Positions 1 to 64,000 of a stretch of 64,000 nucleotides of DNA are shown here, piece by piece; within the stretch, counting starts at the first letter, position 1; each line of letters starts with the position of its first letter. Position numbers and translations under genes: made by a program. Source of the DNA: Candidatus Eremiobacterota bacterium. Lineage in GTDB: Bacteria; Vulcanimicrobiota; Vulcanimicrobiia; Vulcanimicrobiales; Vulcanimicrobiaceae. The stretch is taken from assembly GCA_019235885.1 (NCBI GenBank), contig JAFAKB010000071.1:1-64000 (forward strand), read 5' to 3'. The notes under the pieces were generated by a model that did no database searches, was not told the DNA's origin, and saw nothing but the letters and a program-made list of their open reading frames with translations.

Positions 1-1139
1 GGGAAGAGGCCGAACAGTTTCGCCGGGTTCGTCGACGCGAGGGCGACGAACTGGTTCAGCCCGATCACGCCTTTGTTGACGCCGTGCTCGTAGAGGATCG
101 CGACCCGGTCTTCGATGGTCGGCGCGCCGTTGGGGATCTTCGAGAAGTCGTCCTTGCCCAGCTCTTTCTGCCCGCAGTTGTTGAACGAGCAGTGGTCCGA
201 GCCGAAGGCATGCAGCTCGCCGTTCTTGAGCTTCTTGAGCAGGACTTGCTGGTCGCGCTTCTCGCGCAGCGGCGGCGACATCACGTAGTTCGCCGCGGCG
301 AAGTTCGGGCGGTCATAGTCGCTCACGTCGCAGACGAGGTACTGCGGGCAGGTCTCGCCGTAGATCGGGAGCCCGCGCTTGCGCCCGTCGCTGATCGCGT
401 CGGCCGCCATCGCGCTCGAGACGTGCACGACGTACAGCGGCGCGCCCGCGACTTCCGCGAGCCGGATCGCGCGCGAGGTCGCTTCGCCTTCGAGCTCGAC
501 GGGCCGCGTAAGCGCGTGGTACTTCGGCGCGGTCTGTCCGGCCGCCAGCGCCTCCTTCACCGTCACCTCGATGACGTCGCCGTTCTCGGCATGCACCTGC
601 ACCAGCCCGCCGGCCTTCGCGGCCGCTTTGAGCACCTTGAAGATCGTCTCGTCGTCGACTTGCAGCACGTGCTTGTAGGCCATAAAGACCTTGAACGAGT
701 TGACGCCCTCGCGCACGATCATCTGCGGGATCTCTTCGATCGTCTCCGGCCGCCCGTCGGCGATCGTCAGGTGGAACGCGTAGTCGATCGCCGCTTTGCC
801 GGCCGCTTTGCGGTGCCACATCGCGAGCGAGTTCGCGAGCGAGTCGCCTTTCTGGTGCAGCGCGAAGTCGACGATCGTCGTCGTCCCGCCCAGCGCCGCG
901 GCGACCGTGCCGCTGGCGAAGTCGTCGATCGTCGTGGTTCCGCCGAACGGCATGTCCAGGTGCGTGTGCGGGTCGATGAAGCCGGGGAAGACGTACGCGC
1001 CCGACGCGTCGACCGTCTCGTGCCCGAGCTCGCCGATCGTGCGCGCGATCGCGGTGACGGTTCCGTCCTCGACCAGGACGTCGGCGGGGAAGACGTCGGT
1101 CGCGGTGACGACCGTGCCGCCTCTTACGACGGTACTGAT
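1..1139 (-). CDS. hydA: Dihydropyrimidinase / D-hydantoinase, 3' end cut by window
   Basis: Cytosolic amidohydrolase that opens the ring of dihydrouracil or dihydrothymine (or a hydantoin), the second step of reductive pyrimidine breakdown. About 379 codons are visible; the family is near 460, so the C-terminus lies outside the window. The metal-binding DPHTHLD motif comes at about residue 57, the usual carbamylated-lysine region reads FKVFMAYK, and a later metal ligand lies in FGSDHCSF. The reading frame overlaps the end of preA by 16 bases. No ATG, GTG or TTG lies in frame before the first metal motif. The best start by homology is an ATC codon at 1139-1137, five bases after a purine-rich AGAGAGG. 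Either a rare start codon is used or the sequence has an error. The family call is firm, the start is not. Confidence 0.9.
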   Translation of the reverse strand, partial: MSTVVRGGTVVTATDVFPADVLVEDGTVTAIARTIGELGHETVDASGAYVFPGFIDPHTHLDMPFGGTTTIDDFASGTVAAALGGTTTIVDFALHQKGDSLANSLAMWHRKAAGKAAIDYAFHLTIADGRPETIEEIPQMIVREGVNSFKVFMAYKHVLQVDDETIFKVLKAAAKAGGLVQVHAENGDVIEVTVKEALAAGQTAPKYHALTRPVELEGEATSRAIRLAEVAGAPLYVVHVSSAMAADAISDGRKRGLPIYGETCPQYLVCDVSDYDRPNFAAANYVMSPPLREKRDQQVLLKKLKNGELHAFGSDHCSFNNCGQKELGKDDFSKIPNGAPTIEDRVAILYEHGVNKGVIGLNQFVALASTNPAKLFGLF

Positions 1140-2377
1140 GTGAGCCTCTCTCTCCAGGTGTGAACGGTGTCGCCGGCGTCGACGCGCACCATCTCGATGC
1201 AGTCCACCACCGGGCAGACCATCTGGCATAGGTTGCAGCCGACGCAGTGCTCCTCGTCGACGACCGGCGCGAGCTTTGGGTCGGCCGGGCGGTCGATGCA
1301 CTGGTGCGCGGCGTCCTCGCAGGCGATGTAGCACTTGTTGCAGCGGATGCAAAGGTCGGGGTCGATCCGCGCGACGATCTTGTAGTCGAGGTTGAGATCG
1401 TTCCAGTCGACGAAGCGCGGGACCGTCTTGCCGACGATCTCGCGGACCGAGGCGACGCCGCGCGCGTCGAGGTAGTTGTTCAATCCGTCGATCATGTCGC
1501 CGACGATCCGGAAGCCGTGGTGCATCACCGCCGTGCAGACCTGCACCGTCGACGAGCCCATTAGCATGAACTCAACCGCGTCGCGCCAGTCGGAGATCCC
1601 GCCGATCCCCGAGATCGGGATACCGACCTGTGCGTCCTTCGCGCACGCGCCGACCATGTTGAGCGCGATCGGCTTCACCGCCGGGCCGCAGTAGCCGCCG
1701 TGCGAGGACTGCCGGTCGACGTGCGGGATCGGCAGCCAGGTGTCCAGGTCGACGCCGATCAGCGAGTTGATCGTGTTGATCAGGCTGATCGCGTCGGCGC
1801 CGCCCTTCGCCGCCGCGCGCGCGGCGTAGCGCACGTCGGTGACGTTCGGCGTGAGCTTCACGATGACGGGGACGTGCGCGGCCTCCTTCGCCCAGCGCGT
1901 CACCATCTCGATCAATTCGGGGTCTTGCCCGACCGCCGCGCCCTGCCCGCGCTCCGACATCCCGTGCGGGCAGCCGAAGTTTAGCTCGAAGCCGTCGACC
2001 GGCACCGTCTCGCAGCGCGCGATCAGCTCGTGCCAGCTGGCCTGCGTGCACTCGGTCATCAGCGAAACGACGATCGCGCGGTCGGGATACGCCGCCTTGC
2101 ATTCCGCGATCTCGCGCAAGTTGTCTTCGAGCGGACGGTCGGTGATGAGCTCGATGTTGTTCATCCCGGCCATGCGGTACGCGCCGACGTTCATCCCGGC
2201 GAAGCGCGAGGTGACGTTCACGATCGGCTCGAGCGCGAGCGTCTTCCACACCGCGCCGCCCCAGCCGGCGGCGAACGCGCGCATCACCTGATAGCCCGAG
2301 TTCGTCGGCGGCGCGGAGGCGAGCCAGAACGGGTTCGGGCTGCGAATTCCAGCCAGATCGATCGACAGGTCGGCCAT
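1124..2377 (-). CDS. preA: NAD-dependent dihydropyrimidine dehydrogenase subunit PreA
   Basis: Catalytic subunit that reduces uracil or thymine to the 5,6-dihydro form (or runs in reverse) with electrons from its partner PreT. The N-terminal 320 residues form the FMN-binding dihydroorotate-dehydrogenase-like barrel, with the conserved NFGCPHGM stretch. The C-terminus carries two 4Fe-4S motifs, CIRCNKC with a later C, and CVGCNLCQMVCP. At 417 aa it has normal length. Its ATG shares one base with the TGA of preT, and its 3' end overlaps hydA, so the three genes form one coupled operon. Confidence 0.95.
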   Translation of the reverse strand: MADLSIDLAGIRSPNPFWLASAPPTNSGYQVMRAFAAGWGGAVWKTLALEPIVNVTSRFAGMNVGAYRMAGMNNIELITDRPLEDNLREIAECKAAYPDRAIVVSLMTECTQASWHELIARCETVPVDGFELNFGCPHGMSERGQGAAVGQDPELIEMVTRWAKEAAHVPVIVKLTPNVTDVRYAARAAAKGGADAISLINTINSLIGVDLDTWLPIPHVDRQSSHGGYCGPAVKPIALNMVGACAKDAQVGIPISGIGGISDWRDAVEFMLMGSSTVQVCTAVMHHGFRIVGDMIDGLNNYLDARGVASVREIVGKTVPRFVDWNDLNLDYKIVARIDPDLCIRCNKCYIACEDAAHQCIDRPADPKLAPVVDEEHCVGCNLCQMVCPVVDCIEMVRVDAGDTVHTWRERLTSVPS

Positions 2378-3726
2378 CAGCGCACCTCCGCGCGCAGCGC
2401 TGCGTCGGCGCTCTGCGCCGCGATCTTCCCGCGCTGCGCCGCTTCGACGACCATCGCGTCGACGCCGCCCGGGACGAACATGCAGTCGCCGGCGGCGAAG
2501 ACGTTCGGGCGGTTGGTGCGCATGTGCTCGTCGACGAGCGCGATCCCGTTGACGTCGTGCGTGACGCCGAACGCGTCGAACAGCGCGGTGTGCCGCGTCT
2601 GGCCGATCGCCAGGATGACCGTGTCGGCCGCGACGACGCGCTCGGTGCCGGGGAGCGGTCGCGCGCTGTTGTCCGGTGCGGTCGAGATCAGCTCGAGTCC
2701 CGCGACCCGCCCGTCACGCACGAGGATCCGCTTCGGCAGCACGTACGTGCGAAACTCGACGCCTTCGACCTGCGCGAACTCCACCTCGAAATCGTACGCG
2801 GTCATCCGCTCCGCGCCGCGCCGGTAGTACATCGTCACGGAGGGAACACCAAGCCGGCGCGAGCAGGTCGCCGCGTCGATCGCGGTGTTGCCGCCGCCGA
2901 TGATCGCGACGGCGTCGCCGAGCACGCCGACGTCGCCGCCCATCTTCGCGACGCGGATGAAGTCCAGCGCATCCCACACGCCGATTGCATCTTCGCCTTC
3001 GATCCCGAGGCGCGGCACGTTCCCCATTCCGACCGTCAGCACCACCGCATCGTGCTGCGCGAGCACGTCCTCCGCGGAGATCGTCTCGCCGACCGCGACG
3101 CCGGTGCGGATCTCCACGCCGAGCGCGCGCACCTGCTCGACCTCCCACAGCGCGATCTCGGCCGGGAGGCGAAACGGAACGATGCCGTACGTGTCCAGCC
3201 CGCCCGCCGCCTCGTCGCGCTCGAAGATCGTCACCGCGTGCCCCATCCGCGCGAGCTCGCGCGCCGCCGCAAGCCCCGCCGGACCTCCGCCGACCACGGC
3301 CACGCGCTTTCCGCTCGGCGGTCCGGGCTCGAAGAGCCGCACGTTCTCGCGGATCGCCCAGTCGGTCGCGTAGCGCTGCAGGTCGCCGATCCGGATGGGG
3401 TTGTGGTCGGCGTTGTAGACGCAGGCGCCCTCGCAGAGCTGGTCGGTCGGGCAGACGCGCGCGCAGCTGGCGCCGACCGGGTTCGCGTCCATGATCGTCT
3501 GCGCGCTGCCGAGCAGATCGCCGGTCGCGATGCGGCCGATGAAGCGCGGCACGTCGATCGAGGTCGGGCACGCGCGGGTGCAGGGCGCGTCGTAGCAGTT
3601 GAGGCAGCGGTTCGCCTCGATCTCGACTTCCATGCGGGACAACCGCTTCGCGATCGGCGGCCCCAAGCTCACTGACGGAAAAGCCAAGCATCCTCCAAGC
3701 GCGGAGAGACGTCGTTGAAGCGTCAT
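2377..3726 (-). CDS. preT: Dihydropyrimidine dehydrogenase subunit PreT
   Basis: Flavoprotein that passes electrons from NAD(P)H to PreA. It resembles the small subunit of glutamate synthase. N-terminal Fe-S cysteines appear as CLNCYDAPCTRACP and CARVCPTDQLCEGAC (residues about 41-100), then the FAD dinucleotide fold GGGPAGLAAAREL and the pyridine-nucleotide fold GGGNTAIDAA. The 449-aa frame starts at ATG 3726; a second ATG at 3633 lies only nine codons before the first cysteine. The upstream start is preferred because the residues between (PPIAKRL...EANRCL) look like the family N-terminus. First gene of the preT-preA-hydA operon, divergent from the oxidoreductase at 3776. Confidence 0.93.
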   Translation of the reverse strand: MTLQRRLSALGGCLAFPSVSLGPPIAKRLSRMEVEIEANRCLNCYDAPCTRACPTSIDVPRFIGRIATGDLLGSAQTIMDANPVGASCARVCPTDQLCEGACVYNADHNPIRIGDLQRYATDWAIRENVRLFEPGPPSGKRVAVVGGGPAGLAAARELARMGHAVTIFERDEAAGGLDTYGIVPFRLPAEIALWEVEQVRALGVEIRTGVAVGETISAEDVLAQHDAVVLTVGMGNVPRLGIEGEDAIGVWDALDFIRVAKMGGDVGVLGDAVAIIGGGNTAIDAATCSRRLGVPSVTMYYRRGAERMTAYDFEVEFAQVEGVEFRTYVLPKRILVRDGRVAGLELISTAPDNSARPLPGTERVVAADTVILAIGQTRHTALFDAFGVTHDVNGIALVDEHMRTNRPNVFAAGDCMFVPGGVDAMVVEAAQRGKIAAQSADAALRAEVR

Positions 3727-3775
3727 TCACGCTCGCCGGTAGGCGCTCCCGGTGCGGTGCTCGTACCGAGCGGGG

Positions 3776-4789
3776 ATGCGAGCCGTCCGCCTCCACGAGA
3801 TCGACCGCGAGCGCGGTCCCCAGCTCTTCCGCGTCGAGCAGGTCGACGATCCGCAGCCCGGCCGCGGCGAGACGCTCGTGAAGATCCGGCGCGCGGCCTT
3901 CAACCGCCGCGACGTCTTCATCAGCCAGGGACTCTACCCCGGGATCCAGCTTCCGTGCATTCCGGGCTCCGACGGCGCCGGCACCGTCGTGGTGCACGGC
4001 GAGGGTGTGAACGGGCCGCCGGCCGGGACGCGGGTGGTGATCGATCCGACGCTGGGCTGGGGCCCCGACCAGCGCGTCTGGCGGCGCAGTGGGCAGGTCC
4101 TCGGCATGCCGCATCAGGGCACGTTCGCGGAGTACATCGCCGTGCCGGCCGAAAACGTGCACCCCGCGCCGCCCTCGTTGAGCGACGACGAAGCGGCGGC
4201 GATCCCGCTCGCCGGCGTGACCGCGTACCGCGCGCTCGTCTACCGCGGAGGCTGCACGAAGGACGACGTCGTGTTGATCACCGGCATCGGCGGCGGCGTG
4301 CAAACGTTCGTGCTGCTGTTCGCGAAGAAGATCGGCGCGAAGGTGATCGTCACCTCGTCGAGCGACGAGAAGCTCGAGCGCGCGAAAGCAATGGGCGCCG
4401 ACGTGGCGATCAACTACAAGGCCAACGAGAAGTGGGAGAAGGAGGTCGCCGCGGTCGACGGCGGCCCGAGCCTGGTCGTCGACTCCGCCGGCGGCGACAC
4501 GCTCGCAAAGGCGCTGAACGTCACCCGCTACGGCGGCCGCGTCGTGATCTACGGCGGCACGCAAGGCGACGCGAAAATCCGCCCGTTCTCGGTCTTCTGG
4601 AAGCAGCTCGACGTAATGGGCTCCTCGATGGGCTCGCCGCGAGACTTCACCGACATGCTGGCGATGTTCGATGGATCGATTAAGCCGGCGATCGACCGCG
4701 TCTATCCGATCGATGAAGTAGCCGCAGCGGCCGAATCGGTGGACAAGGGCGCGCAGTTCGGGAAGGTGCTGCTCGCGGTGAGCGGTTGA
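3776..4789 (+). CDS. Zinc-independent MDR-family oxidoreductase (quinone oxidoreductase-like)
   Basis: Medium-chain dehydrogenase/reductase. The GroES-like N-terminal domain (about 1-130) keeps the NRRDVFISQG and PGSDGAGTV signatures. The Rossmann domain that follows has GIGGGVQTFVLLFAKKIGA in the NAD(P)H-binding position. The catalytic zinc cysteine and histidine of true alcohol dehydrogenases are not evident, which favours a quinone or enoyl reductase role; the substrate cannot be read from sequence. The start at 3776 is chosen over an ATG-less extension because MRAVRLHEID is the family N-terminus. Divergent from preT across about 50 bp. Confidence 0.85.
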   Translation: MRAVRLHEIDRERGPQLFRVEQVDDPQPGRGETLVKIRRAAFNRRDVFISQGLYPGIQLPCIPGSDGAGTVVVHGEGVNGPPAGTRVVIDPTLGWGPDQRVWRRSGQVLGMPHQGTFAEYIAVPAENVHPAPPSLSDDEAAAIPLAGVTAYRALVYRGGCTKDDVVLITGIGGGVQTFVLLFAKKIGAKVIVTSSSDEKLERAKAMGADVAINYKANEKWEKEVAAVDGGPSLVVDSAGGDTLAKALNVTRYGGRVVIYGGTQGDAKIRPFSVFWKQLDVMGSSMGSPRDFTDMLAMFDGSIKPAIDRVYPIDEVAAAAESVDKGAQFGKVLLAVSG

Positions 4790-4864
4790 AGCGCTCCGCG
4801 TAACGCTGAGAGCGCGCTCCGCGGTGAAACGAACTCCGTGAGCCGGCGGTAGAGCGCGCGCGTG

Positions 4865-5572
4865 ATGGATCGCGGTGCGGTCGTGCTCTCGGTGCGCGGG
4901 TTGAGGCGGCGATTCGGGAGCGTCGAAGCGGTCGCCGGCATCGACCTTGACGTCGCGCGCGGCGAAGTGGTCGCATTGCTGGGCCCGAACGGGGCGGGAA
5001 AGACGACGACCCTCGCGTGCATCGGCGCGCTCCTCTCACCGAGCGCCGGGGCCATTTCCGTCGCTGGCGCGACGAAACGCACCGAGCGGGAACGGCGCGT
5101 GGCGTACGTCCCCGAGCTGCCGGTCGTGTACGACGACCTTACTCCGGCGGAGCACTTGCGATTCGTTGCGGCCGCACGCCGGCTGACCGACGCCGACGCG
5201 ACGGTGTCGCAGGCGCTCGAGCGCACCGGGTTGAGCGCGTTGCGCGACCGGCCGGCAGGGACGCTGTCGAAGGGAAACCGCCAGCGCTTGTGTTTGGCGG
5301 GCGCGCTGCTTGCGCGCGCCGACCTCGTGCTGCTCGATGAGCCGAGCGCGGGACTCGATCCGGCGGCGCAGCATGCGCTGGTCGGGCTCGTGCGCGATCT
5401 CGCTGCCAGCGGCGCCGGGGTCGTCGTCAGCACGCACGCGCTGGCGACGGCGTTCGAAGCGGCGGATCGCATCATGGTGCTCGTCGCGGGACGCATCGTG
5501 CTCGACGAGCCGGTGGCGCGCTTTGCGACGCTCGAAGCGCTGCGCACGGCGTATCTCGGCGTCGCCGCATGA
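4865..5572 (+). CDS. ABC transporter ATP-binding protein
   Basis: ATPase subunit of an ABC-2-type exporter. Visible motifs are Walker A GPNGAGKTTT (about residue 40), signature LSKGNRQRL, Walker B LVLLDEPSAGLDP and the H-loop STHAL. At 235 aa it is typical of the drug/antibiotic or gliding-type exporters. A GTG immediately precedes the ATG used here. The stop overlaps the ATG of the permease gene as ATGA, so the two subunits are translated together. Substrate unknown. Confidence 0.93.
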   Translation: MDRGAVVLSVRGLRRRFGSVEAVAGIDLDVARGEVVALLGPNGAGKTTTLACIGALLSPSAGAISVAGATKRTERERRVAYVPELPVVYDDLTPAEHLRFVAAARRLTDADATVSQALERTGLSALRDRPAGTLSKGNRQRLCLAGALLARADLVLLDEPSAGLDPAAQHALVGLVRDLAASGAGVVVSTHALATAFEAADRIMVLVAGRIVLDEPVARFATLEALRTAYLGVAA

Positions 5573-6780
5573 CCGCCTCGCTGCTGCGGTTCGAGGCGAC
5601 GATCGCGCGCGCGGCGGCGCGTCGTGCCGTGCGGCATCCGACGCGCCGCACGCTGTGGAGCACCGTCGGTGCGCTGGCAGTCATCGCGTTCGCCGTCGAG
5701 GTCGTCACGTCGCCGAACGCGGCGCGCACGCTCGGCGCCTGGTCGCCGACCCCGGTGCTCGTCCTTGCGGTCTGCGTCGTCGTCCTCGCGCTCGCGGCGC
5801 TCGCCGGACGGCACACGTCGCTGACATACGGCACGCGCGCGGCCGATACGGTCTGGTGGCGCTACGCCGGCGTCACGACGCAGGAGGGGCAGCGCGCGAC
5901 GACGGCGGTGCTTGCAGTTCGCGCGACCGCGACCGTCGCGGCCGTCGCCGCACCGCTCGGCGTGCTGTTCGCGTCGGTCGACCCGGCACGGGCGGGCAGC
6001 ATCATCTTGATGGCGGTAGCGGCGATCGGCGTGGCGCCCCTGAGCGTAGTAACATCGTCGCTGACGGCGTTCCGAACGTCTGACGACTCGCGCGCCCGTG
6101 CGCGCGACGTCGTGCCGAACGAGCGTTGGCGCGCACGCGTTCCGCGCGGCCTTGCGGCGGCGCGCTGGCTCATCGCTCGGCGCCGCGGTGAAGCGCTCGT
6201 TCCGTTGGTGCATTTTCTGGGCGGTGCGCTTCTCGGAGCGGTGCTGCCGTTCGCCGCCGCGCGAGCCGGGGGCCAGACGACCGCGCTCGCGGTCGTCGTC
6301 GGCGGATTCGCATTGCTCGTCGACGGTGCGCTGCGCCGCACGACCGCGCCGGCAACGCTGCTCACGCCGTGGTGGCGCGCCGCGCTCGGCACGTCCGCAC
6401 GCGCGATCGCGGTGTGGGCGTTCGCCGACGCGGTCCAGGTCGCCGCATTCGCCGCAGCCGCCGCGCCGGCGCTCGGGATCGCGATCGGAAAGCCGCTGCT
6501 CGGTGTCGCCGCCGTGCCGCTCGTCGTCCTCACGCCGGTCGCGTCACGCTTGATCTCGTTGTCCGTCGACGTCTTCTTTTCGCGCGACCGCCGCGGCCCG
6601 GGTGCGTTCGTGCGCGTGGTGCTAACCTCCGCGCTCGCGGTGCTCGTCGTGCTCGCCTCGTTGTCCGCGGGCGCACGCGCAGGGGCGCCGGCGGCACTCG
6701 CAACCGCGACCGCGCTGGTCGCAGCCTACGCCGTAGCGGCGGCGGCATTCTGCGAATGGCGGCTGAGCGCGGCCGTCTGA
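5569..6780 (+). CDS. ABC transporter permease-like integral membrane protein
   Basis: A 403-aa alanine- and valine-rich protein with many hydrophobic segments, in two blocks (about residues 35-160 and 210-400) separated by an arginine-rich loop. Family membership is inferred from the directly overlapping ATP-binding gene and overall topology; I see no diagnostic motif. It would form the membrane channel of the exporter. The two-block arrangement suits a single polypeptide carrying six or more helices per half. Convergent with the MBL/Nudix operon. Confidence 0.75.
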   Translation: MTASLLRFEATIARAAARRAVRHPTRRTLWSTVGALAVIAFAVEVVTSPNAARTLGAWSPTPVLVLAVCVVVLALAALAGRHTSLTYGTRAADTVWWRYAGVTTQEGQRATTAVLAVRATATVAAVAAPLGVLFASVDPARAGSIILMAVAAIGVAPLSVVTSSLTAFRTSDDSRARARDVVPNERWRARVPRGLAAARWLIARRRGEALVPLVHFLGGALLGAVLPFAAARAGGQTTALAVVVGGFALLVDGALRRTTAPATLLTPWWRAALGTSARAIAVWAFADAVQVAAFAAAAAPALGIAIGKPLLGVAAVPLVVLTPVASRLISLSVDVFFSRDRRGPGAFVRVVLTSALAVLVVLASLSAGARAGAPAALATATALVAAYAVAAAAFCEWRLSAAV

Positions 6781-6851
6781 CCGGCCGCGCTCACGTTCCC
6801 CGTAGCCTTTCGAGAAATGCGCGGGAGCGAACGACGTGGGCGAGCATGACG

Positions 6852-6935
6852 TTATACCATGTTGCACAGCACCAGCAAGGTGATCGCGAAGGCGAAGACG
6901 CCGTCCGAGAACGACTCGAAGCGTCCTTTGTTCAC
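6852..6935 (-). pseudogene. Remnant of a TMEM175/DUF1211-family channel gene
   Basis: A 27-codon frame starting at GTG 6935, overlapping the TGA of the MBL hydrolase, reads RFESFSDGVFAFAITLLVL. This is the hallmark first helix (FSD motif) of TMEM175-type potassium channels, which are about 200 aa. It stops at TAA 6854-6852 just after that helix, and I see no continuation in any frame before the convergent permease gene. The likely history is a once-complete downstream gene of the nudix-MBL operon that lost its 3' part. A functional 27-aa peptide is less likely. Confidence 0.6.
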
Positions 6936-7870
6936 GCGAGTGCGTAACGCAGCAGTGGCTCGGCGACTTCGAAGCCGAGCTCTGCGCGGATCACGTCGGC
7001 GCCGAGGTTGCGGTCGAGCTTCGAGAGGTCGGGGTTGAGAATCGCCGCTTCCTGGGCGGTCGCTTCGCGTTCAACCGCTTTGCTTCGGACGCGGCCTTCG
7101 TGCTCGAACGCGAGCAGGTATGCGAGGATTTGCCGTCCGGCCGCGGGCCAGAGTCGCTTGTCGACGCCGGCGTAGATTCGTTCGACGAGCTGCGGGATCG
7201 TCGTCGGGCCGGTGGCGAGCGCGTCGACGATTTGGCGCTCACGTTGCTCGCGGTGCGCGATGTACTCCTCCAGCTTGGCGCGCACGTCGCGCATCTCCGG
7301 GCCGTGGCCGCCGTAGATCGCGCTCGCGTTGCCGTACTCCTCGCGCAGGCGCCGCAGCGTGCGCTGGTAGGTCCGCATCTCGCCGCCGGGCGGTGCGACG
7401 ACGACGTAACTGTTCCCGATCACGACGTCGCCGGTGAAGAGCGCGCGCTCGTCGTCGAGCACGAAGACGAGATGATCGCGCGCGTGGCCCGGCGCGTGCA
7501 GCACAGTGAACGACGCGTCCTCGAACGAGAGCCGCTCGCCGTCCGCCAGCTCGCGGTCATGCGGAAACTTCGCCTCCGGATGCGCGAGCACGGGCGCGCC
7601 GGTCGCTACGGCGAGCGGCGCTGCGCCGGGAAAATGATCGGGATGCCCGTGCGTCACTAGAATCGCCGCGTACGAAGAATCGCGCTCGCGCGACGCGGCG
7701 AGAAAGGCGTCGCGCTGCGCGTCGTCGACCGGACCCGGATCGATCGCGACCAGCCTTTTCGGGCCGACGCGCACGACGTAACCGTTGGTGCCGTCGAGCG
7801 TCATCGGCGAGGGATTGTTCGCGCGTAGCCGCGTCACGCGCGCGCTCAGCAAGGCCGGCGCGTGCGTCAC
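6932..7870 (-). CDS. MBL-fold metallo-hydrolase, LACTB2-like
   Basis: Cytosolic metallo-beta-lactamase-fold hydrolase of 312 aa. The zinc motif THGHPDH (about residues 72-78) is followed by the later metal ligands HAPGHARDH and FTGDVV. The C-terminal 90 residues (QIVDALATGPTTIPQLVERIY...) match the winged-helix extension of the LACTB2/endoribonuclease-like branch. The GTG start at 7870 overlaps the TGA of the Nudix gene; a longer frame upstream is only the antisense-like arginine-rich read of that gene. Substrate unknown: small thioesters or RNA are both possible in this branch. Confidence 0.85.
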   Translation of the reverse strand: MTHAPALLSARVTRLRANNPSPMTLDGTNGYVVRVGPKRLVAIDPGPVDDAQRDAFLAASRERDSSYAAILVTHGHPDHFPGAAPLAVATGAPVLAHPEAKFPHDRELADGERLSFEDASFTVLHAPGHARDHLVFVLDDERALFTGDVVIGNSYVVVAPPGGEMRTYQRTLRRLREEYGNASAIYGGHGPEMRDVRAKLEEYIAHREQRERQIVDALATGPTTIPQLVERIYAGVDKRLWPAAGRQILAYLLAFEHEGRVRSKAVEREATAQEAAILNPDLSKLDRNLGADVIRAELGFEVAEPLLRYALA

Positions 7871-8595
7871 CACGCGTTCTCCAGCTCCGGAATCATCACG
7901 AACGTCGGCCCGGGCTGTACTTCCGGCGTCACGGTGACGATCGCTTTCGCGCGCGCGAACGCGAGCAGCTGCGACACGGTGCGGTACGGCGCGATCCGTT
8001 CCAAGTGTTTGATCGTCGGAAAGATCAGCCCGATCTCGCCGCGCTCGTGCAGCGCGAGCGCTTCGAGCGGGCGCAGCCACCGGCCGTCGTGCACTTCGCT
8101 CGTGTCGGCTTCGGCGACTTGGTCTTCGGGCGCGCGCGCTACGAAGAAGCGCGCGTCGAACCGGCGCGTCGCCAGCTCCGCCTTCGGCGTGATCCAGCGC
8201 GAGAAGTAGACGAACTGCGAGGCGTCAACTGCGACGCCGAGGCGCTCCAGCACCGCGCCGAAAGCGATCTCGCCGGCCAGCATCGCGCGCCGCGCTTCCC
8301 GTAGCGCGCCGGCGTCGACCGGGCGGTCGGCGAAGAGCAGGCCGACTTCCTCGAACGTCTCCCGCGCGGCGGTCATCGCGTAGGCGGGCTCGACCGCGCC
8401 GGCCGAACCGTGCAGCCGCTGCGCCGCTTCGTGCCGGTCCGCCTCGTCCACCCGGCCGCCCGGGAAGACGTACCGGTCCGGCAGGAACACCGCGCCGACA
8501 CCGCGCCGCACCATGAAGACCTGCAAGCCCTCGCTCGCGTCGCGTCCGACGATCACGGTGGCGGCGTCGCGTACCTCGGCGGCCGGCTCCCTCAC
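7867..8595 (-). CDS. Nudix hydrolase (NUDT7/19-like)
   Basis: A 242-aa Nudix protein. The box is recognisable as VFPGGRVDEAD, an insertion of about 30 residues, then AARETFEEVGLLF. That spacing between the glycine and the REXXEE part is typical of the CoA-type NUDT7/NUDT19 group, so a CoA or acyl-CoA pyrophosphatase role is a reasonable guess. GTG at 8595 is chosen because the sequence before it is low-complexity and lies in the promoter region shared with the divergent gene at 8635. It is followed with a 4-base overlap by the MBL hydrolase. Confidence 0.82.
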   Translation of the reverse strand: MREPAAEVRDAATVIVGRDASEGLQVFMVRRGVGAVFLPDRYVFPGGRVDEADRHEAAQRLHGSAGAVEPAYAMTAARETFEEVGLLFADRPVDAGALREARRAMLAGEIAFGAVLERLGVAVDASQFVYFSRWITPKAELATRRFDARFFVARAPEDQVAEADTSEVHDGRWLRPLEALALHERGEIGLIFPTIKHLERIAPYRTVSQLLAFARAKAIVTVTPEVQPGPTFVMIPELENAW

Positions 8596-8634
8596 CGGAA
8601 CCCCGCGTGGGCCAAGGCGCGTTCCTTCTCTGCA

Positions 8635-9054
8635 ATGCGTCCGTCTCTCATCGTCACCTCGGCACTCGTTCTCGCTCTCGGTGCGACGACACTCGCGGGA
8701 GCCCAGTCGACCCCCGCCCCGGCTGCGGCGCCGACCCCGATTCCGGTCCCGACCGTGCCGCCGAGCACGCCGAACTCGCAGGTGCTGCAGACGATCCTGA
8801 ACGTCGGCCAGCAGATTCTGCAGCGCCAAGCGATCAACGCGCGCAACAACGTGCGCGGGACGGTCTCGTACTTCAAGCATTTCGACATGCAGGTCCAGTG
8901 CGGGCCGAACTGCTACCGCAACGTCCGCCTGCACCAGGGAACGGTCATCAACCCGCGCGGCGCCACGCCGGGCGCCGGCACGTACGTCGACGTGAACGGC
9001 CGCACCGACCCCAACGGCACGCTCGAAGCCGACAACATCACGATCCAGCAGTAG
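8635..9054 (+). CDS. Small secreted protein of unknown function
   Basis: 139 aa. A clear Sec signal peptide (MRPSLIVTSALVLALGATT, cleavage near AGA-QS) leads into a proline/alanine linker. A compact 65-residue domain follows, containing CGPNCYRNVRLHQGTVI and a glycine-rich end, reminiscent of small OB-fold periplasmic domains (DUF5666-like). The pair of cysteines could form a disulfide. It is divergent from the Nudix gene across about 40 bp and lies 31 bp before the RpiB-like gene. Confidence 0.7.
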   Translation: MRPSLIVTSALVLALGATTLAGAQSTPAPAAAPTPIPVPTVPPSTPNSQVLQTILNVGQQILQRQAINARNNVRGTVSYFKHFDMQVQCGPNCYRNVRLHQGTVINPRGATPGAGTYVDVNGRTDPNGTLEADNITIQQ

Positions 9055-9085
9055 TCTCGTCGGCGGCGGAAAACCCCGTCATACG

Positions 9086-9514
9086 ATGCGCTGTGCGATC
9101 GGAGCCGACGACGTCGGCCCGCTGACCGATGCCCTGCTGGCCGAGCTGGAAAAGCGCGGTGCCGCGGTCACCACGTTCGGCGCCGTGCACGATCCGAACG
9201 ACAAAGAATGGGCGTCGATCGGGCGCGCCGTCGGCGAGGAGGTGGCGGCCGGCCGTGCCGACCTCGGCATCGTGTGCTGCTGGACGGGGACCGGAATCTC
9301 GATCGCCGCGAACAAAGTGCACGGCGTGCGCGCGGCGCTGTGCGCCGACGCGCTCACCGCGGAAGGCGCGCGCAAGTGGAACGACGCGAACGTGCTCGCG
9401 CTCAGCTTGCGCGCGACGAGCGCTGCGGTCGGCCTCGAGATCCTCGACGCGTTCATGTCGACCGCCGCAAGCGAGGACCCGTCCGACCGCCGTTCGATCG
9501 CCGCGCTCGAGTAG
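9086..9514 (+). CDS. RpiB/LacA/LacB-family sugar-phosphate isomerase
   Basis: 142 aa, normal length for the family, which interconverts aldose and ketose phosphates such as ribose-5-phosphate and ribulose-5-phosphate. The active-site region reads CCWTGTGISIAANK (about residues 69-82), equivalent to the CGTGxGxSIAANK signature with the catalytic cysteine. VHGVRAALCADALTA and NDANVLALSLR match further conserved blocks. The N-terminus MRCAIGADD replaces the usual aspartate-histidine start, so substrate preference may differ from classical RpiB. Confidence 0.85.
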   Translation: MRCAIGADDVGPLTDALLAELEKRGAAVTTFGAVHDPNDKEWASIGRAVGEEVAAGRADLGIVCCWTGTGISIAANKVHGVRAALCADALTAEGARKWNDANVLALSLRATSAAVGLEILDAFMSTAASEDPSDRRSIAALE

Positions 9515-9553
9515 CCGCGCGCTCCGCCCGTACGCAAAAAAAGAAATAGCGAA

Positions 9554-9579
9554 AGGGCCACACCGATCGGCGTGGCCCT
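9554..9579 (-). terminator. Intrinsic terminator at the end of the candidate ncRNA
   Basis: A perfect 8-bp stem AGGGCCAC/GTGGCCCT with a 10-nt loop. On the minus strand it is followed within about ten bases by a T-rich run ending in seven T. On the plus strand there is no T-run, so it serves the minus strand best, though it may also stop rpiB read-through. Confidence 0.65.
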
Positions 9580-9640
9580 CCGTAACCTGTTTCGATTGTT
9601 GCCGCAGCGACCAATCGGTCACCGCGACGCTTGTTCCTTC

Positions 9641-9672
9641 GGTGGATCCTCGGTCATCGAAATGATGCCGCC
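9641..9672 (-). repeat. Hairpin copy 2 of an imperfect pair, UUCG tetraloop
   Basis: On the minus strand GGCGG pairs with CCACC and an apical TCAT-TTCG-ATGA stem has the very stable UUCG tetraloop, which only the minus-strand transcript would form. It is preceded by AGGAG, as copy 1 is by GGGAG. Confidence 0.55.
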
Positions 9673-9766
9673 CTCCTGCCTTCGGATGAAGTTTGCGCTT
9701 GTCAGAAAATCGTTGTCGCTCTTGTCACCGCAGGCGCGCAGTCAGCCTGGCGGTGGCTTCGGAACC

Positions 9767-9794
9767 GGGTGGATCTTGCGACGTCAAGCCGCCC
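9767..9794 (-). repeat. Hairpin copy 1 of an imperfect pair
   Basis: On the minus strand GGGCGG pairs with CCACCC (one G-U) and CTTG pairs with CAAG, with a 6-nt loop and an AT bulge. It shares the closing helix, the AT bulge next to CCACC and a preceding GGGAG with the second copy about 125 bp downstream. Confidence 0.55.
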
Positions 9795-9830
9795 TCCCGT
9801 GTGTCGTCGTGAGTACCTCGAGGTGTCCTC

Positions 9831-9859
9831 ATCCTACCTCTGCGCTAGGGCAGGGTCAA
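9831..9859 (-). promoter_or_regulatory. Sigma70-like promoter for the candidate ncRNA
   Basis: Read on the minus strand, TTGACC (9859-9854) and TAGGAT (9836-9831) are separated by exactly 17 bp. The predicted start is near 9824. The next plus-strand gene starts at 9907 in the opposite direction, so this promoter faces only the intergenic stretch. Confidence 0.6.
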
Positions 9860-9906
9860 CCCCAAATTCCAGGGACTTTCGCGAAGCCGTTGCAACTTGG
9901 TCTGCG

Positions 9907-10584
9907 GTGAGCTCTCGTCTGGCCCGAATCTTGCGCCGCTTGGAGGCGGTCGGTATCCTGCTCGCATCGTTCGTGCTCGCGGCCGTGGTCGTTTCCCACC
10001 GTCCGTGGGTTGAGCAAGTGCTCGCTCAGCTTGGCCCTTTCGCGATGCCGCTCGCCGTCCTCGTGTTCGCGGTCGTCGCTTCGGCGCCGTTCTCCGTCAC
10101 CGATGCGCTGGCGGTCATGAACGGCGTGCTGTTCGGCCCGGTGTGGGGCTCGGTCGTGAACGCGATCGGGCTGGTGCTTGCCGCGGTGATCGGGTACGTC
10201 GTCGCGCTGCGCACCTCCAGCGCGTTCGACGTGCGGAAAAACGTCGAGCGGCTGCCGTCCTGGGCGCGCCATTTCAAGATCGGCTCGCCGATGTTCTTGA
10301 TCGCCGTGCGCATCATTCCGGGGCTCGGCGGCACGATCGCGACGCAGACCGCCGCCGCGCTGCGCGTCCCGATCTTCCGCCAAATCTACACGATGTGCGC
10401 CGTCGCCATCCCGATCTGCACCGTGCTGGCCGTCTTCGGGAACGCGGCCTCCGACTACGTCGATGCGCACATCGTCGAACCGACTCAAGCCTTCGCGGAG
10501 AGACATCACATTCATATCCGACGCCGCCACAGCCACCGCGCCGCGGAACAGATGCTGCAAACGCTGCCGACGCTCGCGCCGTGA
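9907..10584 (+). CDS. TVP38/TMEM64 (VTT/DedA-like) membrane protein
   Basis: 225-aa inner-membrane protein of the VTT family. It has an N-terminal helix (VGILLASFVLAAVVV), then the conserved amphipathic core with FGPVWGSVVNAIGLVLAAVIGY, and the characteristic RIIPGLGG motif before the last helices. Family members are linked to lipid scrambling or undecaprenyl-phosphate recycling; the role here is not shown. The GTG at 9907 gives the family N-terminus. Reading further upstream enters the non-coding stretch. The stop overlaps the GTG of rnd (GTGA). Confidence 0.82.
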   Translation: MSSRLARILRRLEAVGILLASFVLAAVVVSHRPWVEQVLAQLGPFAMPLAVLVFAVVASAPFSVTDALAVMNGVLFGPVWGSVVNAIGLVLAAVIGYVVALRTSSAFDVRKNVERLPSWARHFKIGSPMFLIAVRIIPGLGGTIATQTAAALRVPIFRQIYTMCAVAIPICTVLAVFGNAASDYVDAHIVEPTQAFAERHHIHIRRRHSHRAAEQMLQTLPTLAP

Positions 10585-11825
10585 ACGCAACGCCGAGCTC
10601 CGGCCTGAGCGTCACGCTGGTCGATTCGCCCGAAACGCTCGCCGCGACGTGCGCTCGCATCGCGCGCGCGCCGCGCGTCGCGCTCGACACCGAGTTTCAC
10701 ACCGAAAAGTCGTACACGCCGCACCTCATGGTGGTGCAGCTGCTGTTCGAGGACGGCGTCGCGGTCGTCGACCCGCTCGCGGTGCGCGATCTGCGCCCGC
10801 TGGTCGACGCGCTCGCCGGCGCGCGCGTCGTCGGCCACGCGCTCAGCTCCGATCTGCGCATTCTTGCCGACGCGTTCGAGACGCTCCCGCGCGCGGTCTT
10901 CGACACCCAGGTCGCCGCGGCGTTCGTCGGCTACGGCCTCTCGATCTCGCTGCTCGACCTCGTGCGCGATCTGTGCGGCGTGACGCTGCGCAAGTCGCAG
11001 ACCGTCAGCGACTGGAGCACGCGGCCGCTCACCCAGAAGCAGGTCGAATACCTGGTCGACGACGTGAAGTACCTCTTCCCGCTCGAAGACCGGTTGCGCG
11101 AGCGGCTGCGCGCGCGCGGGCGCGAGTCGTGGGCCGACGAGGAGATGCCCGCGCTCAGCGAGCTGCGCACCTACCGCAGCGATCCGCGGCGGCTCTACCT
11201 GCGCGTCTCGGGGAACGCGCGGATGAACCGGCGGGAGCTGGGGATCCTCAACGAGCTCGCGCACCTGCGCGACCGCTACGCGCGCGAGCGCAACATCCCG
11301 CTGAAGTACGTTCTCCCGGACGACGTGATGGTCGGGCTCGTGCAACTGCGGCCGAAGAGCGTCGAGGAGCTCTCGCAGCTGCGCCGCATCGACGCCGGGA
11401 CGCGGCGCAACCTCGGCGAGCGGATCGTCGAAGCGGTCCGGCGGGGCGAAGCGATTCCCGAAGACGCCTTGCCGCCGCGCGCGCCCAAGCCGCTCGGCCC
11501 GCAGCGCGAGGCGCTCGTCGCGACGATGGCGGTGCTGGTCAGCGCGCTGGCCGCCGAGAACGATCTGCCGACGACGCTGCTCCTGCCGCGGGCCGCGCTC
11601 GAGCGGATCGCGCGCGAGGCCCCGCAGACTCCCGAGGCGCTCGGCGACCTCGTGAACCTGACCTCGTGGCGGCGCCAGCTCGTCGTCGAGCCGCTCTGGC
11701 AGCTGCTCGCCGGCGAGTCCGTTTTGCGCGTGCGCGGCTACGGCAACGGCGACCCGCGCACGATCTTCGAGCCCGTCGCCCCGGCCGAGCCGGAGGCTAG
11801 CGGTGAGGTGTCGGCGACGGGGTAG
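10581..11825 (+). CDS. rnd: Ribonuclease D
   Basis: 3'-5' exoribonuclease of 414 aa that trims tRNA and other small RNA 3' ends. The DEDDy nuclease domain (about 1-200) shows motif I DTEF (residue 35), motif II HALSSDLRIL and motif III YLVDDVKYL. One HRDC nucleic-acid-binding domain is clear (NRRELGILNELAHLRDRYA...) and a second, weaker one follows (about 305-390). GTG 10581 overlaps the TGA of the VTT gene. The 3' end overlaps 29 bp with the convergent gene at 11797. Confidence 0.92.
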   Translation: MNATPSSGLSVTLVDSPETLAATCARIARAPRVALDTEFHTEKSYTPHLMVVQLLFEDGVAVVDPLAVRDLRPLVDALAGARVVGHALSSDLRILADAFETLPRAVFDTQVAAAFVGYGLSISLLDLVRDLCGVTLRKSQTVSDWSTRPLTQKQVEYLVDDVKYLFPLEDRLRERLRARGRESWADEEMPALSELRTYRSDPRRLYLRVSGNARMNRRELGILNELAHLRDRYARERNIPLKYVLPDDVMVGLVQLRPKSVEELSQLRRIDAGTRRNLGERIVEAVRRGEAIPEDALPPRAPKPLGPQREALVATMAVLVSALAAENDLPTTLLLPRAALERIAREAPQTPEALGDLVNLTSWRRQLVVEPLWQLLAGESVLRVRGYGNGDPRTIFEPVAPAEPEASGEVSATG

Positions 11826-12363
11826 GACCGGCAGGCTGCCCGAGCTGCGGCGGGGGCGGCGGGCGGTAGCCGCTCGGCGTCGGCGTCGGTGCCGGCGGCA
11901 TGGGCGCCGGCGTGCGACGGTCGTACCCTTCGAGCGTCTTGGCGATCTGCGCGTTGTAGCGGCGCTGCGTGCTGCAGTCGGCGGCGTGCTTCGTTCCCTT
12001 GAGCCCGGGCCAGTTCGTGCACTGGAGCAGCAGCATGTCGGCCCGGGTGAAGTCCTGGCGCCAGTTCCCGATTTTCAGATCGTGCTCCGCAGGCGCCCGC
12101 ATCGAGAGCAGATACGCCTCGTTGACGAGGTGCATCTGCGGATCGCGGCAGCCCTGGTTCGCCGAGAGCCCGGCGACCGAGGAGTCGTACCTGACCTGCG
12201 TGGAGACCCCGTCGCTCGCGGCGGTCTTCTCGTACGCGAGCGCCTGCGCGCAGGCGTTGGGGGCGGCGGCGGCCGGTGGCGACCCGCCCGCGGCGGCGAG
12301 GAGCAGCGCGGCGGCGCACACCGCCAGCCCGAGCCGTCCGGAAATGCGAATGCGATCGATCAC
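11797..12363 (-). CDS. Secreted protein of unknown function with proline-rich tail
   Basis: 188 aa from a GTG start. A signal peptide (LGLAVCAAALLLAAAG) is followed by a domain of about 110 residues with four cysteines (ACAQAL, QGCRDP, LLQCTNW, ADCSTQ), compatible with two disulfides in the periplasm. A 45-residue Pro/Thr tail follows (TPAPMPPAPTPTPSG), possibly spanning or touching peptidoglycan. I recognise no family. It starts 26 bp after the nucleotidyltransferase gene on the same strand. Confidence 0.65.
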   Translation of the reverse strand: MIDRIRISGRLGLAVCAAALLLAAAGGSPPAAAAPNACAQALAYEKTAASDGVSTQVRYDSSVAGLSANQGCRDPQMHLVNEAYLLSMRAPAEHDLKIGNWRQDFTRADMLLLQCTNWPGLKGTKHAADCSTQRRYNAQIAKTLEGYDRRTPAPMPPAPTPTPSGYRPPPPPQLGQPAGPTPSPTPHR

Positions 12364-12388
12364 GTCGGCTTGGTTCCCGCTCGGAGGA

Positions 12389-12949
12389 CTAACCTCCGCG
12401 AAGCAATGTGAAAAACCGCCCGATTCGGGAGGCGTCGTACGAGGCGTCGGCGGACAGCTCGCGCGCGGTCCAGGCCCGGACGGCGTCGAGGTCGACCTCG
12501 CCGGCGCGGGCGCGCGCGACGGCCAGCGCGACGTCGAGGGCGGTCCGGTCGCCCCACGCCCAGTAGTGGAGGAAGCGGTCGCGCACGACGTCGGTCGGCG
12601 TGTAGACGTGCAGCAGCAGATCGCCGCGCCGGTCCGTTCGCCACGACGTGACGTACTCGCGCCCGATCGCGAGCGGGCCGATCGGGAACGCGAGCGTGTA
12701 CGGAAGCGTCGCGTGGCGGTAGTGGCCTTCGTTCACGAAGGCGTAGCCGAGCGTCGCGAGCGCGCGGTCGACGACGTGCGGTGCCGCGCCGACCTCGACC
12801 ACGAAGTCGACGTCGAGCGATTGATAGAGGTCGGGAACGTAGTACGCCGCCGCGCTTCCGCCGCACAGCACCGCGGTCTCCCCGGCGCGCTCCAGCACGG
12901 TGCACGCCGCGAACGCGACGTCGACCAGCGAGGCGTGCTCATCCAACAT
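12389..12949 (-). CDS. Nucleotidyltransferase-fold protein (DUF6036/AbiEii-like)
   Basis: 186 aa. The N-terminal half has the nucleotidyltransferase signature in a degenerate form: [10 protein letters not shown] (GG-S step), then about ten residues to [10 protein letters not shown] with its D-x-D pair (DVD). Such stand-alone enzymes are common as toxin-like partners of small DNA-binding proteins, and as antibiotic or tRNA modifiers. The ATG shares its A with the TGA of the upstream winged-helix gene, so the two are translationally coupled. A toxin-antitoxin function is inference. Confidence 0.65.
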
Positions 12950-13299
12950 CAGAGCGGCTTGCCGATCCGGCGCGGCCGCTCGCGAAACGTGCGCGCGCGC
13001 TCGCCGACTTCCGGATAGGCGTGCGCGAGCCGCTCGAGCAGCGCGCGCAGCTCGACCGCGCCGTACCAGCGGCGGTTCAGCAGCACGATCCGCGTCGTCC
13101 CGACCGGCCGCGAGACGACGACGCCGGCGCGCTCGAGCGCGATCACGACGCGGTGGACCGCGTTCGGGCTGCCGTCGATCTGGCGCGCCAGCTCGCGCAC
13201 GTGCAAGCCGTTCTCCGAAAGCGCCAGCCGGACGAGAATCCGGTCCTTGGTCGCGGTGCCGAACAGGGCCGGCCGCAAGTCGTCGCGCCGCACCCGCAC
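12949..13299 (-). CDS. Winged-helix transcriptional regulator, partner of the nucleotidyltransferase
   Basis: 116-aa DNA-binding protein. [17 protein letters not shown]...HVRELARQI...[16 protein letters not shown] is a winged helix-turn-helix, with helix 2/3 at [17 protein letters not shown] and a wing at [13 protein letters not shown]. Two GTG codons (13299 and 13293) can start it. The promoter hexamer TTGACA at 13328-13323 would start transcription very close to them, so the mRNA may be leaderless. Repeats of ACTGT/ACAGT directly upstream are probable self-binding sites. Confidence 0.72.
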
Positions 13300-13328
13300 A
13301 CTGTCCCAAAAAACAGTACGACTGTCAA
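13300..13328 (-). promoter_or_regulatory. Promoter with ACTGT/ACAGT operator repeats
   Basis: ACTGT (13300-13304), ACAGT (13313-13317) and ACTGT (13321-13325) form two overlapping inverted repeats. On the minus strand TTGACA (13328-13323) lies 17 bp before a weak GACAGT. The arrangement fits autorepression of the winged-helix gene. It also lies about 60 bp before the aconitase start, so that gene could be affected. Confidence 0.5.
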
Positions 13329-13389
13329 CAAAGCGGGGACGGTGCCGCAGCAGCAGTCCGACCGCTACCGCCGAACGCTGATCCTCGCC

Positions 13390-16140
13390 ATGCAGCAGAC
13401 GCATCCGAACAGCTTCTCCGCGCGCGACACGCTGCGCGCTCCTTCGGCGGGCTCCGGAAAGGCGCGCGAGTACACGTACTTTCGGCTGAGCGCGCTCGGT
13501 GAGCGCTACGACCTCGCGACGCTGCCGTACTCGCTGAAGATCTTGCTCGAGAACCTGCTGCGCTTCGAAGACGGGCGTTCGGTGACGAAGGACGACGTCG
13601 AGGCGCTGGCAGCGTGGCAGCCCGGCACGCCGTCGACGAAAGAGATCGCGTACCGGCCGGCGCGCGTGCTGCTGCAAGACTTCACCGGCGTGCCGTGCGT
13701 CGTCGACCTCGCCGCGATGCGCGACGCGATCGGCGAGCTCGGCGGCGATCCGCGAAAGATCAACCCGCTGCAGCCGGTCGAGCTGGTCATCGACCATTCG
13801 GTGCAGGTCGACGCGTGGGCGTCGCCCGAGGCGTTCGAAAAGAACGCGGAGCTGGAATTCGCGCGCAACGGCGAGCGCTACGCGTTCCTGAAGTGGGGAC
13901 AGTCCTCGCTCGACGGTTTCCGGGCCGTGCCGCCCGACACCGGGATCGTCCACCAGGTCAACATCGAGTATCTGGCGCGCGTCGTGTTCGGCGCCGGCGG
14001 CGCGGGCGAGCAGCATCCCGGCGGAACGGCGCTCGCGTACCCCGACACCGTCGTCGGGACCGACTCGCACACGACGATGGCGAACGGGCTCGGCGTGCTG
14101 GCCTGGGGCGTCGGCGGGATCGAGGCGGAAGCGGCGATGCTGGGCCAGCCGGTCACGATGCTGATCCCGGAGGTGATCGGGTTCAAGCTGACCGGAAAGC
14201 TGCGCGAAGGCGTCACCGCGACCGATCTCGCCCTGCAGATCACGCAGATGCTGCGCAAGAAGGGCGTCGTCGGCAAGTTCGTCGAGTTCTACGGCGCCGG
14301 CTTGTCTTCGCTGCAAGTCGCCGACCGCACCGTGATCGGCAACATGTCGCCGGAGTACGGTTCGACGGTCGCGATCTTCCCGATCGACCAACTGACGCTC
14401 GACTACCTGCGCTTGACCGGGCGCGCCCAAGAGCAGATCGAGTTGGTCGAAGCGTACGCGAAGGCGCAGGGGATGTTCCGCACCGACGCCTCGGCCGATC
14501 CGCGCTTCACCGACACGCTCGCGCTCGACCTCGGCGACGTCACCCCGAACCTCGCCGGCCCGCGGCGCCCGCAGGACCGCGTTCCGCTGAAGGACGTGAA
14601 GACGACGTTCAACGCCGCGCTCGAAGAATGGCAGAACGCGCGCAACGGCAACGCCAAAGCGCTCGAGCGCTTCGAAGGCGAAGGCGGCGGAACCGCGGTC
14701 GCCGCGCAGCCGCGCACGCAGGTCTCCGACGGCGCGGTGGTGATCGCGGCGATCACCTCGTGCACGAACACCTCGAACCCGGCGCTGCTGATCGGCGCCG
14801 GTCTGCTGGCGAAGAAGGCCGTCGAGAAAGGGCTCAAGCCTGCGCCGTGGGTGAAGACGTCATTGGCGCCGGGCTCAAAAGTCGTCACCGACTACCTGCA
14901 GAAGGCCGGCCTGACGCCGTACCTCGACCAGCTCGGGTTCAACTTGGTCGGCTACGGCTGCACGACGTGCATCGGGAACAGCGGCCCGCTCGGCGAGGAC
15001 GTCGCACACGCGGTCGCCGAGCACGACATGATCGTCGCCGCGGTGCTCAGCGGCAACCGCAACTTCGAAGGCCGCATCCACCCGCAAGTGCGCGCCAACT
15101 ATCTCGCCTCGCCGCCGCTCGTGGTCGCCTACGCGCTCGCCGGCCGGATGGACGTCGACTTGACGAGCGAGCCGCTGGGCCGCACCGCGACCGGCGAAGA
15201 CGTGTACCTGCACGACGTTTGGCCCAGCAGCGAGGAGATCAACGCGGCGATGGCCGCGGCGCTGAACGAGGCGATGTTCCGCGCGCGCTACGCCGACGTG
15301 TTCGCGGGCGACCGGCGCTGGTCGGCGATGAACGTTCCCGCCGGCGAGCGCTACGCCTGGGACGAGCAATCCGAATACGTCAAGCGCCCGCCGTACTTCG
15401 ACGGGATGCCGAAGCAGCCCGCGCCGCTCCAGGACATTCGCGGGGCGCGCGTGCTCGCGATGGTCGGGGACTCGGTGACGACCGACCACATCTCGCCGGC
15501 CGGCAACATCGCGAAGAGCTCGCCCGCCGCGAAGTACTTGATGTCGAAAGGCGTTCAGCCGCAGGACTTCAACTCGTACGGGGCCCGGCGCGGGAACCAC
15601 GAGGTGATGGTCCGCGGCACGTTCGCGAACATCCGGCTGCGCAATCTGCTCGTCCCCGGCACCGAAGGCGGCGTGACGCGCCATCTTCCGACCAACGAGC
15701 AGATGTCCATCTACGACGCCAGCGAGAAGTACCGCGCCGACGGCACCCCGCTCATCGTGCTCGCAGGCAAGGAGTACGGCAGCGGCAGCTCGCGCGACTG
15801 GGCCGCAAAAGGCCCGTACCTGCTCGGAATCAAGGCGGTGATCGCCGAGTCGTTCGAGCGCATCCACCGCTCGAACCTGATCGGCATGGGCATTCTCCCG
15901 CTGCAGTACGTGAACGGCGCGACGCGCGAATCGCTCGGCCTCACCGGCGAAGAGACGTACGCGATCGAAGGCGTCGCCGCAAAGCTGGAGCCGGGCATGA
16001 CCGTGAAAGTCACCGCCGCCGATGCGAACGGCGCGCCGAAACCGTTCGACGCCCTCGTCCGCATCGACACCCCGGACGAAGCCGAATACTACCGCCACGG
16101 CGGCATCCTGCAGTACGTCCTGCGGCAGCTTGCCGTGTGA
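13390..16140 (+). CDS. acnA: Aconitate hydratase A
   Basis: TCA-cycle enzyme converting citrate to isocitrate through cis-aconitate. The 916-aa length is standard. The 4Fe-4S ligands are seen as [10 protein letters not shown] (C near residue 458) and [13 protein letters not shown] (the CxxC pair near 523-526). [18 protein letters not shown] and the C-terminal swivel-domain motifs [16 protein letters not shown] and [18 protein letters not shown] are intact. Start ATG 13390, because [15 protein letters not shown] is the family N-terminus. Convergent with the propeller operon. Confidence 0.96.
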
Positions 16141-16160
16141 CGTGACCTGCGCGAACCGGA

Positions 16161-19100
16161 CTACTCGTCCGAGTCGTGCTTCTCGGGCTCGCGTTTCTCT
16201 CCAAAGAGCAGGCGCTTCGCGAAGTGTTCGGCCTTCTCCAACGGAGACTCGTGCTCGCCGTGTTCGTGCCCCGATTTCTCCGCGCACTCCTCGCGCTCCG
16301 AGGGGACCTCGCGGCACAGTTCGCCCGCGCGGCGCAGGACGATCGAGACGGGACAGTCCGGCGTTTCCTCGTCGACGAACACGCTGACGGCGATGCGCTC
16401 GCACCACGCGCGGTTCGCGAGCGCTTCGATCTCGCGCTCGCGACCGCGGAACCAGTGCTCGTGTCCGCTTTCCGTCTCGAGCAGAAACCCTTCGAAGTCG
16501 CCGAAGCGGTCGTAGAAGAGCGCGGCGACCTTGCCGCAGTACTCGCGATAGCACCGGAACGGGTGGCCGTGCGGTTCGGGAACGTGGCCGGGGACGTCGC
16601 CTTCCGGCGAGGGCGGTATCGCGTTCGGGTTGCCGCCGAAGCTGCCGACGCGCCCGGCGACGACGTCAAGGTACCGCAGCAGGACGGGCCGCCAGCGGTT
16701 CGCCGGCGGCATCACCTCGAGCCGCCACTTCAGCCACGCCAGCAGACGTTCTTCCGGATAGAGCAGCTGCTCTTTGGTGCCGATCTTGATCGTGATCTGG
16801 AACGCCGCGAGCGTTCGGCGCCATTCGTACTGCGGCGTTTTCTGGATCGGGGCCGCTTGGAGCTGCGGTCCGCTCGTCACCGGCGGCGGCGCGGTTGCGA
16901 AGCCGGCCGCATCGGTGATCTGGCGAACGACGATGTCGTACGTGTCGCCCCGCCGCACGCCGGCCGGCACGTTCACCGACAGCAGCCCGGCGTAGCGGCC
17001 CTCGCCCTTCGGGATCGGGACGAACGTCGTTCCTTCCGCCGGACACGCGATCGTGTGCGCGTCGACCACGGTGAGGCGGTGCGACGTGTACATCGCGCGC
17101 GCCAGCGTGAGGACGTCGGCGGCGTTCACCTCGGGCAGATACAGCGTCGCCGTGCTGCCGGCAGGCGTGCGGCCCCAGGTGATCATGAGCTCGTCCGGCT
17201 CGTGTGCCGCGCCGGACGCGCGCACCTCGAACGGGTGCGACATGACGCGCGAGGGCGCGGTGCCGGGGTTCGGACCGTCGATCCAGCCGATGTTGCGCTG
17301 GGCCAGCTTGTCGGAGGTCGCCGACGTCGCACCGGGCGGGACCGGCGTGTCGTCGAAACGGATCTCCGCGATCAGGCACTGGTGCGGCGCCACGGTGATC
17401 GCACCGCTGATCGACTGCGTCCCCGGCCACGGGCCGTCCCACTTCGTGGGGTCGGCCGGCGGCGTCGGGATCAGGAACGTCTGGCCCGGCTGGTTCACGT
17501 CGAGCCAGCAGCCGTAGTAGGTGTCGACCTCGACGCCGGGAACCGTCGTGATCGGTTGCGCGTTCGTGTCGTCGTGCTGCTTGTGCATGTCCGCCGGCGT
17601 GACCAAGTTGATGCGGTCGGCCGCGAAGCACGGAATCGTGACGTACTCCGGGTTGCCGTGCTGGTCGTTCTGCACGCCGAGCAGCGGGATCTTGTGGTTC
17701 GGAGTGACGCCGTCGGTTCCCCAGCGGTACGTCGTGTTCTCGTTGAAGTCGGAGTTCGTGCTCTGCGCTTGGAAGAGCCGGAAGAAGACGCGCACCGGAC
17801 CGACCATGGTCGCCGTGTTGCCGAGTATCCGAACCCGCGCCAGGGCGAAGTTGAAGGTCAGGTCGCCGTTCTTGTCCTTCGGCAGGAACTCGAGCGCAGA
17901 GACACCCTCCTCAGCCTGGCTCAGCGACTCGAACATGTCGCCGTTCATGATCGTGCCCGGCGTGTTGAGGTTGTGGATGACCGCTTGGATGTACGCGACC
18001 GCGCCGGAAGCGTCCGCCGGGTTGGGGACGCTGAACCACTGGTGCGTCTGGTTCGGCGTGACCTTGAAGACGCGCATGTCGTAGCTGAGCCAGAACGGGA
18101 ACGTGGTCGGGTCGGCCGGGTTGACGTCGGTGAGGTACGGGTCTTCGCCTTTCGCGAGCTCGATCAGCGCGGTCGACCTCACGGTGACCAGGCCGACGGT
18201 CAGCGACGCGTGCAGCGTCAGGACGGCGACTTGGTGCTGGTTCAGCGCGGCGAACGCCGCGGTGTTGGGGAACGAGATCGTGTACGGGTACATGTAGCGC
18301 TGCAGCGGCAATTGCAGCGTTGGGTCTTCGGCGAGAATCGGCTCGGGGCCGAACGTGTTCACCGTCGGTAAATTGTTGCCGATCGTCATGATCTGCATCG
18401 TGCTGAGCGTGGGGTTCAGGGCCGCGTCGATCGTGGCGGTGATCACCGGCGCCGGGTTCGGGGGCGAGCTCAAATCGTTGGTGACGGCGAACCCGAGCGC
18501 TTTGTTCGGGAACCCGTCGACGGCCAGCCAGAACGCGCTCGGATAGGAGGCCTGCGCGCCGACCTCGTCCTGCCCGAAGGTCGACTTGTCGACGATCAGC
18601 TCGCAGGCGGGGACGGCGACCGGGGCGCCCCAAATCTGCTCGTCGCCGCCCAGGTGGCGGTCGGTCCAGCACGCGAACATCGTCCCGGCGGCGGAGCTCA
18701 TCCCGATGTAGTCGCCGAACTGGTCCTGATAGATGTCGCTGGCGCTGTTGGTCTCGTCGGTCTCGCCTTCGGTGATCTTCATCGCGCCGGACCAGCTCGC
18801 GCCGTTGTCGAGCGACGTCTGCAGCCAGATGTCGGCCTTGAGGCGGCCTGGATCGCCGATGGTGTCGTAGTAGACGACTGCGACGGCGCCGGTCGCATCG
18901 TCGACGACGAGGCGCGGGAAGAACTGATCGTTCAGCGAGTTTTGATCGTTGATCTTCACCGCCGGATCCCAGTTCGTGCCGCCGTTCGTCGAGCGTGCGA
19001 ACCAGATGCGCGTCTTGCAGGTCGAGGCGACGTTCGAGCCGGGCGCGTCGGCGGCGGTGCTGCATCCGCCGCCGCCGGCGAGGTTGGTCCACACTACGTA

Positions 19101-19859
19101 GACCAGATCGAGCCCGGCAGCCGACGACGTCCCCGCCGAGACGTAGATGGCGGCTTGGCGCAGATCTTGCGCCGGGATCGGGACCTTGTAGCCCACGAAC
19201 AAATCGGCGACCTTCGCCGGGGTGCCGAACGAGTTGCCGCCGTCGGTCGACTTGGCGAAGTAGATCTTGAGGCTGCCGTCGTCGGGCCAGATCGCGAACA
19301 CGTGGCCTTGCGCGTTGGTGGTGAGCGTCGCGCCGGTGCTGGCCCCGGTCGTCTCGCCGGCGCTGACTTGCTTGGGAGCGCTCCAGGTACCGCCGGGACC
19401 TTGTCGTGACACGACGTAGGCCGGGAGACCGTCGTGCCAGATCATGTACATGTTGTCGTGGTGCGGCGAGCTCGGGTTGTGGTCGACCCACAGCGTCTGC
19501 CGGTCGTTGGCCGTCTGCGTTCCCGACGGCGTCGACTCGATCGCCCAGGTCGCGCCGCCGTCCGGCGAGCTGTAGACGCGCGTCTTCCAGTCCGGCATCC
19601 CCAACCCGATCGTGGTCGACCACGCCGTACCGTCCGAGGTCCAGTTGATGGCCGGATCGGTCTGGTTCAGGTCAGCCGGGTCGAGCGGAAGGAGCGTCTG
19701 CTGCCACGTCGCGCCGCCGTCGCCCGACCAGAACTGGGCCTGGTTCAGCGTCGCGTTCGACGCGCAGATGATCTGGTTCGGGTTCGACGGGTTGATGCTG
19801 ATGTCGGACTCGCTGCAAAATCCGCTCGTCGCCCCAGAAATGTTGACGTTCGTTCCCAT
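16161..19859 (-). CDS. Giant Asp-box (sialidase-fold) propeller protein of unknown function
   Basis: 1232 aa. Residues 1-420 carry at least five Asp-box repeats (SGDGGATW, SSPDGGATW, STDGGNSF, STNGGTNW, SLDNGASW), the mark of a sialidase-type beta-propeller. I do not see the arginine triad of true sialidases, so catalysis is not claimed. Residues 430-1040 are beta-rich with no family I can name. The last 190 residues contain a cysteine-containing segment and end in a highly charged, His/Glu-rich tail. Unusually for this fold there is no signal peptide; the protein starts MGTNVNISGATSG. It is the last gene of a four-gene operon, eight bases after the 117-aa gene. Confidence 0.75.
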   Translation of the reverse strand: MGTNVNISGATSGFCSESDISINPSNPNQIICASNATLNQAQFWSGDGGATWQQTLLPLDPADLNQTDPAINWTSDGTAWSTTIGLGMPDWKTRVYSSPDGGATWAIESTPSGTQTANDRQTLWVDHNPSSPHHDNMYMIWHDGLPAYVVSRQGPGGTWSAPKQVSAGETTGASTGATLTTNAQGHVFAIWPDDGSLKIYFAKSTDGGNSFGTPAKVADLFVGYKVPIPAQDLRQAAIYVSAGTSSAAGLDLVYVVWTNLAGGGGCSTAADAPGSNVASTCKTRIWFARSTNGGTNWDPAVKINDQNSLNDQFFPRLVVDDATGAVAVVYYDTIGDPGRLKADIWLQTSLDNGASWSGAMKITEGETDETNSASDIYQDQFGDYIGMSSAAGTMFACWTDRHLGGDEQIWGAPVAVPACELIVDKSTFGQDEVGAQASYPSAFWLAVDGFPNKALGFAVTNDLSSPPNPAPVITATIDAALNPTLSTMQIMTIGNNLPTVNTFGPEPILAEDPTLQLPLQRYMYPYTISFPNTAAFAALNQHQVAVLTLHASLTVGLVTVRSTALIELAKGEDPYLTDVNPADPTTFPFWLSYDMRVFKVTPNQTHQWFSVPNPADASGAVAYIQAVIHNLNTPGTIMNGDMFESLSQAEEGVSALEFLPKDKNGDLTFNFALARVRILGNTATMVGPVRVFFRLFQAQSTNSDFNENTTYRWGTDGVTPNHKIPLLGVQNDQHGNPEYVTIPCFAADRINLVTPADMHKQHDDTNAQPITTVPGVEVDTYYGCWLDVNQPGQTFLIPTPPADPTKWDGPWPGTQSISGAITVAPHQCLIAEIRFDDTPVPPGATSATSDKLAQRNIGWIDGPNPGTAPSRVMSHPFEVRASGAAHEPDELMITWGRTPAGSTATLYLPEVNAADVLTLARAMYTSHRLTVVDAHTIACPAEGTTFVPIPKGEGRYAGLLSVNVPAGVRRGDTYDIVVRQITDAAGFATAPPPVTSGPQLQAAPIQKTPQYEWRRTLAAFQITIKIGTKEQLLYPEERLLAWLKWRLEVMPPANRWRPVLLRYLDVVAGRVGSFGGNPNAIPPSPEGDVPGHVPEPHGHPFRCYREYCGKVAALFYDRFGDFEGFLLETESGHEHWFRGREREIEALANRAWCERIAVSVFVDEETPDCPVSIVLRRAGELCREVPSEREECAEKSGHEHGEHESPLEKAEHFAKRLLFGEKREPEKHDSDE

Positions 19860-19866
19860 TACCGGC

Positions 19867-20220
19867 CTACGGCTTTCCCGGTGTACCGGGAGCGGCTGGT
19901 TTCGGCGGCACCTGCTCGACGCGTTTCAGATCCTGGTGCGCGACCATCCACTCGTAGAGATCGAGCAGCGCCATCGGGTAGCCGAGGCTCGCGGAGTGCT
20001 CGGGAAAGGTGTTCTCGGGATGATTCTTGCGCCAGTAGACGCGCAGCCAGAGCGGGATTCGAAGCTGGTCGTTCGCCTCGCGCGGCCACAGCATCGAGAA
20101 ATCTTGGTTGTCCTTGACGAGTTGCTCGAGCGCGCTGCCGTGGACGACGCGCGACTCGACGAGCTGTTGCTCGAGCGACGGCCACGCGGGAGTCCCGCCG
20201 CTGATCTCCGACTGACTCAT
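19867..20220 (-). CDS. Conserved-looking 117-aa protein of unknown function
   Basis: Starts at ATG 20220 behind a GGGAG ribosome site. It has no signal peptide or membrane segment. Tryptophan- and aromatic-rich blocks (WLRVYWRKNHPE, YPMALLDLYEWMVAHQDL) suggest a small folded helical domain, and the C-terminus is a Pro-rich tail (VPPKPAAPGTPGKP). It lies immediately before the giant propeller gene and probably acts with it, for example as a chaperone or adaptor; this is inference from position. Confidence 0.65.
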   Translation of the reverse strand: MSQSEISGGTPAWPSLEQQLVESRVVHGSALEQLVKDNQDFSMLWPREANDQLRIPLWLRVYWRKNHPENTFPEHSASLGYPMALLDLYEWMVAHQDLKRVEQVPPKPAAPGTPGKP

Positions 20221-20270
20221 TCGAAGTCTCCCTTCCCGCTCGGGTGCGAGGTAGCGGAGCGAGACGCGCG

Positions 20271-20405
20271 TCAGCGCGTCGTTCGGTCGTCGCTCTTGGA
20301 GCCGCGCACGACGTGGAGCGCAGCGGCTTTGAGCGCGCTCCAGAGCTCGACCGTGACGACGATGACAGGAAGCAGCAGCCACGGATGTTGCTCGAAGACG
20401 CCCAT
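20271..20405 (-). CDS. Small membrane peptide, 44 aa
   Basis: One transmembrane helix (residues about 8-33, PWLLLPVIVVTVELW and following) with a basic, charged C-terminus ending RSDD-like, so N-out/C-in insertion is plausible. Its ATG shares a base with the stop of a 17-codon leader frame, and GAGG lies six bases upstream. The stop lies 50 bp before the 117-aa gene on the same strand. No homologue comes to mind; the coding call rests on hydrophobic pattern, ribosome site and coupling. Confidence 0.5.
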   Translation of the reverse strand: MGVFEQHPWLLLPVIVVTVELWSALKAAALHVVRGSKSDDRTTR

Positions 20406-20458
20406 CAGCGGCCTCGCAGCCTGGGCCGTCGAGGAGACGGTCCGGTACGATCGGACAT
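20405..20458 (-). CDS. 17-codon leader peptide ahead of the membrane peptide
   Basis: ATG 20458 follows a good ribosome site (GAGGAG, spacing about 8). The encoded peptide is very basic (MSDRTGPSPRRPRLRGR) with two RR pairs and prolines, which could pause ribosomes. Its TGA overlaps the ATG of the 44-aa peptide as TGATG. It may be a coupling or attenuation leader rather than a stable product. Confidence 0.4.
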   Translation of the reverse strand: MSDRTGPSPRRPRLRGR

Positions 20459-20621
20459 CGCCACACTCCTCACGCGAATTGGCGAGTTAATGAGGGGCAG
20501 CCTTGGTTTGGTAAGCGACGTTCAGACCCCTGCCTGGCTCGTCGGCTCCCGTCGCGTGGGGGGTGCCTGGGCTGACGGCTTCGGAGCGGGGTCCCGAGGC
20601 CGCGTGCCGGAAGCCCGCCCC

Positions 20622-21599
20622 GTGTCGATCGTGACGCCCGGACCACTCGGTCTGACGCTGGCGGAGACCGATGCTGCCGCGCTGCTGATTCGTGACGCCG
20701 TGCCGCCGACGCCGGCGTATCGCTGGCCGCTGCTGTGCGAGCGGCTCGGCGTCGACTTGACGCTGAAGCACGAGAACCATACGCCGCTCGGCGCGTTCAA
20801 AGTGCGCGGCGGGTTGACGTACGTCGCTGCGCTGCGCAAGCGCGCTCCGCACGTGACGCACCTGGTGTGCGCGACGCGCGGGAACCACGGTCAGAGCGTT
20901 GCGTTCGCGGCGTCGCGGGCCGGCTTGCGCGCCACGATCGTCGCGCCGGCCGGCAACTCGGCGGAGAAGAACGCGGCGATGCGCGCCCTCGGCGCTGAGC
21001 TCGTCGAGCACGGACGCGACTTCGACGAGGCGAAGGCGCATGCCGCACGTCTGCTCGCAACGGACGCGAGCGCCGAGTTCGTCCCGTCGTATCACCCGGA
21101 TCTCGTGGTCGGCGTCGCGACGTACGCGCGCGAGCTGTTTGCCGCCGGAGAGTTCGACGTCGTCTACGTCCCGGTCGGCCTGGGCTCCGGCATCTCCGGC
21201 GTCATCGCGGTTCGCGACCTGCTCGGACTTCAAACGGAGATCGTCGGCGTCGTTTCCGAACGCTTCCCCGCGTACGCCCGCTCGTTTGCGCGCAGCGAAC
21301 CGATCGAAACGGAATCAGCCGAGACGATCGCCGACGGAATCGCGGTTCGCGTCCCCGATCCCGTCGCGCTGGCGGTGATCCGGGCCGGCGCAGCGCGCAT
21401 CGTAACCGTTTCGGAAGACGCGATACGGCAGGCGATGCGCTGGATATTCACCGACACGCACAACGTCGCGGAAGGAGCAGGCGCCGCGGCCGTTGCGGCG
21501 ATTGCTTCCGAGCGCGAGCGACTGCACGGCAAGCGGGTGGCTGCAATTCTCTCGGGCGGCAACGTCGACGCGGAAGTATTCGCCGCGGTTCTCGCGTAG
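20622..21599 (+). CDS. Threonine dehydratase-like PLP enzyme
   Basis: 325-aa fold-type II PLP enzyme, the group that deaminates threonine or serine. The PLP-lysine motif is LGAFKVRGG, the phosphate-binding loop is VGLGSGISG, and TRGNHGQSVAFAA matches the substrate-asparagine loop. No C-terminal ACT regulatory domain is present, so it resembles the catabolic, single-domain form. GTG 20622 is preferred; the frame is open another 130 bp upstream, but that part is low in recognisable residues. Divergent from the propeller operon. Confidence 0.85.
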   Translation: MSIVTPGPLGLTLAETDAAALLIRDAVPPTPAYRWPLLCERLGVDLTLKHENHTPLGAFKVRGGLTYVAALRKRAPHVTHLVCATRGNHGQSVAFAASRAGLRATIVAPAGNSAEKNAAMRALGAELVEHGRDFDEAKAHAARLLATDASAEFVPSYHPDLVVGVATYARELFAAGEFDVVYVPVGLGSGISGVIAVRDLLGLQTEIVGVVSERFPAYARSFARSEPIETESAETIADGIAVRVPDPVALAVIRAGAARIVTVSEDAIRQAMRWIFTDTHNVAEGAGAAAVAAIASERERLHGKRVAAILSGGNVDAEVFAAVLA

Positions 21600-21608
21600 G
21601 AAGGCCGG

Positions 21609-22865
21609 ATGATTCCGCGGCAGGTCGCCATTCTCTCGTTCGAGGGGCCGGACCGGTACGCGTCGATCGGCGGGCTCGCGACGCGCGTGACGCAGCTCGC
21701 GCGCGCGCTCGGCGCGGCGGGCCACGACGTGCAGCTGTTCTTCGCCGGCGATCCGCACGCGCCGGCGGTCGAGCCGAGCGATCCGGGCGTCACGCTGCGG
21801 CGCTGGTCGCAGTGGATCTCCGCGCAGCACCCGCGCAACGCGTACGACGGCGAGCCCGGCAAAGTCCACGACTGGGAAACCTCGCTTCCGCCGTGGATCG
21901 TCGACGAGATGGTCGCACCGGCCCAGGCGCGCGGCGAGCGCGTGCTCGTCATCTGCGAGGAGTGGCAGACGGCGAACGTCGCGATCGCGATCGACCGGCT
22001 CGCGCGCGAGCGCGGCGTGCGCGCGGCGCTGACCCTGATGTGGAACGCGAACAACACCTACGGGTTCGAGAAGACCCACTGGCCGACGCTCACGCGCGCG
22101 GCGGCGATCACCGCCGTCAGCAAGTACATGAAGTTCGAGCTCTCGCGCTGGAACGTGGCGGCGCTCGTCATCCCGAACGGAATCGATCCGGCGCTGCTCG
22201 ACGGCGCCGATCCGGAGCAGACGAAGGCGCTGCGCGCCGCGTTCGGCGAGCAGCCGACGTGCGTCAAAGTCGGCCGCTTCGACCCGGACAAGAACTGGCT
22301 GCAGGCGATCGACGCGCTCGCCGACGTGCGGGCGGCGGGGATCGATGCGCGCTTGATCGTGCGCGGCGGAAAGGAGCCGTACGGCAACGTCGTCTTCGGT
22401 CGCGCGCGCGAGCGCGGGCTCGCCGTCTGCCGGCTCGACTACGAAGGCTCGGACTGGCGCGAGCTCGCCCAGCGTCTCGCTGTCGTCGACACGCCGGTCG
22501 TGCACCTGCGCGCGTTCCTCGACGAAGCGACGCTCTACGCGCTCTACGCGGCCGCCGACGCGGTGCTCGCCAACAGCGGCAAGGAGCCGTTCGGCTTGGT
22601 CGGGCTCGAGGTCATGGCCGCCGGCGGGATCGCCGTCTGCGGCGCGACCGGCGAAGAGTACGCGGAGCCGTTCGTCAACGCAATCGTGTGCGACACCGCC
22701 GACGGCCGCGAGCTGGCGACGTATCTGCAAGCGCTCTTCTCCGACCCGCACCTCGCCGAAGAATTGCGCGCGCACGGCGCAGAGACGGCGGCCCGCTACA
22801 CCTGGGAGCACGTCCTGGAGTCGCTGGGCCGCAAGATCGCGTACCTCGAAGCCGTCGCGCGATGA
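21609..22865 (+). CDS. GT4-family glycosyltransferase
   Basis: 418-aa GT-B enzyme. The N-terminal acceptor domain has the glycine loop IGGLATRVTQLARALGAAGH. The C-terminal nucleotide-sugar domain has KVGRFDPDKNW and the E-x7-E motif GKEPFGLVGLEVMAAGG near residue 325, as in glycogen/starch-synthase-like GT4 enzymes. Starts nine bases after the dehydratase stop. Sugar and acceptor cannot be read. The WNANNTYGF stretch after the first domain is seen in some bacterial glycogen synthase-like homologues. Confidence 0.85.
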   Translation: MIPRQVAILSFEGPDRYASIGGLATRVTQLARALGAAGHDVQLFFAGDPHAPAVEPSDPGVTLRRWSQWISAQHPRNAYDGEPGKVHDWETSLPPWIVDEMVAPAQARGERVLVICEEWQTANVAIAIDRLARERGVRAALTLMWNANNTYGFEKTHWPTLTRAAAITAVSKYMKFELSRWNVAALVIPNGIDPALLDGADPEQTKALRAAFGEQPTCVKVGRFDPDKNWLQAIDALADVRAAGIDARLIVRGGKEPYGNVVFGRARERGLAVCRLDYEGSDWRELAQRLAVVDTPVVHLRAFLDEATLYALYAAADAVLANSGKEPFGLVGLEVMAAGGIAVCGATGEEYAEPFVNAIVCDTADGRELATYLQALFSDPHLAEELRAHGAETAARYTWEHVLESLGRKIAYLEAVAR

Positions 22866-22897
22866 GCGTACCGGCCGCCGCGGCAGCGAGCTGATCG

Positions 22898-23662
22898 ATG
22901 GACGTTCCGCGCGCGGACGGTCCGGTCGTGCTCGTCACCGGCGGCAGCCGCGGGATCGGCGCCGCGGTCGTGCGCGGCGCGGCCGCGGCCGGCTACGACG
23001 TCGCGCTCACGTTCGCCGAAGACCGCGCCGCCGCGGAGAGCGTCGCCGCCGGGATCGACGGCTCGGTACGGCGCTCGGTGCTGGTCCGCGCCGACGTCGC
23101 CCGCGAGGACGACGTGCTGGCCGCGTTCGCCGCGGTCGACGACGCGTTCGGGCGGCTCGACGCGCTGGTGGTGAACGCCGGGATCACCGGCCGCTTCACC
23201 CGCGTCGACGAGCTCGACGCCGCGACGCTCGAGCGCGTGCTCGCAGTCAACGTGCTGGGCGCGTTCCTGTGCGCGCGTGAGGCGGTGCGGCGGATGTCGA
23301 CCGCGCGCGGCGGCTCGGGCGGCGCGATCGTCATCGTCTCCTCGCGCGCCGCCGGGCTGGGCTCGCCGAACGAGTACGTCCACTACGCCGCCTCCAAGGG
23401 CGCGGTCGACGCGCTCACCCGCGGGCTGGCGAAGGAGGTCGCGCGCGAGGGGATTCGGGTCAACGCGGTCGCGCCCGGCTTGATCGACACCGAGATCCAC
23501 GCCCGCGGCGGGCGGCCCGAGCGGGTCGCGCAGATCGCGCCAACGGTCCCGCTGGGCCGCATCGGGACGCCGGACGAAGTGGCCGGCGCGGTGCTGTGGC
23601 TCCTCTCGCCCGCGGCGTCCTACGTCACCGGCGCGGTCCTCGACGTCTCGGGCGGGCGTTAA
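22898..23662 (+). CDS. Short-chain dehydrogenase/reductase (FabG-like)
   Basis: 254 aa, classical SDR. The cofactor motif is TGGSRGIG (about residues 13-20), NAG lies near 80, and the catalytic Ser in VIVSSRAAG and YAASKG give the S-Y-K triad. C-terminal DEVAGAVLWLLSPAASYVTG is typical of the FabG/3-oxoacyl reductase group, though substrate specificity of single SDRs is unreliable. Starts about 30 bp after the glycosyltransferase. Confidence 0.88.
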   Translation: MDVPRADGPVVLVTGGSRGIGAAVVRGAAAAGYDVALTFAEDRAAAESVAAGIDGSVRRSVLVRADVAREDDVLAAFAAVDDAFGRLDALVVNAGITGRFTRVDELDAATLERVLAVNVLGAFLCAREAVRRMSTARGGSGGAIVIVSSRAAGLGSPNEYVHYAASKGAVDALTRGLAKEVAREGIRVNAVAPGLIDTEIHARGGRPERVAQIAPTVPLGRIGTPDEVAGAVLWLLSPAASYVTGAVLDVSGGR

Positions 23663-23706
23663 GCAAGCTGCCAGTCCCTCGGGCCGGCAAACGCCCTAGC
23701 GTTTTC

Positions 23707-23735
23707 TTTACACACTAGGACGTTAGACCTAGGTC
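23707..23735 (+). promoter_or_regulatory. Promoter overlapped by a perfect palindrome
   Basis: TTTACA (23707-23712), 17 bp, TAGGTC (23730-23735). The -10 region is covered by GACCTAGGTC (23726-23735), a 10-bp perfect palindrome, and CTAG half-sites lie at both sides of the -35. It sits about 170 bp before the lipoprotein gene and probably controls the three-gene signalling operon. Confidence 0.4.
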
Positions 23736-23759
23736 ACATCTGCGCAGACTGTGATGTGA
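23734..23759 (+). repeat. Inverted repeat TCACATC/GATGTGA
   Basis: A perfect 7-bp inverted repeat with a 12-bp spacer, directly after the palindromic promoter. It can serve as a dimeric regulator site downstream of the transcription start or as an RNA hairpin in the leader. The remaining 150 bp to the gene start show nothing else I can name. Confidence 0.45.
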
Positions 23760-23906
23760 ACGGCTTGCGCCCGCCGTTCGTGAACGCATCGAGGGCGCGC
23801 ACCAACGGTACGTCCGTTCGGCCTTCACAGAGGCCGACGGCGGGCTCGTGGAGAGCTCTCGGTTCGCCGGTTTCGGCGGCCGCCGTTTCCCGTCGGAGTT
23901 TCACGG

Positions 23907-24848
23907 ATGAAAGGTCTCCTCTCGGTCGCGCTCGCCGGCATGTTCGCCCTCACCGCCTGTGGCGGTCCGCACGGCGCGTCGTCGGCGATCCCCGGCTCGG
24001 CGACGACCCAGCAGCACGTTCGCCATCCCCAGCTTACCGGCGGCCAGCCGCTGGACGTCCTCGGCGGCGCGCCGTCGCGTCTGTTCTCTCTGGCGCTGAA
24101 CCTGTTCGACGCGCCGCTCAACGGTTTCGGCGACGTGAAGGTCAACGCCGGCATCCTCGGGGTCGACGCCATCGACGCCTCAGGCGATTCCTGGCAGCTC
24201 ATCGCGAACGCCCAGCCGGCCGTCGTGAACCTGCTCGACCTTCAGGATCACCCGGCGAAGCTCGGAAGCGGAGACCTGCCCGCCGGGACCTATCCCGCGC
24301 TGCAGCTGCTGCTCGATCCGGCCACGACGAACGTGACGATCTTCGGCCGGACGTTCCCGGTGGTCTTCGTCGATCCCAACCATCCGTGGTGGGATCCCAC
24401 CCAGACGGTCGAGGCGATCACCGTCCCGCTCGCCATCGCCGGGAACCCCGGCCAGTCGATCACCGCATCGCTCGACTTCAACGTCTTTCAGTCGGTGAAC
24501 TTCGTGAACGGCGTGATCGAGGTGACGCCGACGGTCGCCGCGGGCATCGGCGACCCGGCGATCACCGGCAAGGTGGTGAACGCCGCCGGCAAGCCGGTCG
24601 CGAACGCGACGATCGTCGCCACCGGCGCCGACGGTGCCGTCGCGAACACCTCGGTGAGCGGCAGCGACGGATCGTTCCACCTGCACGCGCTCAACCCGGG
24701 CGGCTACACGATCAGCGTCGCCAACACGTTCAAGACCAACGCGGGTGCGACGGTAACGGCCTCGGGCGCCGACCCCGGAACGCCACCGACCCGATACGTC
24801 GTCATAGGACCGAACAGTCAGATCGATCTCGGCAAGCTGAACGACTAA
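23907..24848 (+). CDS. DUF4382-type lipoprotein with carboxypeptidase-regulatory-like domain
   Basis: 313-aa lipoprotein. The signal ends in the lipobox ALTAC (Cys 18). Residues 45-210 look like a DUF4382 beta-sandwich (LNLFDAPL...VKVNAGILGVD and LPAGTYPALQLLL). Residues about 215-285 form a CarboxypepD-regulatory-like repeat (ITGKVVNAAGKPVANATIVATG...GSFHLHALNPGGYTISV). Probably anchored at the periplasmic face or the outer membrane, role structural or ligand-binding. It is followed after 12 bp by the regulator gene. Confidence 0.75.
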   Translation: MKGLLSVALAGMFALTACGGPHGASSAIPGSATTQQHVRHPQLTGGQPLDVLGGAPSRLFSLALNLFDAPLNGFGDVKVNAGILGVDAIDASGDSWQLIANAQPAVVNLLDLQDHPAKLGSGDLPAGTYPALQLLLDPATTNVTIFGRTFPVVFVDPNHPWWDPTQTVEAITVPLAIAGNPGQSITASLDFNVFQSVNFVNGVIEVTPTVAAGIGDPAITGKVVNAAGKPVANATIVATGADGAVANTSVSGSDGSFHLHALNPGGYTISVANTFKTNAGATVTASGADPGTPPTRYVVIGPNSQIDLGKLND

Positions 24849-24860
24849 AGGGTGCACACC

Positions 24861-26408
24861 ATGCCGAACAAGACGGACGCCGCGTCCGTCGCCGAATCGC
24901 TCCGCGACGCGCGCGTCGCCCTGCGCTCGGCGCTCTACGACGCGACGCTAGAGCTCCTCGACGGCTGCGAAGACTGGCCGCAGGAGTTCGCCGAAGACGC
25001 GATCGTCATGAAGGCCGAGGTGATCGGCCGGCGTGACCCGGTCGCGGCGGTCACGTACCTCACCACCGTCGAGGACGTGCCGTGCTCGCCGGCCGGCCGC
25101 TTCAAGCTCGCGATCCAGTTCGGGAAGGCGTACGCGACGGTGCGCGCCTTCTCGCAAGCGGAGTCGCGGTACGCCGAGGCGCGCGCGCTGGAAGGCGCGC
25201 TCCCCGACGGCGCGCACACGATGGCGTATCACGACCTGCGGATGCGCTGGTTCCGCCGCGACTGCGACGTCACCGCGCCCGAGGTGCAGCTCGCGATCGC
25301 GCATCCCGATCCCAGCATCGCCTCGGCCGCCTACGCGTACCGCGCGTGGCTGCACGCGGGCGCCGAAAACTACGCCGCGCACGCCGCCGACTTGCGGCAG
25401 GCCGTCGCGTACGCGCTGATGCCGACGCCGGAGCCGGTCGACGTGCATACGCTTGCCACCTCCGTCCACGCCTTGGCGAGGGTCGCCTTCGAGACCGCCG
25501 ACGGCGTCTCGATCGACGCGGCGCGCGCAGCGTTCGAGGCGCTGCCGTGGAGCCCTGACGTGCAGTTCTTCCGCTTCGACTCGCTGCGCGCGTTCGGTTG
25601 GGACGCGTTCATGCGCGGCCACGCCGGCGAAGCGCAGTGGGCGTTCAAAGACGCACGGATGATCGCGCCGAACACCGCTTGGCGCGTCATGACGCACCTC
25701 GACCGCACCTACGTCGCGCGGATGTCGGGCAACGAGTTCTGGGCGGCCGAAGAGCTGGCGCAAGCCGACGCGCTCGCGTACGACATCCGCTGGGGCAACT
25801 CGTTCGGCGAAGACCGCCAGGTGCTGGTGCAGCTCGCGGTGCTGCACGCGCCGACCGACGCGCCGCGCGCGCAGCGGTACGCCGCGATGTACTCGCAGCT
25901 CGGCACCGAGAACGTCGACCCGGCGCTCGCGCTGTATCAGGACCGCCGCCTCGTCGCGCACGCGAAGTACGCCGAGGGCCGCATCGAGCAGACGCTCGGG
26001 CGGCGGGAGCCGGCCGTCACGGCGTTGCTCAAGGCGTACTCGATCTACGAGTCCGCCTCGTTCCGCTACCGGGCGTCGGTGACGGCGTCGGCGCTGGCGG
26101 AGCTGACCGGCGAAGCGAAGTGGCGCGACGCGGGGATGCGGCACGCCGCCGCCTATCCGGATTGCCCGCTCGCGACGCACGCCGAAGAGGCGATCGCGCG
26201 CGAGGACGCGATGCCCGCACAGCTCTCGGCGCTGCAGCGGCAGATCGCGCGCGCGCTCTTGAGCGGCGCCGACGTCGCGGAGCTCTCGCGGCGGTTCAGC
26301 CGCAGCACGTTCACGATCGAACGCCAGATCGAAGCGGTGCAGGCCGCGTTCGGCGTCGCCTCGCGAGCGGCGTTCGTCCAGGAAGCGCGGAAGCGGCGAC
26401 TGGCATGA
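24861..26408 (+). CDS. TPR-like regulator with LuxR-type C-terminal helix-turn-helix
   Basis: 515 aa. Most of the protein is helical repeat of the TPR type (for example AIQFGKAYATVRAFSQAESRYAEAR, split over two helices). The last 60 residues (LSALQRQIARALLSGADVAELS...TFTIERQIEAVQAAFGVASRA) align by eye with the LuxR/GerE DNA-binding fold: first helix, GADVAELSRRF turn and a recognition helix starting TFTIERQI. No receiver domain is seen. ATG 24861 is preferred over a GTG three codons earlier. The stop overlaps the ATG of the GGDEF-EAL gene. Confidence 0.7.
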   Translation: MPNKTDAASVAESLRDARVALRSALYDATLELLDGCEDWPQEFAEDAIVMKAEVIGRRDPVAAVTYLTTVEDVPCSPAGRFKLAIQFGKAYATVRAFSQAESRYAEARALEGALPDGAHTMAYHDLRMRWFRRDCDVTAPEVQLAIAHPDPSIASAAYAYRAWLHAGAENYAAHAADLRQAVAYALMPTPEPVDVHTLATSVHALARVAFETADGVSIDAARAAFEALPWSPDVQFFRFDSLRAFGWDAFMRGHAGEAQWAFKDARMIAPNTAWRVMTHLDRTYVARMSGNEFWAAEELAQADALAYDIRWGNSFGEDRQVLVQLAVLHAPTDAPRAQRYAAMYSQLGTENVDPALALYQDRRLVAHAKYAEGRIEQTLGRREPAVTALLKAYSIYESASFRYRASVTASALAELTGEAKWRDAGMRHAAAYPDCPLATHAEEAIAREDAMPAQLSALQRQIARALLSGADVAELSRRFSRSTFTIERQIEAVQAAFGVASRAAFVQEARKRRLA

Positions 26409-28513
26409 TCGCCATGGTGGTCGCGGCGGGTGTGGCGGCGACGGCGATCTGCGTAGTCGGGGTGCTTTTCGCACTGCTCCGCCGCGCTCGCAGCCGCGCA
26501 GCGGCGGCGCTCGCGGCGACCGCCGAAGCGGTCGAGAAGCGGCTCGACATTCTCGAGACGGTCGGCGACGGAATCTACATCGTCGACCGCGACCTGCGTC
26601 TCACGCTCGTCAACGAGGAAGCGGAACGGCTCCTGCGCGTCTGCGCCGGCGAGCTGGTCGGGCGCAAGCTCGAGCACGTCGTCGACCCGCTCGCCTCGGA
26701 GCTCGTGCCGGAGATCCGCGAAGCGCGCCGGACGGGGACCACCGTCGAACGGCTGCACGCGTTTCCCGCGACCGGGAAGTGGGTCGAGGTGCGCGTCCAC
26801 GCGGCGGCGACCGAGACGCTGGTCTCGCTGCGCGACGTGACGGAACGAACGCGCGCCGAGCTGCGCCTGCGCGAGAACGAGCAGCGCTTGCGGCTCGTCA
26901 CGCAGCACGTCGACGCGGTGCTCTGGACGACCGACCGCGGCGGGCGCTTCACCACCGTCTCCGGCGGCGCGCTGGAGCAGCTCGGGATCGCCGCGGACGA
27001 GCTGATCGCGCAGCCGCTGAACGCGCTGGTCGGCGGCGACGTCCTGGGCGGCGTGCTGGCCGGAACGCCGGCCCGCGTCGAGAGCGAGCGCGCGGAGCGC
27101 TGGCTGCGCCATCACGTGGAGCCGCTCATCGACGCGGAGCGCAACGTCGTCGGTTCGGTCGGCGTCTCGATCGACGTCACCGAGCTGAAGCGCGCGCAAG
27201 AGCGCTTCTTCGACGCGGCACACCGCGACCGTCTGACTGGCTTGCCGAACCGGCTTTCGCTCGAGCAGCGCTTGGCCGACACGGTCGCCGCGGCGACGCG
27301 CGACGCGCGCTGCTTCGCGGTGCTCTTTCTTGACCTCGACCGTTTCAAGACGATCAACGACACGCTGGGCCACAGCACCGGCGACGACGTCCTGCGCGAG
27401 GTCGCGCAGCGCTTGCAGAACGCGGTGCGCAGCGGCGACGTCGTCGTGCGGCCGGGCGGCGACGAGTTCATCATCCTGCTGCCGCGCATTCACGAGCCCG
27501 ACGAGATCCAGCTCGTCTCGCAGCGCCTGCTGCGCTCGCTGGCGGCGCCGGTGAGCGTGCGCGGCCGCGAGCTGCACGTCACGGCGAGCATCGGCGCGGC
27601 GGCGTTCCCGGAACACGGCAGCGACGGGGAGTCGCTGGTCGCTCACGCGGACGCCGCGATGTACCGTGCCAAAGGGATGGGCGGCAACCGCTACGCGATG
27701 TACGACCTGTCGATGAAGTCGGCCGCGGTCGACCGGCTCGCGCTCGAGAACGAGCTGCGCGGCGCGCTCGGGCGCGGCGAGCTCGAGTTGCGCTATCAGC
27801 CGATCGTCTCGCTCACCACCCGCGAGCTGATCGGCGCCGAAGCGCTGGTGCGCTGGCGCCATCCCGAGCGCGGCACGATCCTGCCGCAGGTCTTCATCGG
27901 GATCGCCGAGGAGTCGGGCTCGATCGTCGCGATCGACCGCTGGGTCCTGCGCGAGGCGTGCGAGACGGCGGCGCGGATGCGCCGCGTGATCCCCGACTTC
28001 CGCATCGCGATCAACGTCTCGTCGCGCGACTTGCGCGAGCCCGATCTTCCCGAGCTGGTCGCTCGCGTGCTCGACGACTACGCGCTGCCGCCGAACGCGC
28101 TCACCCTGGAGATCACCGAAAGCATCTCGCTCGACGACTCGGTCCTGCCCGTCCTGCGCAAGCTCTACGCGCTCGGCGTCGACGTCGCGATGGACGACTT
28201 CGGGATCGGCTACAGCTCGCTCTCGTACTTGAAGCGGCTGCCGATCACCGTGCTCAAGGTCGACCGCAGCTTCGTGCGCGACATCGCCACGGATCCGTAC
28301 GACGAGGCGATCGTGACCTCGATCGTCGCGATCGCGAACGCGCTCGGCATGCGCGTGATCGCCGAAGGCTTGGAAGACGAAGCGCAAGTGCAGCGCGTCG
28401 CGGCGCTGGGATGCACGGGCGGCCAGGGCTTCCGTTTCGGCAAGGCTGAGCCGGTCGCGGCGCTCCTGCAGTACGCGGCCCGGCCGAACGTGCCGCGGCT
28501 GGCCCTCGCCTGA
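26405..28513 (+). CDS. Membrane PAS-PAS-GGDEF-EAL protein, cyclic-di-GMP turnover
   Basis: 702 aa. An N-terminal helix (about residues 2-24) is followed by two PAS sensor domains (about 45-150 and 165-270). The cyclase domain has intact GGDEF at about residue 352, with the inhibitory RxxD site (RSGD) five residues before it. The phosphodiesterase domain has the EAL motif at about 478, and later ligands in INVSSRDL, LEITES, MDDFGIGYSSL, LKVDRSF and AEGLED. Both activities look possible, so the direction probably depends on the PAS input. Coupled by ATGA to the regulator. Confidence 0.93.
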   Translation: MIAMVVAAGVAATAICVVGVLFALLRRARSRAAAALAATAEAVEKRLDILETVGDGIYIVDRDLRLTLVNEEAERLLRVCAGELVGRKLEHVVDPLASELVPEIREARRTGTTVERLHAFPATGKWVEVRVHAAATETLVSLRDVTERTRAELRLRENEQRLRLVTQHVDAVLWTTDRGGRFTTVSGGALEQLGIAADELIAQPLNALVGGDVLGGVLAGTPARVESERAERWLRHHVEPLIDAERNVVGSVGVSIDVTELKRAQERFFDAAHRDRLTGLPNRLSLEQRLADTVAAATRDARCFAVLFLDLDRFKTINDTLGHSTGDDVLREVAQRLQNAVRSGDVVVRPGGDEFIILLPRIHEPDEIQLVSQRLLRSLAAPVSVRGRELHVTASIGAAAFPEHGSDGESLVAHADAAMYRAKGMGGNRYAMYDLSMKSAAVDRLALENELRGALGRGELELRYQPIVSLTTRELIGAEALVRWRHPERGTILPQVFIGIAEESGSIVAIDRWVLREACETAARMRRVIPDFRIAINVSSRDLREPDLPELVARVLDDYALPPNALTLEITESISLDDSVLPVLRKLYALGVDVAMDDFGIGYSSLSYLKRLPITVLKVDRSFVRDIATDPYDEAIVTSIVAIANALGMRVIAEGLEDEAQVQRVAALGCTGGQGFRFGKAEPVAALLQYAARPNVPRLALA

Positions 28514-28594
28514 GCCGACAAACGTCCGTTCGACGACGCGTTCGGATGTGATAGAGTGATGCGTCACCTGCGGGTGGCGTCTTCCTTGCGCGAT

Positions 28595-28639
28595 CTTTCG
28601 AAACACCGACGATCGACCTCGCGCGCTCCGTTTCGAAAG
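28595..28639 (+). repeat. Inverted repeat CTTTCGAAA/TTTCGAAAG in the helicase leader
   Basis: A 9-bp perfect inverted repeat whose arms are themselves palindromic, ending six bases before the helicase start codon. In RNA it would form a 27-nt loop and bring the start region close to the stem; in DNA it offers two identical operator sites. Leader control is common for cold-response RNA helicases, so autoregulation is plausible but unproven. Confidence 0.45.
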
Positions 28640-28645
28640 AATCGA

Positions 28646-29863
28646 ATGCAACCGACTTTTGACGCACTGGGCTTGAGCCCGGTGTCGCTCCGTGCCGTGC
28701 GCGAGCTCGGCTTCACCGTTCCGACCCCCGTGCAAGCGGCGGCGATCCCGGCCGCGCTGGCGGGCGGCGACGTCCTGGCCAGCGCCCAGACCGGAACCGG
28801 TAAGACCGCCGCCTTCGGCCTGCCGCTCCTCGAGCGGCTTGCCGCGCTGCCGCGCAAGCAGACGCGCGCTCTGATCCTTGCGCCGACCCGCGAGCTCGCG
28901 GCCCAGATCGCCTCGCATCTGAGCGCGCTCGGCAAGGGAACGAACCTGCGCGTCGCGGCGGTCTACGGCGGCGTCGGTTTCGGCGGCCAGCGCGCGGCGT
29001 TCGCGCGCGGCACCGAGATCGTCGTCGCGACGCCCGGCCGGCTCATCGACCTCGTGAACCAAGGTGCGGCGCGGCTCGGCGGCGTCTCGCTGCTCGTCCT
29101 CGACGAAGCGGACCGCATGCTCGACATGGGCTTTCTGCCGGCGGTGAAGCGCATCGTCGCGCAGCTTCCGGCCGAACGGCAAACGCTGCTGTTCTCCGCG
29201 ACGATCGCGCCGGAGATCGAGAAGCTCGCGCGCGAGCTGATGCGCGATCCCGTTCGCGTCGAGATGGCTCCGCAGCGCACCGCGACGGCCGCGAACGGAA
29301 TCGCGCACACCGCATACACCGTTCCGCAGCAGAGCAAGACCGATCTGCTCGTCGAGCTGCTGAAGGACGCGAACATCTACAGCGCGATCGCGTTCACTCG
29401 GACCAAGGCGCGCGCCAACCGGCTCGCACTCGCGCTGGAGAAGCACGCCGTGCCGGCGGAGCGAATCCACGGCGACCGCTCGCAGGCGCAGCGCACCCGC
29501 GCGCTGGCGGATTTCAAGCGCGGCAAGGTGCGCGTGCTGGTAGCGACCGACGTCGCGGCGCGCGGGATCGACATCGCGGACCTGGGGCACGTGGTGAACT
29601 TCGACGTGCCGATGATCCCCGAAGACTACGTCCACCGCGTGGGACGGACCGCGCGCGCCGAGCAGACGGGCGACGCGATCACCTTCGTCTCGCACGAGGA
29701 AGAGCGGCTTTTCCGCGACATCGAGAAGGCCGTCGGCCGCCGCATCGACCGCTCCAAGGTCCCGGTGCTCCCTGCGCGCGACCTCCACGTCTCCGAGGGA
29801 AACCGTAGTATCGACCGCCGTCCGAAGACTGCGGCTCGGCCCGGAAACCGCAGGGGACGCTAG
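28646..29863 (+). CDS. DEAD-box ATP-dependent RNA helicase
   Basis: 405 aa with all core motifs in order: Q motif (PTPVQAAAIP), motif I AQTGTGKT (about residue 48), Ia PTRELA, II DEAD near 152, III SAT, IV AIAFTRTKARAN, V TDVAARGIDI, VI HRVGRTAR. It has a short basic C-terminal tail ([15 protein letters not shown]) and no RNA-binding accessory domain, so it is close to the RhlE/SrmB type used in ribosome assembly or mRNA decay. ATG 28646 gives the family N-terminus MQPTFDALGLSP. Confidence 0.93.
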   Translation: MQPTFDALGLSPVSLRAVRELGFTVPTPVQAAAIPAALAGGDVLASAQTGTGKTAAFGLPLLERLAALPRKQTRALILAPTRELAAQIASHLSALGKGTNLRVAAVYGGVGFGGQRAAFARGTEIVVATPGRLIDLVNQGAARLGGVSLLVLDEADRMLDMGFLPAVKRIVAQLPAERQTLLFSATIAPEIEKLARELMRDPVRVEMAPQRTATAANGIAHTAYTVPQQSKTDLLVELLKDANIYSAIAFTRTKARANRLALALEKHAVPAERIHGDRSQAQRTRALADFKRGKVRVLVATDVAARGIDIADLGHVVNFDVPMIPEDYVHRVGRTARAEQTGDAITFVSHEEERLFRDIEKAVGRRIDRSKVPVLPARDLHVSEGNRSIDRRPKTAARPGNRRGR

Positions 29864-29887
29864 CCCTTTTCGCCTAAAACGCGGCCC

Positions 29888-31366
29888 GTGACGTTCTTTA
29901 TGGCCGTCACGGCCGCGCTCGCACTCTCAGCTTCTTCGACGCACGCGAGCGCGGTTCCAGACATCCGGGTGATCCGAACTGTTCCCGGCGTACACAAGCC
30001 GCGCTTCGTGCGTTTGCGCTTCGACGCCGTGGTCTTCGGCATCCGCGGGACCGACGAGCTGCTTGTCGATCTCGCGACCGGGCGCTTCGCCGAACGCACC
30101 GATGCGGGGCCGGCGAGCTCGTACCAAGGCTTCGACGGCGCGCGCGCGTGGTCGAGCGATGCGACCGGGCTCGCGGAGATCGCCGACGCGGCCGAAGACC
30201 GCTCGCTGGTGCTCGCGACCTCGTATCTGTTCGCGGGCGCGCGCCGCGCGCCGCGCGCCGAGGTGCTTTCGGCGACCCGGCGTTTTCTGCGCGAACGCTT
30301 GCGGTATCGCGGCCTGGCGCGGCCGATCGACGTGCGGATCGATCGCTCGACCGGGCGCCTCGCCGGCGCGGAGCTGCGCGCCGGATCCGAGCGCACGACG
30401 CTCGCGGTCGATGCGTACGGCAGCGCCGGAACGCTCATCGTTCCTGCGCGCCTCCGCAGCCACTCCGATTTCGGCGAGGTGCGGGAGACGCTGCGCAGCG
30501 TCGAGCTGCCGCGCGCGGCGGCGCGGAACGCGTTCGCGCCGCCGCGGCCGCCGAACGACACCACGCTCGCCGGCGTCACCACCGTTCCGCTCGCGATGTA
30601 TCCGGACGGCCCGGTGGCGACGATTCGCGTCGACGGCGGGCCGCCGCTTCACGTGCTGGTCGACACGGGCTCGAGCTGCACGCTGACCGAGTCCGCCGCG
30701 CGGCGCGCGAAGCTGCGGCTCCTCGGCCGCGCGACGAGCGGCGGCGTCGGGCCGCACCTCGTTCCGACGCGTCTCGCGACGGCGAAGCGCGTGCGCATCG
30801 GCGGCGCGGAGTTGCGAAACCAGCCGGTGGAGGTGATCGCGGAGCGCGATCTCGCCGCCGACGGCATCATCGGCTACGAGCTGTTCGCGCGCCTGGCGGT
30901 GCGCTTCGATTTCGAACGCCGCACGATGCAGCTCGCGCGCGGGGCGGCGGCGCTGCGCCCGCGCGGAACGCGCGTCCCGTTCGTGCTGGCGGGCGGACAG
31001 CCGCAAGTCGACGGCGCGGTCGACGGCTTGCGCGGCCCGATCACGATCGACACCGGGAGCGGGTACGGCCTCGACGTGACCTCGCCGACGGTGCGCGCGC
31101 ACGATCTCGTGCGCCGCTACCATGCGACCGAATACGAGTCTGCGGCGAACATCGGCGGTTTGCTGGCCGACTACCGCGCTCGCGCGCGCACGGTGCGCCT
31201 CGGCTCCGTCGTCGTGCACGACGTGCCGATCGCGCTCGATCTCGGCACGTCGGGCGCGCTCGACGATCCGAGCACGATCGGTAACGCCGGGCTCCCGATC
31301 CTGCGCCGTTTCGTCGTTGTGCTCGACTACCGGGGCCGCGCGATGTACCTCGAAACGCGGCGCTGA
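29888..31366 (+). CDS. Secreted retropepsin-like aspartic protease with two DTG motifs
   Basis: Up to 492 aa from GTG 29888, or 488 from ATG 29900. A signal peptide (MAVTAALALSASSTHASA) precedes an N-terminal domain of about 200 residues of unknown fold. Two retropepsin-type halves follow, each with a DTG: LVDTGSSCTLT near residue 259 and ITIDTGSGYGLDV near 389. Each half also has the later G-I-I-G or G-L-P-I type flap partner (DGIIGYELF and IGNAGLPIL). Bacterial gag-like proteases usually have one DTG and dimerise; here the dimer may be one chain, as in pepsin. Periplasmic or secreted. Confidence 0.72.
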   Translation: MTFFMAVTAALALSASSTHASAVPDIRVIRTVPGVHKPRFVRLRFDAVVFGIRGTDELLVDLATGRFAERTDAGPASSYQGFDGARAWSSDATGLAEIADAAEDRSLVLATSYLFAGARRAPRAEVLSATRRFLRERLRYRGLARPIDVRIDRSTGRLAGAELRAGSERTTLAVDAYGSAGTLIVPARLRSHSDFGEVRETLRSVELPRAAARNAFAPPRPPNDTTLAGVTTVPLAMYPDGPVATIRVDGGPPLHVLVDTGSSCTLTESAARRAKLRLLGRATSGGVGPHLVPTRLATAKRVRIGGAELRNQPVEVIAERDLAADGIIGYELFARLAVRFDFERRTMQLARGAAALRPRGTRVPFVLAGGQPQVDGAVDGLRGPITIDTGSGYGLDVTSPTVRAHDLVRRYHATEYESAANIGGLLADYRARARTVRLGSVVVHDVPIALDLGTSGALDDPSTIGNAGLPILRRFVVVLDYRGRAMYLETRR

Positions 31367-31367
31367 T

Positions 31368-33569
31368 TCAGCGGCTCGCGCTCGCGGCCGGGCTCGCCGC
31401 GAACGCGGGATCTCCGAGCTGCCAGAGCAGGAACGCGAACTCGTCGGTCGCGAGCTGTTGCGCCTGCGCGCGCGAGCTGCCCAGGAAGCCGTGACCGGCG
31501 TCGTAGTCGACGCGCAGCAGCACCGGCTTCCCGCTCGACGTCGCGGCTTGCAGGCGTGCGGCGAACTTGCCGACGATCCACGGCGCGACGCGCGGGTCGT
31601 TCGCGCCGGTGATCGCGAGCACCGCCGGATACGGCGTGTGGTCCTTGACGTGCAGGTACGCGTCGGTCGCGTAGAGCGCATCCCAGCCGGTCTTGTTCGT
31701 GATCGTGCCGAACTCGGGGATGTTCGCGGGCCCGCCTTCGGCGAACTCGTCGCGCACGGCGTTCGTGTCGCCGACGACGTCCAGCGCCGCGGCGAAGAGC
31801 TCCGGATGCTGCACGATCGCGTTGCCGATCGTCACCCCGCCGGCGCTCGTCCCTTCGCCGGCCAGCTTCGCGGGCGAGGTGTACTTGTGGTCGATCAGAT
31901 AGCGCGCGCAGGCGACGAAGTCGTCGATCGTGCGCTGCTTCGTCGCGATGTGCGCGCTGAAATGCCAGTCCTCGCCGTACTCGCCGCCGCCGCGCGGATG
32001 GCATTCGGCGAAGACGCCGCCGCGCTCCAGCCACGCCAGCCGAGTCGCGGAGAACGAGGGGCGAATGACGATTCCGTACGCGCCGTAGCCGTCGACCAGC
32101 GTCGGGTGCGAACCGTCGAGCGCAATGTGCTTCTGCAGCACGATCGAGAGCGGAACCTGGGTGCCGTCGGCGCTCGTCGCCAGCACTTCCTGCGAGGTGA
32201 TCGCGGAGTAGTCGGGATCGTTCTGCTTGCGCAAGCCGGTGTCGAAGACGGTGCCGTTCGGCGCCGTGCGGAACCAGCGCGACGACTGCGTCCACGACTG
32301 CTCGACGAACGTCGCGCCGGCAATCATCGGATCGGTCGAGACGCCGCCGACGGCGCCGGCGTACGGCAGCGTCACCTCGGAGATCGTGCCGGGCGCGCCG
32401 TCCGCGCCGACGGCGAGCCGGCGCAGCTTCGAGAGCCCGGCCTCGAGATCGCGCAGATAGAATCCGTCGCCGGCGAGCGAGGCGTCTTCGATGACGCGCG
32501 CGGAAGCGGGGACGACGACGCGCGCGCTTGCGAGCGAGCCGTTGCGCAGATCGAGCGCGAGGATGCGGTGGCGCGGCGCGTTCTTGTGCGAGGTGAGGTA
32601 GACCACGTTGCCGACCGCGGTCGCGCCGAGAACGGCGTCGGCGTAGTCGGCGATCTTGCGCCACGGCGCGCGCACGTTCGTCGCGAGCGCGGCCGGCGCG
32701 GCGTAGAGCTGCAGCTCGTTCTGCACGCCGTGCGCGACGACGGCGAGCGCCCAGCGCGAGCGCGGCGAGACGCTCACGACGCCGACGTCTTCGGGACCGA
32801 GCGGGATCCGCGGCGAGAGACCGTAGCCGAAGATCGCCGGATCGCGGTCGGGATCGCGCCCGAGCACGTGCAAGCGGGTGACACCTTTGGTGTCGCGCTC
32901 GCTCTGCGGCGCGTTCGGCCGCGCTTTCGGCGTGCGGAAGTAGTAGAACGAACGGCCGTCGTCGCGCCACGACGGGGCGACGTAGATCGCGCGGTCGATC
33001 ACGTCCGGGAGCAGCTTGCCGCTGCGCGCGTCGAGCACGTGCAGCACCGTCTTCTCCGAGCCGCCTTCGGAGACGCCGACCGCGACGTACCGCGCGTCGA
33101 GCGAAGGCGAGTAGTAGTCGATCGTGTAGTGCTCGTTCTTCGACCTCGCGAAGCGGTCGGGATCGAGGACGAGCCGTTCAGCGCCGCCCGCGACGGCTCG
33201 CGCATAGAGCCGCGTCGTGTTCGCGCCGGCCGGGCGCTTCTGGTAGAAGTACGTGCCGCCGGCGGGCTGCACGTCGGCGACCGTCTCCGTCGCGTTGTCG
33301 AGCTGCGCGATCCGTTGCGCGAGCGCGGTGCGGCCCGGCAAACCGTCAAGAACCTGCCGCGTGTACGCGCTCTGCGTCTTGAAGTACGCCGCCAAGCCCG
33401 GATCCTTCGGATCCTCGAAGTAGCGGTACGGGTCGGTGACGGTGACGCCGAAATGCGTTTCCGTCACCGGCCGAACCGGCGGCGCCGCCGGCGGGCTCGG
33501 CAGCGCCGCCGCAGCGAGCAGCGCGATCCCGGCGAACAGCAAAAGCGGGCGGGGGAGCGTCAGGCGCAT
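31368..33569 (-). CDS. Secreted prolyl oligopeptidase family protein (S9A)
   Basis: 733 aa serine peptidase cutting after proline in peptides. A signal peptide (LLLFAGIALLAAAALP) is followed by the S9 N-terminal segment with YRYFEDPKDP, a seven-blade propeller (about 70-450), and the hydrolase domain with catalytic Ser in GEGTSAGG (near 574), Asp in ITGANDPRVAPW (near 658) and His in YDAGHGFLG (near 694). All three triad residues are present. Convergent with the aspartic protease gene, so two exported proteases meet tail to tail. Confidence 0.93.
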   Translation of the reverse strand: MRLTLPRPLLLFAGIALLAAAALPSPPAAPPVRPVTETHFGVTVTDPYRYFEDPKDPGLAAYFKTQSAYTRQVLDGLPGRTALAQRIAQLDNATETVADVQPAGGTYFYQKRPAGANTTRLYARAVAGGAERLVLDPDRFARSKNEHYTIDYYSPSLDARYVAVGVSEGGSEKTVLHVLDARSGKLLPDVIDRAIYVAPSWRDDGRSFYYFRTPKARPNAPQSERDTKGVTRLHVLGRDPDRDPAIFGYGLSPRIPLGPEDVGVVSVSPRSRWALAVVAHGVQNELQLYAAPAALATNVRAPWRKIADYADAVLGATAVGNVVYLTSHKNAPRHRILALDLRNGSLASARVVVPASARVIEDASLAGDGFYLRDLEAGLSKLRRLAVGADGAPGTISEVTLPYAGAVGGVSTDPMIAGATFVEQSWTQSSRWFRTAPNGTVFDTGLRKQNDPDYSAITSQEVLATSADGTQVPLSIVLQKHIALDGSHPTLVDGYGAYGIVIRPSFSATRLAWLERGGVFAECHPRGGGEYGEDWHFSAHIATKQRTIDDFVACARYLIDHKYTSPAKLAGEGTSAGGVTIGNAIVQHPELFAAALDVVGDTNAVRDEFAEGGPANIPEFGTITNKTGWDALYATDAYLHVKDHTPYPAVLAITGANDPRVAPWIVGKFAARLQAATSSGKPVLLRVDYDAGHGFLGSSRAQAQQLATDEFAFLLWQLGDPAFAASPAASASR

Positions 33570-33634
33570 CCCGCCCGCTTTCTCGCGCGACGGCCGCGTC
33601 CTCCTAAATCGTTCGGAGGGCGCGCTCTAGCGCG

Positions 33635-34633
33635 CTACGGGGTGAACGTGCAGGCGCTGACCTTGTTGGAGTACTCGCGCTGGATGTCGTACGTGTACCC
33701 GCTCAGGTTGACGTTGCCGTAGCTGCTGCGGCACAGGTCGCCGATCTCGCCGCCGTACTGGTTGTACCAGGCGAGGTTCGTCTGGACGTCCGGATCGGTG
33801 ATCGTCTCCGAGTACTCGTGCGAGAGCGTCGAGAGCGTCGAGTCGACGACCTTGCCGTTCGGCGAGGAGCAGCCGTTGATCGCCTGGTACGGCTCGACCG
33901 TGTAGAGCGTGTGGCCGATGTCGCTGAAGTCGACCGCGCCGTGATAGGCGCAGTAGCCGCCGTTCTGCGCGTAGCACCCGCCCGCGCTCTGGCTGCACTG
34001 CTGCACGCCGGACTGCAAGAAGACGTGATAGATCTTGCCGTAGCCGGTGCCGACGCTCGAGGCGACGGCGTAGACGATGTTGTAGATGTCCTGGTCCTGC
34101 AGCGTCCCCGAGGTGTTGTAGTTCACCTGGTAGCCGGCGGCGTACGGATACCGGTTGTTCCCCGTCTGGCCGACGTACTGGTCGAGGACGTGGACGAAGG
34201 TGCTGCCGGCGAGCCGGCTGAGCGTGGTGCCGGGCGAGGTCGAGCCCCAGCACGTGCCGGCGCAGTTCACGTAGAGGTTGTACGAGCTCGCGCTGGTCAG
34301 ATACGGTCCGCCGTAGTACGCGAGATCGTAGATGCCGCCCGTGCGAACCGTGCGGCCGACCGACATCGTCGTGATCCGCTGGCCCTGCAGGGGCAGCTTG
34401 TAGGCGGCCGCGTGTGCGACGGACGAGCGCGGTGCCGAGCTGACGTTGAGCGTCTGGACGACGCGTTCGTCGCCCTGCGTCGCGCCGCCGGGCGCGGTGA
34501 CCGGCGGCTGCTGGACCGGCGCGACGGCGGTCGTGGCGCCGCCGCCCGAGCAGCCGGCCAGACCGCTCGCCAGGATCGCGATCGCCGCACCGGCGGCGGA
34601 CATGCTGGAATAGACCCGCTTGCGGGAAAACAT
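33635..34633 (-). CDS. Lipoprotein with HEYSE metallopeptidase-like motif
   Basis: 332 aa, ATG 34633. The lipobox LAGC is followed by a Pro/Thr linker. The body has several paired cysteines (NCAGTCW, QQCSQSAGGCYAQNGGYC). The segment LSHEYSETITDPD resembles the HExxE-type site of EXORDIUM-like and related putative metallopeptidases, in which the His and Glu bind zinc. The domain call is tentative; an extracellular cell-surface role fits the anchor. About 200 bp without a gene lies upstream (34634-34832). It contains only weak palindromes and no strong promoter. Confidence 0.6.
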   Translation of the reverse strand: MFSRKRVYSSMSAAGAAIAILASGLAGCSGGGATTAVAPVQQPPVTAPGGATQGDERVVQTLNVSSAPRSSVAHAAAYKLPLQGQRITTMSVGRTVRTGGIYDLAYYGGPYLTSASSYNLYVNCAGTCWGSTSPGTTLSRLAGSTFVHVLDQYVGQTGNNRYPYAAGYQVNYNTSGTLQDQDIYNIVYAVASSVGTGYGKIYHVFLQSGVQQCSQSAGGCYAQNGGYCAYHGAVDFSDIGHTLYTVEPYQAINGCSSPNGKVVDSTLSTLSHEYSETITDPDVQTNLAWYNQYGGEIGDLCRSSYGNVNLSGYTYDIQREYSNKVSACTFTP

Positions 34634-34832
34634 AAGAATAGACGACTCCAATCGCTTAGAAGCGGTTCGAACGAGTACGCCGGGATCGCCCACACCTGGT
34701 AGCACACCCCCGGCCGACGCGACAAAATCTACATGCGATCAAAGTCGTCCTTCCGAGAAAGATCGCAGCCGTGCATTTTGACGCGCGAATGTGATCCGCG
34801 CACACTTGGTGCCATCCGGCAGGAGCCGGCGT

Positions 34833-37349
34833 TCAGCCGGCAGCCGCTATCTCGCGGACGCGGCGCGCGATCTCGTCGGCGTAGTGCTCCGCTTCGTCGT
34901 CCGATTTGCCTTCGGCCCACACGTTGACCGCCGCTTCGGTCGCGTCGGGAAGGACGAGCACCCAACCGTCCGGGCGCGGCAGCCGAATTCCGTCGAGCGT
35001 CTCGACTTTGCCGTTGCCGTGCGCAGCCTCGTCGTGCAGCGAGCGCATCACCGCGCCCTTGCGGTCCCACGGGCAAGGCACGACGCGCCCGGCGACGTGC
35101 CAGGCCGGAAGCATCGCGACCAGCTCGGAGAGCTTGCGGTGCTCGGCGGCGAGCAGCTCCATGATCTTCGCCGTCGCGTAGATGCCGTCGAAAGCGGGCT
35201 GGAACTCGGGGAAGATCAGCTCGTAGTTCATCCCGCCGGCGAACGCGAGCGCGCTTCCCTCCTGCTCGGCGAGCGCCATCAGCGAACGGCGGTCGCTGCG
35301 CGTGCGCACGACCGTCGCGCCGTTGCTCTGCGCGATCTCCTCGACGACGCTCGGCACCGTGAGCGGCATCGCGATCCGCGCGCCCGGCACCGCGCGCGCG
35401 ACCAGCAGCGTGAGCAGCGCCATCAAGCGGTTGCGACCGACGATGCGGCCGGCGTCGTCGACCAGCGTCGCGGTCTCGCCGTCGGCGTCGATGAGCACGC
35501 CGAGGTTCGCCTCGAGCGAGGTGACGACCGAGGTCAGCTGCCGCAAGTGCCGCTCGCGGTCCTCGCGGAACGTGCGCACCTTCTCGGCGTCGAAGTACGC
35601 GTTGAGCGCGATCTGCTCGACGCCCAGGCCGCCGAGGATCTGCGGCAGCACGATCGAGGCGTTGCCGTACGCGTAGTCGATCACGACCCGGAAGTTCGCT
35701 TCGCGCAGCGCTTGGGCGTGCGCGTTCAGCGCGCGCACGAACGCGCCGGAGTAGCGCTCGAGCGCGCGCGAGGGAAAGTCGAGCCGGCCGACCTCGTCCA
35801 TGGGCGTGCGCCGGAAGTCCTCGCGGAAGAAGAGGTTTTCGACCTTGCGCTCCGCGCCTTTGTCGATCCCGATCCCGGTGTGGTCGAAGAACTCGAAGAC
35901 CAGCGCGTTCGGATCGTCGGGCGCGACGCGCACGTGGATCCCGCCGTCGCTGCCGACGCGCACGGCGTAGCGCGCGAGCGGGAGCGGGTACGAGCGCAGA
36001 TCGAGCACGTTGATCCCGACCGAGAGCAGACCCGAGATGATGCAGCGGTTCATCACCCGGGAGGCGGGGTGCGTGTCGCGGCTCGTCATCACCGTCTGCC
36101 CGTGCTTGAGCCAGCTGCCGAACGCCTGGCCGAGCTTGAGCGCGAACTCCGGGGTGATCTCCAAGTTCGCGAGGCCGCTGATCCCGACCGAGCCGAACAG
36201 CGAGCCGGGCCACTTCTGCCCGTAGATCAGCGACATCGAGACGATCGAGCCGGGGCTGACCCACTTGTCGGGCCACAGCTTCAAGTGCGCGTTCACCGTC
36301 GCGCCGGCGCCGATCGTGCAGCCGCGCCCGATCACGGTGTTCTCGTGAACCGTCGCGCGTTTCTCGATCGTGTTGCGGTCGGCGACGGTGCAGTCCGAGA
36401 GCGAGGATTCCTCGCCGGCGTAGACGTCCTCCCAGCACACGCTGCGGCAGATGGTGGCATTGCGCTCGACGATCGCGCGGTCGCCGATCACCGCCGGTCC
36501 GGAGAGCGTCGCGCCGGCCGCGACCCGCACGTCGCGCCCGAGGATGACCGGCCCTTCGACGCGCGCCTCGGGATCGATCCGCGCGCCCTCGCCGGCCCAC
36601 ACGCCGGGCGCGATCTCGCTCCCCGGAAACGCGATGTGCACCTTACCGGAGACCGCGTCGTAGTTCGCCGCTTGGTACTGCTCGAGGTTTCCGATGTCGG
36701 TCCAGTACGCGTCGATCACGTAGCCGCCGAGCTTCGCCCCCTCGCGCAGCATCGCCGGGAACAGATCTTTCGAGAAATCGTAGACCCGACCGCGCTGCAT
36801 GCGGTCCAGGATCGCCGGCTCGAGGACGTAGATCCCGGTGTTGATCGTGTCGGAGAAGACCTCGCCCCACGACGGCTTCTCCAAGAAGCGCACGATGCGG
36901 CCGTTCTCGTCGGTGACGACGACGCCGAACTCGAGCGGGTTCGTCACCCGCTGCAGCGCGATCGTGACGTCGTTGCCTTGCTCGCGGTGATGGCGGATCA
37001 GCGCGGAGAGGTCGAGGTCGGTCAGCGCGTCGCCGCTGATCACGAGGAACGTCTCGCCCGCGAGCAGGTCGTGCGCCATCTTCACCGCGCCGGCGGTGCC
37101 GAGCGGGGTGTCCTCGACGACGTAGTGCATCGCGACGCCGTGCGCGCTCCCGTCGCCGAAGTACGACTCGATCTCGTCGGCGAGGTAGTGCAGCGTGGCG
37201 ACGATCTCGTCGAAGCCGTGCCGTTTGAGCAGCTCGACGATGAGCTCCATCACCGGCTTCCCCGCCACCGGCGCAAGCGGCTTCGGACGCCGCGACGTCA
37301 GCGGACGAAGTCGGGAGCCCTCGCCCCCAGCCATCAATACAGCTTTCAT
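34833..37349 (-). CDS. Nucleotidyltransferase / phosphomannomutase fusion (mannose-1-phosphate guanylyltransferase type)
   Basis: 838 aa with three parts. The nucleotidyltransferase domain (1-230) starts AVLMAGGEGSRLRPL with the GG-G-x-RL-PL signature and PKPLAPV. A left-handed beta-helix of hexapeptide repeats (about 250-370) follows. The phosphohexomutase part (375-838) has the catalytic serine region TSRDTHPASR, in place of the usual TASHNP but as found in the fused actinobacterial-type enzymes. Expected products are sugar-1-phosphates and NDP-mannose or NDP-glucose. ATG 37349 opens the family N-terminus. It lies 136 bp after malQ, separated from it by a strong hairpin. Confidence 0.88.
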   Translation of the reverse strand: MKAVLMAGGEGSRLRPLTSRRPKPLAPVAGKPVMELIVELLKRHGFDEIVATLHYLADEIESYFGDGSAHGVAMHYVVEDTPLGTAGAVKMAHDLLAGETFLVISGDALTDLDLSALIRHHREQGNDVTIALQRVTNPLEFGVVVTDENGRIVRFLEKPSWGEVFSDTINTGIYVLEPAILDRMQRGRVYDFSKDLFPAMLREGAKLGGYVIDAYWTDIGNLEQYQAANYDAVSGKVHIAFPGSEIAPGVWAGEGARIDPEARVEGPVILGRDVRVAAGATLSGPAVIGDRAIVERNATICRSVCWEDVYAGEESSLSDCTVADRNTIEKRATVHENTVIGRGCTIGAGATVNAHLKLWPDKWVSPGSIVSMSLIYGQKWPGSLFGSVGISGLANLEITPEFALKLGQAFGSWLKHGQTVMTSRDTHPASRVMNRCIISGLLSVGINVLDLRSYPLPLARYAVRVGSDGGIHVRVAPDDPNALVFEFFDHTGIGIDKGAERKVENLFFREDFRRTPMDEVGRLDFPSRALERYSGAFVRALNAHAQALREANFRVVIDYAYGNASIVLPQILGGLGVEQIALNAYFDAEKVRTFREDRERHLRQLTSVVTSLEANLGVLIDADGETATLVDDAGRIVGRNRLMALLTLLVARAVPGARIAMPLTVPSVVEEIAQSNGATVVRTRSDRRSLMALAEQEGSALAFAGGMNYELIFPEFQPAFDGIYATAKIMELLAAEHRKLSELVAMLPAWHVAGRVVPCPWDRKGAVMRSLHDEAAHGNGKVETLDGIRLPRPDGWVLVLPDATEAAVNVWAEGKSDDEAEHYADEIARRVREIAAAG

Positions 37350-37380
37350 TCTAACGGCGCTCCGCCCCAGGCTCCGCGCC

Positions 37381-37399
37381 CCCCACGCTTCGCGTGGGG
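37381..37399 (-). terminator. Hairpin between malQ and the fusion gene
   Basis: Perfect 8-bp stem CCCCACGC/GCGTGGGG with a 3-nt loop, 88 bp after the malQ stop. No T-run follows, so it may act as a weak terminator or an mRNA-stability element rather than a full stop. Confidence 0.45.
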
Positions 37400-37486
37400 C
37401 CCCCGAATGCACGCGCGCTCGCGATTGCGGTGAGCGCGCTATTCCCCGAGGGCGCGCGTAACGACATGGTGCTTTCTGCGTTCATG

Positions 37487-39520
37487 TCACGTCTTCTCAC
37501 GTGGGCGGAGTTCGTTGAGTGCGGTGCAGAGGCGCGCGAGGCGCGGATCGGACTCGAGCGCTTCGACGCTCGCGCTCAGCTTCCGGCGCCAGTTCGGGTA
37601 TTGCGAGGAGGTTCCCGGGACGTTGACCGGGCGGCGCTCCTCGAGCACGTCGTCGAGCTGCGCCATCACGATCGCGCACGGCGTCGCGGCCAGGTAGCGG
37701 TTCGCCGCGACGACGACCGCGACGTCGTTCTCGCGCTCGCCCGGCGCGAGGTCGCCGTGCGCGACCAGCGTGTCGAGCAGCAACGTGCGCTCCTTCGCGC
37801 GCGCCGCGCGCTCCTCGGCCGGGACGGTTTCGAGCAAGCCCAGGTCCGCGCGGAGCGCGACGTCCTCGGCGCGCAGCCAGGCGGGGATCGTCGGCAGGTC
37901 GTGCGTCCCCGACGTTGCCAGCGCGAGCGCCGGGTACTCCTCGGGCGCGGCGAACGTGCCGTCGAGGTGGCGCTCGAAGAACAGCACGCGGTACGAAAGA
38001 ATTCCGGTCGCTTCCATTCGCTCGCGAAAGCCTTCGGGGACCGTGCCGAGGTCTTCGCCGATCACCACGCAGCGCTCGCGCGCGCTCGCCAGCGCGACGA
38101 TCCCGCGCAGATCGTCGAGCGGGTACTCGACGTACGTTCCGCTGCGCGCGCCGCCGCCGCGCGGGATCCAGTACAGCCGCGCGAGCGAGAAGGCGTGGTC
38201 GATCCTCAATGCGCCGGCGTCGTGACAGTTCGACTGCAGCAGCGCGAGCAGTTCCGCGTAGCCGTCGCGCGCGAGGCAGCGCGGGTCGAGCGGCGGCAGG
38301 CCCCAGTCCTGGCCCAGCGTGTTCAGCACGTCGGGCGGCGCGCCGACCGAGACCTCGCGCACGTATGCGTCCGCGTCGGCCCACACGTCCGCCGCGTTCA
38401 GATCGACCCCGACGGCGAGGTCGCGGTACAGCTTCACGCCGTGCTGCGCGGCGTCGGCGGCGAGCGCGTCGAGCTGCTCGGCGGCGAGCCACTGCAGGTA
38501 TTTCGCGTACGAGACCTCGCTCTGCCCGGCGGCCGCGAACAGCGCGACGTCGGGCGAGCCCGGTGAGCGGTACGCCGCCGGCCACGCCGCCAGATCGCGG
38601 CCGAAGCGCGCGACCAGCGCTTCGAAGACGGCGAAACGCCGCAGCGGCTCGCCCTGCTCTTCGCACCACGCGGCGAACTCCCGGCGCCGCGCCGGGTGCG
38701 CCTCGAGCGCGGCGAAGCACGCGCGCAGCAATTCGTCTTTCGCCTCCGCGACGGACGCGTACTCGACGTCGGCGCTCGCGCGGAGGTCGGCGAGGTTCTC
38801 GCGCCGGTCAGGGTGCTCGAGAATCGCGCGCACGCGCGCGTCCCGCGCTTCGGGCACGTCGTCGACCGCGACGTAGAGCCAGTTCAGCCAGCGGCGCGAC
38901 GAGGCCGCGTACGGGCTGGCGGCTTCCGCGTCGCCGCGAAACGGCGCGTGCAGCGGGTTGATCCCGACGTACGAGGCACCGCGCGCGCCGAGCAGCCGGC
39001 ACACCGCGCGCAGGTCGGCGAAGTCGCCGATTCCGGCGTTGCGCGCGCTGCGCAGCGTGTAGAGCTGCAGCGCGATCCCCCACGTCCGCCCGCACGGCGA
39101 ATGAGCGCGCTCGGGAACGACGACGACGTGCACGACCTCGCGCGCGTACGCGGCCACGTCGAGACTCAGACGATGAATGCCGAGCGGCTGCGGCCCGGCG
39201 AGCGTGACCCGGCGCGTGTCGTACGTGACCTCGGCCTGGTGGTCGGCGAAGACCACCGGCGCGTCGCGCAGCGGAACCGACCCTTCTTCGGCGCCGCCGT
39301 CCTCGCTCAGGAGCGTCCAGTGCAGCGTCTCCGGCCAGCTGATCGCGGGCAGGGTGAGATCGACCGCCAGCGGCTGACCGGCGCGCAGCACCAGCGCCGG
39401 CGCGACGATGCGGTGCGGCGCTTCGCCGAGCAGCTCTTCGAACCGCGCGACGGTCTCGGCCGCGGCGCGGCGCTCGGTGCCGAGGGCATCGACGTACGAG
39501 CGCGCGATGCGCGCGTTCAC
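37487..39520 (-). CDS. malQ: 4-alpha-glucanotransferase (amylomaltase)
   Basis: 677-aa GH77 enzyme that transfers malto-oligosaccharide chains and completes debranching of glycogen. The GH77 core starts near residue 140 (WGIALQLYTLRSARNAGIGDFADL), with the catalytic nucleophile aspartate in the GALRIDHAFSLARLYWIP block and the acid/base in VIGEDLGTVPEGFRE. The 140 N-terminal residues form the usual beta-rich extension. GTG 39520 overlaps the GlgX stop as GTGA. The frame is open much further upstream, but that part is only the other frame of glgX. Confidence 0.93.
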   Translation of the reverse strand: MNARIARSYVDALGTERRAAAETVARFEELLGEAPHRIVAPALVLRAGQPLAVDLTLPAISWPETLHWTLLSEDGGAEEGSVPLRDAPVVFADHQAEVTYDTRRVTLAGPQPLGIHRLSLDVAAYAREVVHVVVVPERAHSPCGRTWGIALQLYTLRSARNAGIGDFADLRAVCRLLGARGASYVGINPLHAPFRGDAEAASPYAASSRRWLNWLYVAVDDVPEARDARVRAILEHPDRRENLADLRASADVEYASVAEAKDELLRACFAALEAHPARRREFAAWCEEQGEPLRRFAVFEALVARFGRDLAAWPAAYRSPGSPDVALFAAAGQSEVSYAKYLQWLAAEQLDALAADAAQHGVKLYRDLAVGVDLNAADVWADADAYVREVSVGAPPDVLNTLGQDWGLPPLDPRCLARDGYAELLALLQSNCHDAGALRIDHAFSLARLYWIPRGGGARSGTYVEYPLDDLRGIVALASARERCVVIGEDLGTVPEGFRERMEATGILSYRVLFFERHLDGTFAAPEEYPALALATSGTHDLPTIPAWLRAEDVALRADLGLLETVPAEERAARAKERTLLLDTLVAHGDLAPGERENDVAVVVAANRYLAATPCAIVMAQLDDVLEERRPVNVPGTSSQYPNWRRKLSASVEALESDPRLARLCTALNELRPREKT

Positions 39521-41601
39521 TTCGCGCGCCCCGCGAAGAACGCCAGCGAGCGCGAGACCATCGGGTAGACGGCGAGGTCGCCGCTCGGCACGTCGCGCCG
39601 CGCGCCGCCTTCGATCGCCGTGTCCAGGACGAGCGACCACGCGACGTGCTGCGCGTCGGGGAGCGCGAAGACGACGTCCTCGGGCGCCGCGTTCATTGCG
39701 ACGAACAGCAGTCGGCGCAGCCCGAGAAAGAACCCGATCGTGCGGTGCTCCGGCGTCCAGTCCTCCGGCGTCATCTCGCCGCCGTCGGGCTTGATCCAGG
39801 CGATGTCCTTGCGGCCGCTGCGGTCGACCGGCGCGCCGTGAAAAAACGCGTCGCGCTCGAACGCGGGATGCTCCCGGCGCATGCGCAGCAGCGTCTTCAC
39901 GAAGTCGCGCAGCGCGAGATCGCGCGGTTCGGACGAGCTCCAGTCCAGCCACGAGATCTCGTTGTCCTGCGCGTACGCGTTGTTGTTCCCGCGCTGCGTG
40001 CGGCCGTGCTCGTCGCCGGCGAGCAGCAGCGGCACGCCGAGCGAGAAGAACAGCGTCGCCAGCAGGTTGCGTTTCTGGCGCTCGCGCAGCACCGTGATCG
40101 CGGGATCGTCGGTGGCGCCCTCGGCGCCGTGGTTCCAGCTCCAATTGTCGTCGGCGCCGTCGCGGTTCTCTTCGTGGTTCGCCTCGTTGTGCTTGCCGTC
40201 GTACGAGACGAGGTCGTTCAGCGTGAAGCCGTCGTGCACCGTGACGAAGTTCACGCTGGCGCGCGGCCGCCGCCCGTTGTGCGCGAACAGGTCCGAGGAG
40301 CCGGCGAGCCGCGAGGCGAGCTCCGGAAGCACGCCCAGGTCGCCGCGCCAGAACCGGCGCACGGTGTCGCGGTACTTGCCGTTCCATTCCGACCAGCCGG
40401 GTGGAAAGTTGCCGAGCTGGTAGCCGCCCGGGCCGACGTCCCACGGTTCGGCGACCAGCTTGACGCGCGAGAGGACCGGATCTTGCGCGATCGCCTTGAA
40501 GAACGCCGCGTCGCGCCGGTACGCGCCGTGGTCCTCGCGCGCCAGCGCCGGCGCCAAGTCGAAGCGAAAGCCGTCGACGTGCATCTCTTGCACCCAGTAG
40601 CGCAGCGAGTCCGTCACCATCTGCAGCACGCGCGGATGCCGCAGGTCGAGCGTGTTCCCCGTGCCGGTGAAGTCTTCATAGTAACGGCGGTCTTCGGCCA
40701 GACGGTAATACGACGCGTTGTCGATTCCTTTGAAGGAGAGGGTCGGGCCGAGATGGTTCCCTTCGGCGGTGTGGTTGTACACCACGTCGAGCACGACTTC
40801 GAGCCCCGCCTCGTGCAGGTGCTTCACCATCGTCTTGAACTCGTTCGGGTCGTCGCCGTGCAGATAGCGCCCTTCCGGGGCGAAGAAGCCGATCGAGTTG
40901 TAGCCCCAGTAGTTGCGCAGCTTCGCTTCGGCCAGCCGCCGGTCGTCGGCGAACGCCTGCACGGGAAGCAGCTCCAGCGTCGTCACGCCGAGCTCGCGCA
41001 GGTACTCGACGACCGCCGGCGCGGCGAGGCCGGCGAACGTCCCGCGCAGCGGCGGCGGCACGCCCGGATGCAGCTGCGTGAACCCTTTGACGTGCAGCTC
41101 GTAGAAGACGGTGCGCGGCCACGGCACCGCCGGGCGGTGCTCTTCGCCCCAGGTGAACGCTTCTTCGAGGACGACGCATTTCGGCATCGCGCTCGCGTTG
41201 TCGCGCCGGTCGAACGAAAGGTCCTCGCGGTGCGAGCCGATGCGGTAGCCGTAGTGCGCGTCGGTCCAGCGCAGCTTTCCCCACAGCGCTTTGGCGTACG
41301 GGTCGAGCAGCAGCTTGTGGTGGTTGAAACGGTGGCCGGCATGCGGATCGTACGGACCCCAGACGCGGTAGCCGTACAGCATCCCCGGCCGCGCGTCGGG
41401 CAAGTAGCCGTGCCAGACTTCGTCGGTGTACTCCGGAAGCGCGATGCGCGCGAGCTCGCGCCGGCCGCGCGCGTCGAAGACGCACAGCTCGACCTTCTCG
41501 GCGTTCGCGCTGAACAGCGCGAAGTTCACCCCTTTGCCGTCCCACGTCGCGCCGAGCGGGTACGGCAATCCCGCTTCGACGCGCTGTGCCGCGGGGATCA
41601 C
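39517..41601 (-). CDS. glgX: Glycogen debranching enzyme GlgX (isoamylase type)
   Basis: 694 aa GH13 enzyme hydrolysing alpha-1,6 links in glycogen limit dextrin. An N-terminal CBM48 (LPYPLGATWDGKGVNFALFS) precedes the barrel. The catalytic residues are nucleophile Asp in GFRFDLAP (near 346), acid Glu in VAEPWDVGPGGY (near 384) and transition-state Asp in VTVHDGFTLNDLVSY (near 455). Sixteen bases after glgB, and its stop overlaps malQ. Trehalose-forming TreY/TreZ genes are not present here. Confidence 0.94.
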   Translation of the reverse strand: MIPAAQRVEAGLPYPLGATWDGKGVNFALFSANAEKVELCVFDARGRRELARIALPEYTDEVWHGYLPDARPGMLYGYRVWGPYDPHAGHRFNHHKLLLDPYAKALWGKLRWTDAHYGYRIGSHREDLSFDRRDNASAMPKCVVLEEAFTWGEEHRPAVPWPRTVFYELHVKGFTQLHPGVPPPLRGTFAGLAAPAVVEYLRELGVTTLELLPVQAFADDRRLAEAKLRNYWGYNSIGFFAPEGRYLHGDDPNEFKTMVKHLHEAGLEVVLDVVYNHTAEGNHLGPTLSFKGIDNASYYRLAEDRRYYEDFTGTGNTLDLRHPRVLQMVTDSLRYWVQEMHVDGFRFDLAPALAREDHGAYRRDAAFFKAIAQDPVLSRVKLVAEPWDVGPGGYQLGNFPPGWSEWNGKYRDTVRRFWRGDLGVLPELASRLAGSSDLFAHNGRRPRASVNFVTVHDGFTLNDLVSYDGKHNEANHEENRDGADDNWSWNHGAEGATDDPAITVLRERQKRNLLATLFFSLGVPLLLAGDEHGRTQRGNNNAYAQDNEISWLDWSSSEPRDLALRDFVKTLLRMRREHPAFERDAFFHGAPVDRSGRKDIAWIKPDGGEMTPEDWTPEHRTIGFFLGLRRLLFVAMNAAPEDVVFALPDAQHVAWSLVLDTAIEGGARRDVPSGDLAVYPMVSRSLAFFAGRAK

Positions 41602-41617
41602 GCGCAGCGTGCCGTCG

Positions 41618-43792
41618 TCATGGCGCGAGCCAGATCGCGGCGAGCGGCGGCAGGGTCAGCGCGAGCGAGAACGGGCGCCCGTGCAGCGGGTGGTCGAGGG
41701 CCTTCACCGCGCCTGCGTTACCCACGTCGCGCCCGCCGTAGACGGAGGAGTCGGTGTTGAGCAGCTCGCGGTACTCGGTGCGGCGCGGTACGCCGACGGC
41801 GTAGCCGTCGCGGCGCACGCCGCTGAAGTTGCACACGCACACGACGTGGCCGTCGCGCGCGGCGTCCCAGCGGATGAACGCCACGACCCCGTTTCGCCGG
41901 TCGTCGTACGCGATCCACTCGAAACCCGACGGCTCGCAGTCGCGCTCGTGCAGCGCGCCGTGCTCGCGGGCGAGGTGGTTGACGTCGCGGACGAGCCGCT
42001 GCACGCCATGGTGCGGCGGATAGCGGGTGAGATGCCAGTCGAGCGAGGCTTGCGCGCGCCACTCGGCGCGCTGCCCGAACTCGCCGCCGGCGAACAGCAG
42101 CTTCTTCCCGGGATGGGCCCACATCAGCGCGTAGAGCAGCCGCAGGCTCGCGAACTGCTGCTCGTCGTTCCCCGGCATGCGCCCGAGCAGCGAGCGCTTT
42201 CCGTGCACGACCTCGTCGTGCGAGAGCGGGAGCACGAAGTTCTCGCTGAACGCGTAGACCAAGCCGAAGGAGATCTCGTCGAGATGGTGGCCGCGGAAGA
42301 GCGGGTCGCGCTCCAGGAACCGCAGCGTATCGTGCATCCACCCCATGTTCCACTTGTAGCCGAAGCCGAGCCCGCCGTACTCGACCGGGAGCGTCACGCC
42401 GGGCCAGGCGGTCGACTCTTCGGCGAAGGTCGCGATGCCGGGGCATTCGGCGTAGAGCGTCGTGTTGAGCCGGCGCAGGAAGGCGACCGCTTCGAGGTTC
42501 TCGCGCCCGCCATAGCGGTTCGGAACCCACTCGCCTTCTTTGCGCGAGTAGTCGCGGTAGAGGATCGAGGCGACCGCATCGACGCGCACGCCGTCCAGGT
42601 GAAACTCCCGCAGCCAGTACAGCGCCGACGCGATCAGAAAATTCTGCACTTCGTTGCGGCCGAGGTTGAAGACGTACGTGCCCCACTCGCGGTGAAATCC
42701 TTCGCGCGGATCGGCGTGCTCGTAGAGCGCCGTTCCGTCGAACCGGCCGAGCGCGTGCGCGTCGGTCGGAAAGTGTCCGGGAACCCAATCCAGGATGACG
42801 CCGATCCCGGCCGCGTGCGCGGCGTCGACGAAGGCGCGGAACTCGTCGGGCTCACCGAAGCGGCTGGTCGGCGCGAACCAGCTCGTCGTCTGATAGCCCC
42901 AGCTCAGGTCGAACGGGTGCTCGGTGACCGGCATCAGCTCGACGTGCGTGAAGCCCAGCTCCTTGACGTACGGGATCAACTGGTCGGCGAGCTCCCGGTA
43001 GGTCAGAAAACGGTCGCCCTCTTCGGGGACGCGGCGCCACGAGCCGAGGTGCACTTCGTAGATCTGAATCGGCGCGTCGCGGCGCTGTTTCTCGGCACGC
43101 GTCCGGAGCCACGCGTCGTCGTGCCACTCGTACGCGGAAGGCGCGGTGACGATCGACGCGTTCGCCGGGCGCTGCTCCGCCGCAAACGCGAACGGGTCGG
43201 CGCGCAGCGGGAGCAATTCGCCACTCGGCCCGAGCAGCTCGTACTTGTAGCGCGCGCCCGGCCCGACGCCGGGGAGGAAGATCTCCCACACGCCGGCCTC
43301 ACGGCGCAGCCGCATCGGGTGCACGCGCCCGTCCCAGTCGTTCCAGTCGCCGACGACGCTGACGCGCGTCGCGTTCGGCGCCCACACCGCGAAGCGCGTC
43401 CCTTGCACGCCGTCGATCTCGTCGGGATGCGCGCCGAGAACGCGGTAGAGATCGTGGTGGTCCCCCTGCCCGAAGAGCCACGCGTCGAGCTCGCCGATCA
43501 GCGGGCCAAATAGGTACGGGTCCTCGATCGTGCGCGTGCCGCGCGCGTCCTTCACGCGCAGCTTGTAGCGCTCCGGCAGCGCGACCGCATACGCTTCGAA
43601 AAGCCCGTTCTCGCCGACCGGTTCGGCTTCGGCGAGCGCGCGGCCGTCCGCACCCACGACGCGCACGCTGCGCGCGCCGGGCAGAAAGGCACGCACGACC
43701 GTTCCGCTGCCGAGCGGGTGCGGGCCGAGCACGGCGAACGGATCGCCTTCGCGTCCCTGCTCGAGCGCTTCGGCGCGCTGGTCCGCCGTCAT
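41618..43792 (-). CDS. glgB: 1,4-alpha-glucan branching enzyme
   Basis: 724 aa GH13 enzyme making alpha-1,6 branches in glycogen. Two CBM48-like N-terminal modules (to about 210; second RFAVWAPNATRVSVVGDWNDW) precede the barrel. Nucleophile Asp lies in DGVRVDAVASILYRDY (near 405), acid Glu in FAEESTAWPG (near 458) and the third Asp in LPLSHDEVVHGK (near 527). ATG 43792 overlaps the TGA of the disulfide reductase as ATGA. No glgA or glgC is in this window; the GT4 gene at 21609 might supply synthase activity, which is speculation. Confidence 0.95.
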   Translation of the reverse strand: MTADQRAEALEQGREGDPFAVLGPHPLGSGTVVRAFLPGARSVRVVGADGRALAEAEPVGENGLFEAYAVALPERYKLRVKDARGTRTIEDPYLFGPLIGELDAWLFGQGDHHDLYRVLGAHPDEIDGVQGTRFAVWAPNATRVSVVGDWNDWDGRVHPMRLRREAGVWEIFLPGVGPGARYKYELLGPSGELLPLRADPFAFAAEQRPANASIVTAPSAYEWHDDAWLRTRAEKQRRDAPIQIYEVHLGSWRRVPEEGDRFLTYRELADQLIPYVKELGFTHVELMPVTEHPFDLSWGYQTTSWFAPTSRFGEPDEFRAFVDAAHAAGIGVILDWVPGHFPTDAHALGRFDGTALYEHADPREGFHREWGTYVFNLGRNEVQNFLIASALYWLREFHLDGVRVDAVASILYRDYSRKEGEWVPNRYGGRENLEAVAFLRRLNTTLYAECPGIATFAEESTAWPGVTLPVEYGGLGFGYKWNMGWMHDTLRFLERDPLFRGHHLDEISFGLVYAFSENFVLPLSHDEVVHGKRSLLGRMPGNDEQQFASLRLLYALMWAHPGKKLLFAGGEFGQRAEWRAQASLDWHLTRYPPHHGVQRLVRDVNHLAREHGALHERDCEPSGFEWIAYDDRRNGVVAFIRWDAARDGHVVCVCNFSGVRRDGYAVGVPRRTEYRELLNTDSSVYGGRDVGNAGAVKALDHPLHGRPFSLALTLPPLAAIWLAP

Positions 43793-45135
43793 AGAAGCTG
43801 GCGGGCGAGCGTAGGCAACCCTTCGGCGAAGGTCGGGTGAATGTGGACGGAGCGCTCGAGGACGCGCCACGTCGAGCCGGCTTCCATGTGCGCGAGGATC
43901 ACGTGGATCAATTCCCCGGCCTCGTACCCGACGAACGTCGCGCCGAGGATCTTGTCGGTCCGCGGCTCGACGACCAAGCGGAAGAAGCCGTCTTCGAGCG
44001 ACCACTCGCTGCCGCGCGCGACGTCGCTGAGCCGGCGGGTGACCACGCGGTGCTCGACGTGCTGTTCGACCGCCTGATCGGCGGAGAGCCCGACGCGCCC
44101 GACCTGCGGCTCGACGAACATCGCGTAGCCCAGCACGCGGTCGTCGCGCGTGCGCGAGAGGTCGCCGCCGATGATCGCTTTGAGCCGGCGGAAGTCTTCC
44201 CACGAGACGTGCGTGAACTGCGGCTGCCCGGCGACGTCGCCCAACGCGTAGTGGTCGGCGACGCTGGTGCGCAGGTGCTGATCGCACTTGACGTTGCCGC
44301 GCTCGTCCAGCGCGATCCCGGCACGCGCGACCGTCCCCTCCGGAATGTTCGGGCGGCGCCCGATCGCGACCAAGAGCCCGTCGCCGGCGAGCGTGCCGCC
44401 CTCGCTCAGCGTCACGGTGAAGCTCCCTCCGTCGTAGGCGACCTTCGCCGCTTTTGTTTCGAGCCGCACCTCGATCCCGTCGCGTTCGAACGAGCTCGTC
44501 AGCACGTTGCAGACGTCGGTTTCTTCGCGCGCGATCAGACGGTCGTCGGGCGTGACGAGGGTGACCGCGCTGCCGAGCCGCGCCGCGCCTTGCCCGAGCT
44601 CGAGCCCGATGTAGCCGGAGCCGAGCACGATCAACCGCTTCGGAAGCGTCTCCTGCAGAAAGAAGTTCTCGTTGGTCAGAAACGGCGTTCCGGCGAGCCC
44701 GTCGAGCGGCGGAACGTTCGCGTGGCCGCCGGTGTCGATCACGACGACGTCCGCTGCGTACGTCTCTCCGCCGGCGCGCACGGCGTGCGGCGCGTCGAAC
44801 GACGCTTCCGCGCGCACCAGCTCGACGCCGCTCTTCTCGAGCTTCTCGAGGACGCCCGCCCGCCACTCGCCGACGATTCGCCGCACGCGCGCCATCACCG
44901 CCGGCACGTCGGCGCGCACCTCGCACTGCACGTGCACGTCCGCCGCGCGCCGCGCGCGCCCCGCCGCGTGCGCCGAGGCGAGAAACGACTTCGACGGCGT
45001 GCACCCGACGTTGACGCAGCACCCGCCGAGCTCACCGCGCTCGAACAGGACGACCCGCTTCCCGCGCTCCGCGAAGTCGACCGCCAGCGGCACCCCGCCC
45101 TGCCCCGAACCGATAACCGCCAAATCGTACCGCAT
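43789..45135 (-). CDS. FAD-dependent pyridine nucleotide-disulfide oxidoreductase (Lpd/mercuric reductase-like)
   Basis: 448 aa from ATG 45135; another ATG nine codons upstream is possible. FAD fold VIGSGQGGVPLAVD, redox-active disulfide C40VNVGC45 (preceded by another Cys), NAD(P) fold VLGSGYIGLELGQGAARLG, and at the C-terminus the catalytic H-x4-E pair in HIHPTFAEGLPT (H433/E438). It reduces a disulfide with NAD(P)H, but the partner is not encoded nearby. Dihydrolipoamide dehydrogenase is possible, and a mercuric or thiol reductase branch is equally likely. First gene of the glgB-glgX-malQ transcription unit, to which it is coupled by a 4-base overlap. Confidence 0.85.
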   Translation of the reverse strand: MRYDLAVIGSGQGGVPLAVDFAERGKRVVLFERGELGGCCVNVGCTPSKSFLASAHAAGRARRAADVHVQCEVRADVPAVMARVRRIVGEWRAGVLEKLEKSGVELVRAEASFDAPHAVRAGGETYAADVVVIDTGGHANVPPLDGLAGTPFLTNENFFLQETLPKRLIVLGSGYIGLELGQGAARLGSAVTLVTPDDRLIAREETDVCNVLTSSFERDGIEVRLETKAAKVAYDGGSFTVTLSEGGTLAGDGLLVAIGRRPNIPEGTVARAGIALDERGNVKCDQHLRTSVADHYALGDVAGQPQFTHVSWEDFRRLKAIIGGDLSRTRDDRVLGYAMFVEPQVGRVGLSADQAVEQHVEHRVVTRRLSDVARGSEWSLEDGFFRLVVEPRTDKILGATFVGYEAGELIHVILAHMEAGSTWRVLERSVHIHPTFAEGLPTLARQLL

Positions 45136-45213
45136 CGCCGCTTGCTTCTCCAAAACGGCCAATTTCCCGCGGCAACGACTTTTTGCGAATTGCGCGGGGA
45201 ACCGGTATACTAC

Positions 45214-45537
45214 ATGAGCACCATGGATATCCGCAAATGGGTGACCCTGGAACGGTCGCTGATCGCTCTCCGCGAGCGGGAAAGCTGGCTACGGTCGAAA
45301 GGAGTCGTCCACGCAGCCGTCTTCGGTTCGGTTGCCCGCGGCGACGATGACCAAAGCAGTGATGTCGACGTTCTTTTGGAGCTCGCTCCGAACGCGCCGG
45401 TCGGAACCCCCGAGTTGCTGCAGATCGAGGCTGCTCTCGTCGCAGCGCTGGGTCGCAGCGTCGATGTCGTATCACGCGGCGGCCTGAAATCGCCGAGGCA
45501 CGACCACATCATCAAGGAGATGGTTCCGGCCTTCTGA
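45214..45537 (+). CDS. MNT-type nucleotidyltransferase domain protein
   Basis: 107 aa, the minimal nucleotidyltransferase fold. The signature is FGSVARGDDDQSSDVDVLLE: G-S at 38-39 and the metal-binding D50/D52 pair. Such proteins act as AMP-adding partners of HEPN toxins (MNT/HepT). Here no HEPN gene follows; instead a 52-aa ribbon-helix-helix-like gene lies 99 bp downstream. ATG 45214 has only a weak ribosome site. Base composition here is somewhat less GC-rich than the neighbours, consistent with transfer. Confidence 0.78.
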   Translation: MSTMDIRKWVTLERSLIALRERESWLRSKGVVHAAVFGSVARGDDDQSSDVDVLLELAPNAPVGTPELLQIEAALVAALGRSVDVVSRGGLKSPRHDHIIKEMVPAF

Positions 45538-45636
45538 CGCGCCGAAGCACAGCCCCAACCACCTTGCGGACGCCGTCAAGGATGCAATTCAGCGGGAGCT
45601 CGTGCTTTCGACGCTTGGAGATGGCAACTGAAGGAC

Positions 45637-45795
45637 GTGCCCTCGGACGGTAAAGCGGTTCGGAGAACGATTCGAGTGAGGCGAGATGTCGACCGCTTCA
45701 TGCGTCAGATCGCGAGCGGTCGCAGCTACTCGCAAGTGGCCACCGAGGCTCTCGTAGCGTATCTTCGAGCTAGAGGTGTCGATATTAAATCTTAG
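45637..45795 (+). CDS. Small ribbon-helix-helix-like protein (putative antitoxin/regulator)
   Basis: 52 aa from GTG 45637. The pattern RRTIRVRRDVDRFMRQIASG followed by YSQVATEALVAYLRARG fits a beta strand and two helices of the ribbon-helix-helix fold used by small DNA-binding antitoxins. The ribosome site is weak and the start is uncertain; the frame is open back to the nucleotidyltransferase stop. Its stop overlaps that of the convergent glucosidase gene. Pairing with the nucleotidyltransferase is inferred from position. Confidence 0.45.
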   Translation: MPSDGKAVRRTIRVRRDVDRFMRQIASGRSYSQVATEALVAYLRARGVDIKS

Positions 45796-48467
45796 AGCTG
45801 CGGCTCGCCGTAGCGGGCGAGTTGGTCGATCAGTTTGGCGATGAGGCCGGTCCAGCCGGTTTGGTGGGAGGCGCCGAGTCCTTCGCCGGTGTCGCCGTTG
45901 AAGTACTCGTGGAAGAGGATGTGGTCGCGCCAGTTGGGATCGGTTTGGAACAGCTCGTTGTCGCCGTTGAAGGGACGGCGTCCGGTCGGATCGCGCCGGA
46001 ACAGGCCGGCCAGGCGCTGCGAGAGCTCGCGTGATATCTGCCAGAGGTTCAGCATCCGGCCGGAACCGGTCGGAAACTCCACGGTGTAGTCGTCGCCGAG
46101 GTAGTGGTGAAACTTCTGCAGGGCTTCGATCAGCAGGAAGTTCAGCGGCATCCACACCGGGCCGCGCCAGTTCGAGTTGCCGCCGAAGAGGCCGCTGGTC
46201 GATTCGGCCGGCTCGTAGTCGCAGCGAAACTCCTGGCCGGCGACCTTGAGCACGTAGGGCTGGTCGAGATGGTAGCGAGAGAGCATGCGCACACCGTGCG
46301 GTGAAAGGAACTCGTTCTCGTCGAAGACGCGGCGCAGGATGCGGCGCAAGCGGTCGGGGCTGCAGATCGCCATCAGCCGCCGCTCGCCGCTCCCGGCGAC
46401 GTCGATCCGGGCGACGTTCTCGGCCAGCTCCGGACGGTTGGCGAGAAACCAGTCGACGCGCCGGCGGAAATGCGGCAGCTGCTCCAGCGTCTGGGCGCCC
46501 AGCGTCTCGACCGCGAAGACGGGGACGATCCCGACGACGCTGCGCACCTTCAACGGAATGCGCTCGCCGCTCGGCAGGTAGAGCTGGTCGTAGTAGAACT
46601 CGTCGCCGGGATCCCACAGCCCCGCCTCGTCGTCGCGCACCGAGTTCATCGCGTCGGCGATGATGAGGAAGTGCTCGAAGAACTTCGAGGCGATGTCTTC
46701 GTAGATGTTCTCGACTTTGGCGAGCTCGAGCGCGATCGCCAGCATGTTGAGCGCGTAGACCGCCATCCACGAGGTGCCGTCGCTCTGCGCGAGGTACGCG
46801 CCGGCGGGCAGCTTCGCGCTGCGGTCGAACGGACCGATGTTGTCGAGCCCGAGAAAGCCGCCTTGAAAGACGTTGCGGCCCGCGACGTCCTTGCGGTTCA
46901 CCCACCAGGTGAAGTTCAGCAGCAGCTTCTGGAAAATTGACTCCAGGAACCGGAAGTCGCCAGCGCCGCCGTTCCGCTTGGCCTCGATGTTGTACGCGCG
47001 CAGCGCGGCCCAGGCGTGGACCGGCGGGTTCACGTCGTCGAACGCCCACTCGTAGGCCGGCAGCTGCCCGCTCGGGTGCATGTACCATTCGCGCGTCAGC
47101 CGCGTGAGCTGTCGCTTGCCGAACTCGGGATCGACGATCGCGAACGGGATGACGTGGAAGGCCAAGTCCCAAGCCGCGTACCACGGGTACTCCCAGGTGT
47201 CGGGCATCGAGAGGATGTCGTCGTTGTAGACGTGGAGCCAGCCGGCGTTGCGGCCGTGCTTGCGCTCGGGCGGCGGCGGCGGCGTGAGCGGATCGCCTTG
47301 CAGCCAGTCGCGCACGACGTAGTTGTAGAACTGCTTCGACCAGATCATGCCGGCGAACGCGCGCCGCTGAATCGCCGCGGAGTCCGCGTCCATCCCGGGC
47401 GGCGCGAGCGCCGCGTAGAACGCGTCGGCTTCCGCTGCGCGCCGCTCGAACGTCGCGTCGAAGTCGGCATCGATCCCGCCCGCGTCCGCATCGTCGCACA
47501 GCCGCAAGCGCACGGTCTGCGTCGCGCCGGGTTCGACCTCCCAGCGGTAGTGCAGCGCCGCTTTCGAGCCGGCGCCGGCCGGATTCACGCCGTTGCGGTC
47601 GACGCCGCGCACCGCGCGGTCGATCCCGCTCTTCACGTGCGGCGAGGGGGACGGGACGCCGAAGGCGCGCTCGAAATCCGTGTCGTTCTCGGTGAAGAGC
47701 GTCTCGCTCGCACCGCCGTCGGTGAAGATCCAGCGCTCGCCGAGCGTCGCGTGCTCCGCGTACAGCACGCGGCCCGGCCGGTCCTCGGCGCTCGGCGAGG
47801 GCCGGATCGACGGTTTCGGTACCCCCGCCTTCCACGACCACTCGTTGCGAAACCAGAACTGCGGGATGAGGTGAAGCGGTGCGCTCGCACGGCCGCGGTT
47901 CGTGGCGGTCAGCCGGATCAGCACGTCCTCGACGTCGCGCTTGGCGTACTCCACCGTCACGTCGAAGTACGCGTCGTCCGCGAAGATTCCGGTGTCGACG
48001 AGCTCGTACTCGCGGGCGCCGCGGCCGCGCCGCGCGTTCTCCTCGCGAAGCTGCGCGTACGGAAAGGCGCGCTGCGGGTAACGGTACAGCGCTTTCAGGT
48101 ACGCGTGCGAGGGGACCGCGTCGAGGTACCACCAGTACTCCTTGACGTCCTCGCCGTGATTGCCCTGATGCCCGCCCAACCCGTAGAAGCGTTCCTTGAT
48201 GATCTCGTCCTGCTCGTTCCAGAACGCGGGCGCGAAGCACAGCCGCTGGTGGTTGTCGCTGATGCCGAGGATGCCGTCCTCGCCCCAGCGGTACGCGCGC
48301 AGGCGCGCCATCTCGAACGGAAAGTAGTCCCACGCGTTGCCGTCGGCGCTGTAGTCTTCGCGCACCGTCCCCCACTGGCGGTCGCTCAGATACGGGCCCC
48401 AGCGCCGCCAGTGCTCGTCGCGCCGCGCGGTCGCCTCCAGCCGTGCGCGCTCCGGATTGCGCTCCAT
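45792..48467 (-). CDS. GH63-like glucosidase (MGH1-like)
   Basis: 891-aa cytosolic (no signal peptide) glycoside hydrolase of the (alpha/alpha)6 GH63/MGH1-like type. Conserved stretches include [17 protein letters not shown] near the N-terminus, the central [16 protein letters not shown] and the C-terminal [25 protein letters not shown]. Members act on mannosylglycerate, glucosylglycerate or oligoglucosides; specificity here is open. Its stop overlaps the RHH gene. Position near the glg operon supports a role in glucose-oligomer turnover. Confidence 0.8.
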
Positions 48468-48510
48468 CCGGGCTTTGTCGCCGGATGGCGATCCGGTTTC
48501 CTGTTCGCAG

Positions 48511-49155
48511 CTACGCGAGATCGCGGATCGCGGCGATGTCGAGCACGAATCCCGGCATCACCGGTGCGCAATCGACGGAATCGACGTCGCCGAGATCGCG
48601 CGGTTCGGCCTCGCCTTCGCGCGCAACGTACACCTTGCGGCGTTTCGGGTCGATCAGCACGACGAGCCGCACGCCGTTCCGGATGTACGCCGAAAGCTTC
48701 TTCATCGTCGTTCTGAGCCGGTCCGACTTCGAGAGTATCTCGAACGCCGCGTCGGGGACGACTTCGGCGAACGTGCGCCGGCGGTCGAACTGCGCCCACC
48801 GCTCGCGGCTGATGTAGGTTGCGTCGGGTGCCAACACCGCGCCGTCCGGAAACCGCACGCCGCCGGTCCCGCCCATACAGAAGCCGTGGTTCCCACCGCG
48901 GACCCAGTTCCCGACCACGCGGATGAGCTCGCCGTCGCGACCGCCGCCTTCCCACCCGCTCGGCGGCGTCACGAGAATCGTTCCGTCGGCGAAGCGCTCG
49001 AACAGCAGCAGGTCGTGCCGCGCGCCGAGCGCCAGGATCTCGTCGTCGTCGATCCAGCGCTCAGGGACGATCTCGAAGGCGCGCACGGTCCCGCCGAGCA
49101 GCTCGGGAACGCCGGGAAGGCCGGGCAGTTCGGGGATGTCCATCGCGGTTGCCAT
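48511..49155 (-). CDS. Uma2-family endonuclease, paralogue A
   Basis: 214 aa, PD-(D/E)XK fold. The family pattern is clear: WIDDDEILALG, LFERFADGTILVTPP, VLAPDATYISRERW (catalytic aspartate), FEILSKSDRLRTTMKKLSAYI and GVRLVVLIDPKRRKVYV. ATG 49155 follows an AAGGA site. Uma2 genes are abundant in cyanobacteria and related soil bacteria, and their biological role is not established. A second copy (50069-49452) lies 300 bp downstream of this gene's start side, with similar leader sequence. Confidence 0.85.
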   Translation of the reverse strand: MATAMDIPELPGLPGVPELLGGTVRAFEIVPERWIDDDEILALGARHDLLLFERFADGTILVTPPSGWEGGGRDGELIRVVGNWVRGGNHGFCMGGTGGVRFPDGAVLAPDATYISRERWAQFDRRRTFAEVVPDAAFEILSKSDRLRTTMKKLSAYIRNGVRLVVLIDPKRRKVYVAREGEAEPRDLGDVDSVDCAPVMPGFVLDIAAIRDLA

Positions 49156-49328
49156 GTTCGTCCTTTCTGTTCCACGCCCGTCCATCACGACGAACGATCC
49201 CAGGCGCAAACCTTGAGGCCGAATTTTGCCGGCCGCGGCGAGCGCGGTCAATACCCGAGCCGGCGGGCGCGTTTGAAACCTAAGCGCGCGCCGGGCGGTA
49301 CATCGCGCAGAACCACCGATCCGGAGCT

Positions 49329-49430
49329 ATGATGATGACCGTCCGTCCGTCACTCCGCCGCTTCGCCGCCGGGCTCGCCGGCGCCACGGTCGCCCTCGTC
49401 TGCCTGCTCGCGACCAGCGTTCGTCTCTGA
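49329..49430 (+). CDS. Putative small hydrophobic peptide, 33 aa
   Basis: Three consecutive ATG codons (49329-49337) follow GGAG. The peptide has a basic N-terminus (RPSLRRF) and one hydrophobic segment (AGLAGATVALVCLLATSV), so it could insert in the membrane. It lies alone between the two Uma2 genes on the opposite strand. Chance cannot be excluded at this length. The rest of 49156-49451 shows nothing else I can name. Confidence 0.3.
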   Translation: MMMTVRPSLRRFAAGLAGATVALVCLLATSVRL

Positions 49431-49451
49431 GGCGCGCTACCGGCCGCGGCG

Positions 49452-50069
49452 TTAGTCGAGCGCCTTGAGCACTCGCACGTCGAGAACGAAGCCGGGCATC
49501 ACGGGAGCACAATCGATGGCGTCCGCGTCACCGTAATCGGCGGCCTCGCCGCCATCTCGCGACATGTACACGTGCCCGCGGTACGTATCGATGAGCACGA
49601 CGAGCCGCACGCCGTGCCGCACGTAGGCGGCGATCTTCTTGAGCGTCGTTCGAACGCGATCGGACCTCGAGATCATCTCGAAGCACGCGTCCGGAACGAT
49701 CATCGGAAACGTCTCGCGCTCGGCCCGGTCGAGCGCGTACCAGCGTTCCGCGGTAATGTACGTCGCATCGGGCGAAAGGAGAGCATCGTCAGGGAACTTG
49801 AAGCCTGCGTTCGCGCCGAACGCGATGCCGCCAGCCGCTTGAGCCCAAACTCCAACTTGCGCGGCGAGCCCACCACTTCGGCGCCCGCCGATACCGCCAG
49901 TCGGCGGCGTCACGAGCAGCGTCCCGTCGGCGAAGCGCTCGAACAGCAGCGGCTCGTAGCGCTCTTCGAGCGCGACGAGCTCGTCGTCGTCGATCCAGCG
50001 CGGCGGAACGATCTCCACCGCGTGCTCGATGTCGGTTCGCAGACCCCGCAGTTCCAATGTTGCGACCAT
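49452..50069 (-). CDS. Uma2-family endonuclease, paralogue B (internal start)
   Basis: 205 aa if translated from ATG 50069, which has its own ribosome site (GGGAG). It keeps all family blocks: WIDDDELVALEE, LLSPDATYITAERW, FEMISRSDRVRTTLKKIAAYV and GVRLVVLIDTYRGHVYM. It is clearly a paralogue of the copy at 49155-48511, and the about 40 bases before both ATGs are alike. Separate translation from this site is likely whatever happens to the longer frame. Confidence 0.7.
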   Translation of the reverse strand: MVATLELRGLRTDIEHAVEIVPPRWIDDDELVALEERYEPLLFERFADGTLLVTPPTGGIGGRRSGGLAAQVGVWAQAAGGIAFGANAGFKFPDDALLSPDATYITAERWYALDRAERETFPMIVPDACFEMISRSDRVRTTLKKIAAYVRHGVRLVVLIDTYRGHVYMSRDGGEAADYGDADAIDCAPVMPGFVLDVRVLKALD

Positions 50070-51101
50070 GTCGCTCCCTTCGTTTCCACGCTCGTCCATC
50101 ACGACGTCCGGTCGGGACGACAAGGGCCGCTCGGAATTTTCCACGCGATCGGAACCGCCGTCAATACCTAAGCCCGCGCTTGCGTCCGCGCGCTGCTCGC
50201 CGCGCAGGGCGACGGCGATCGCGCCGAGGATCACGGCAGCGCCGAGCGCCGTCGTCACGCCGAGACGTTCGCTGAAGAGCCAGGCGGCGAGCACGGCGGC
50301 GATCACGGGCTCCAGCAGCGTCACCGTCGAGACGAACGTCGCGCTGAGGACGCGCACCGCGGCGTTCAGCGCGGTGTGGCCGAAGAGCTGCGAGATCAGC
50401 GCCATCGCGACGATCCCGCCCCACGCGCGCACGTCGCCCAGCGGCGGTAACCGATCGTGCGTAAGCGCGCTCGCGGCAATCAGCACGACCGCCGCGTAGG
50501 CGTACGTGCGCGCGGTGACGGCGAGCGTGTCGTAGCGCGGATCGGTGGCGCGCACGACGAGCAGGTACGCGGCGATCGCGACCGCGCCGCCGAGCGCGAG
50601 CGCGATCCCGAGCGGCGCGTTCGTGCGGTCGGGCGCGCCGACCACGATCGCGACGCCGGCGAGCGCACCGATGATGCTCGCCCCCGCGTACGGATCGATC
50701 CGGCGCCGCCGCAACACGGCGTAGGCTTCCGTCCACACCGGCGTCGTGCAGACCAGCAGCGTCGAGATCGCGACCGTCGCGTAGTTCAGCGAGGCGATCC
50801 AAGTCGCGAAGTGCAGCGCTAGGACCACGCCGGCCAGCGCGAGCCGGCGTTCCGTCGGACCGTCGAGCGCGCGCAAACGCCCGCGCAGCGCGGCGAGGAC
50901 GACCAGCGGCACCGCCGCGAGCGCCAAGCGCGCCGCGCTGACGGCGAGCGGGCCGCCGGAGACGAGCGCGAAGCGTGCGAAAACCGCCGCCGCCCCGATC
51001 GCCAGCTGCGCGAGCGCGACCAGGACGAGCGCGCGGGTTCTCAGGCCGCGTTCGCTCCGATGCGGTCGAACCCGATCCCCGCGGCGAGCGCGTGCAGGCA
51101 C
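49452..51101 (-). CDS. EamA-family transporter in frame with a C-terminal Uma2 domain
   Basis: One uninterrupted frame of 549 codons. Residues about 20-305 are a ten-helix drug/metabolite exporter with two EamA repeats (first HFATWIASLNYATVAISTLL, second FGHTALNAAVRVLSATFVS). Residues 345-549 are a complete Uma2 nuclease. The 40 residues between are low-complexity and correspond to the 5' leader of the Uma2 gene, with no stop codon. A GTG at 51101 is the only usual start and overlaps the GAF gene by about 60 bp; a CTG at 51045 is an alternative. Either a true fusion or a transporter whose stop was lost when the Uma2 copy landed. Confidence 0.7.
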   Translation of the reverse strand: MPARARRGDRVRPHRSERGLRTRALVLVALAQLAIGAAAVFARFALVSGGPLAVSAARLALAAVPLVVLAALRGRLRALDGPTERRLALAGVVLALHFATWIASLNYATVAISTLLVCTTPVWTEAYAVLRRRRIDPYAGASIIGALAGVAIVVGAPDRTNAPLGIALALGGAVAIAAYLLVVRATDPRYDTLAVTARTYAYAAVVLIAASALTHDRLPPLGDVRAWGGIVAMALISQLFGHTALNAAVRVLSATFVSTVTLLEPVIAAVLAAWLFSERLGVTTALGAAVILGAIAVALRGEQRADASAGLGIDGGSDRVENSERPLSSRPDVVMDERGNEGSDMVATLELRGLRTDIEHAVEIVPPRWIDDDELVALEERYEPLLFERFADGTLLVTPPTGGIGGRRSGGLAAQVGVWAQAAGGIAFGANAGFKFPDDALLSPDATYITAERWYALDRAERETFPMIVPDACFEMISRSDRVRTTLKKIAAYVRHGVRLVVLIDTYRGHVYMSRDGGEAADYGDADAIDCAPVMPGFVLDVRVLKALD

Positions 51102-51589
51102 ATCAGGACGTACTCGTCGTCGCTGTAGTGCTGCTCGCCGTACGAGGCGAACGCGAGGTAGCCGCGGCCGTGGACGAGCGTTCCGAACGCCGCGGCGACC
51201 AGCGAGCGGATCCCGCGGTCGGCGAGCGGCTGCATCCGTGGAAACGCTTCGGCGAAGCGCGGCACGTCGGGGAAGTTGACGACCTGACCGGGCTCGTAGG
51301 CGGGGTCCTCGGGGCCGCGCGCCAGCGGGATGCGCAGCGGCGGCGCGGTTTCACCGTTCTGCCGGTACGGAAGCACGTTCCACTCCTCGCCATCGAGCAG
51401 CGCGATGCCGACGATCTCCGACCGGAAGGTTCGGTGCGCGTACTCGATCGCGATCTTCGCGACGTCCTCGACCGTGCGGGCGCTGAACGTGAGTTCGAAG
51501 AGGTGCTCGTAGTACGAGCGCATCCAGCCGGCGGTCGCGCCCTCCTTCATCGGGCGGACGATCCGCCACAGCGGCTGTTGCCCGTTCAT
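51041..51589 (-). CDS. GAF-domain protein
   Basis: 182 aa, ATG 51589. A short N-terminal helix (SYYEHLFELTFSARTVEDVAKIAIEYA, read in parts) leads to a GAF fold: IVGIALLDGEEWNVLPYR, PAYEPGQVVNFPDVPR, GIRSLVAAAFGTLVHGRGYLAFAS, YSDDEYVLMCLHALAAGIG. No kinase, cyclase or HTH output domain is attached, so it may be a small sensor or a diverged free-methionine-sulfoxide-reductase-like protein. The typical reductase cysteines are not seen. Divergent from thiC. Confidence 0.75.
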   Translation of the reverse strand: MNGQQPLWRIVRPMKEGATAGWMRSYYEHLFELTFSARTVEDVAKIAIEYAHRTFRSEIVGIALLDGEEWNVLPYRQNGETAPPLRIPLARGPEDPAYEPGQVVNFPDVPRFAEAFPRMQPLADRGIRSLVAAAFGTLVHGRGYLAFASYGEQHYSDDEYVLMCLHALAAGIGFDRIGANAA

Positions 51590-51613
51590 GCCGACCGGTA
51601 CGGCCCGGCGTCC

Positions 51614-51642
51614 TTGACAACCTCGCGCGGAGGTCATACCGT
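51614..51642 (+). promoter_or_regulatory. Promoter of the thiC riboswitch transcript
   Basis: TTGACA (51614-51619), 17 bp, TACCGT (51637-51642). The -35 is perfect and the -10 moderate. The predicted start is about 51649, directly before the riboswitch 5' helix. Confidence 0.55.
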
Positions 51643-51652
51643 CGTCGTACGC

Positions 51653-53483
<1,831 letters not shown>

Positions 53484-53551
53484 GCACAATTTTGCCGGCC
53501 CGCGCCGTTGCAGGACGGACTCGGGCGCGTGCAAAGCGAATCTCGCGAGCG

Positions 53552-54613
53552 ATGGTTCTCGCGCGCGTATTCACCGCGGCGGCTGGTTGCGTCGTCCTCG
53601 GCGCAGCGGTCGCTTCGTGCTCAGGCTCGTTCGGTTCGGGTACCGGTCTGCCGAACGCCGTGGCGTCACCGAGCTTCGGCGGCCCCTCCTCGGCGCCCAC
53701 GCCGGCGACGCAGTCGAGTGTCGTGCTGACCTACGGTGAGTCGACCGCGTTCCAGTCGCTGACCGAGGTAGGCGGGTACGGTGCGGCGATCGCGTTTCCG
53801 AAGGCGCCCGAACCGACCGCTGCGCCTTCGAAGGGAAAGAAGGGCGCGACGCCCGAGCCGGCGCCGACGCCGGTCGCGATCGCGATCGGCGCGACGCTCT
53901 CGACGGTGAAGCCGCAGGACGGCCCCGACATCAACTTCGTCAGCGGCAAGGGCAAGCGCAAGCGCTCGCGCGAGCTGCCGGCGCGCGCGCTCGCGTACAT
54001 CACGCTGCTCCCGACGCACGACGCGACGCTCGAAAGCTATCCGCGCTTCGAGCTCGACGTGCCGCGCGAGATCGCCGCGCAGTACCGCGACGGCGAGTTC
54101 GGGCTCGCGCTTTGGAACTCGGGCGAGAAAGACTCGAAGTACCGGCTTGCCGTCGCCGAGCTCGACACCGCCGCGACGCCGCCGCCGGTGAAGGTGGTCG
54201 CCGCAGCGACGAGCGCGCCCGCGAACGCCAGCCCGGGAACCACCGCGCCGCCGGTGAGAACGATGGCGCCGCTCTCGACGCCCTCGCCGCGCGCGAGCGG
54301 TGCTCCGGGCAGCTCGCCCGCGCCGGCCGGCGGCATACCGGTCCCCGGCGGCGCGCCGCCGCCGTCCGCCGCGCCGACGCTGCCGCCGGCGCACATTCTC
54401 TTCGCCGGCACCGCGACGCCGCTCAAGCTGGTCGCGAACCGGCCGGCGGTCTTCGCGCTGTACGCGCTCCCGCATCCGTCGGCGACGCCGGTGCCCAAAG
54501 CCTCGGTCGTTCCTAACTCGTCGTCCTCGCACGCGCCGGCGAACGCAAGCGCGTCCCCGGCCGGCGCCGCGTCGGCTTCGCCGGGACCCGGCGCGAGCAA
54601 AGCGCCGCGCTAG
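53552..54613 (+). CDS. Proline/alanine-rich lipoprotein of unknown function
   Basis: 353 aa. Signal peptide with lipobox AVASC (Cys 23), a Ser/Pro linker, then a central beta-rich domain (about 50-210: VVLTYGESTAFQSL, ALAYITLLPTHDATLESYP, FGLALWNSG). A very long Pro/Ala/Thr segment (215-353) is interrupted by a short motif AHILFAGTATPLKLVANRPAVFALYAL split over two strands. The tail suggests a spacer through peptidoglycan or a crosslinked surface protein. No family recognised. Confidence 0.65.
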   Translation: MVLARVFTAAAGCVVLGAAVASCSGSFGSGTGLPNAVASPSFGGPSSAPTPATQSSVVLTYGESTAFQSLTEVGGYGAAIAFPKAPEPTAAPSKGKKGATPEPAPTPVAIAIGATLSTVKPQDGPDINFVSGKGKRKRSRELPARALAYITLLPTHDATLESYPRFELDVPREIAAQYRDGEFGLALWNSGEKDSKYRLAVAELDTAATPPPVKVVAAATSAPANASPGTTAPPVRTMAPLSTPSPRASGAPGSSPAPAGGIPVPGGAPPPSAAPTLPPAHILFAGTATPLKLVANRPAVFALYALPHPSATPVPKASVVPNSSSSHAPANASASPAGAASASPGPGASKAPR

Positions 54614-54624
54614 GAGCTTGTCGG

Positions 54625-54694
54625 GCTTGCCCGGCAAGCGACGACGGGCGGATCGGACGAAGTCCGAACGCGAGGGTTCACCGCAGGTGAACCC
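54625..54694 (+). repeat. Three consecutive hairpins after the lipoprotein gene
   Basis: GCTTG/CAAGC (54625-54639), TCGGAC/GTCCGA with a GAA loop (54653-54667) and a perfect 9-bp GGGTTCACC/GGTGAACCC with a GCA loop (54674-54694). The last is strong enough to terminate or to block 3' exonucleases, but no T-run follows. The remaining 85 bp to the hemerythrin gene show no further structure. Confidence 0.5.
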
Positions 54695-54778
54695 ACTAGC
54701 GCGCGAGCCGTCCCTCGTACGCGGGGCGGCTCGGCGAGGGGTGCGCGTAGAAGGAGCCGCCGCGGGCAAGGTTGCCGC

Positions 54779-55261
54779 ATGAAGCAGCAGGATGCAATCG
54801 CCCTTCTCAAAGCGGACCACAAGGCCGTCAAAGAGCTCTTCGCACAGGCCGATGAGACGTCGGAGCGCGCCAAGGCGCATCTGCAGCGGCTCGGCGAGCA
54901 GATCTGCGCCGAGCTGACGGTGCACACGCAGATCGAGGAGCAGATTTTCTATCCCGCCGTACAAGAGCGCGCGCGCCGCGGTCACAAAGAAGAACGGGAC
55001 GAGGTCTTCGAGGGATACGAAGAGCACGCCGCCGCCAAGAAGGTCATCGAGGACATCCGCGCGACCGACCCCGGCGACGAGTCGTACAAGCCGAAGCTCA
55101 CCACGCTGAGCGAGCTGATCGATCACCACGTCAAGGAAGAGGAACACGAGCTCTTTCCCAGCGTGAAAGAGATGTTCGACGAGGACGAGCTGGTCGAGCT
55201 CGGGCAGCGGTTGAGCGAGCTGAAGGCGCGATTGCAGCCGCAGAACGCGACGAGGGCATAG
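54779..55261 (+). CDS. Hemerythrin HHE-domain protein
   Basis: 160 aa four-helix protein with a probable di-iron site. Ligand-type residues occur in KADHKAVKELF, HTQIEEQIFYPAV, EEHAAAKKVIEDI and LIDHHVKEEEHELFP, matching the H-H-E / H-H-E pattern. A role in oxygen or nitric-oxide binding or in iron-damage repair (RIC-like) is possible; no cysteine N-terminal domain of RIC is present. ATG 54779; a terminator-like stem follows the gene. Confidence 0.88.
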   Translation: MKQQDAIALLKADHKAVKELFAQADETSERAKAHLQRLGEQICAELTVHTQIEEQIFYPAVQERARRGHKEERDEVFEGYEEHAAAKKVIEDIRATDPGDESYKPKLTTLSELIDHHVKEEEHELFPSVKEMFDEDELVELGQRLSELKARLQPQNATRA

Positions 55262-55266
55262 CCTCG

Positions 55267-55283
55267 CTCTCCCGCTGGGGGAG
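55267..55283 (+). terminator. Probable terminator after the hemerythrin gene
   Basis: CTCTCCC/GGGGGAG, 7 bp with one G-U pair and a 3-nt loop, six bases after the stop. A short T-rich stretch (TTTCCCCTTTT) lies about 10 bases further. Confidence 0.45.
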
Positions 55284-55329
55284 GGAGTGAGTTTCCCCTT
55301 TTACGGCCCTAGGGTATCGCTTCTTGCGC

Positions 55330-56994
55330 ATGCGAGTCCTAGGAGTCAACGCTGTGTTTCACGATCCGGCCGCGGCGCTTGTCGTCGACGGCCGTGTCGT
55401 TGCGGCTGCTGAAGAAGAACGTTTTACGCGGCGCAAGCACGGCAAGCCGTGCGTTCCGTTCTCGACCTGGGAGCTGCCGGAGCAGTCGGCGCGCTGGGCG
55501 CTTCGGTACGGCGGGATCACTCCGCACGAGCTCGACGCGGTCGCGTACTCGTACGATCCGGAGCTGGCCGCCCCGGACTGTGCGGAACTGCATCACAACG
55601 AGTACGAGACGCTGCGCACCTACTTCGTGCGCCGCGCGCCGGGCTTTCTGGCGACGCTCTTGCCTGGGCTCGAGCGGGCGAAGGTGCGCTTCGTTCCGCA
55701 CCACGTCGCGCACGCGGCGTCGGCGTACTTGGCGGGTCCGCATCGCGACTGCGCGGTGATGGTGATGGACGGCCGCGGCGAGCAGACCTCGTACTTGGCC
55801 GGCGTCGCGCGCGGCGGCGAGCTCGAGGTGCTGCGGCGCGTCTCGCTTCCCCACTCGCTCGGATTGCGCTACGAAGAGCTCACCGAGCACCTCGGCTTTC
55901 ACCGCTCGTCCGACGAGTACAAGGTCATGGCGCTGGCGTCGTACGGAACGCCGCGCTGGGGTGCGGTGATGCGCGCCGCGATGCACGCCGACGGCGACGG
56001 CAGCTTCGTCGCGCTCCCGGTCGACTTCACGCGCTTCGTCGCGCGGCGGGTGGACGGCGAACCGTTCACCGAAGCGCACGCGGACGTGGCGGCGAGCGTG
56101 CAGTTCGCGCTGCAGGAGACGGTCCTCGAGCTGGCCGGCTGGCTGCATGAGCAGACCGGAATGCGCGCGCTCGTGATGGCCGGCGGCGTCGCGCTGAACG
56201 TCGTCGCGAACTCGCACATCGCGCGGAACGGACCGTTCGAGCACGTCTGGGTGCAGCCGGCCGCCGGCGACGCGGGGACCGCGCTCGGCGCTGCGCTCTA
56301 CGTCGCGAAGTCGATGGGTGACGAGGTGCAGCCGATGGGAAGCGCGGCGCTCGGCCGCGGCTGGAGCGACGCGGAGATCGAGCAGGCGCTCGAGATCGCG
56401 AACGTGCACTACACGCGTCCGCGCGACGTCGCCGAAGCGGTCGCGCACGTGATCGCCGCCGACGGGATCGTCGCGTGGTTCCAAGGGCGCAGCGAGTACG
56501 GCCCGCGCGCGCTGGGGCACCGCTCGCTGCTCGCCAACCCGCGGCGGGCCGAGACGCTGCACCGGCTGAACGACGTCAAAGGCCGCGAGCAGTTCCGGCC
56601 GGTCGCGCCGATGACGCTCGCCGAGCGCGCGCCCGAGATGTTCGAGGGCCCGTTCCCCTCGCCGTACATGCTGTTCGTGCACACCGTCAAGCCGGGCTGG
56701 GCCGAGCAGCTGCGCGCGGTCGTGCACGTCGACGGCACCGCGCGCGTGCAGACCGTCGAGCGCGCGGAGGAACCTCTGGTCGCGCGAATGCTCGACGAGG
56801 TCGAACGGCTGACCGGCATTCCCGTAGTCGTGAACACCTCGCTGAACACGGCCGGGCGGCCGATGGTCGACTCGCCGCGCGACGCGCTCGAGTGCTTCGG
56901 TTCGGCGCCGGTCGACGCGCTCGCGATCGGGCCCTTCCTGCTCAAGCGCGAAAGCTTCGCGCGCGGTACCTCGCACATCTCCGCCGTGGCGTAA
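55330..56994 (+). CDS. NodU/CmcH-type carbamoyltransferase
   Basis: 554 aa. It transfers a carbamoyl group from carbamoyl phosphate to a sugar hydroxyl. N-terminal ASKHA-fold part: VLGVNAVFHDPAAALVVDG, EEERFTRRKHG, HHVAHAASAYL, VMDGRGEQTSYL. The C-terminal YrdC-like part contains QGRSEYGPRALGHRSLLANP and KGREQFRPVAPMTL. All match the NodU family that decorates nodulation factors, antibiotics and lipopolysaccharide. ATG 55330; an in-frame TTG lies two codons upstream. First gene of the glycan operon, so carbamoylated heptose or hexose is the expected product. Confidence 0.92.
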   Translation: MRVLGVNAVFHDPAAALVVDGRVVAAAEEERFTRRKHGKPCVPFSTWELPEQSARWALRYGGITPHELDAVAYSYDPELAAPDCAELHHNEYETLRTYFVRRAPGFLATLLPGLERAKVRFVPHHVAHAASAYLAGPHRDCAVMVMDGRGEQTSYLAGVARGGELEVLRRVSLPHSLGLRYEELTEHLGFHRSSDEYKVMALASYGTPRWGAVMRAAMHADGDGSFVALPVDFTRFVARRVDGEPFTEAHADVAASVQFALQETVLELAGWLHEQTGMRALVMAGGVALNVVANSHIARNGPFEHVWVQPAAGDAGTALGAALYVAKSMGDEVQPMGSAALGRGWSDAEIEQALEIANVHYTRPRDVAEAVAHVIAADGIVAWFQGRSEYGPRALGHRSLLANPRRAETLHRLNDVKGREQFRPVAPMTLAERAPEMFEGPFPSPYMLFVHTVKPGWAEQLRAVVHVDGTARVQTVERAEEPLVARMLDEVERLTGIPVVVNTSLNTAGRPMVDSPRDALECFGSAPVDALAIGPFLLKRESFARGTSHISAVA

Positions 56995-56996
56995 TC

Positions 56997-58556
56997 ATGG
57001 TCGACGTCGTCGTGCCAACCATCGCACGCGGGTCGCTGAGCGAGCTTCTCGCTTCGCTTGCGCGCGCGCGGGGACCGCGCCCCGGACGGCTCATCGTGGT
57101 CGACGACCGGCCGGCGCGCCGCGCCGGCGAAACGCTCGTGCCGAACGCGCCGCTCGACCTGCGCGCGCTCGACGACGACTTTCGCGCGCGCACGACGGTC
57201 CTCGCCGGCAAAGCGGCGGGGCCCGCGGCCGCGCGCAACACCGGCTGGCGCGCCTCGCGCGCGCGGTGGATCGCGTTCCTCGACGACGACGTCGTCGTCG
57301 GACCGGAATGGCTCGCCGAGCTGGCGCGCGACCTCCACGACCTTGCGCCGGACGTCGCGGGCTCGCAAGGGATCGTGACGGTCCCGCTGCCGCCGCACCG
57401 CCGCGCGACCGATTGGGAACGGAACGTCGCCGGACTCCAAGGCGCGCGCTGGATCACCGCGGACTGCGCGTATCGCCGCGCCGACCTGCTCGCCGCCGGC
57501 GGATTCGACGAACGTTTTCGGCGCGCGTACCGCGAGGACGCCGATCTCGCGTTGCGGCTCGTCGCGCGCGGCAAGCGCATCGCTAGCGGCACGCGGCGCA
57601 CCGCGCATCCGGTGCGGCCGGCGAGCTGGGCGGTGAGCGTGCGCCTGCAGGCGGGAAATGCCGACGACGTGCTCATGGATGCGGTGCACGGGCGCGACTG
57701 GCGCGCGCGCGCGGCGGCGCCGCGCGGCGCGTACCGTTCGCACGCGCAAACCGTTGCAGCCGCGGCGTTCGCGCTAGCAGCGTTCGCCGCGCGCAAGCCG
57801 CGGCTCGGCGCGCTGTTCGCCGCGGTGTGGGCCGCCCAGACGGCGCGTTTCGCGTGGCGCCGGATCGCGCCCGGTCCGCGCACCGCGCGCGAGATCGGCG
57901 CGATGCTCGCGACGTCAGCCGCGATTCCGTTCGCCGCCGTCTACCACCGTGCGCGCGGCCGCGCCCGGCTGCGCGCGCTGCTGAACGACGCCGCGCGCGC
58001 GCCGCACCCGCTGCCGGCGGCGGTGCTGTTCGACCGGGACGGAACGCTCGTCGCGGACGTGCCCCACAACGCCGATCCGGCGCGCGTCGTGCCGATGCCG
58101 GGTGCGCGCGCGGCGCTCGACCGGTTGCGCGCCGCCGGCGTCGCGACCGCGATGATCTCGAATCAAAGCGGCGTGGGGCTCGGCTTGTTCACGCGCGAGG
58201 ACGTCGACGCGGTGAACGCGCGCGTCGCCGCCGCGGTCGGAACGCTCGAGCCGGTCTTGGTCTGCACGCATCTCCCGGAAGAGCGCTGCTTCTGCCGCAA
58301 GCCGGCGCCCGGATTGGTCCACGACGCGGCGCGCGCGCTCGGCGTCGCACCGCGCGACTGCGTCGTCATCGGCGACATCGGCGCCGACGTCGAAGCCGCG
58401 CAGGCCGCCGGCGCGCGCGCGATCCTCGTTCCAACGCCGGTCACGCGCGCCGAAGAGATCGGCGCCGCCCCGCTCGTCGCCCGCGACTTGCACGAAGCCG
58501 TAAATTATATCTTGACCGATCGCGCGGCGAGCGCGCATCACGAGGCGCCGCCGTGA
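56997..58556 (+). CDS. GT2 glycosyltransferase fused to a GmhB-type heptose bisphosphate phosphatase
   Basis: 519 aa in two enzymes. Residues 1-235 are GT2: VVVPTIARGSLSELLASL, metal-binding FLDDDVVVG near 95, REDADLALRL for the catalytic region. Residues 240-325 hold hydrophobic helices that may sit at the membrane. Residues 335-510 are a HAD phosphatase with FDRDGTL (near 345), SNQSGVGLG and the zinc loop CTHLPEERCFCRKP, a feature specific to D,D-heptose-1,7-bisphosphate phosphatase GmhB. The fusion links making activated heptose to using sugars. Starts three bases after the carbamoyltransferase stop. Confidence 0.85.
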   Translation: MVDVVVPTIARGSLSELLASLARARGPRPGRLIVVDDRPARRAGETLVPNAPLDLRALDDDFRARTTVLAGKAAGPAAARNTGWRASRARWIAFLDDDVVVGPEWLAELARDLHDLAPDVAGSQGIVTVPLPPHRRATDWERNVAGLQGARWITADCAYRRADLLAAGGFDERFRRAYREDADLALRLVARGKRIASGTRRTAHPVRPASWAVSVRLQAGNADDVLMDAVHGRDWRARAAAPRGAYRSHAQTVAAAAFALAAFAARKPRLGALFAAVWAAQTARFAWRRIAPGPRTAREIGAMLATSAAIPFAAVYHRARGRARLRALLNDAARAPHPLPAAVLFDRDGTLVADVPHNADPARVVPMPGARAALDRLRAAGVATAMISNQSGVGLGLFTREDVDAVNARVAAAVGTLEPVLVCTHLPEERCFCRKPAPGLVHDAARALGVAPRDCVVIGDIGADVEAAQAAGARAILVPTPVTRAEEIGAAPLVARDLHEAVNYILTDRAASAHHEAPP

Positions 58557-59575
58557 AACGCAACGTGTTAGCGGTGCGCCAGGACAACAACGGCGACGTC
58601 CTGCTGATGGGGCCGGCGTTGCGGGCGCTCGCGGCGCGCGCGACGCGGCTGACGCTCGTGTGCGGGCCGTCGGGCGAAGCGGCGGCCCGCGCGCTCCCCG
58701 GCATCGACGAGGTGATCGTCTTCGAAGCGGCGTGGATCGAGGCCGAACCGCAGCCGCTGCGGCGCGCGCACGCCGAGGCGTTCGTCGACCGCGTCGCGGC
58801 GCTGCGAATCGACGACGCGCTGATCTTCACCTCGTTCCACCAAAGCCCGCTCCCGGCGGCGCTGCTGCTGCGGATGGCCGGCGTGCCGCGCATCGGCGCG
58901 ATCAGCGAAGACTATCCCGGCGCGCTGCTCGACGTGCGCCATCGCGGCGTCCCCGACGATCTGCACGAAGTCCAGCGCGCGCTCTCGCTCGCGCGCGCGG
59001 CGGGGTACGAGCTGCCGCCGCAGGACGAGGGCCGGCTCGCGATGCGGATCGCCGCGCGCAATCCGCTCGCGCAGCACGCGCCGTACGTCGTCGTCCATCC
59101 CGGCGCGACCGTTCCGGCGCGCGCGTGGAGCCCCGGCGCCAACCGCGCGCTCGTCGCCGCGCTCGCGGCGCGCGGCGAACGCGTCGTCGTCACCGGAAGT
59201 GCGGCGGAGCGCGAGCTGTGCGCGCACGTCGCGGACGGCGACGCGACGAATCTCGCCGGCGCGACGGACTTCGTCGAGCTCGCGCGCGTGATCGCCGACG
59301 CAAGCGCGATCGTCGTCGGCAACACCGGTGCGGCGCACGTCGCCGCTGCGGTCGGCACGCCGGTCGTCTCGCTGTTTCCGCCGACGATTCCGGCAGTGCG
59401 GTTCCACCCGTGGATGGTGCCGCACGTGCTGCTCGGCGACCAGCAGATCGCGTGCCGCGGCTGCCGCGCGCGCGTCTGCCCCTTCGAAGGTCAGCCGTGC
59501 CTGGGCGGCGTGCGCGTCGACGACGTGCTGGCGGCGCTCGCGGCGCTGCGCGCCGCTCGCGAGGTGCCCGCCTGA
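58553..59575 (+). CDS. Heptosyltransferase-like GT9 glycosyltransferase
   Basis: 340 aa. GT9 pattern as in WaaC/WaaF: N-terminal LAVRQDNNGDVLLMGPALRAL, the VVHPGATVPARAWSP nucleotide-side motif and the VGNTGAAHVAAAVGTPVVSLF acceptor-turn. A cysteine-rich segment (CRGCRARVCPFEGQPC) near the C-terminus is seen in a subset of GT9 enzymes. GTG 58553 overlaps the previous stop as GTGA. Likely adds heptose to the lipid A core or an equivalent. Confidence 0.88.
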   Translation: MKRNVLAVRQDNNGDVLLMGPALRALAARATRLTLVCGPSGEAAARALPGIDEVIVFEAAWIEAEPQPLRRAHAEAFVDRVAALRIDDALIFTSFHQSPLPAALLLRMAGVPRIGAISEDYPGALLDVRHRGVPDDLHEVQRALSLARAAGYELPPQDEGRLAMRIAARNPLAQHAPYVVVHPGATVPARAWSPGANRALVAALAARGERVVVTGSAAERELCAHVADGDATNLAGATDFVELARVIADASAIVVGNTGAAHVAAAVGTPVVSLFPPTIPAVRFHPWMVPHVLLGDQQIACRGCRARVCPFEGQPCLGGVRVDDVLAALAALRAAREVPA

Positions 59576-60546
59576 TGCTGCTCACGAAGCCGCGCACCGC
59601 CGAGCATGAGCCGAAGAAGATCCTGCTCTGGCACGTGCACGGCTCGTACACGACCGCGCTCGTGCAAGGAATGCACACCTACTACATTCCGGTGCTCCCG
59701 GACCGCGGTCCCGACGGCCGCGGGCGCGCGCGCACGTGGGACTGGCCGGCGAACGCCGTCGAGGTGACGCCGCAGCAGTTGCGCGCGCTCGAGCTCGACC
59801 TGGTGGTTCTGCAACGGCCGCACGAGCTCGAGCTCGCCGCCGCGTGGCTCGGGCGCGTGCCGGGACGCGACCTGCGCACGATCTATCTCGAGCACAATGC
59901 GCCGCAGGGCCGGATCGCCGAGATGCGCCATCCGTTCGCCGACCGCGACGACGTCACGGTCGTGCACGTCACGCACTTCAACGATCTCTTCTGGGACTGC
60001 GGCACGACGCGCACGCGCGTCGTCGAGCACGGCGTCGTCGATTCGGGCTATCGCTACACCGGTGAGTTGCCGCGCGCCGCGGTCGCCATCAACGAGCCGC
60101 GCCGCCGCGGCCGCGTGACCGGCACCGATCTGCTCGAGCGTTTCGGCGCGGCGCTCCCGCTCGATCTGTTCGGGATCGGCGCGGGCGAGCTGGGCGGATG
60201 CGACGATCCGCCGCAGCAGGTGCTGCATCAGGAGATGGCGCGGCGGCGCGTCTATCTTCATCCGATGCGCTGGACCTCGCTCGGCCTGGCGCTGATCGAG
60301 GCGATGCAGCTCGGCATGCCGGTCGTCGCGCTGGCGACGACCGAAGCCGCCGAAGCGGTTCCGATGGGGTGCGGGACGATCTCGACCGACGTCGAGCGGC
60401 TGTGCGACGCGCTGCGCCGCTATGCCGCCGATCCGTCGCTCGCGCGGGCCGACGGCGAACGCGCGCGCGCGCATGCGCTCGCGCGGTACGGTCTGCCGCG
60501 TTTTCTCGACTCTTGGAACGCGCTTTTCGCGGAGGTGGTCGCGTGA
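59575..60546 (+). CDS. GT4-like glycosyltransferase
   Basis: 323 aa. The C-terminal half has ARRRVYLHPMRWTSLGLALIEAMQLGMPVVAL, split here over two lines, with the E-x7-E region EAMQLGMPVVALATTE typical of GT-B fold transferases. The N-terminal half is shorter than in normal GT4 enzymes and has WHVHGSYTTALVQG. ATG 59575 overlaps the previous stop as TGATG; the stop overlaps the next GTG. Substrate unknown. Confidence 0.75.
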   Translation: MLLTKPRTAEHEPKKILLWHVHGSYTTALVQGMHTYYIPVLPDRGPDGRGRARTWDWPANAVEVTPQQLRALELDLVVLQRPHELELAAAWLGRVPGRDLRTIYLEHNAPQGRIAEMRHPFADRDDVTVVHVTHFNDLFWDCGTTRTRVVEHGVVDSGYRYTGELPRAAVAINEPRRRGRVTGTDLLERFGAALPLDLFGIGAGELGGCDDPPQQVLHQEMARRRVYLHPMRWTSLGLALIEAMQLGMPVVALATTEAAEAVPMGCGTISTDVERLCDALRRYAADPSLARADGERARAHALARYGLPRFLDSWNALFAEVVA

Positions 60547-61757
60547 AAATAAGCCTTGTCTCCGAACATGCGAGCCCGCTCGCGGTACTCGGCGGCGTCG
60601 ACGCCGGCGGGCAGAACGTCCACGTCGCAGCGCTCGCCGCGGGGCTCGCCGCACTCGGCAACACCGTCACGGTGTACACGCGCCGCGACGATCCGAAGCT
60701 GCCGCGGCGCACCGCGATGGCGCGCGGAGTGATCGTCGAGCACATCGACGCCGGCCCGGCGCGGCCGATCCCGAAAGACGCGATCTACCCGCACGTGAAG
60801 GCGTTCGCGAAAGCGCTCGCGCGGGCGTGGGGCGACGACCGGCCCGACGCCGTCCACGCGCACTTCTGGATGAGCGGTTTGGCCGCGCTCGGCGCCGCGA
60901 AGCCGCTCGGCATCCCGGTCGTGCAGACGTTCCACGCGCTCGGCGTCGAGAAGCGCCGCCATCAAGGGAGCGCCGACACCTCGCCGGCCACGCGGCTCGC
61001 CGAGGAAGAACGGATCGTGCGCGACGCCGAGCGCATCGTCGCAACCTCGAGCGCCGAGGTCTTCGAGCTGCTGCGGATGGGCGCGAACCCGCGGCGCTTG
61101 AAGATCGTGCCGTGCGGCGTCGACCTCGAGCACTTCACCCCGGACGGGCCGTTCGAAGAACGGCGCGGCGAGCGGATGCGGATCGTCACGCTCTCGCGGC
61201 TCGTTCCGCGCAAAGGGATCGCCGACGTGATCGAAGCGCTCACCGACGTTCCGGACGCGGAGCTCGTCATCGCGGGCGGCGGCGAAGGCCCTGATTTGCT
61301 CGACGACCCGGAGGCGCAGCGCCTCTCGAAGCTCGCGCACGAGCTGGGCGTCGCCGACCGCGTCTACTTGCGCGGGCGCGTCTCGCACGCGGAGGTTCCG
61401 GCGCTGCTGCGTTCGGCCGACGTCGTCGCGTGCACGCCGTGGTACGAGCCGTTCGGCATCGTTCCGCTGGAGGCGATGGCGTGCGGCGTCCCGGTCGTCG
61501 TCTCCTCGGTCGGCGGGCTGGTCGACACCGTCGTCGACGGCATGACGGGGATCCACGTTCCGCCCAAAGCGCCGCGCGCGCTCGCGCACGCGTTGCGCTC
61601 GCTGGCGGCGACGCCCGAGCGCCGCAAGCGCCTCGGCCGCTTGGGCGTGGAGCGCGTGCGCGCGCGCTACTCCTGGTCGCGCATCTGCGCGGACACGCTC
61701 GACGTGTACCGCGGTGTGATCGGCACGCCGGCCGAAGAGCTCGCGCTGGGAAGCTGA
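60543..61757 (+). CDS. GT4 glycosyltransferase (MshA/sucrose-phosphate-synthase-like)
   Basis: 404 aa. The N-terminal GGVDAGGQNVHVAALAAGLA is the glycine-rich loop shared by sucrose-phosphate synthase and MshA. The donor domain has TLSRLVPRKGIADVIEAL and the E-x7-E motif YEPFGIVPLEAMACGVPVV. Coupled by GTGA to the gene before and by TGATG to the gene after. Confidence 0.9.
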   Translation: MKISLVSEHASPLAVLGGVDAGGQNVHVAALAAGLAALGNTVTVYTRRDDPKLPRRTAMARGVIVEHIDAGPARPIPKDAIYPHVKAFAKALARAWGDDRPDAVHAHFWMSGLAALGAAKPLGIPVVQTFHALGVEKRRHQGSADTSPATRLAEEERIVRDAERIVATSSAEVFELLRMGANPRRLKIVPCGVDLEHFTPDGPFEERRGERMRIVTLSRLVPRKGIADVIEALTDVPDAELVIAGGGEGPDLLDDPEAQRLSKLAHELGVADRVYLRGRVSHAEVPALLRSADVVACTPWYEPFGIVPLEAMACGVPVVVSSVGGLVDTVVDGMTGIHVPPKAPRALAHALRSLAATPERRKRLGRLGVERVRARYSWSRICADTLDVYRGVIGTPAEELALGS

Positions 61758-62692
61758 TGCGTGAACGCATCGTCGTGCTGCGCGCGCTCAAGCTGGGCGA
61801 CTTCCTCACCGGCGTCCCCGCGTACCGCGCGCTGCGCCGCGCGTTCCCGCGCGCCGAGATCGTGCTCGCGGCGCCGCGCGCGCTGGCGCCGCTCGCCGAG
61901 CTGATCGGCGGCGCGCTCGACCGCGTCGTCGACGCGCAAGCGCTCGCACCGCTCGCACCCGAATTGCACGCTGCGGATCTCGGCGTGAACATGCACGGCC
62001 GCGGGCCGCAGTCGCACCGCGTGCTGCTCGGCGCGCGCGCGCAGCGGCTGATCACCTTTCGCAACGAAGAGATCCCGGAGAGCGCGAGCGGTGCGGAGTA
62101 CGACGCAGACGAGCACGAGGTGCGGCGCTGGTGCCGGATGCTCGAGCACGCCGGCATCGCGGCCGATCCGCGCGAGCTCGACCTTGCCGTTCCGCCGGTG
62201 CTGGTGCCGCGGCGCATCCGCGGCGCGACGCTGATCCATCCCGGCGCGGCGAGCGAGGCGCGCCGCTGGCCGGTCGAGCGCTGGATCGAGGTGGCGCGTG
62301 CCGAGCAGCGGCTCGGGCGCACCGTCATCGTCACCGGCGCGGCGAACGAGGTCGAGCGCGCGCGCACGGTCGCGGACGCGGCCGGCGTTGCGCCGACGCA
62401 CGTGTACGCCGGCCGCACGAACCTGCGCGAGCTCGCCGCGCTGGTCGCCGCGGCAGGGCGCGTCGTCTGCGGCGACACGGGCGTCGCGCACCTCGCAAGC
62501 GCCTACCGCACGCCGTCGGTCGTGCTGTTCGGCCCGATTCCGCCGGCTGCGTGGGGGCCGCCGCCGCGCCCGTTCCACCGCGTGCTGTGGAACGGCACGA
62601 CCGGGGACCCGCACGCCGACCGCGTCGACCCCGGCCTGCTCGCGATCAAACCCGAACGCGTGATCGCGGCACTCGACGCGCTCCGCGCTTAG
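61757..62692 (+). CDS. Second GT9 glycosyltransferase, last gene of the glycan operon
   Basis: 311 aa GT9. VVLRALKLGDFLTGVPAYRALRRAFP, LIHPGAASEARRWPVERW and CGDTGVAHLASAYRTPSVVLFGP are conserved. It differs from the first GT9 in lacking the cysteine cluster, so it probably uses another donor or adds to a different position. Its stop overlaps the convergent oxidoreductase by a few bases. Confidence 0.88.
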   Translation: MRERIVVLRALKLGDFLTGVPAYRALRRAFPRAEIVLAAPRALAPLAELIGGALDRVVDAQALAPLAPELHAADLGVNMHGRGPQSHRVLLGARAQRLITFRNEEIPESASGAEYDADEHEVRRWCRMLEHAGIAADPRELDLAVPPVLVPRRIRGATLIHPGAASEARRWPVERWIEVARAEQRLGRTVIVTGAANEVERARTVADAAGVAPTHVYAGRTNLRELAALVAAAGRVVCGDTGVAHLASAYRTPSVVLFGPIPPAAWGPPPRPFHRVLWNGTTGDPHADRVDPGLLAIKPERVIAALDALRA

Positions 62693-63648
62693 GCGACCTC
62701 TTCGAGCGCATCTTCGGTCGCGTCGACGACGACGACGATCGTGCCGTGGATGCGGCGGCGCTCGAGGCGGCGGTGCGCTTCGGCCGTGTCGTCGAGCGAG
62801 TACATCGCGGCGATCGGCACCGCGAACGGCGCTTCGTCGATCGCCGCGCTGAGCCGCGCGAACGCGGCCGGGTTCGGCACGCCGTCGAACGCGATCGCGG
62901 CAATCTCGCTCGGCCATTCGACGCCGTTCGGGCGCGCGATCGTGCCGCCGTCGCGCAGCGCTGCGGCGAGCCGCTCGACGCCGAGGCCGCCGGCGAGCGC
63001 GAGCACCGCGTCGACGCCGTGGGGCGCAAAAGTTCGCGCGACGGCCGCGACGTCGTCGTGATGCGTGTCGAGCGCCGCGTCGGCGCCGAGCGCGCGCAGC
63101 AGCTCGACTCCTTCGCGATCGCGCGCGGTGGCGATCACGCGCGCGCCGCGGCGCTTCGCAAGCTGGACCGCCATCACGCCGACGCTTCCCGTCGCGCCGT
63201 GAATCAGCACCGCCGTGCCGGCGCGCAGCCCGAGCGCGTCGTCGATCCCCGCGAGCGCGGTCAAGCCTGCGACCGGGATCGGGCCGGCTTCGCGAAACTC
63301 CAGCGTGCGCGGCATCGGAGCGACGTGCTCCGCGCGCAGCGCCACATAGTCGGCGTAGAAGCCGCCCTTTCGGTCACCGTAGGCGTAGCCGATCACCGCA
63401 TCGCCGACGCTCAGGCCCTGCACGTCGTCGCCGAGCGAGGCGATCGTACCGGAGCCCTCCGCCCCGAGCACGAGCGGAAACGCCTTCCCGCGCGAGAACG
63501 CGCCGCGCCGCATCTTGGCGTCCCAGATCCCGACCCCGGCCGTGTCGACCCGGATCAGGACCTCGTTCGCGTCGAGCTCGGGGACGCGCAGCTCGCGAGC
63601 GACCAGCCGCTCCGGCCCGCCGAACGCGTCGATCGCGACCGCCCGCAT
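62689..63648 (-). CDS. MDR-family NADP-dependent oxidoreductase (zeta-crystallin-like)
   Basis: 319 aa from ATG 63648; an ATG ten codons upstream is an alternative. GroES-like part with AGVGIWDAKMRRGAF and LGAEGSGTIASLGDDV; Rossmann motif HGATGSVGVMAVQLAKRRGA. No zinc ligands are seen. Quinone or enone reduction is usual for this branch. It is unrelated in role to the glycan operon it faces. Confidence 0.86.
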   Translation of the reverse strand: MRAVAIDAFGGPERLVARELRVPELDANEVLIRVDTAGVGIWDAKMRRGAFSRGKAFPLVLGAEGSGTIASLGDDVQGLSVGDAVIGYAYGDRKGGFYADYVALRAEHVAPMPRTLEFREAGPIPVAGLTALAGIDDALGLRAGTAVLIHGATGSVGVMAVQLAKRRGARVIATARDREGVELLRALGADAALDTHHDDVAAVARTFAPHGVDAVLALAGGLGVERLAAALRDGGTIARPNGVEWPSEIAAIAFDGVPNPAAFARLSAAIDEAPFAVPIAAMYSLDDTAEAHRRLERRRIHGTIVVVVDATEDALEEVA

Positions 63649-63756
63649 GAAACGCGGAACCGTCCCGTCGGTCCTCATGCGCGCCCTGACCGGCCCCGCC
63701 TCAGGCTAGGTTGCGTTGTGGTCCTTGGCGCGGCGCCGACGGCGCTGAATCCGCGG

Positions 63757-64000
63757 CTACTTCGCCGGGGCGTTCGTCGTCGTGGCGGGCGTCGGTTCGG
63801 CGGGGGTACCGGCGGTCAGGGCGGGGTTCGGGACGGACTCGACTGCGGCGGCGGTTGCGGGGAGGACTTCGTTGACGTTCGTCACCCACTGCTGCTCGTC
63901 GGGAAGCGGCGCGGGGCGAACGGCGATCGTCGCGCTGGCGGCGGGCGTGAAGGCACGGCCGACGCGCGCGTCGAGCTGCTTCCACACGTGCAGCACCCGC
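63757..64000 (-). CDS. C-terminal part of an unknown protein, cut by window edge
   Basis: At least 80 codons end here; the frame is open to the window edge. The last residues are Thr/Ala/Pro-rich (AGTPAEPTPATTTNAPAK), like the tails of the exported proteins in this window, so an exported protein is plausible. An internal GTG at 63996 could also start a small protein. No family can be named. The 70 bp before the next gene (63679-63756) contain nothing I recognise. Confidence 0.4.
   Translation of the reverse strand, partial: RVLHVWKQLDARVGRAFTPAASATIAVRPAPLPDEQQWVTNVNEVLPATAAAVESVPNPALTAGTPAEPTPATTTNAPAK

Follow-up and report, generated by a model that had tools for sequence, protein, structure and literature searches.

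A predicted small RNA gene was located on the minus strand of the window, by which we mean the whole 64,000-nt stretch that was analysed (Candidatus Eremiobacterota bacterium, assembly GCA_019235885.1, contig JAFAKB010000071.1, positions 1 to 64,000). The gene is convergent with rpiB (9086-9514) and divergent from a VTT gene, as described in the initial annotation of this DNA, and its features are listed in Table 1. The minus-strand TTGACC/TAGGAT promoter reported there was recovered, with no other promoter-like site in 1.9 kb (mean of 0.1 in shuffled sequences), and the strong hairpin with a T-run noted downstream was identified as an intrinsic terminator. The promoter, both copies of the motif described below, and the terminator were kept in alignments of the genus. 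The fold had a z-score of -2.34 on the minus strand vs -1.47 on the plus strand, which by itself is unremarkable or only modestly low; the real evidence is conservation.

Table 1. Features of the predicted RNA gene in the window.
Feature	Position	Strand	Description and basis
Promoter	9859-9831	minus	TTGACC-17-TAGGAT; promoter scan; conserved in the genus
Predicted transcription start	near 9824	minus	From the promoter position
Predicted transcript	9538..9824	minus	About 285 nt, 3' end in the T-run near 9540; from promoter and terminator positions; conserved across the genus
5' hairpin (P1)	9815..9824	minus	ACCUCGAGGU; sequence reading, pairs without formal count
Motif copy 1 (P2)	9768..9797	minus	GGAGG / stem / bulge / CCACC; GGAGG able to pair with CCACC
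Micro-ORF 1	9725..9787	minus	MTSQDPPGSEATARLTARLR, then stop; UUG start 5 nt after GGAGG
Hairpin between motif copies	9726..9755	minus	CACCG-CCAGGC...GCCUG-CGGUG; loop UGACUGCGC conserved in the genus
Motif copy 2	9641..9676	minus	Inner stem longer: CAUC...GAUG
Micro-ORF 2	9619..9657	minus	MTEDPPKEQASR, then stop; AUG start 14 nt from GGAGG, beyond the usual Shine-Dalgarno spacing
Hairpin 3' of micro-ORF 2	9601..9628	minus	Compensatory changes in the genus (columns 226-227 with 234-235)
Intrinsic terminator	9552..9581	minus	13-bp stem and T-rich tail

Two related hairpins, which had been noticed at a distance of about 125 bp, were found to follow a common pattern with a spacing of about 127 nt. 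Both copies fit GGAGGGCGRY N{8,26} GRTCCACC, for which the chance expectation in the window was 0.00. The UUCG tetraloop to which the initial annotation drew attention in the second hairpin is not a constant feature: the loop of copy 2 reads UUUCG, GUUCG, GCUCG, UCUCG, or ACUCG in relatives, and it is the CAUC/GAUG stem that is conserved. The P2 loop varied by genus as well, with UUGGAA in some genera and UUGAC, UUGAAC, or UUGUCA in others.

In a first search, a 401-bp stretch was matched in 9 of 10 other genomes of the genus, with E values down to 5.5e-80. Both motif copies were present in 8 of the 10 sequenced congeners, and one copy was present in a ninth. The exact pattern occurred in 43 of 101 genomes of the order, and a reversed control pattern gave no match. 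Of the 149 phylum genomes, 83 were matched by a covariance model of the motif (R1, 45 positions); all of these belong to the family of the window, and most had one locus each. A scan of genome contigs returned 34 stretches, and the titles of nearly all of them read Eremiobacterota/WPS-2 or simply 'bacterium'. Spread to other phyla was rejected, as a single 'Comamonas' match scored only 22 bits and looks like chance; a phage origin was also rejected, the strict pattern having no match in the viral contigs searched. As far as searched, the RNA family is restricted to one Eremiobacterota family. Two of the scan matches were titled Rhodospirillales (L048 and L064); they coincide by contig coordinates with contigs of G024 and G017, genomes of the window's family, and appear to derive from that family. 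In addition, a further copy of the RNA, diverged and at a separate locus, was present in some genomes (G064, G024, G107; loci L148, L153, L134, L162).

The genes on either side of the RNA were found to change across the family. The next called gene downstream was rimP (21 loci) or nusA (4 loci) in about half of the 49 loci scanned; the others had a gene for TetR, NUDIX, an ammonium transporter, or an aspartyl protease, or a convergent gene, the last being the usual case in the window's genus. On the upstream side, VTT was the neighbour in the window's genus and in a few more, and a dehydrogenase E1 subunit in another group. At L022, L038, L048, L125, and L151, a divergent dehydrogenase E1 gene adjoins the RNA, and near-cognate codons often take the place of canonical starts. 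A promoter-like pair scoring at least 9 of 12 was detected in 45 of 76 upstream regions of the family, vs 1.5% of shuffles, and sits at a similar distance 5' of most motif copies; the second copies in L061, L081, and L011 had no such pair upstream. A terminator-like hairpin was present downstream of the RNA in the sequences read from relatives. That the neighbours change while the promoter and the terminator stay points to a stand-alone gene.

The frequent adjacency to rimP and nusA would fit a cis-acting leader that controls rimP-nusA-infB and has been carried along where it now stands alone, but this reading is highly improbable, because the downstream gene differs in the remaining loci, the RNA faces convergent genes in the window's genus, and the rimP-adjacent loci hold separate elements after the terminator of the RNA. 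These comprise a promoter-like TTGCGG-18-TATGCT between that terminator and rimP, so that the rimP operon of these genomes apparently has its own -10 (TATGCT or similar) there, and a hairpin, GGGC...GUCCCGC, that resembles the published rimP-leader (PMC2965389). Identity with the rimP-leader attenuator itself (a 5' UTR of rimP with a GGGc...gCCC terminator) was rejected, given the variable downstream gene and the separate hairpin. The rimP-leader-like hairpin GCGUGGGCAGGUCCCGCGC, with a U-rich run, was observed upstream of rimP in Eremiobacterota, for instance at about +205 to +250 from the motif in L043.

No match to the Rfam 15 covariance models was obtained in the window at the gathering cut-off. 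At E<=10, nothing meaningful was found on the locus, and no match lay over the RNA in the loci of 20 relatives. The initial annotation had found no fit to RNase P, tmRNA, SRP, or 6S RNA, and this assessment was borne out: tmRNA, RNase P RNA, and SRP RNA were rejected as candidates, since each was detected above the cut-off elsewhere in G000, G006, G034, and G061, and 6S RNA (RF00013) was rejected, since the locus had no match and a weak full-length candidate exists elsewhere. What the RNA has in common with these four is that they are conserved structured RNA genes present in one or few copies per genome. The sub-threshold full-length 6S candidates (24-35 bits; G000:C17:5544-5725, L088, L089, L090) are probably diverged 6S RNAs missed by the Rfam cut-off. 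Further, G000 contained a second, partial tmRNA match above the cut-off (C10:62037-62338, 59.9 bits, model positions 22-341) besides its main tmRNA (G000:C68:18839-19197). In a search of the open-access literature, no account of small RNAs from this phylum was found. The RNA constitutes an undescribed family that is absent from Rfam.

In relatives, the RNA consisted of a 5' hairpin (P1), the motif (P2), a GGGC/GCCC stem (P3), and a junction (P4 with P5 and P6), followed by the terminator; in the window's genus, one hairpin and the second motif copy occupy the place of the junction. The P1 position was filled by different stems in other genera, such as GUCUC/GAGAC and GUGCCGG/CCGGCAC. In the seed alignment of 16 sequences, the fold was visible with little covariation (3 pairs), and a larger set was needed. 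When 71 loci were aligned to the model, two-sided changes were found in 25 of the 33 pairs of the larger fold, numbers that lean towards the model since the alignment was fitted to it. The number of cells with two-sided changes was 146, vs 28 in shuffles; none of 500 shuffles reached any of five measures, and slid structures lay far below. Within the motif, the inner stem covaried (GC/AU/UA/GU), and the outer GG.GG/CC.CC pairing was invariant in 73 distinct sequences, an invariance that is partly due to the seeds, whose search pattern fixed GGAGGGCG and TCCACC. Such invariance is also as expected if the ribosome fixes one strand. The proposal of a new structured RNA gene is thereby supported by conservation, covariation, and its own promoter and terminator, and on these comparative grounds we conclude that it is a real stand-alone small RNA gene.

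The hairpins were found to contain a putative Shine-Dalgarno (SD) sequence and a short reading frame with its start codon, which goes beyond what had been described for them. The motif is laid out as GGAGG (SD) - stem - UUG - x - x - CAR - GAU - CCN - CCN - GGN, and the encoded micro-ORFs have the consensus M-x-[P/S]-Q-[D/N]-P-P-G and a length of 8-20 codons. Reading GGAGG as an SD agrees with the earlier suggestion that the GGA-rich runs may have a ribosome-site-like role. A conserved protein in the stretch had been named as an outcome that would speak against an RNA gene; it applies in part, given these micro-ORFs, and the RNA-gene reading is still supported. Micro-ORF 1 of nine congeners reads MTSQDPPG-xxAP-x-G followed by a stop (14 codons), relative to which the window's copy has a 1-nt insertion after the core. 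Micro-ORF 2 of congeners reads MTEDPPK...S before its stop. The distance from GGAGG to the start was 4-7 nt in most copies, namely the first ones, and 10-14 nt in second copies.

An ATG, GTG, or TTG in frame with the Pro-Pro codons was found in 67 of 75 copies (UUG in 63 of the 67), and in 0 of 75 for each of the other two frames. All eight copies that lack a canonical start have a near-cognate codon (CUG, AUU, AUC, AUA, or ACG) that keeps the frame and lies either where the start would be or one codon later, with a permutation product of 2e-5 that is rough because the genomes are related. The frame after the start reads x-[P/S/L]-Q-[D/N]-P-P-[G/K]. Gln was present in 74 of the 75 copies and Pro-Pro in all 75, where it is fixed by the CC.CC anchor. 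The CAR, CCN, CCN, and GGN codons varied in their third positions, and some copies had N, S, T, E, or G in place of the Asp of the core. In the wider family, 44 copies had 16-18 codons, ending in TAG (22), TAA (20), or TGA (2). In L130, L132, and L133, changes of +1 and -1 cancel, so that start and stop remain in frame.

These observations bear on the main rival, which is no longer the leading view: that the RNA is purely noncoding and structured, its GGAGG/CCNCC and purine-rich bulge binding a protein or the ribosome, with the frame being a by-product of fixed nucleotides and shared ancestry. The strong covariation of the structure is in its favour. So is the persistence of the motif without a canonical start (L022, L125, L144, L151, L160, L161, and copy 1 of L081), which indicates that the ORF may be less important than the RNA. 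Moreover, some nucleotides of the micro-ORF are forced by the P2 stem, and residue 3 follows the RNA, changing from P to L where the stem changes. A column-shuffle test of amino-acid substitutions in 29 distinct 17-codon ORFs was also without significance (z = 1.4; 83 of 1,000 shuffles as good). Against a purely noncoding RNA stand the starts confined to one frame with near-cognates in every exception, the use of all three stop codons at positions that are usually alike, and the typical SD spacing of first copies, and we regard this reading as rather unlikely. The RNA itself clearly matters, and translation of the micro-ORF is probable from the comparison of these copies. At the first Pro codon, the 75 copies had CCA (55), CCG (16), or CCC (4) and never CCU, which would complete the pairing CCUCC; it is as if full sequestration of the SD were avoided.

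An alternative in which the peptide of 8-20 residues is the product, the RNA folds serving to stabilise or regulate its translation, draws on the conserved SD, start, and x-x-Q-D-P-P-G core, and on a tail, ARExRA[E/K], that is partly kept in one set of genera. Such a micro-protein gene is nonetheless improbable, considering that the tail is without conservation elsewhere, that a stop directly follows DPPG in L011 and L148 (the latter reading only MTPQDPPG), and that most of the RNA and of its covariation lies outside the ORF. The variation of residues beyond the core, together with a frame that can end right after DPPG, makes translation or pausing likelier to matter than the peptide.

The GGA within the SD was also considered as a binding site for CsrA, a gene for which was present in all 5 genomes tested (Hfq was present in 4 of 5). 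A CsrA-sequestering RNA would share GGA-containing hairpins with the CsrB/RsmY type. No array of GGA loops was seen here, however: five GGA were counted by eye in about 285 nt, no more than composition gives, and they lie outside conserved hairpin loops, the P2 loop having GGA only in some genera. A role as a CsrA sponge is therefore very unlikely.

The RNA is probably read by ribosomes or senses them. We tentatively prefer, at somewhat less than an even chance, a small structured RNA in which ribosomes entering one or two micro-ORFs in its 5' part would determine the fold. GGAGG would act as a real SD, partly hidden by pairing with the Pro-Pro codons of its own frame, and the micro-ORF would be translated, mostly from non-AUG starts. 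Ribosomes would then slow at the diproline, which has Asp/Asn before it and Gly after it. The QDPPG core agrees with published ribosome-stalling preferences, in which Asp before and Gly after diproline are stalling contexts relieved by EF-P (PMC4176338) and ribosomes pause at PPG when Gly occupies the A site (PMC4140641). A ribosome on the frame could open P2, P3, and the 5' arm of P4. The status of translation might in this way be passed to the fold, and thereby affect how stable the remainder of the RNA is or how it acts in trans; 3' of the micro-ORF, this remainder holds a three-way junction with covarying pairs in the wider family and a second SD/micro-ORF unit in the window's genus. The switch could act on stability, on the binding of a protein, or on base pairing to other RNAs.

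Two specific forms of switching were not supported. For a ribosome-controlled antiterminator, the terminator stayed the minimum-energy fold 3' of the micro-ORF stop in the sequences folded. For alternative pairing between the 3' arms of P5 and P4, a species' own pairs were no more stable than cross-species pairs (-10.36 vs -10.28), whereas for P4 itself they were more stable (-19.34 vs -15.94). A further proposal, that the free-standing RNA senses the state of the translation machinery, with the position of the ribosome switching both fold and trans action, appears unlikely at present. The hidden SD, the non-AUG start, and the early diproline would tie ribosome loading and progress to initiation fidelity and to EF-P or Mg2+.

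The nearest kind of known RNA is the dual-function or leader-peptide type, of which the present RNA, with its comparative signs of translation, is a candidate member. SgrS and VcdRP come from Gammaproteobacteria. The dual-function small RNAs SgrS/SgrT and VcdRP share with the present RNA a free-standing gene, an intrinsic terminator, and a short ORF inside, and the present RNA is likewise an independent gene with a promoter and terminator of its own and changing neighbours. Unlike in those systems, the ORF here has 8-20 codons and mostly a UUG start, the SD can pair with codons of the same frame, and residues beyond the core are unconstrained; homology was neither seen nor expected. In MgtL (EPDP near the N-terminus), early Pro and acidic codons control the RNA fold through ribosome drop-off (PMC11282234). 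Leader peptides of this type destabilise ribosomes or make them pause. Both RNAs have a very short ORF whose first codons include Pro and acidic residues (here MEPQDPPG), and in both ribosome behaviour would set the RNA fold, a likeness that is one of resemblance only. MgtL sits in the mgtA leader, whereas the RNA described here stands alone with no fixed downstream gene.

The finding adds an undescribed conserved RNA family to a poorly studied phylum. In this family, one set of nucleotides serves both RNA structure and micro-ORF, non-AUG starts are used almost throughout, and the gene is free-standing and heads no operon. If ribosomes do control its fold, the RNA would be the equivalent of a leader-peptide attenuator in the form of a separate gene.
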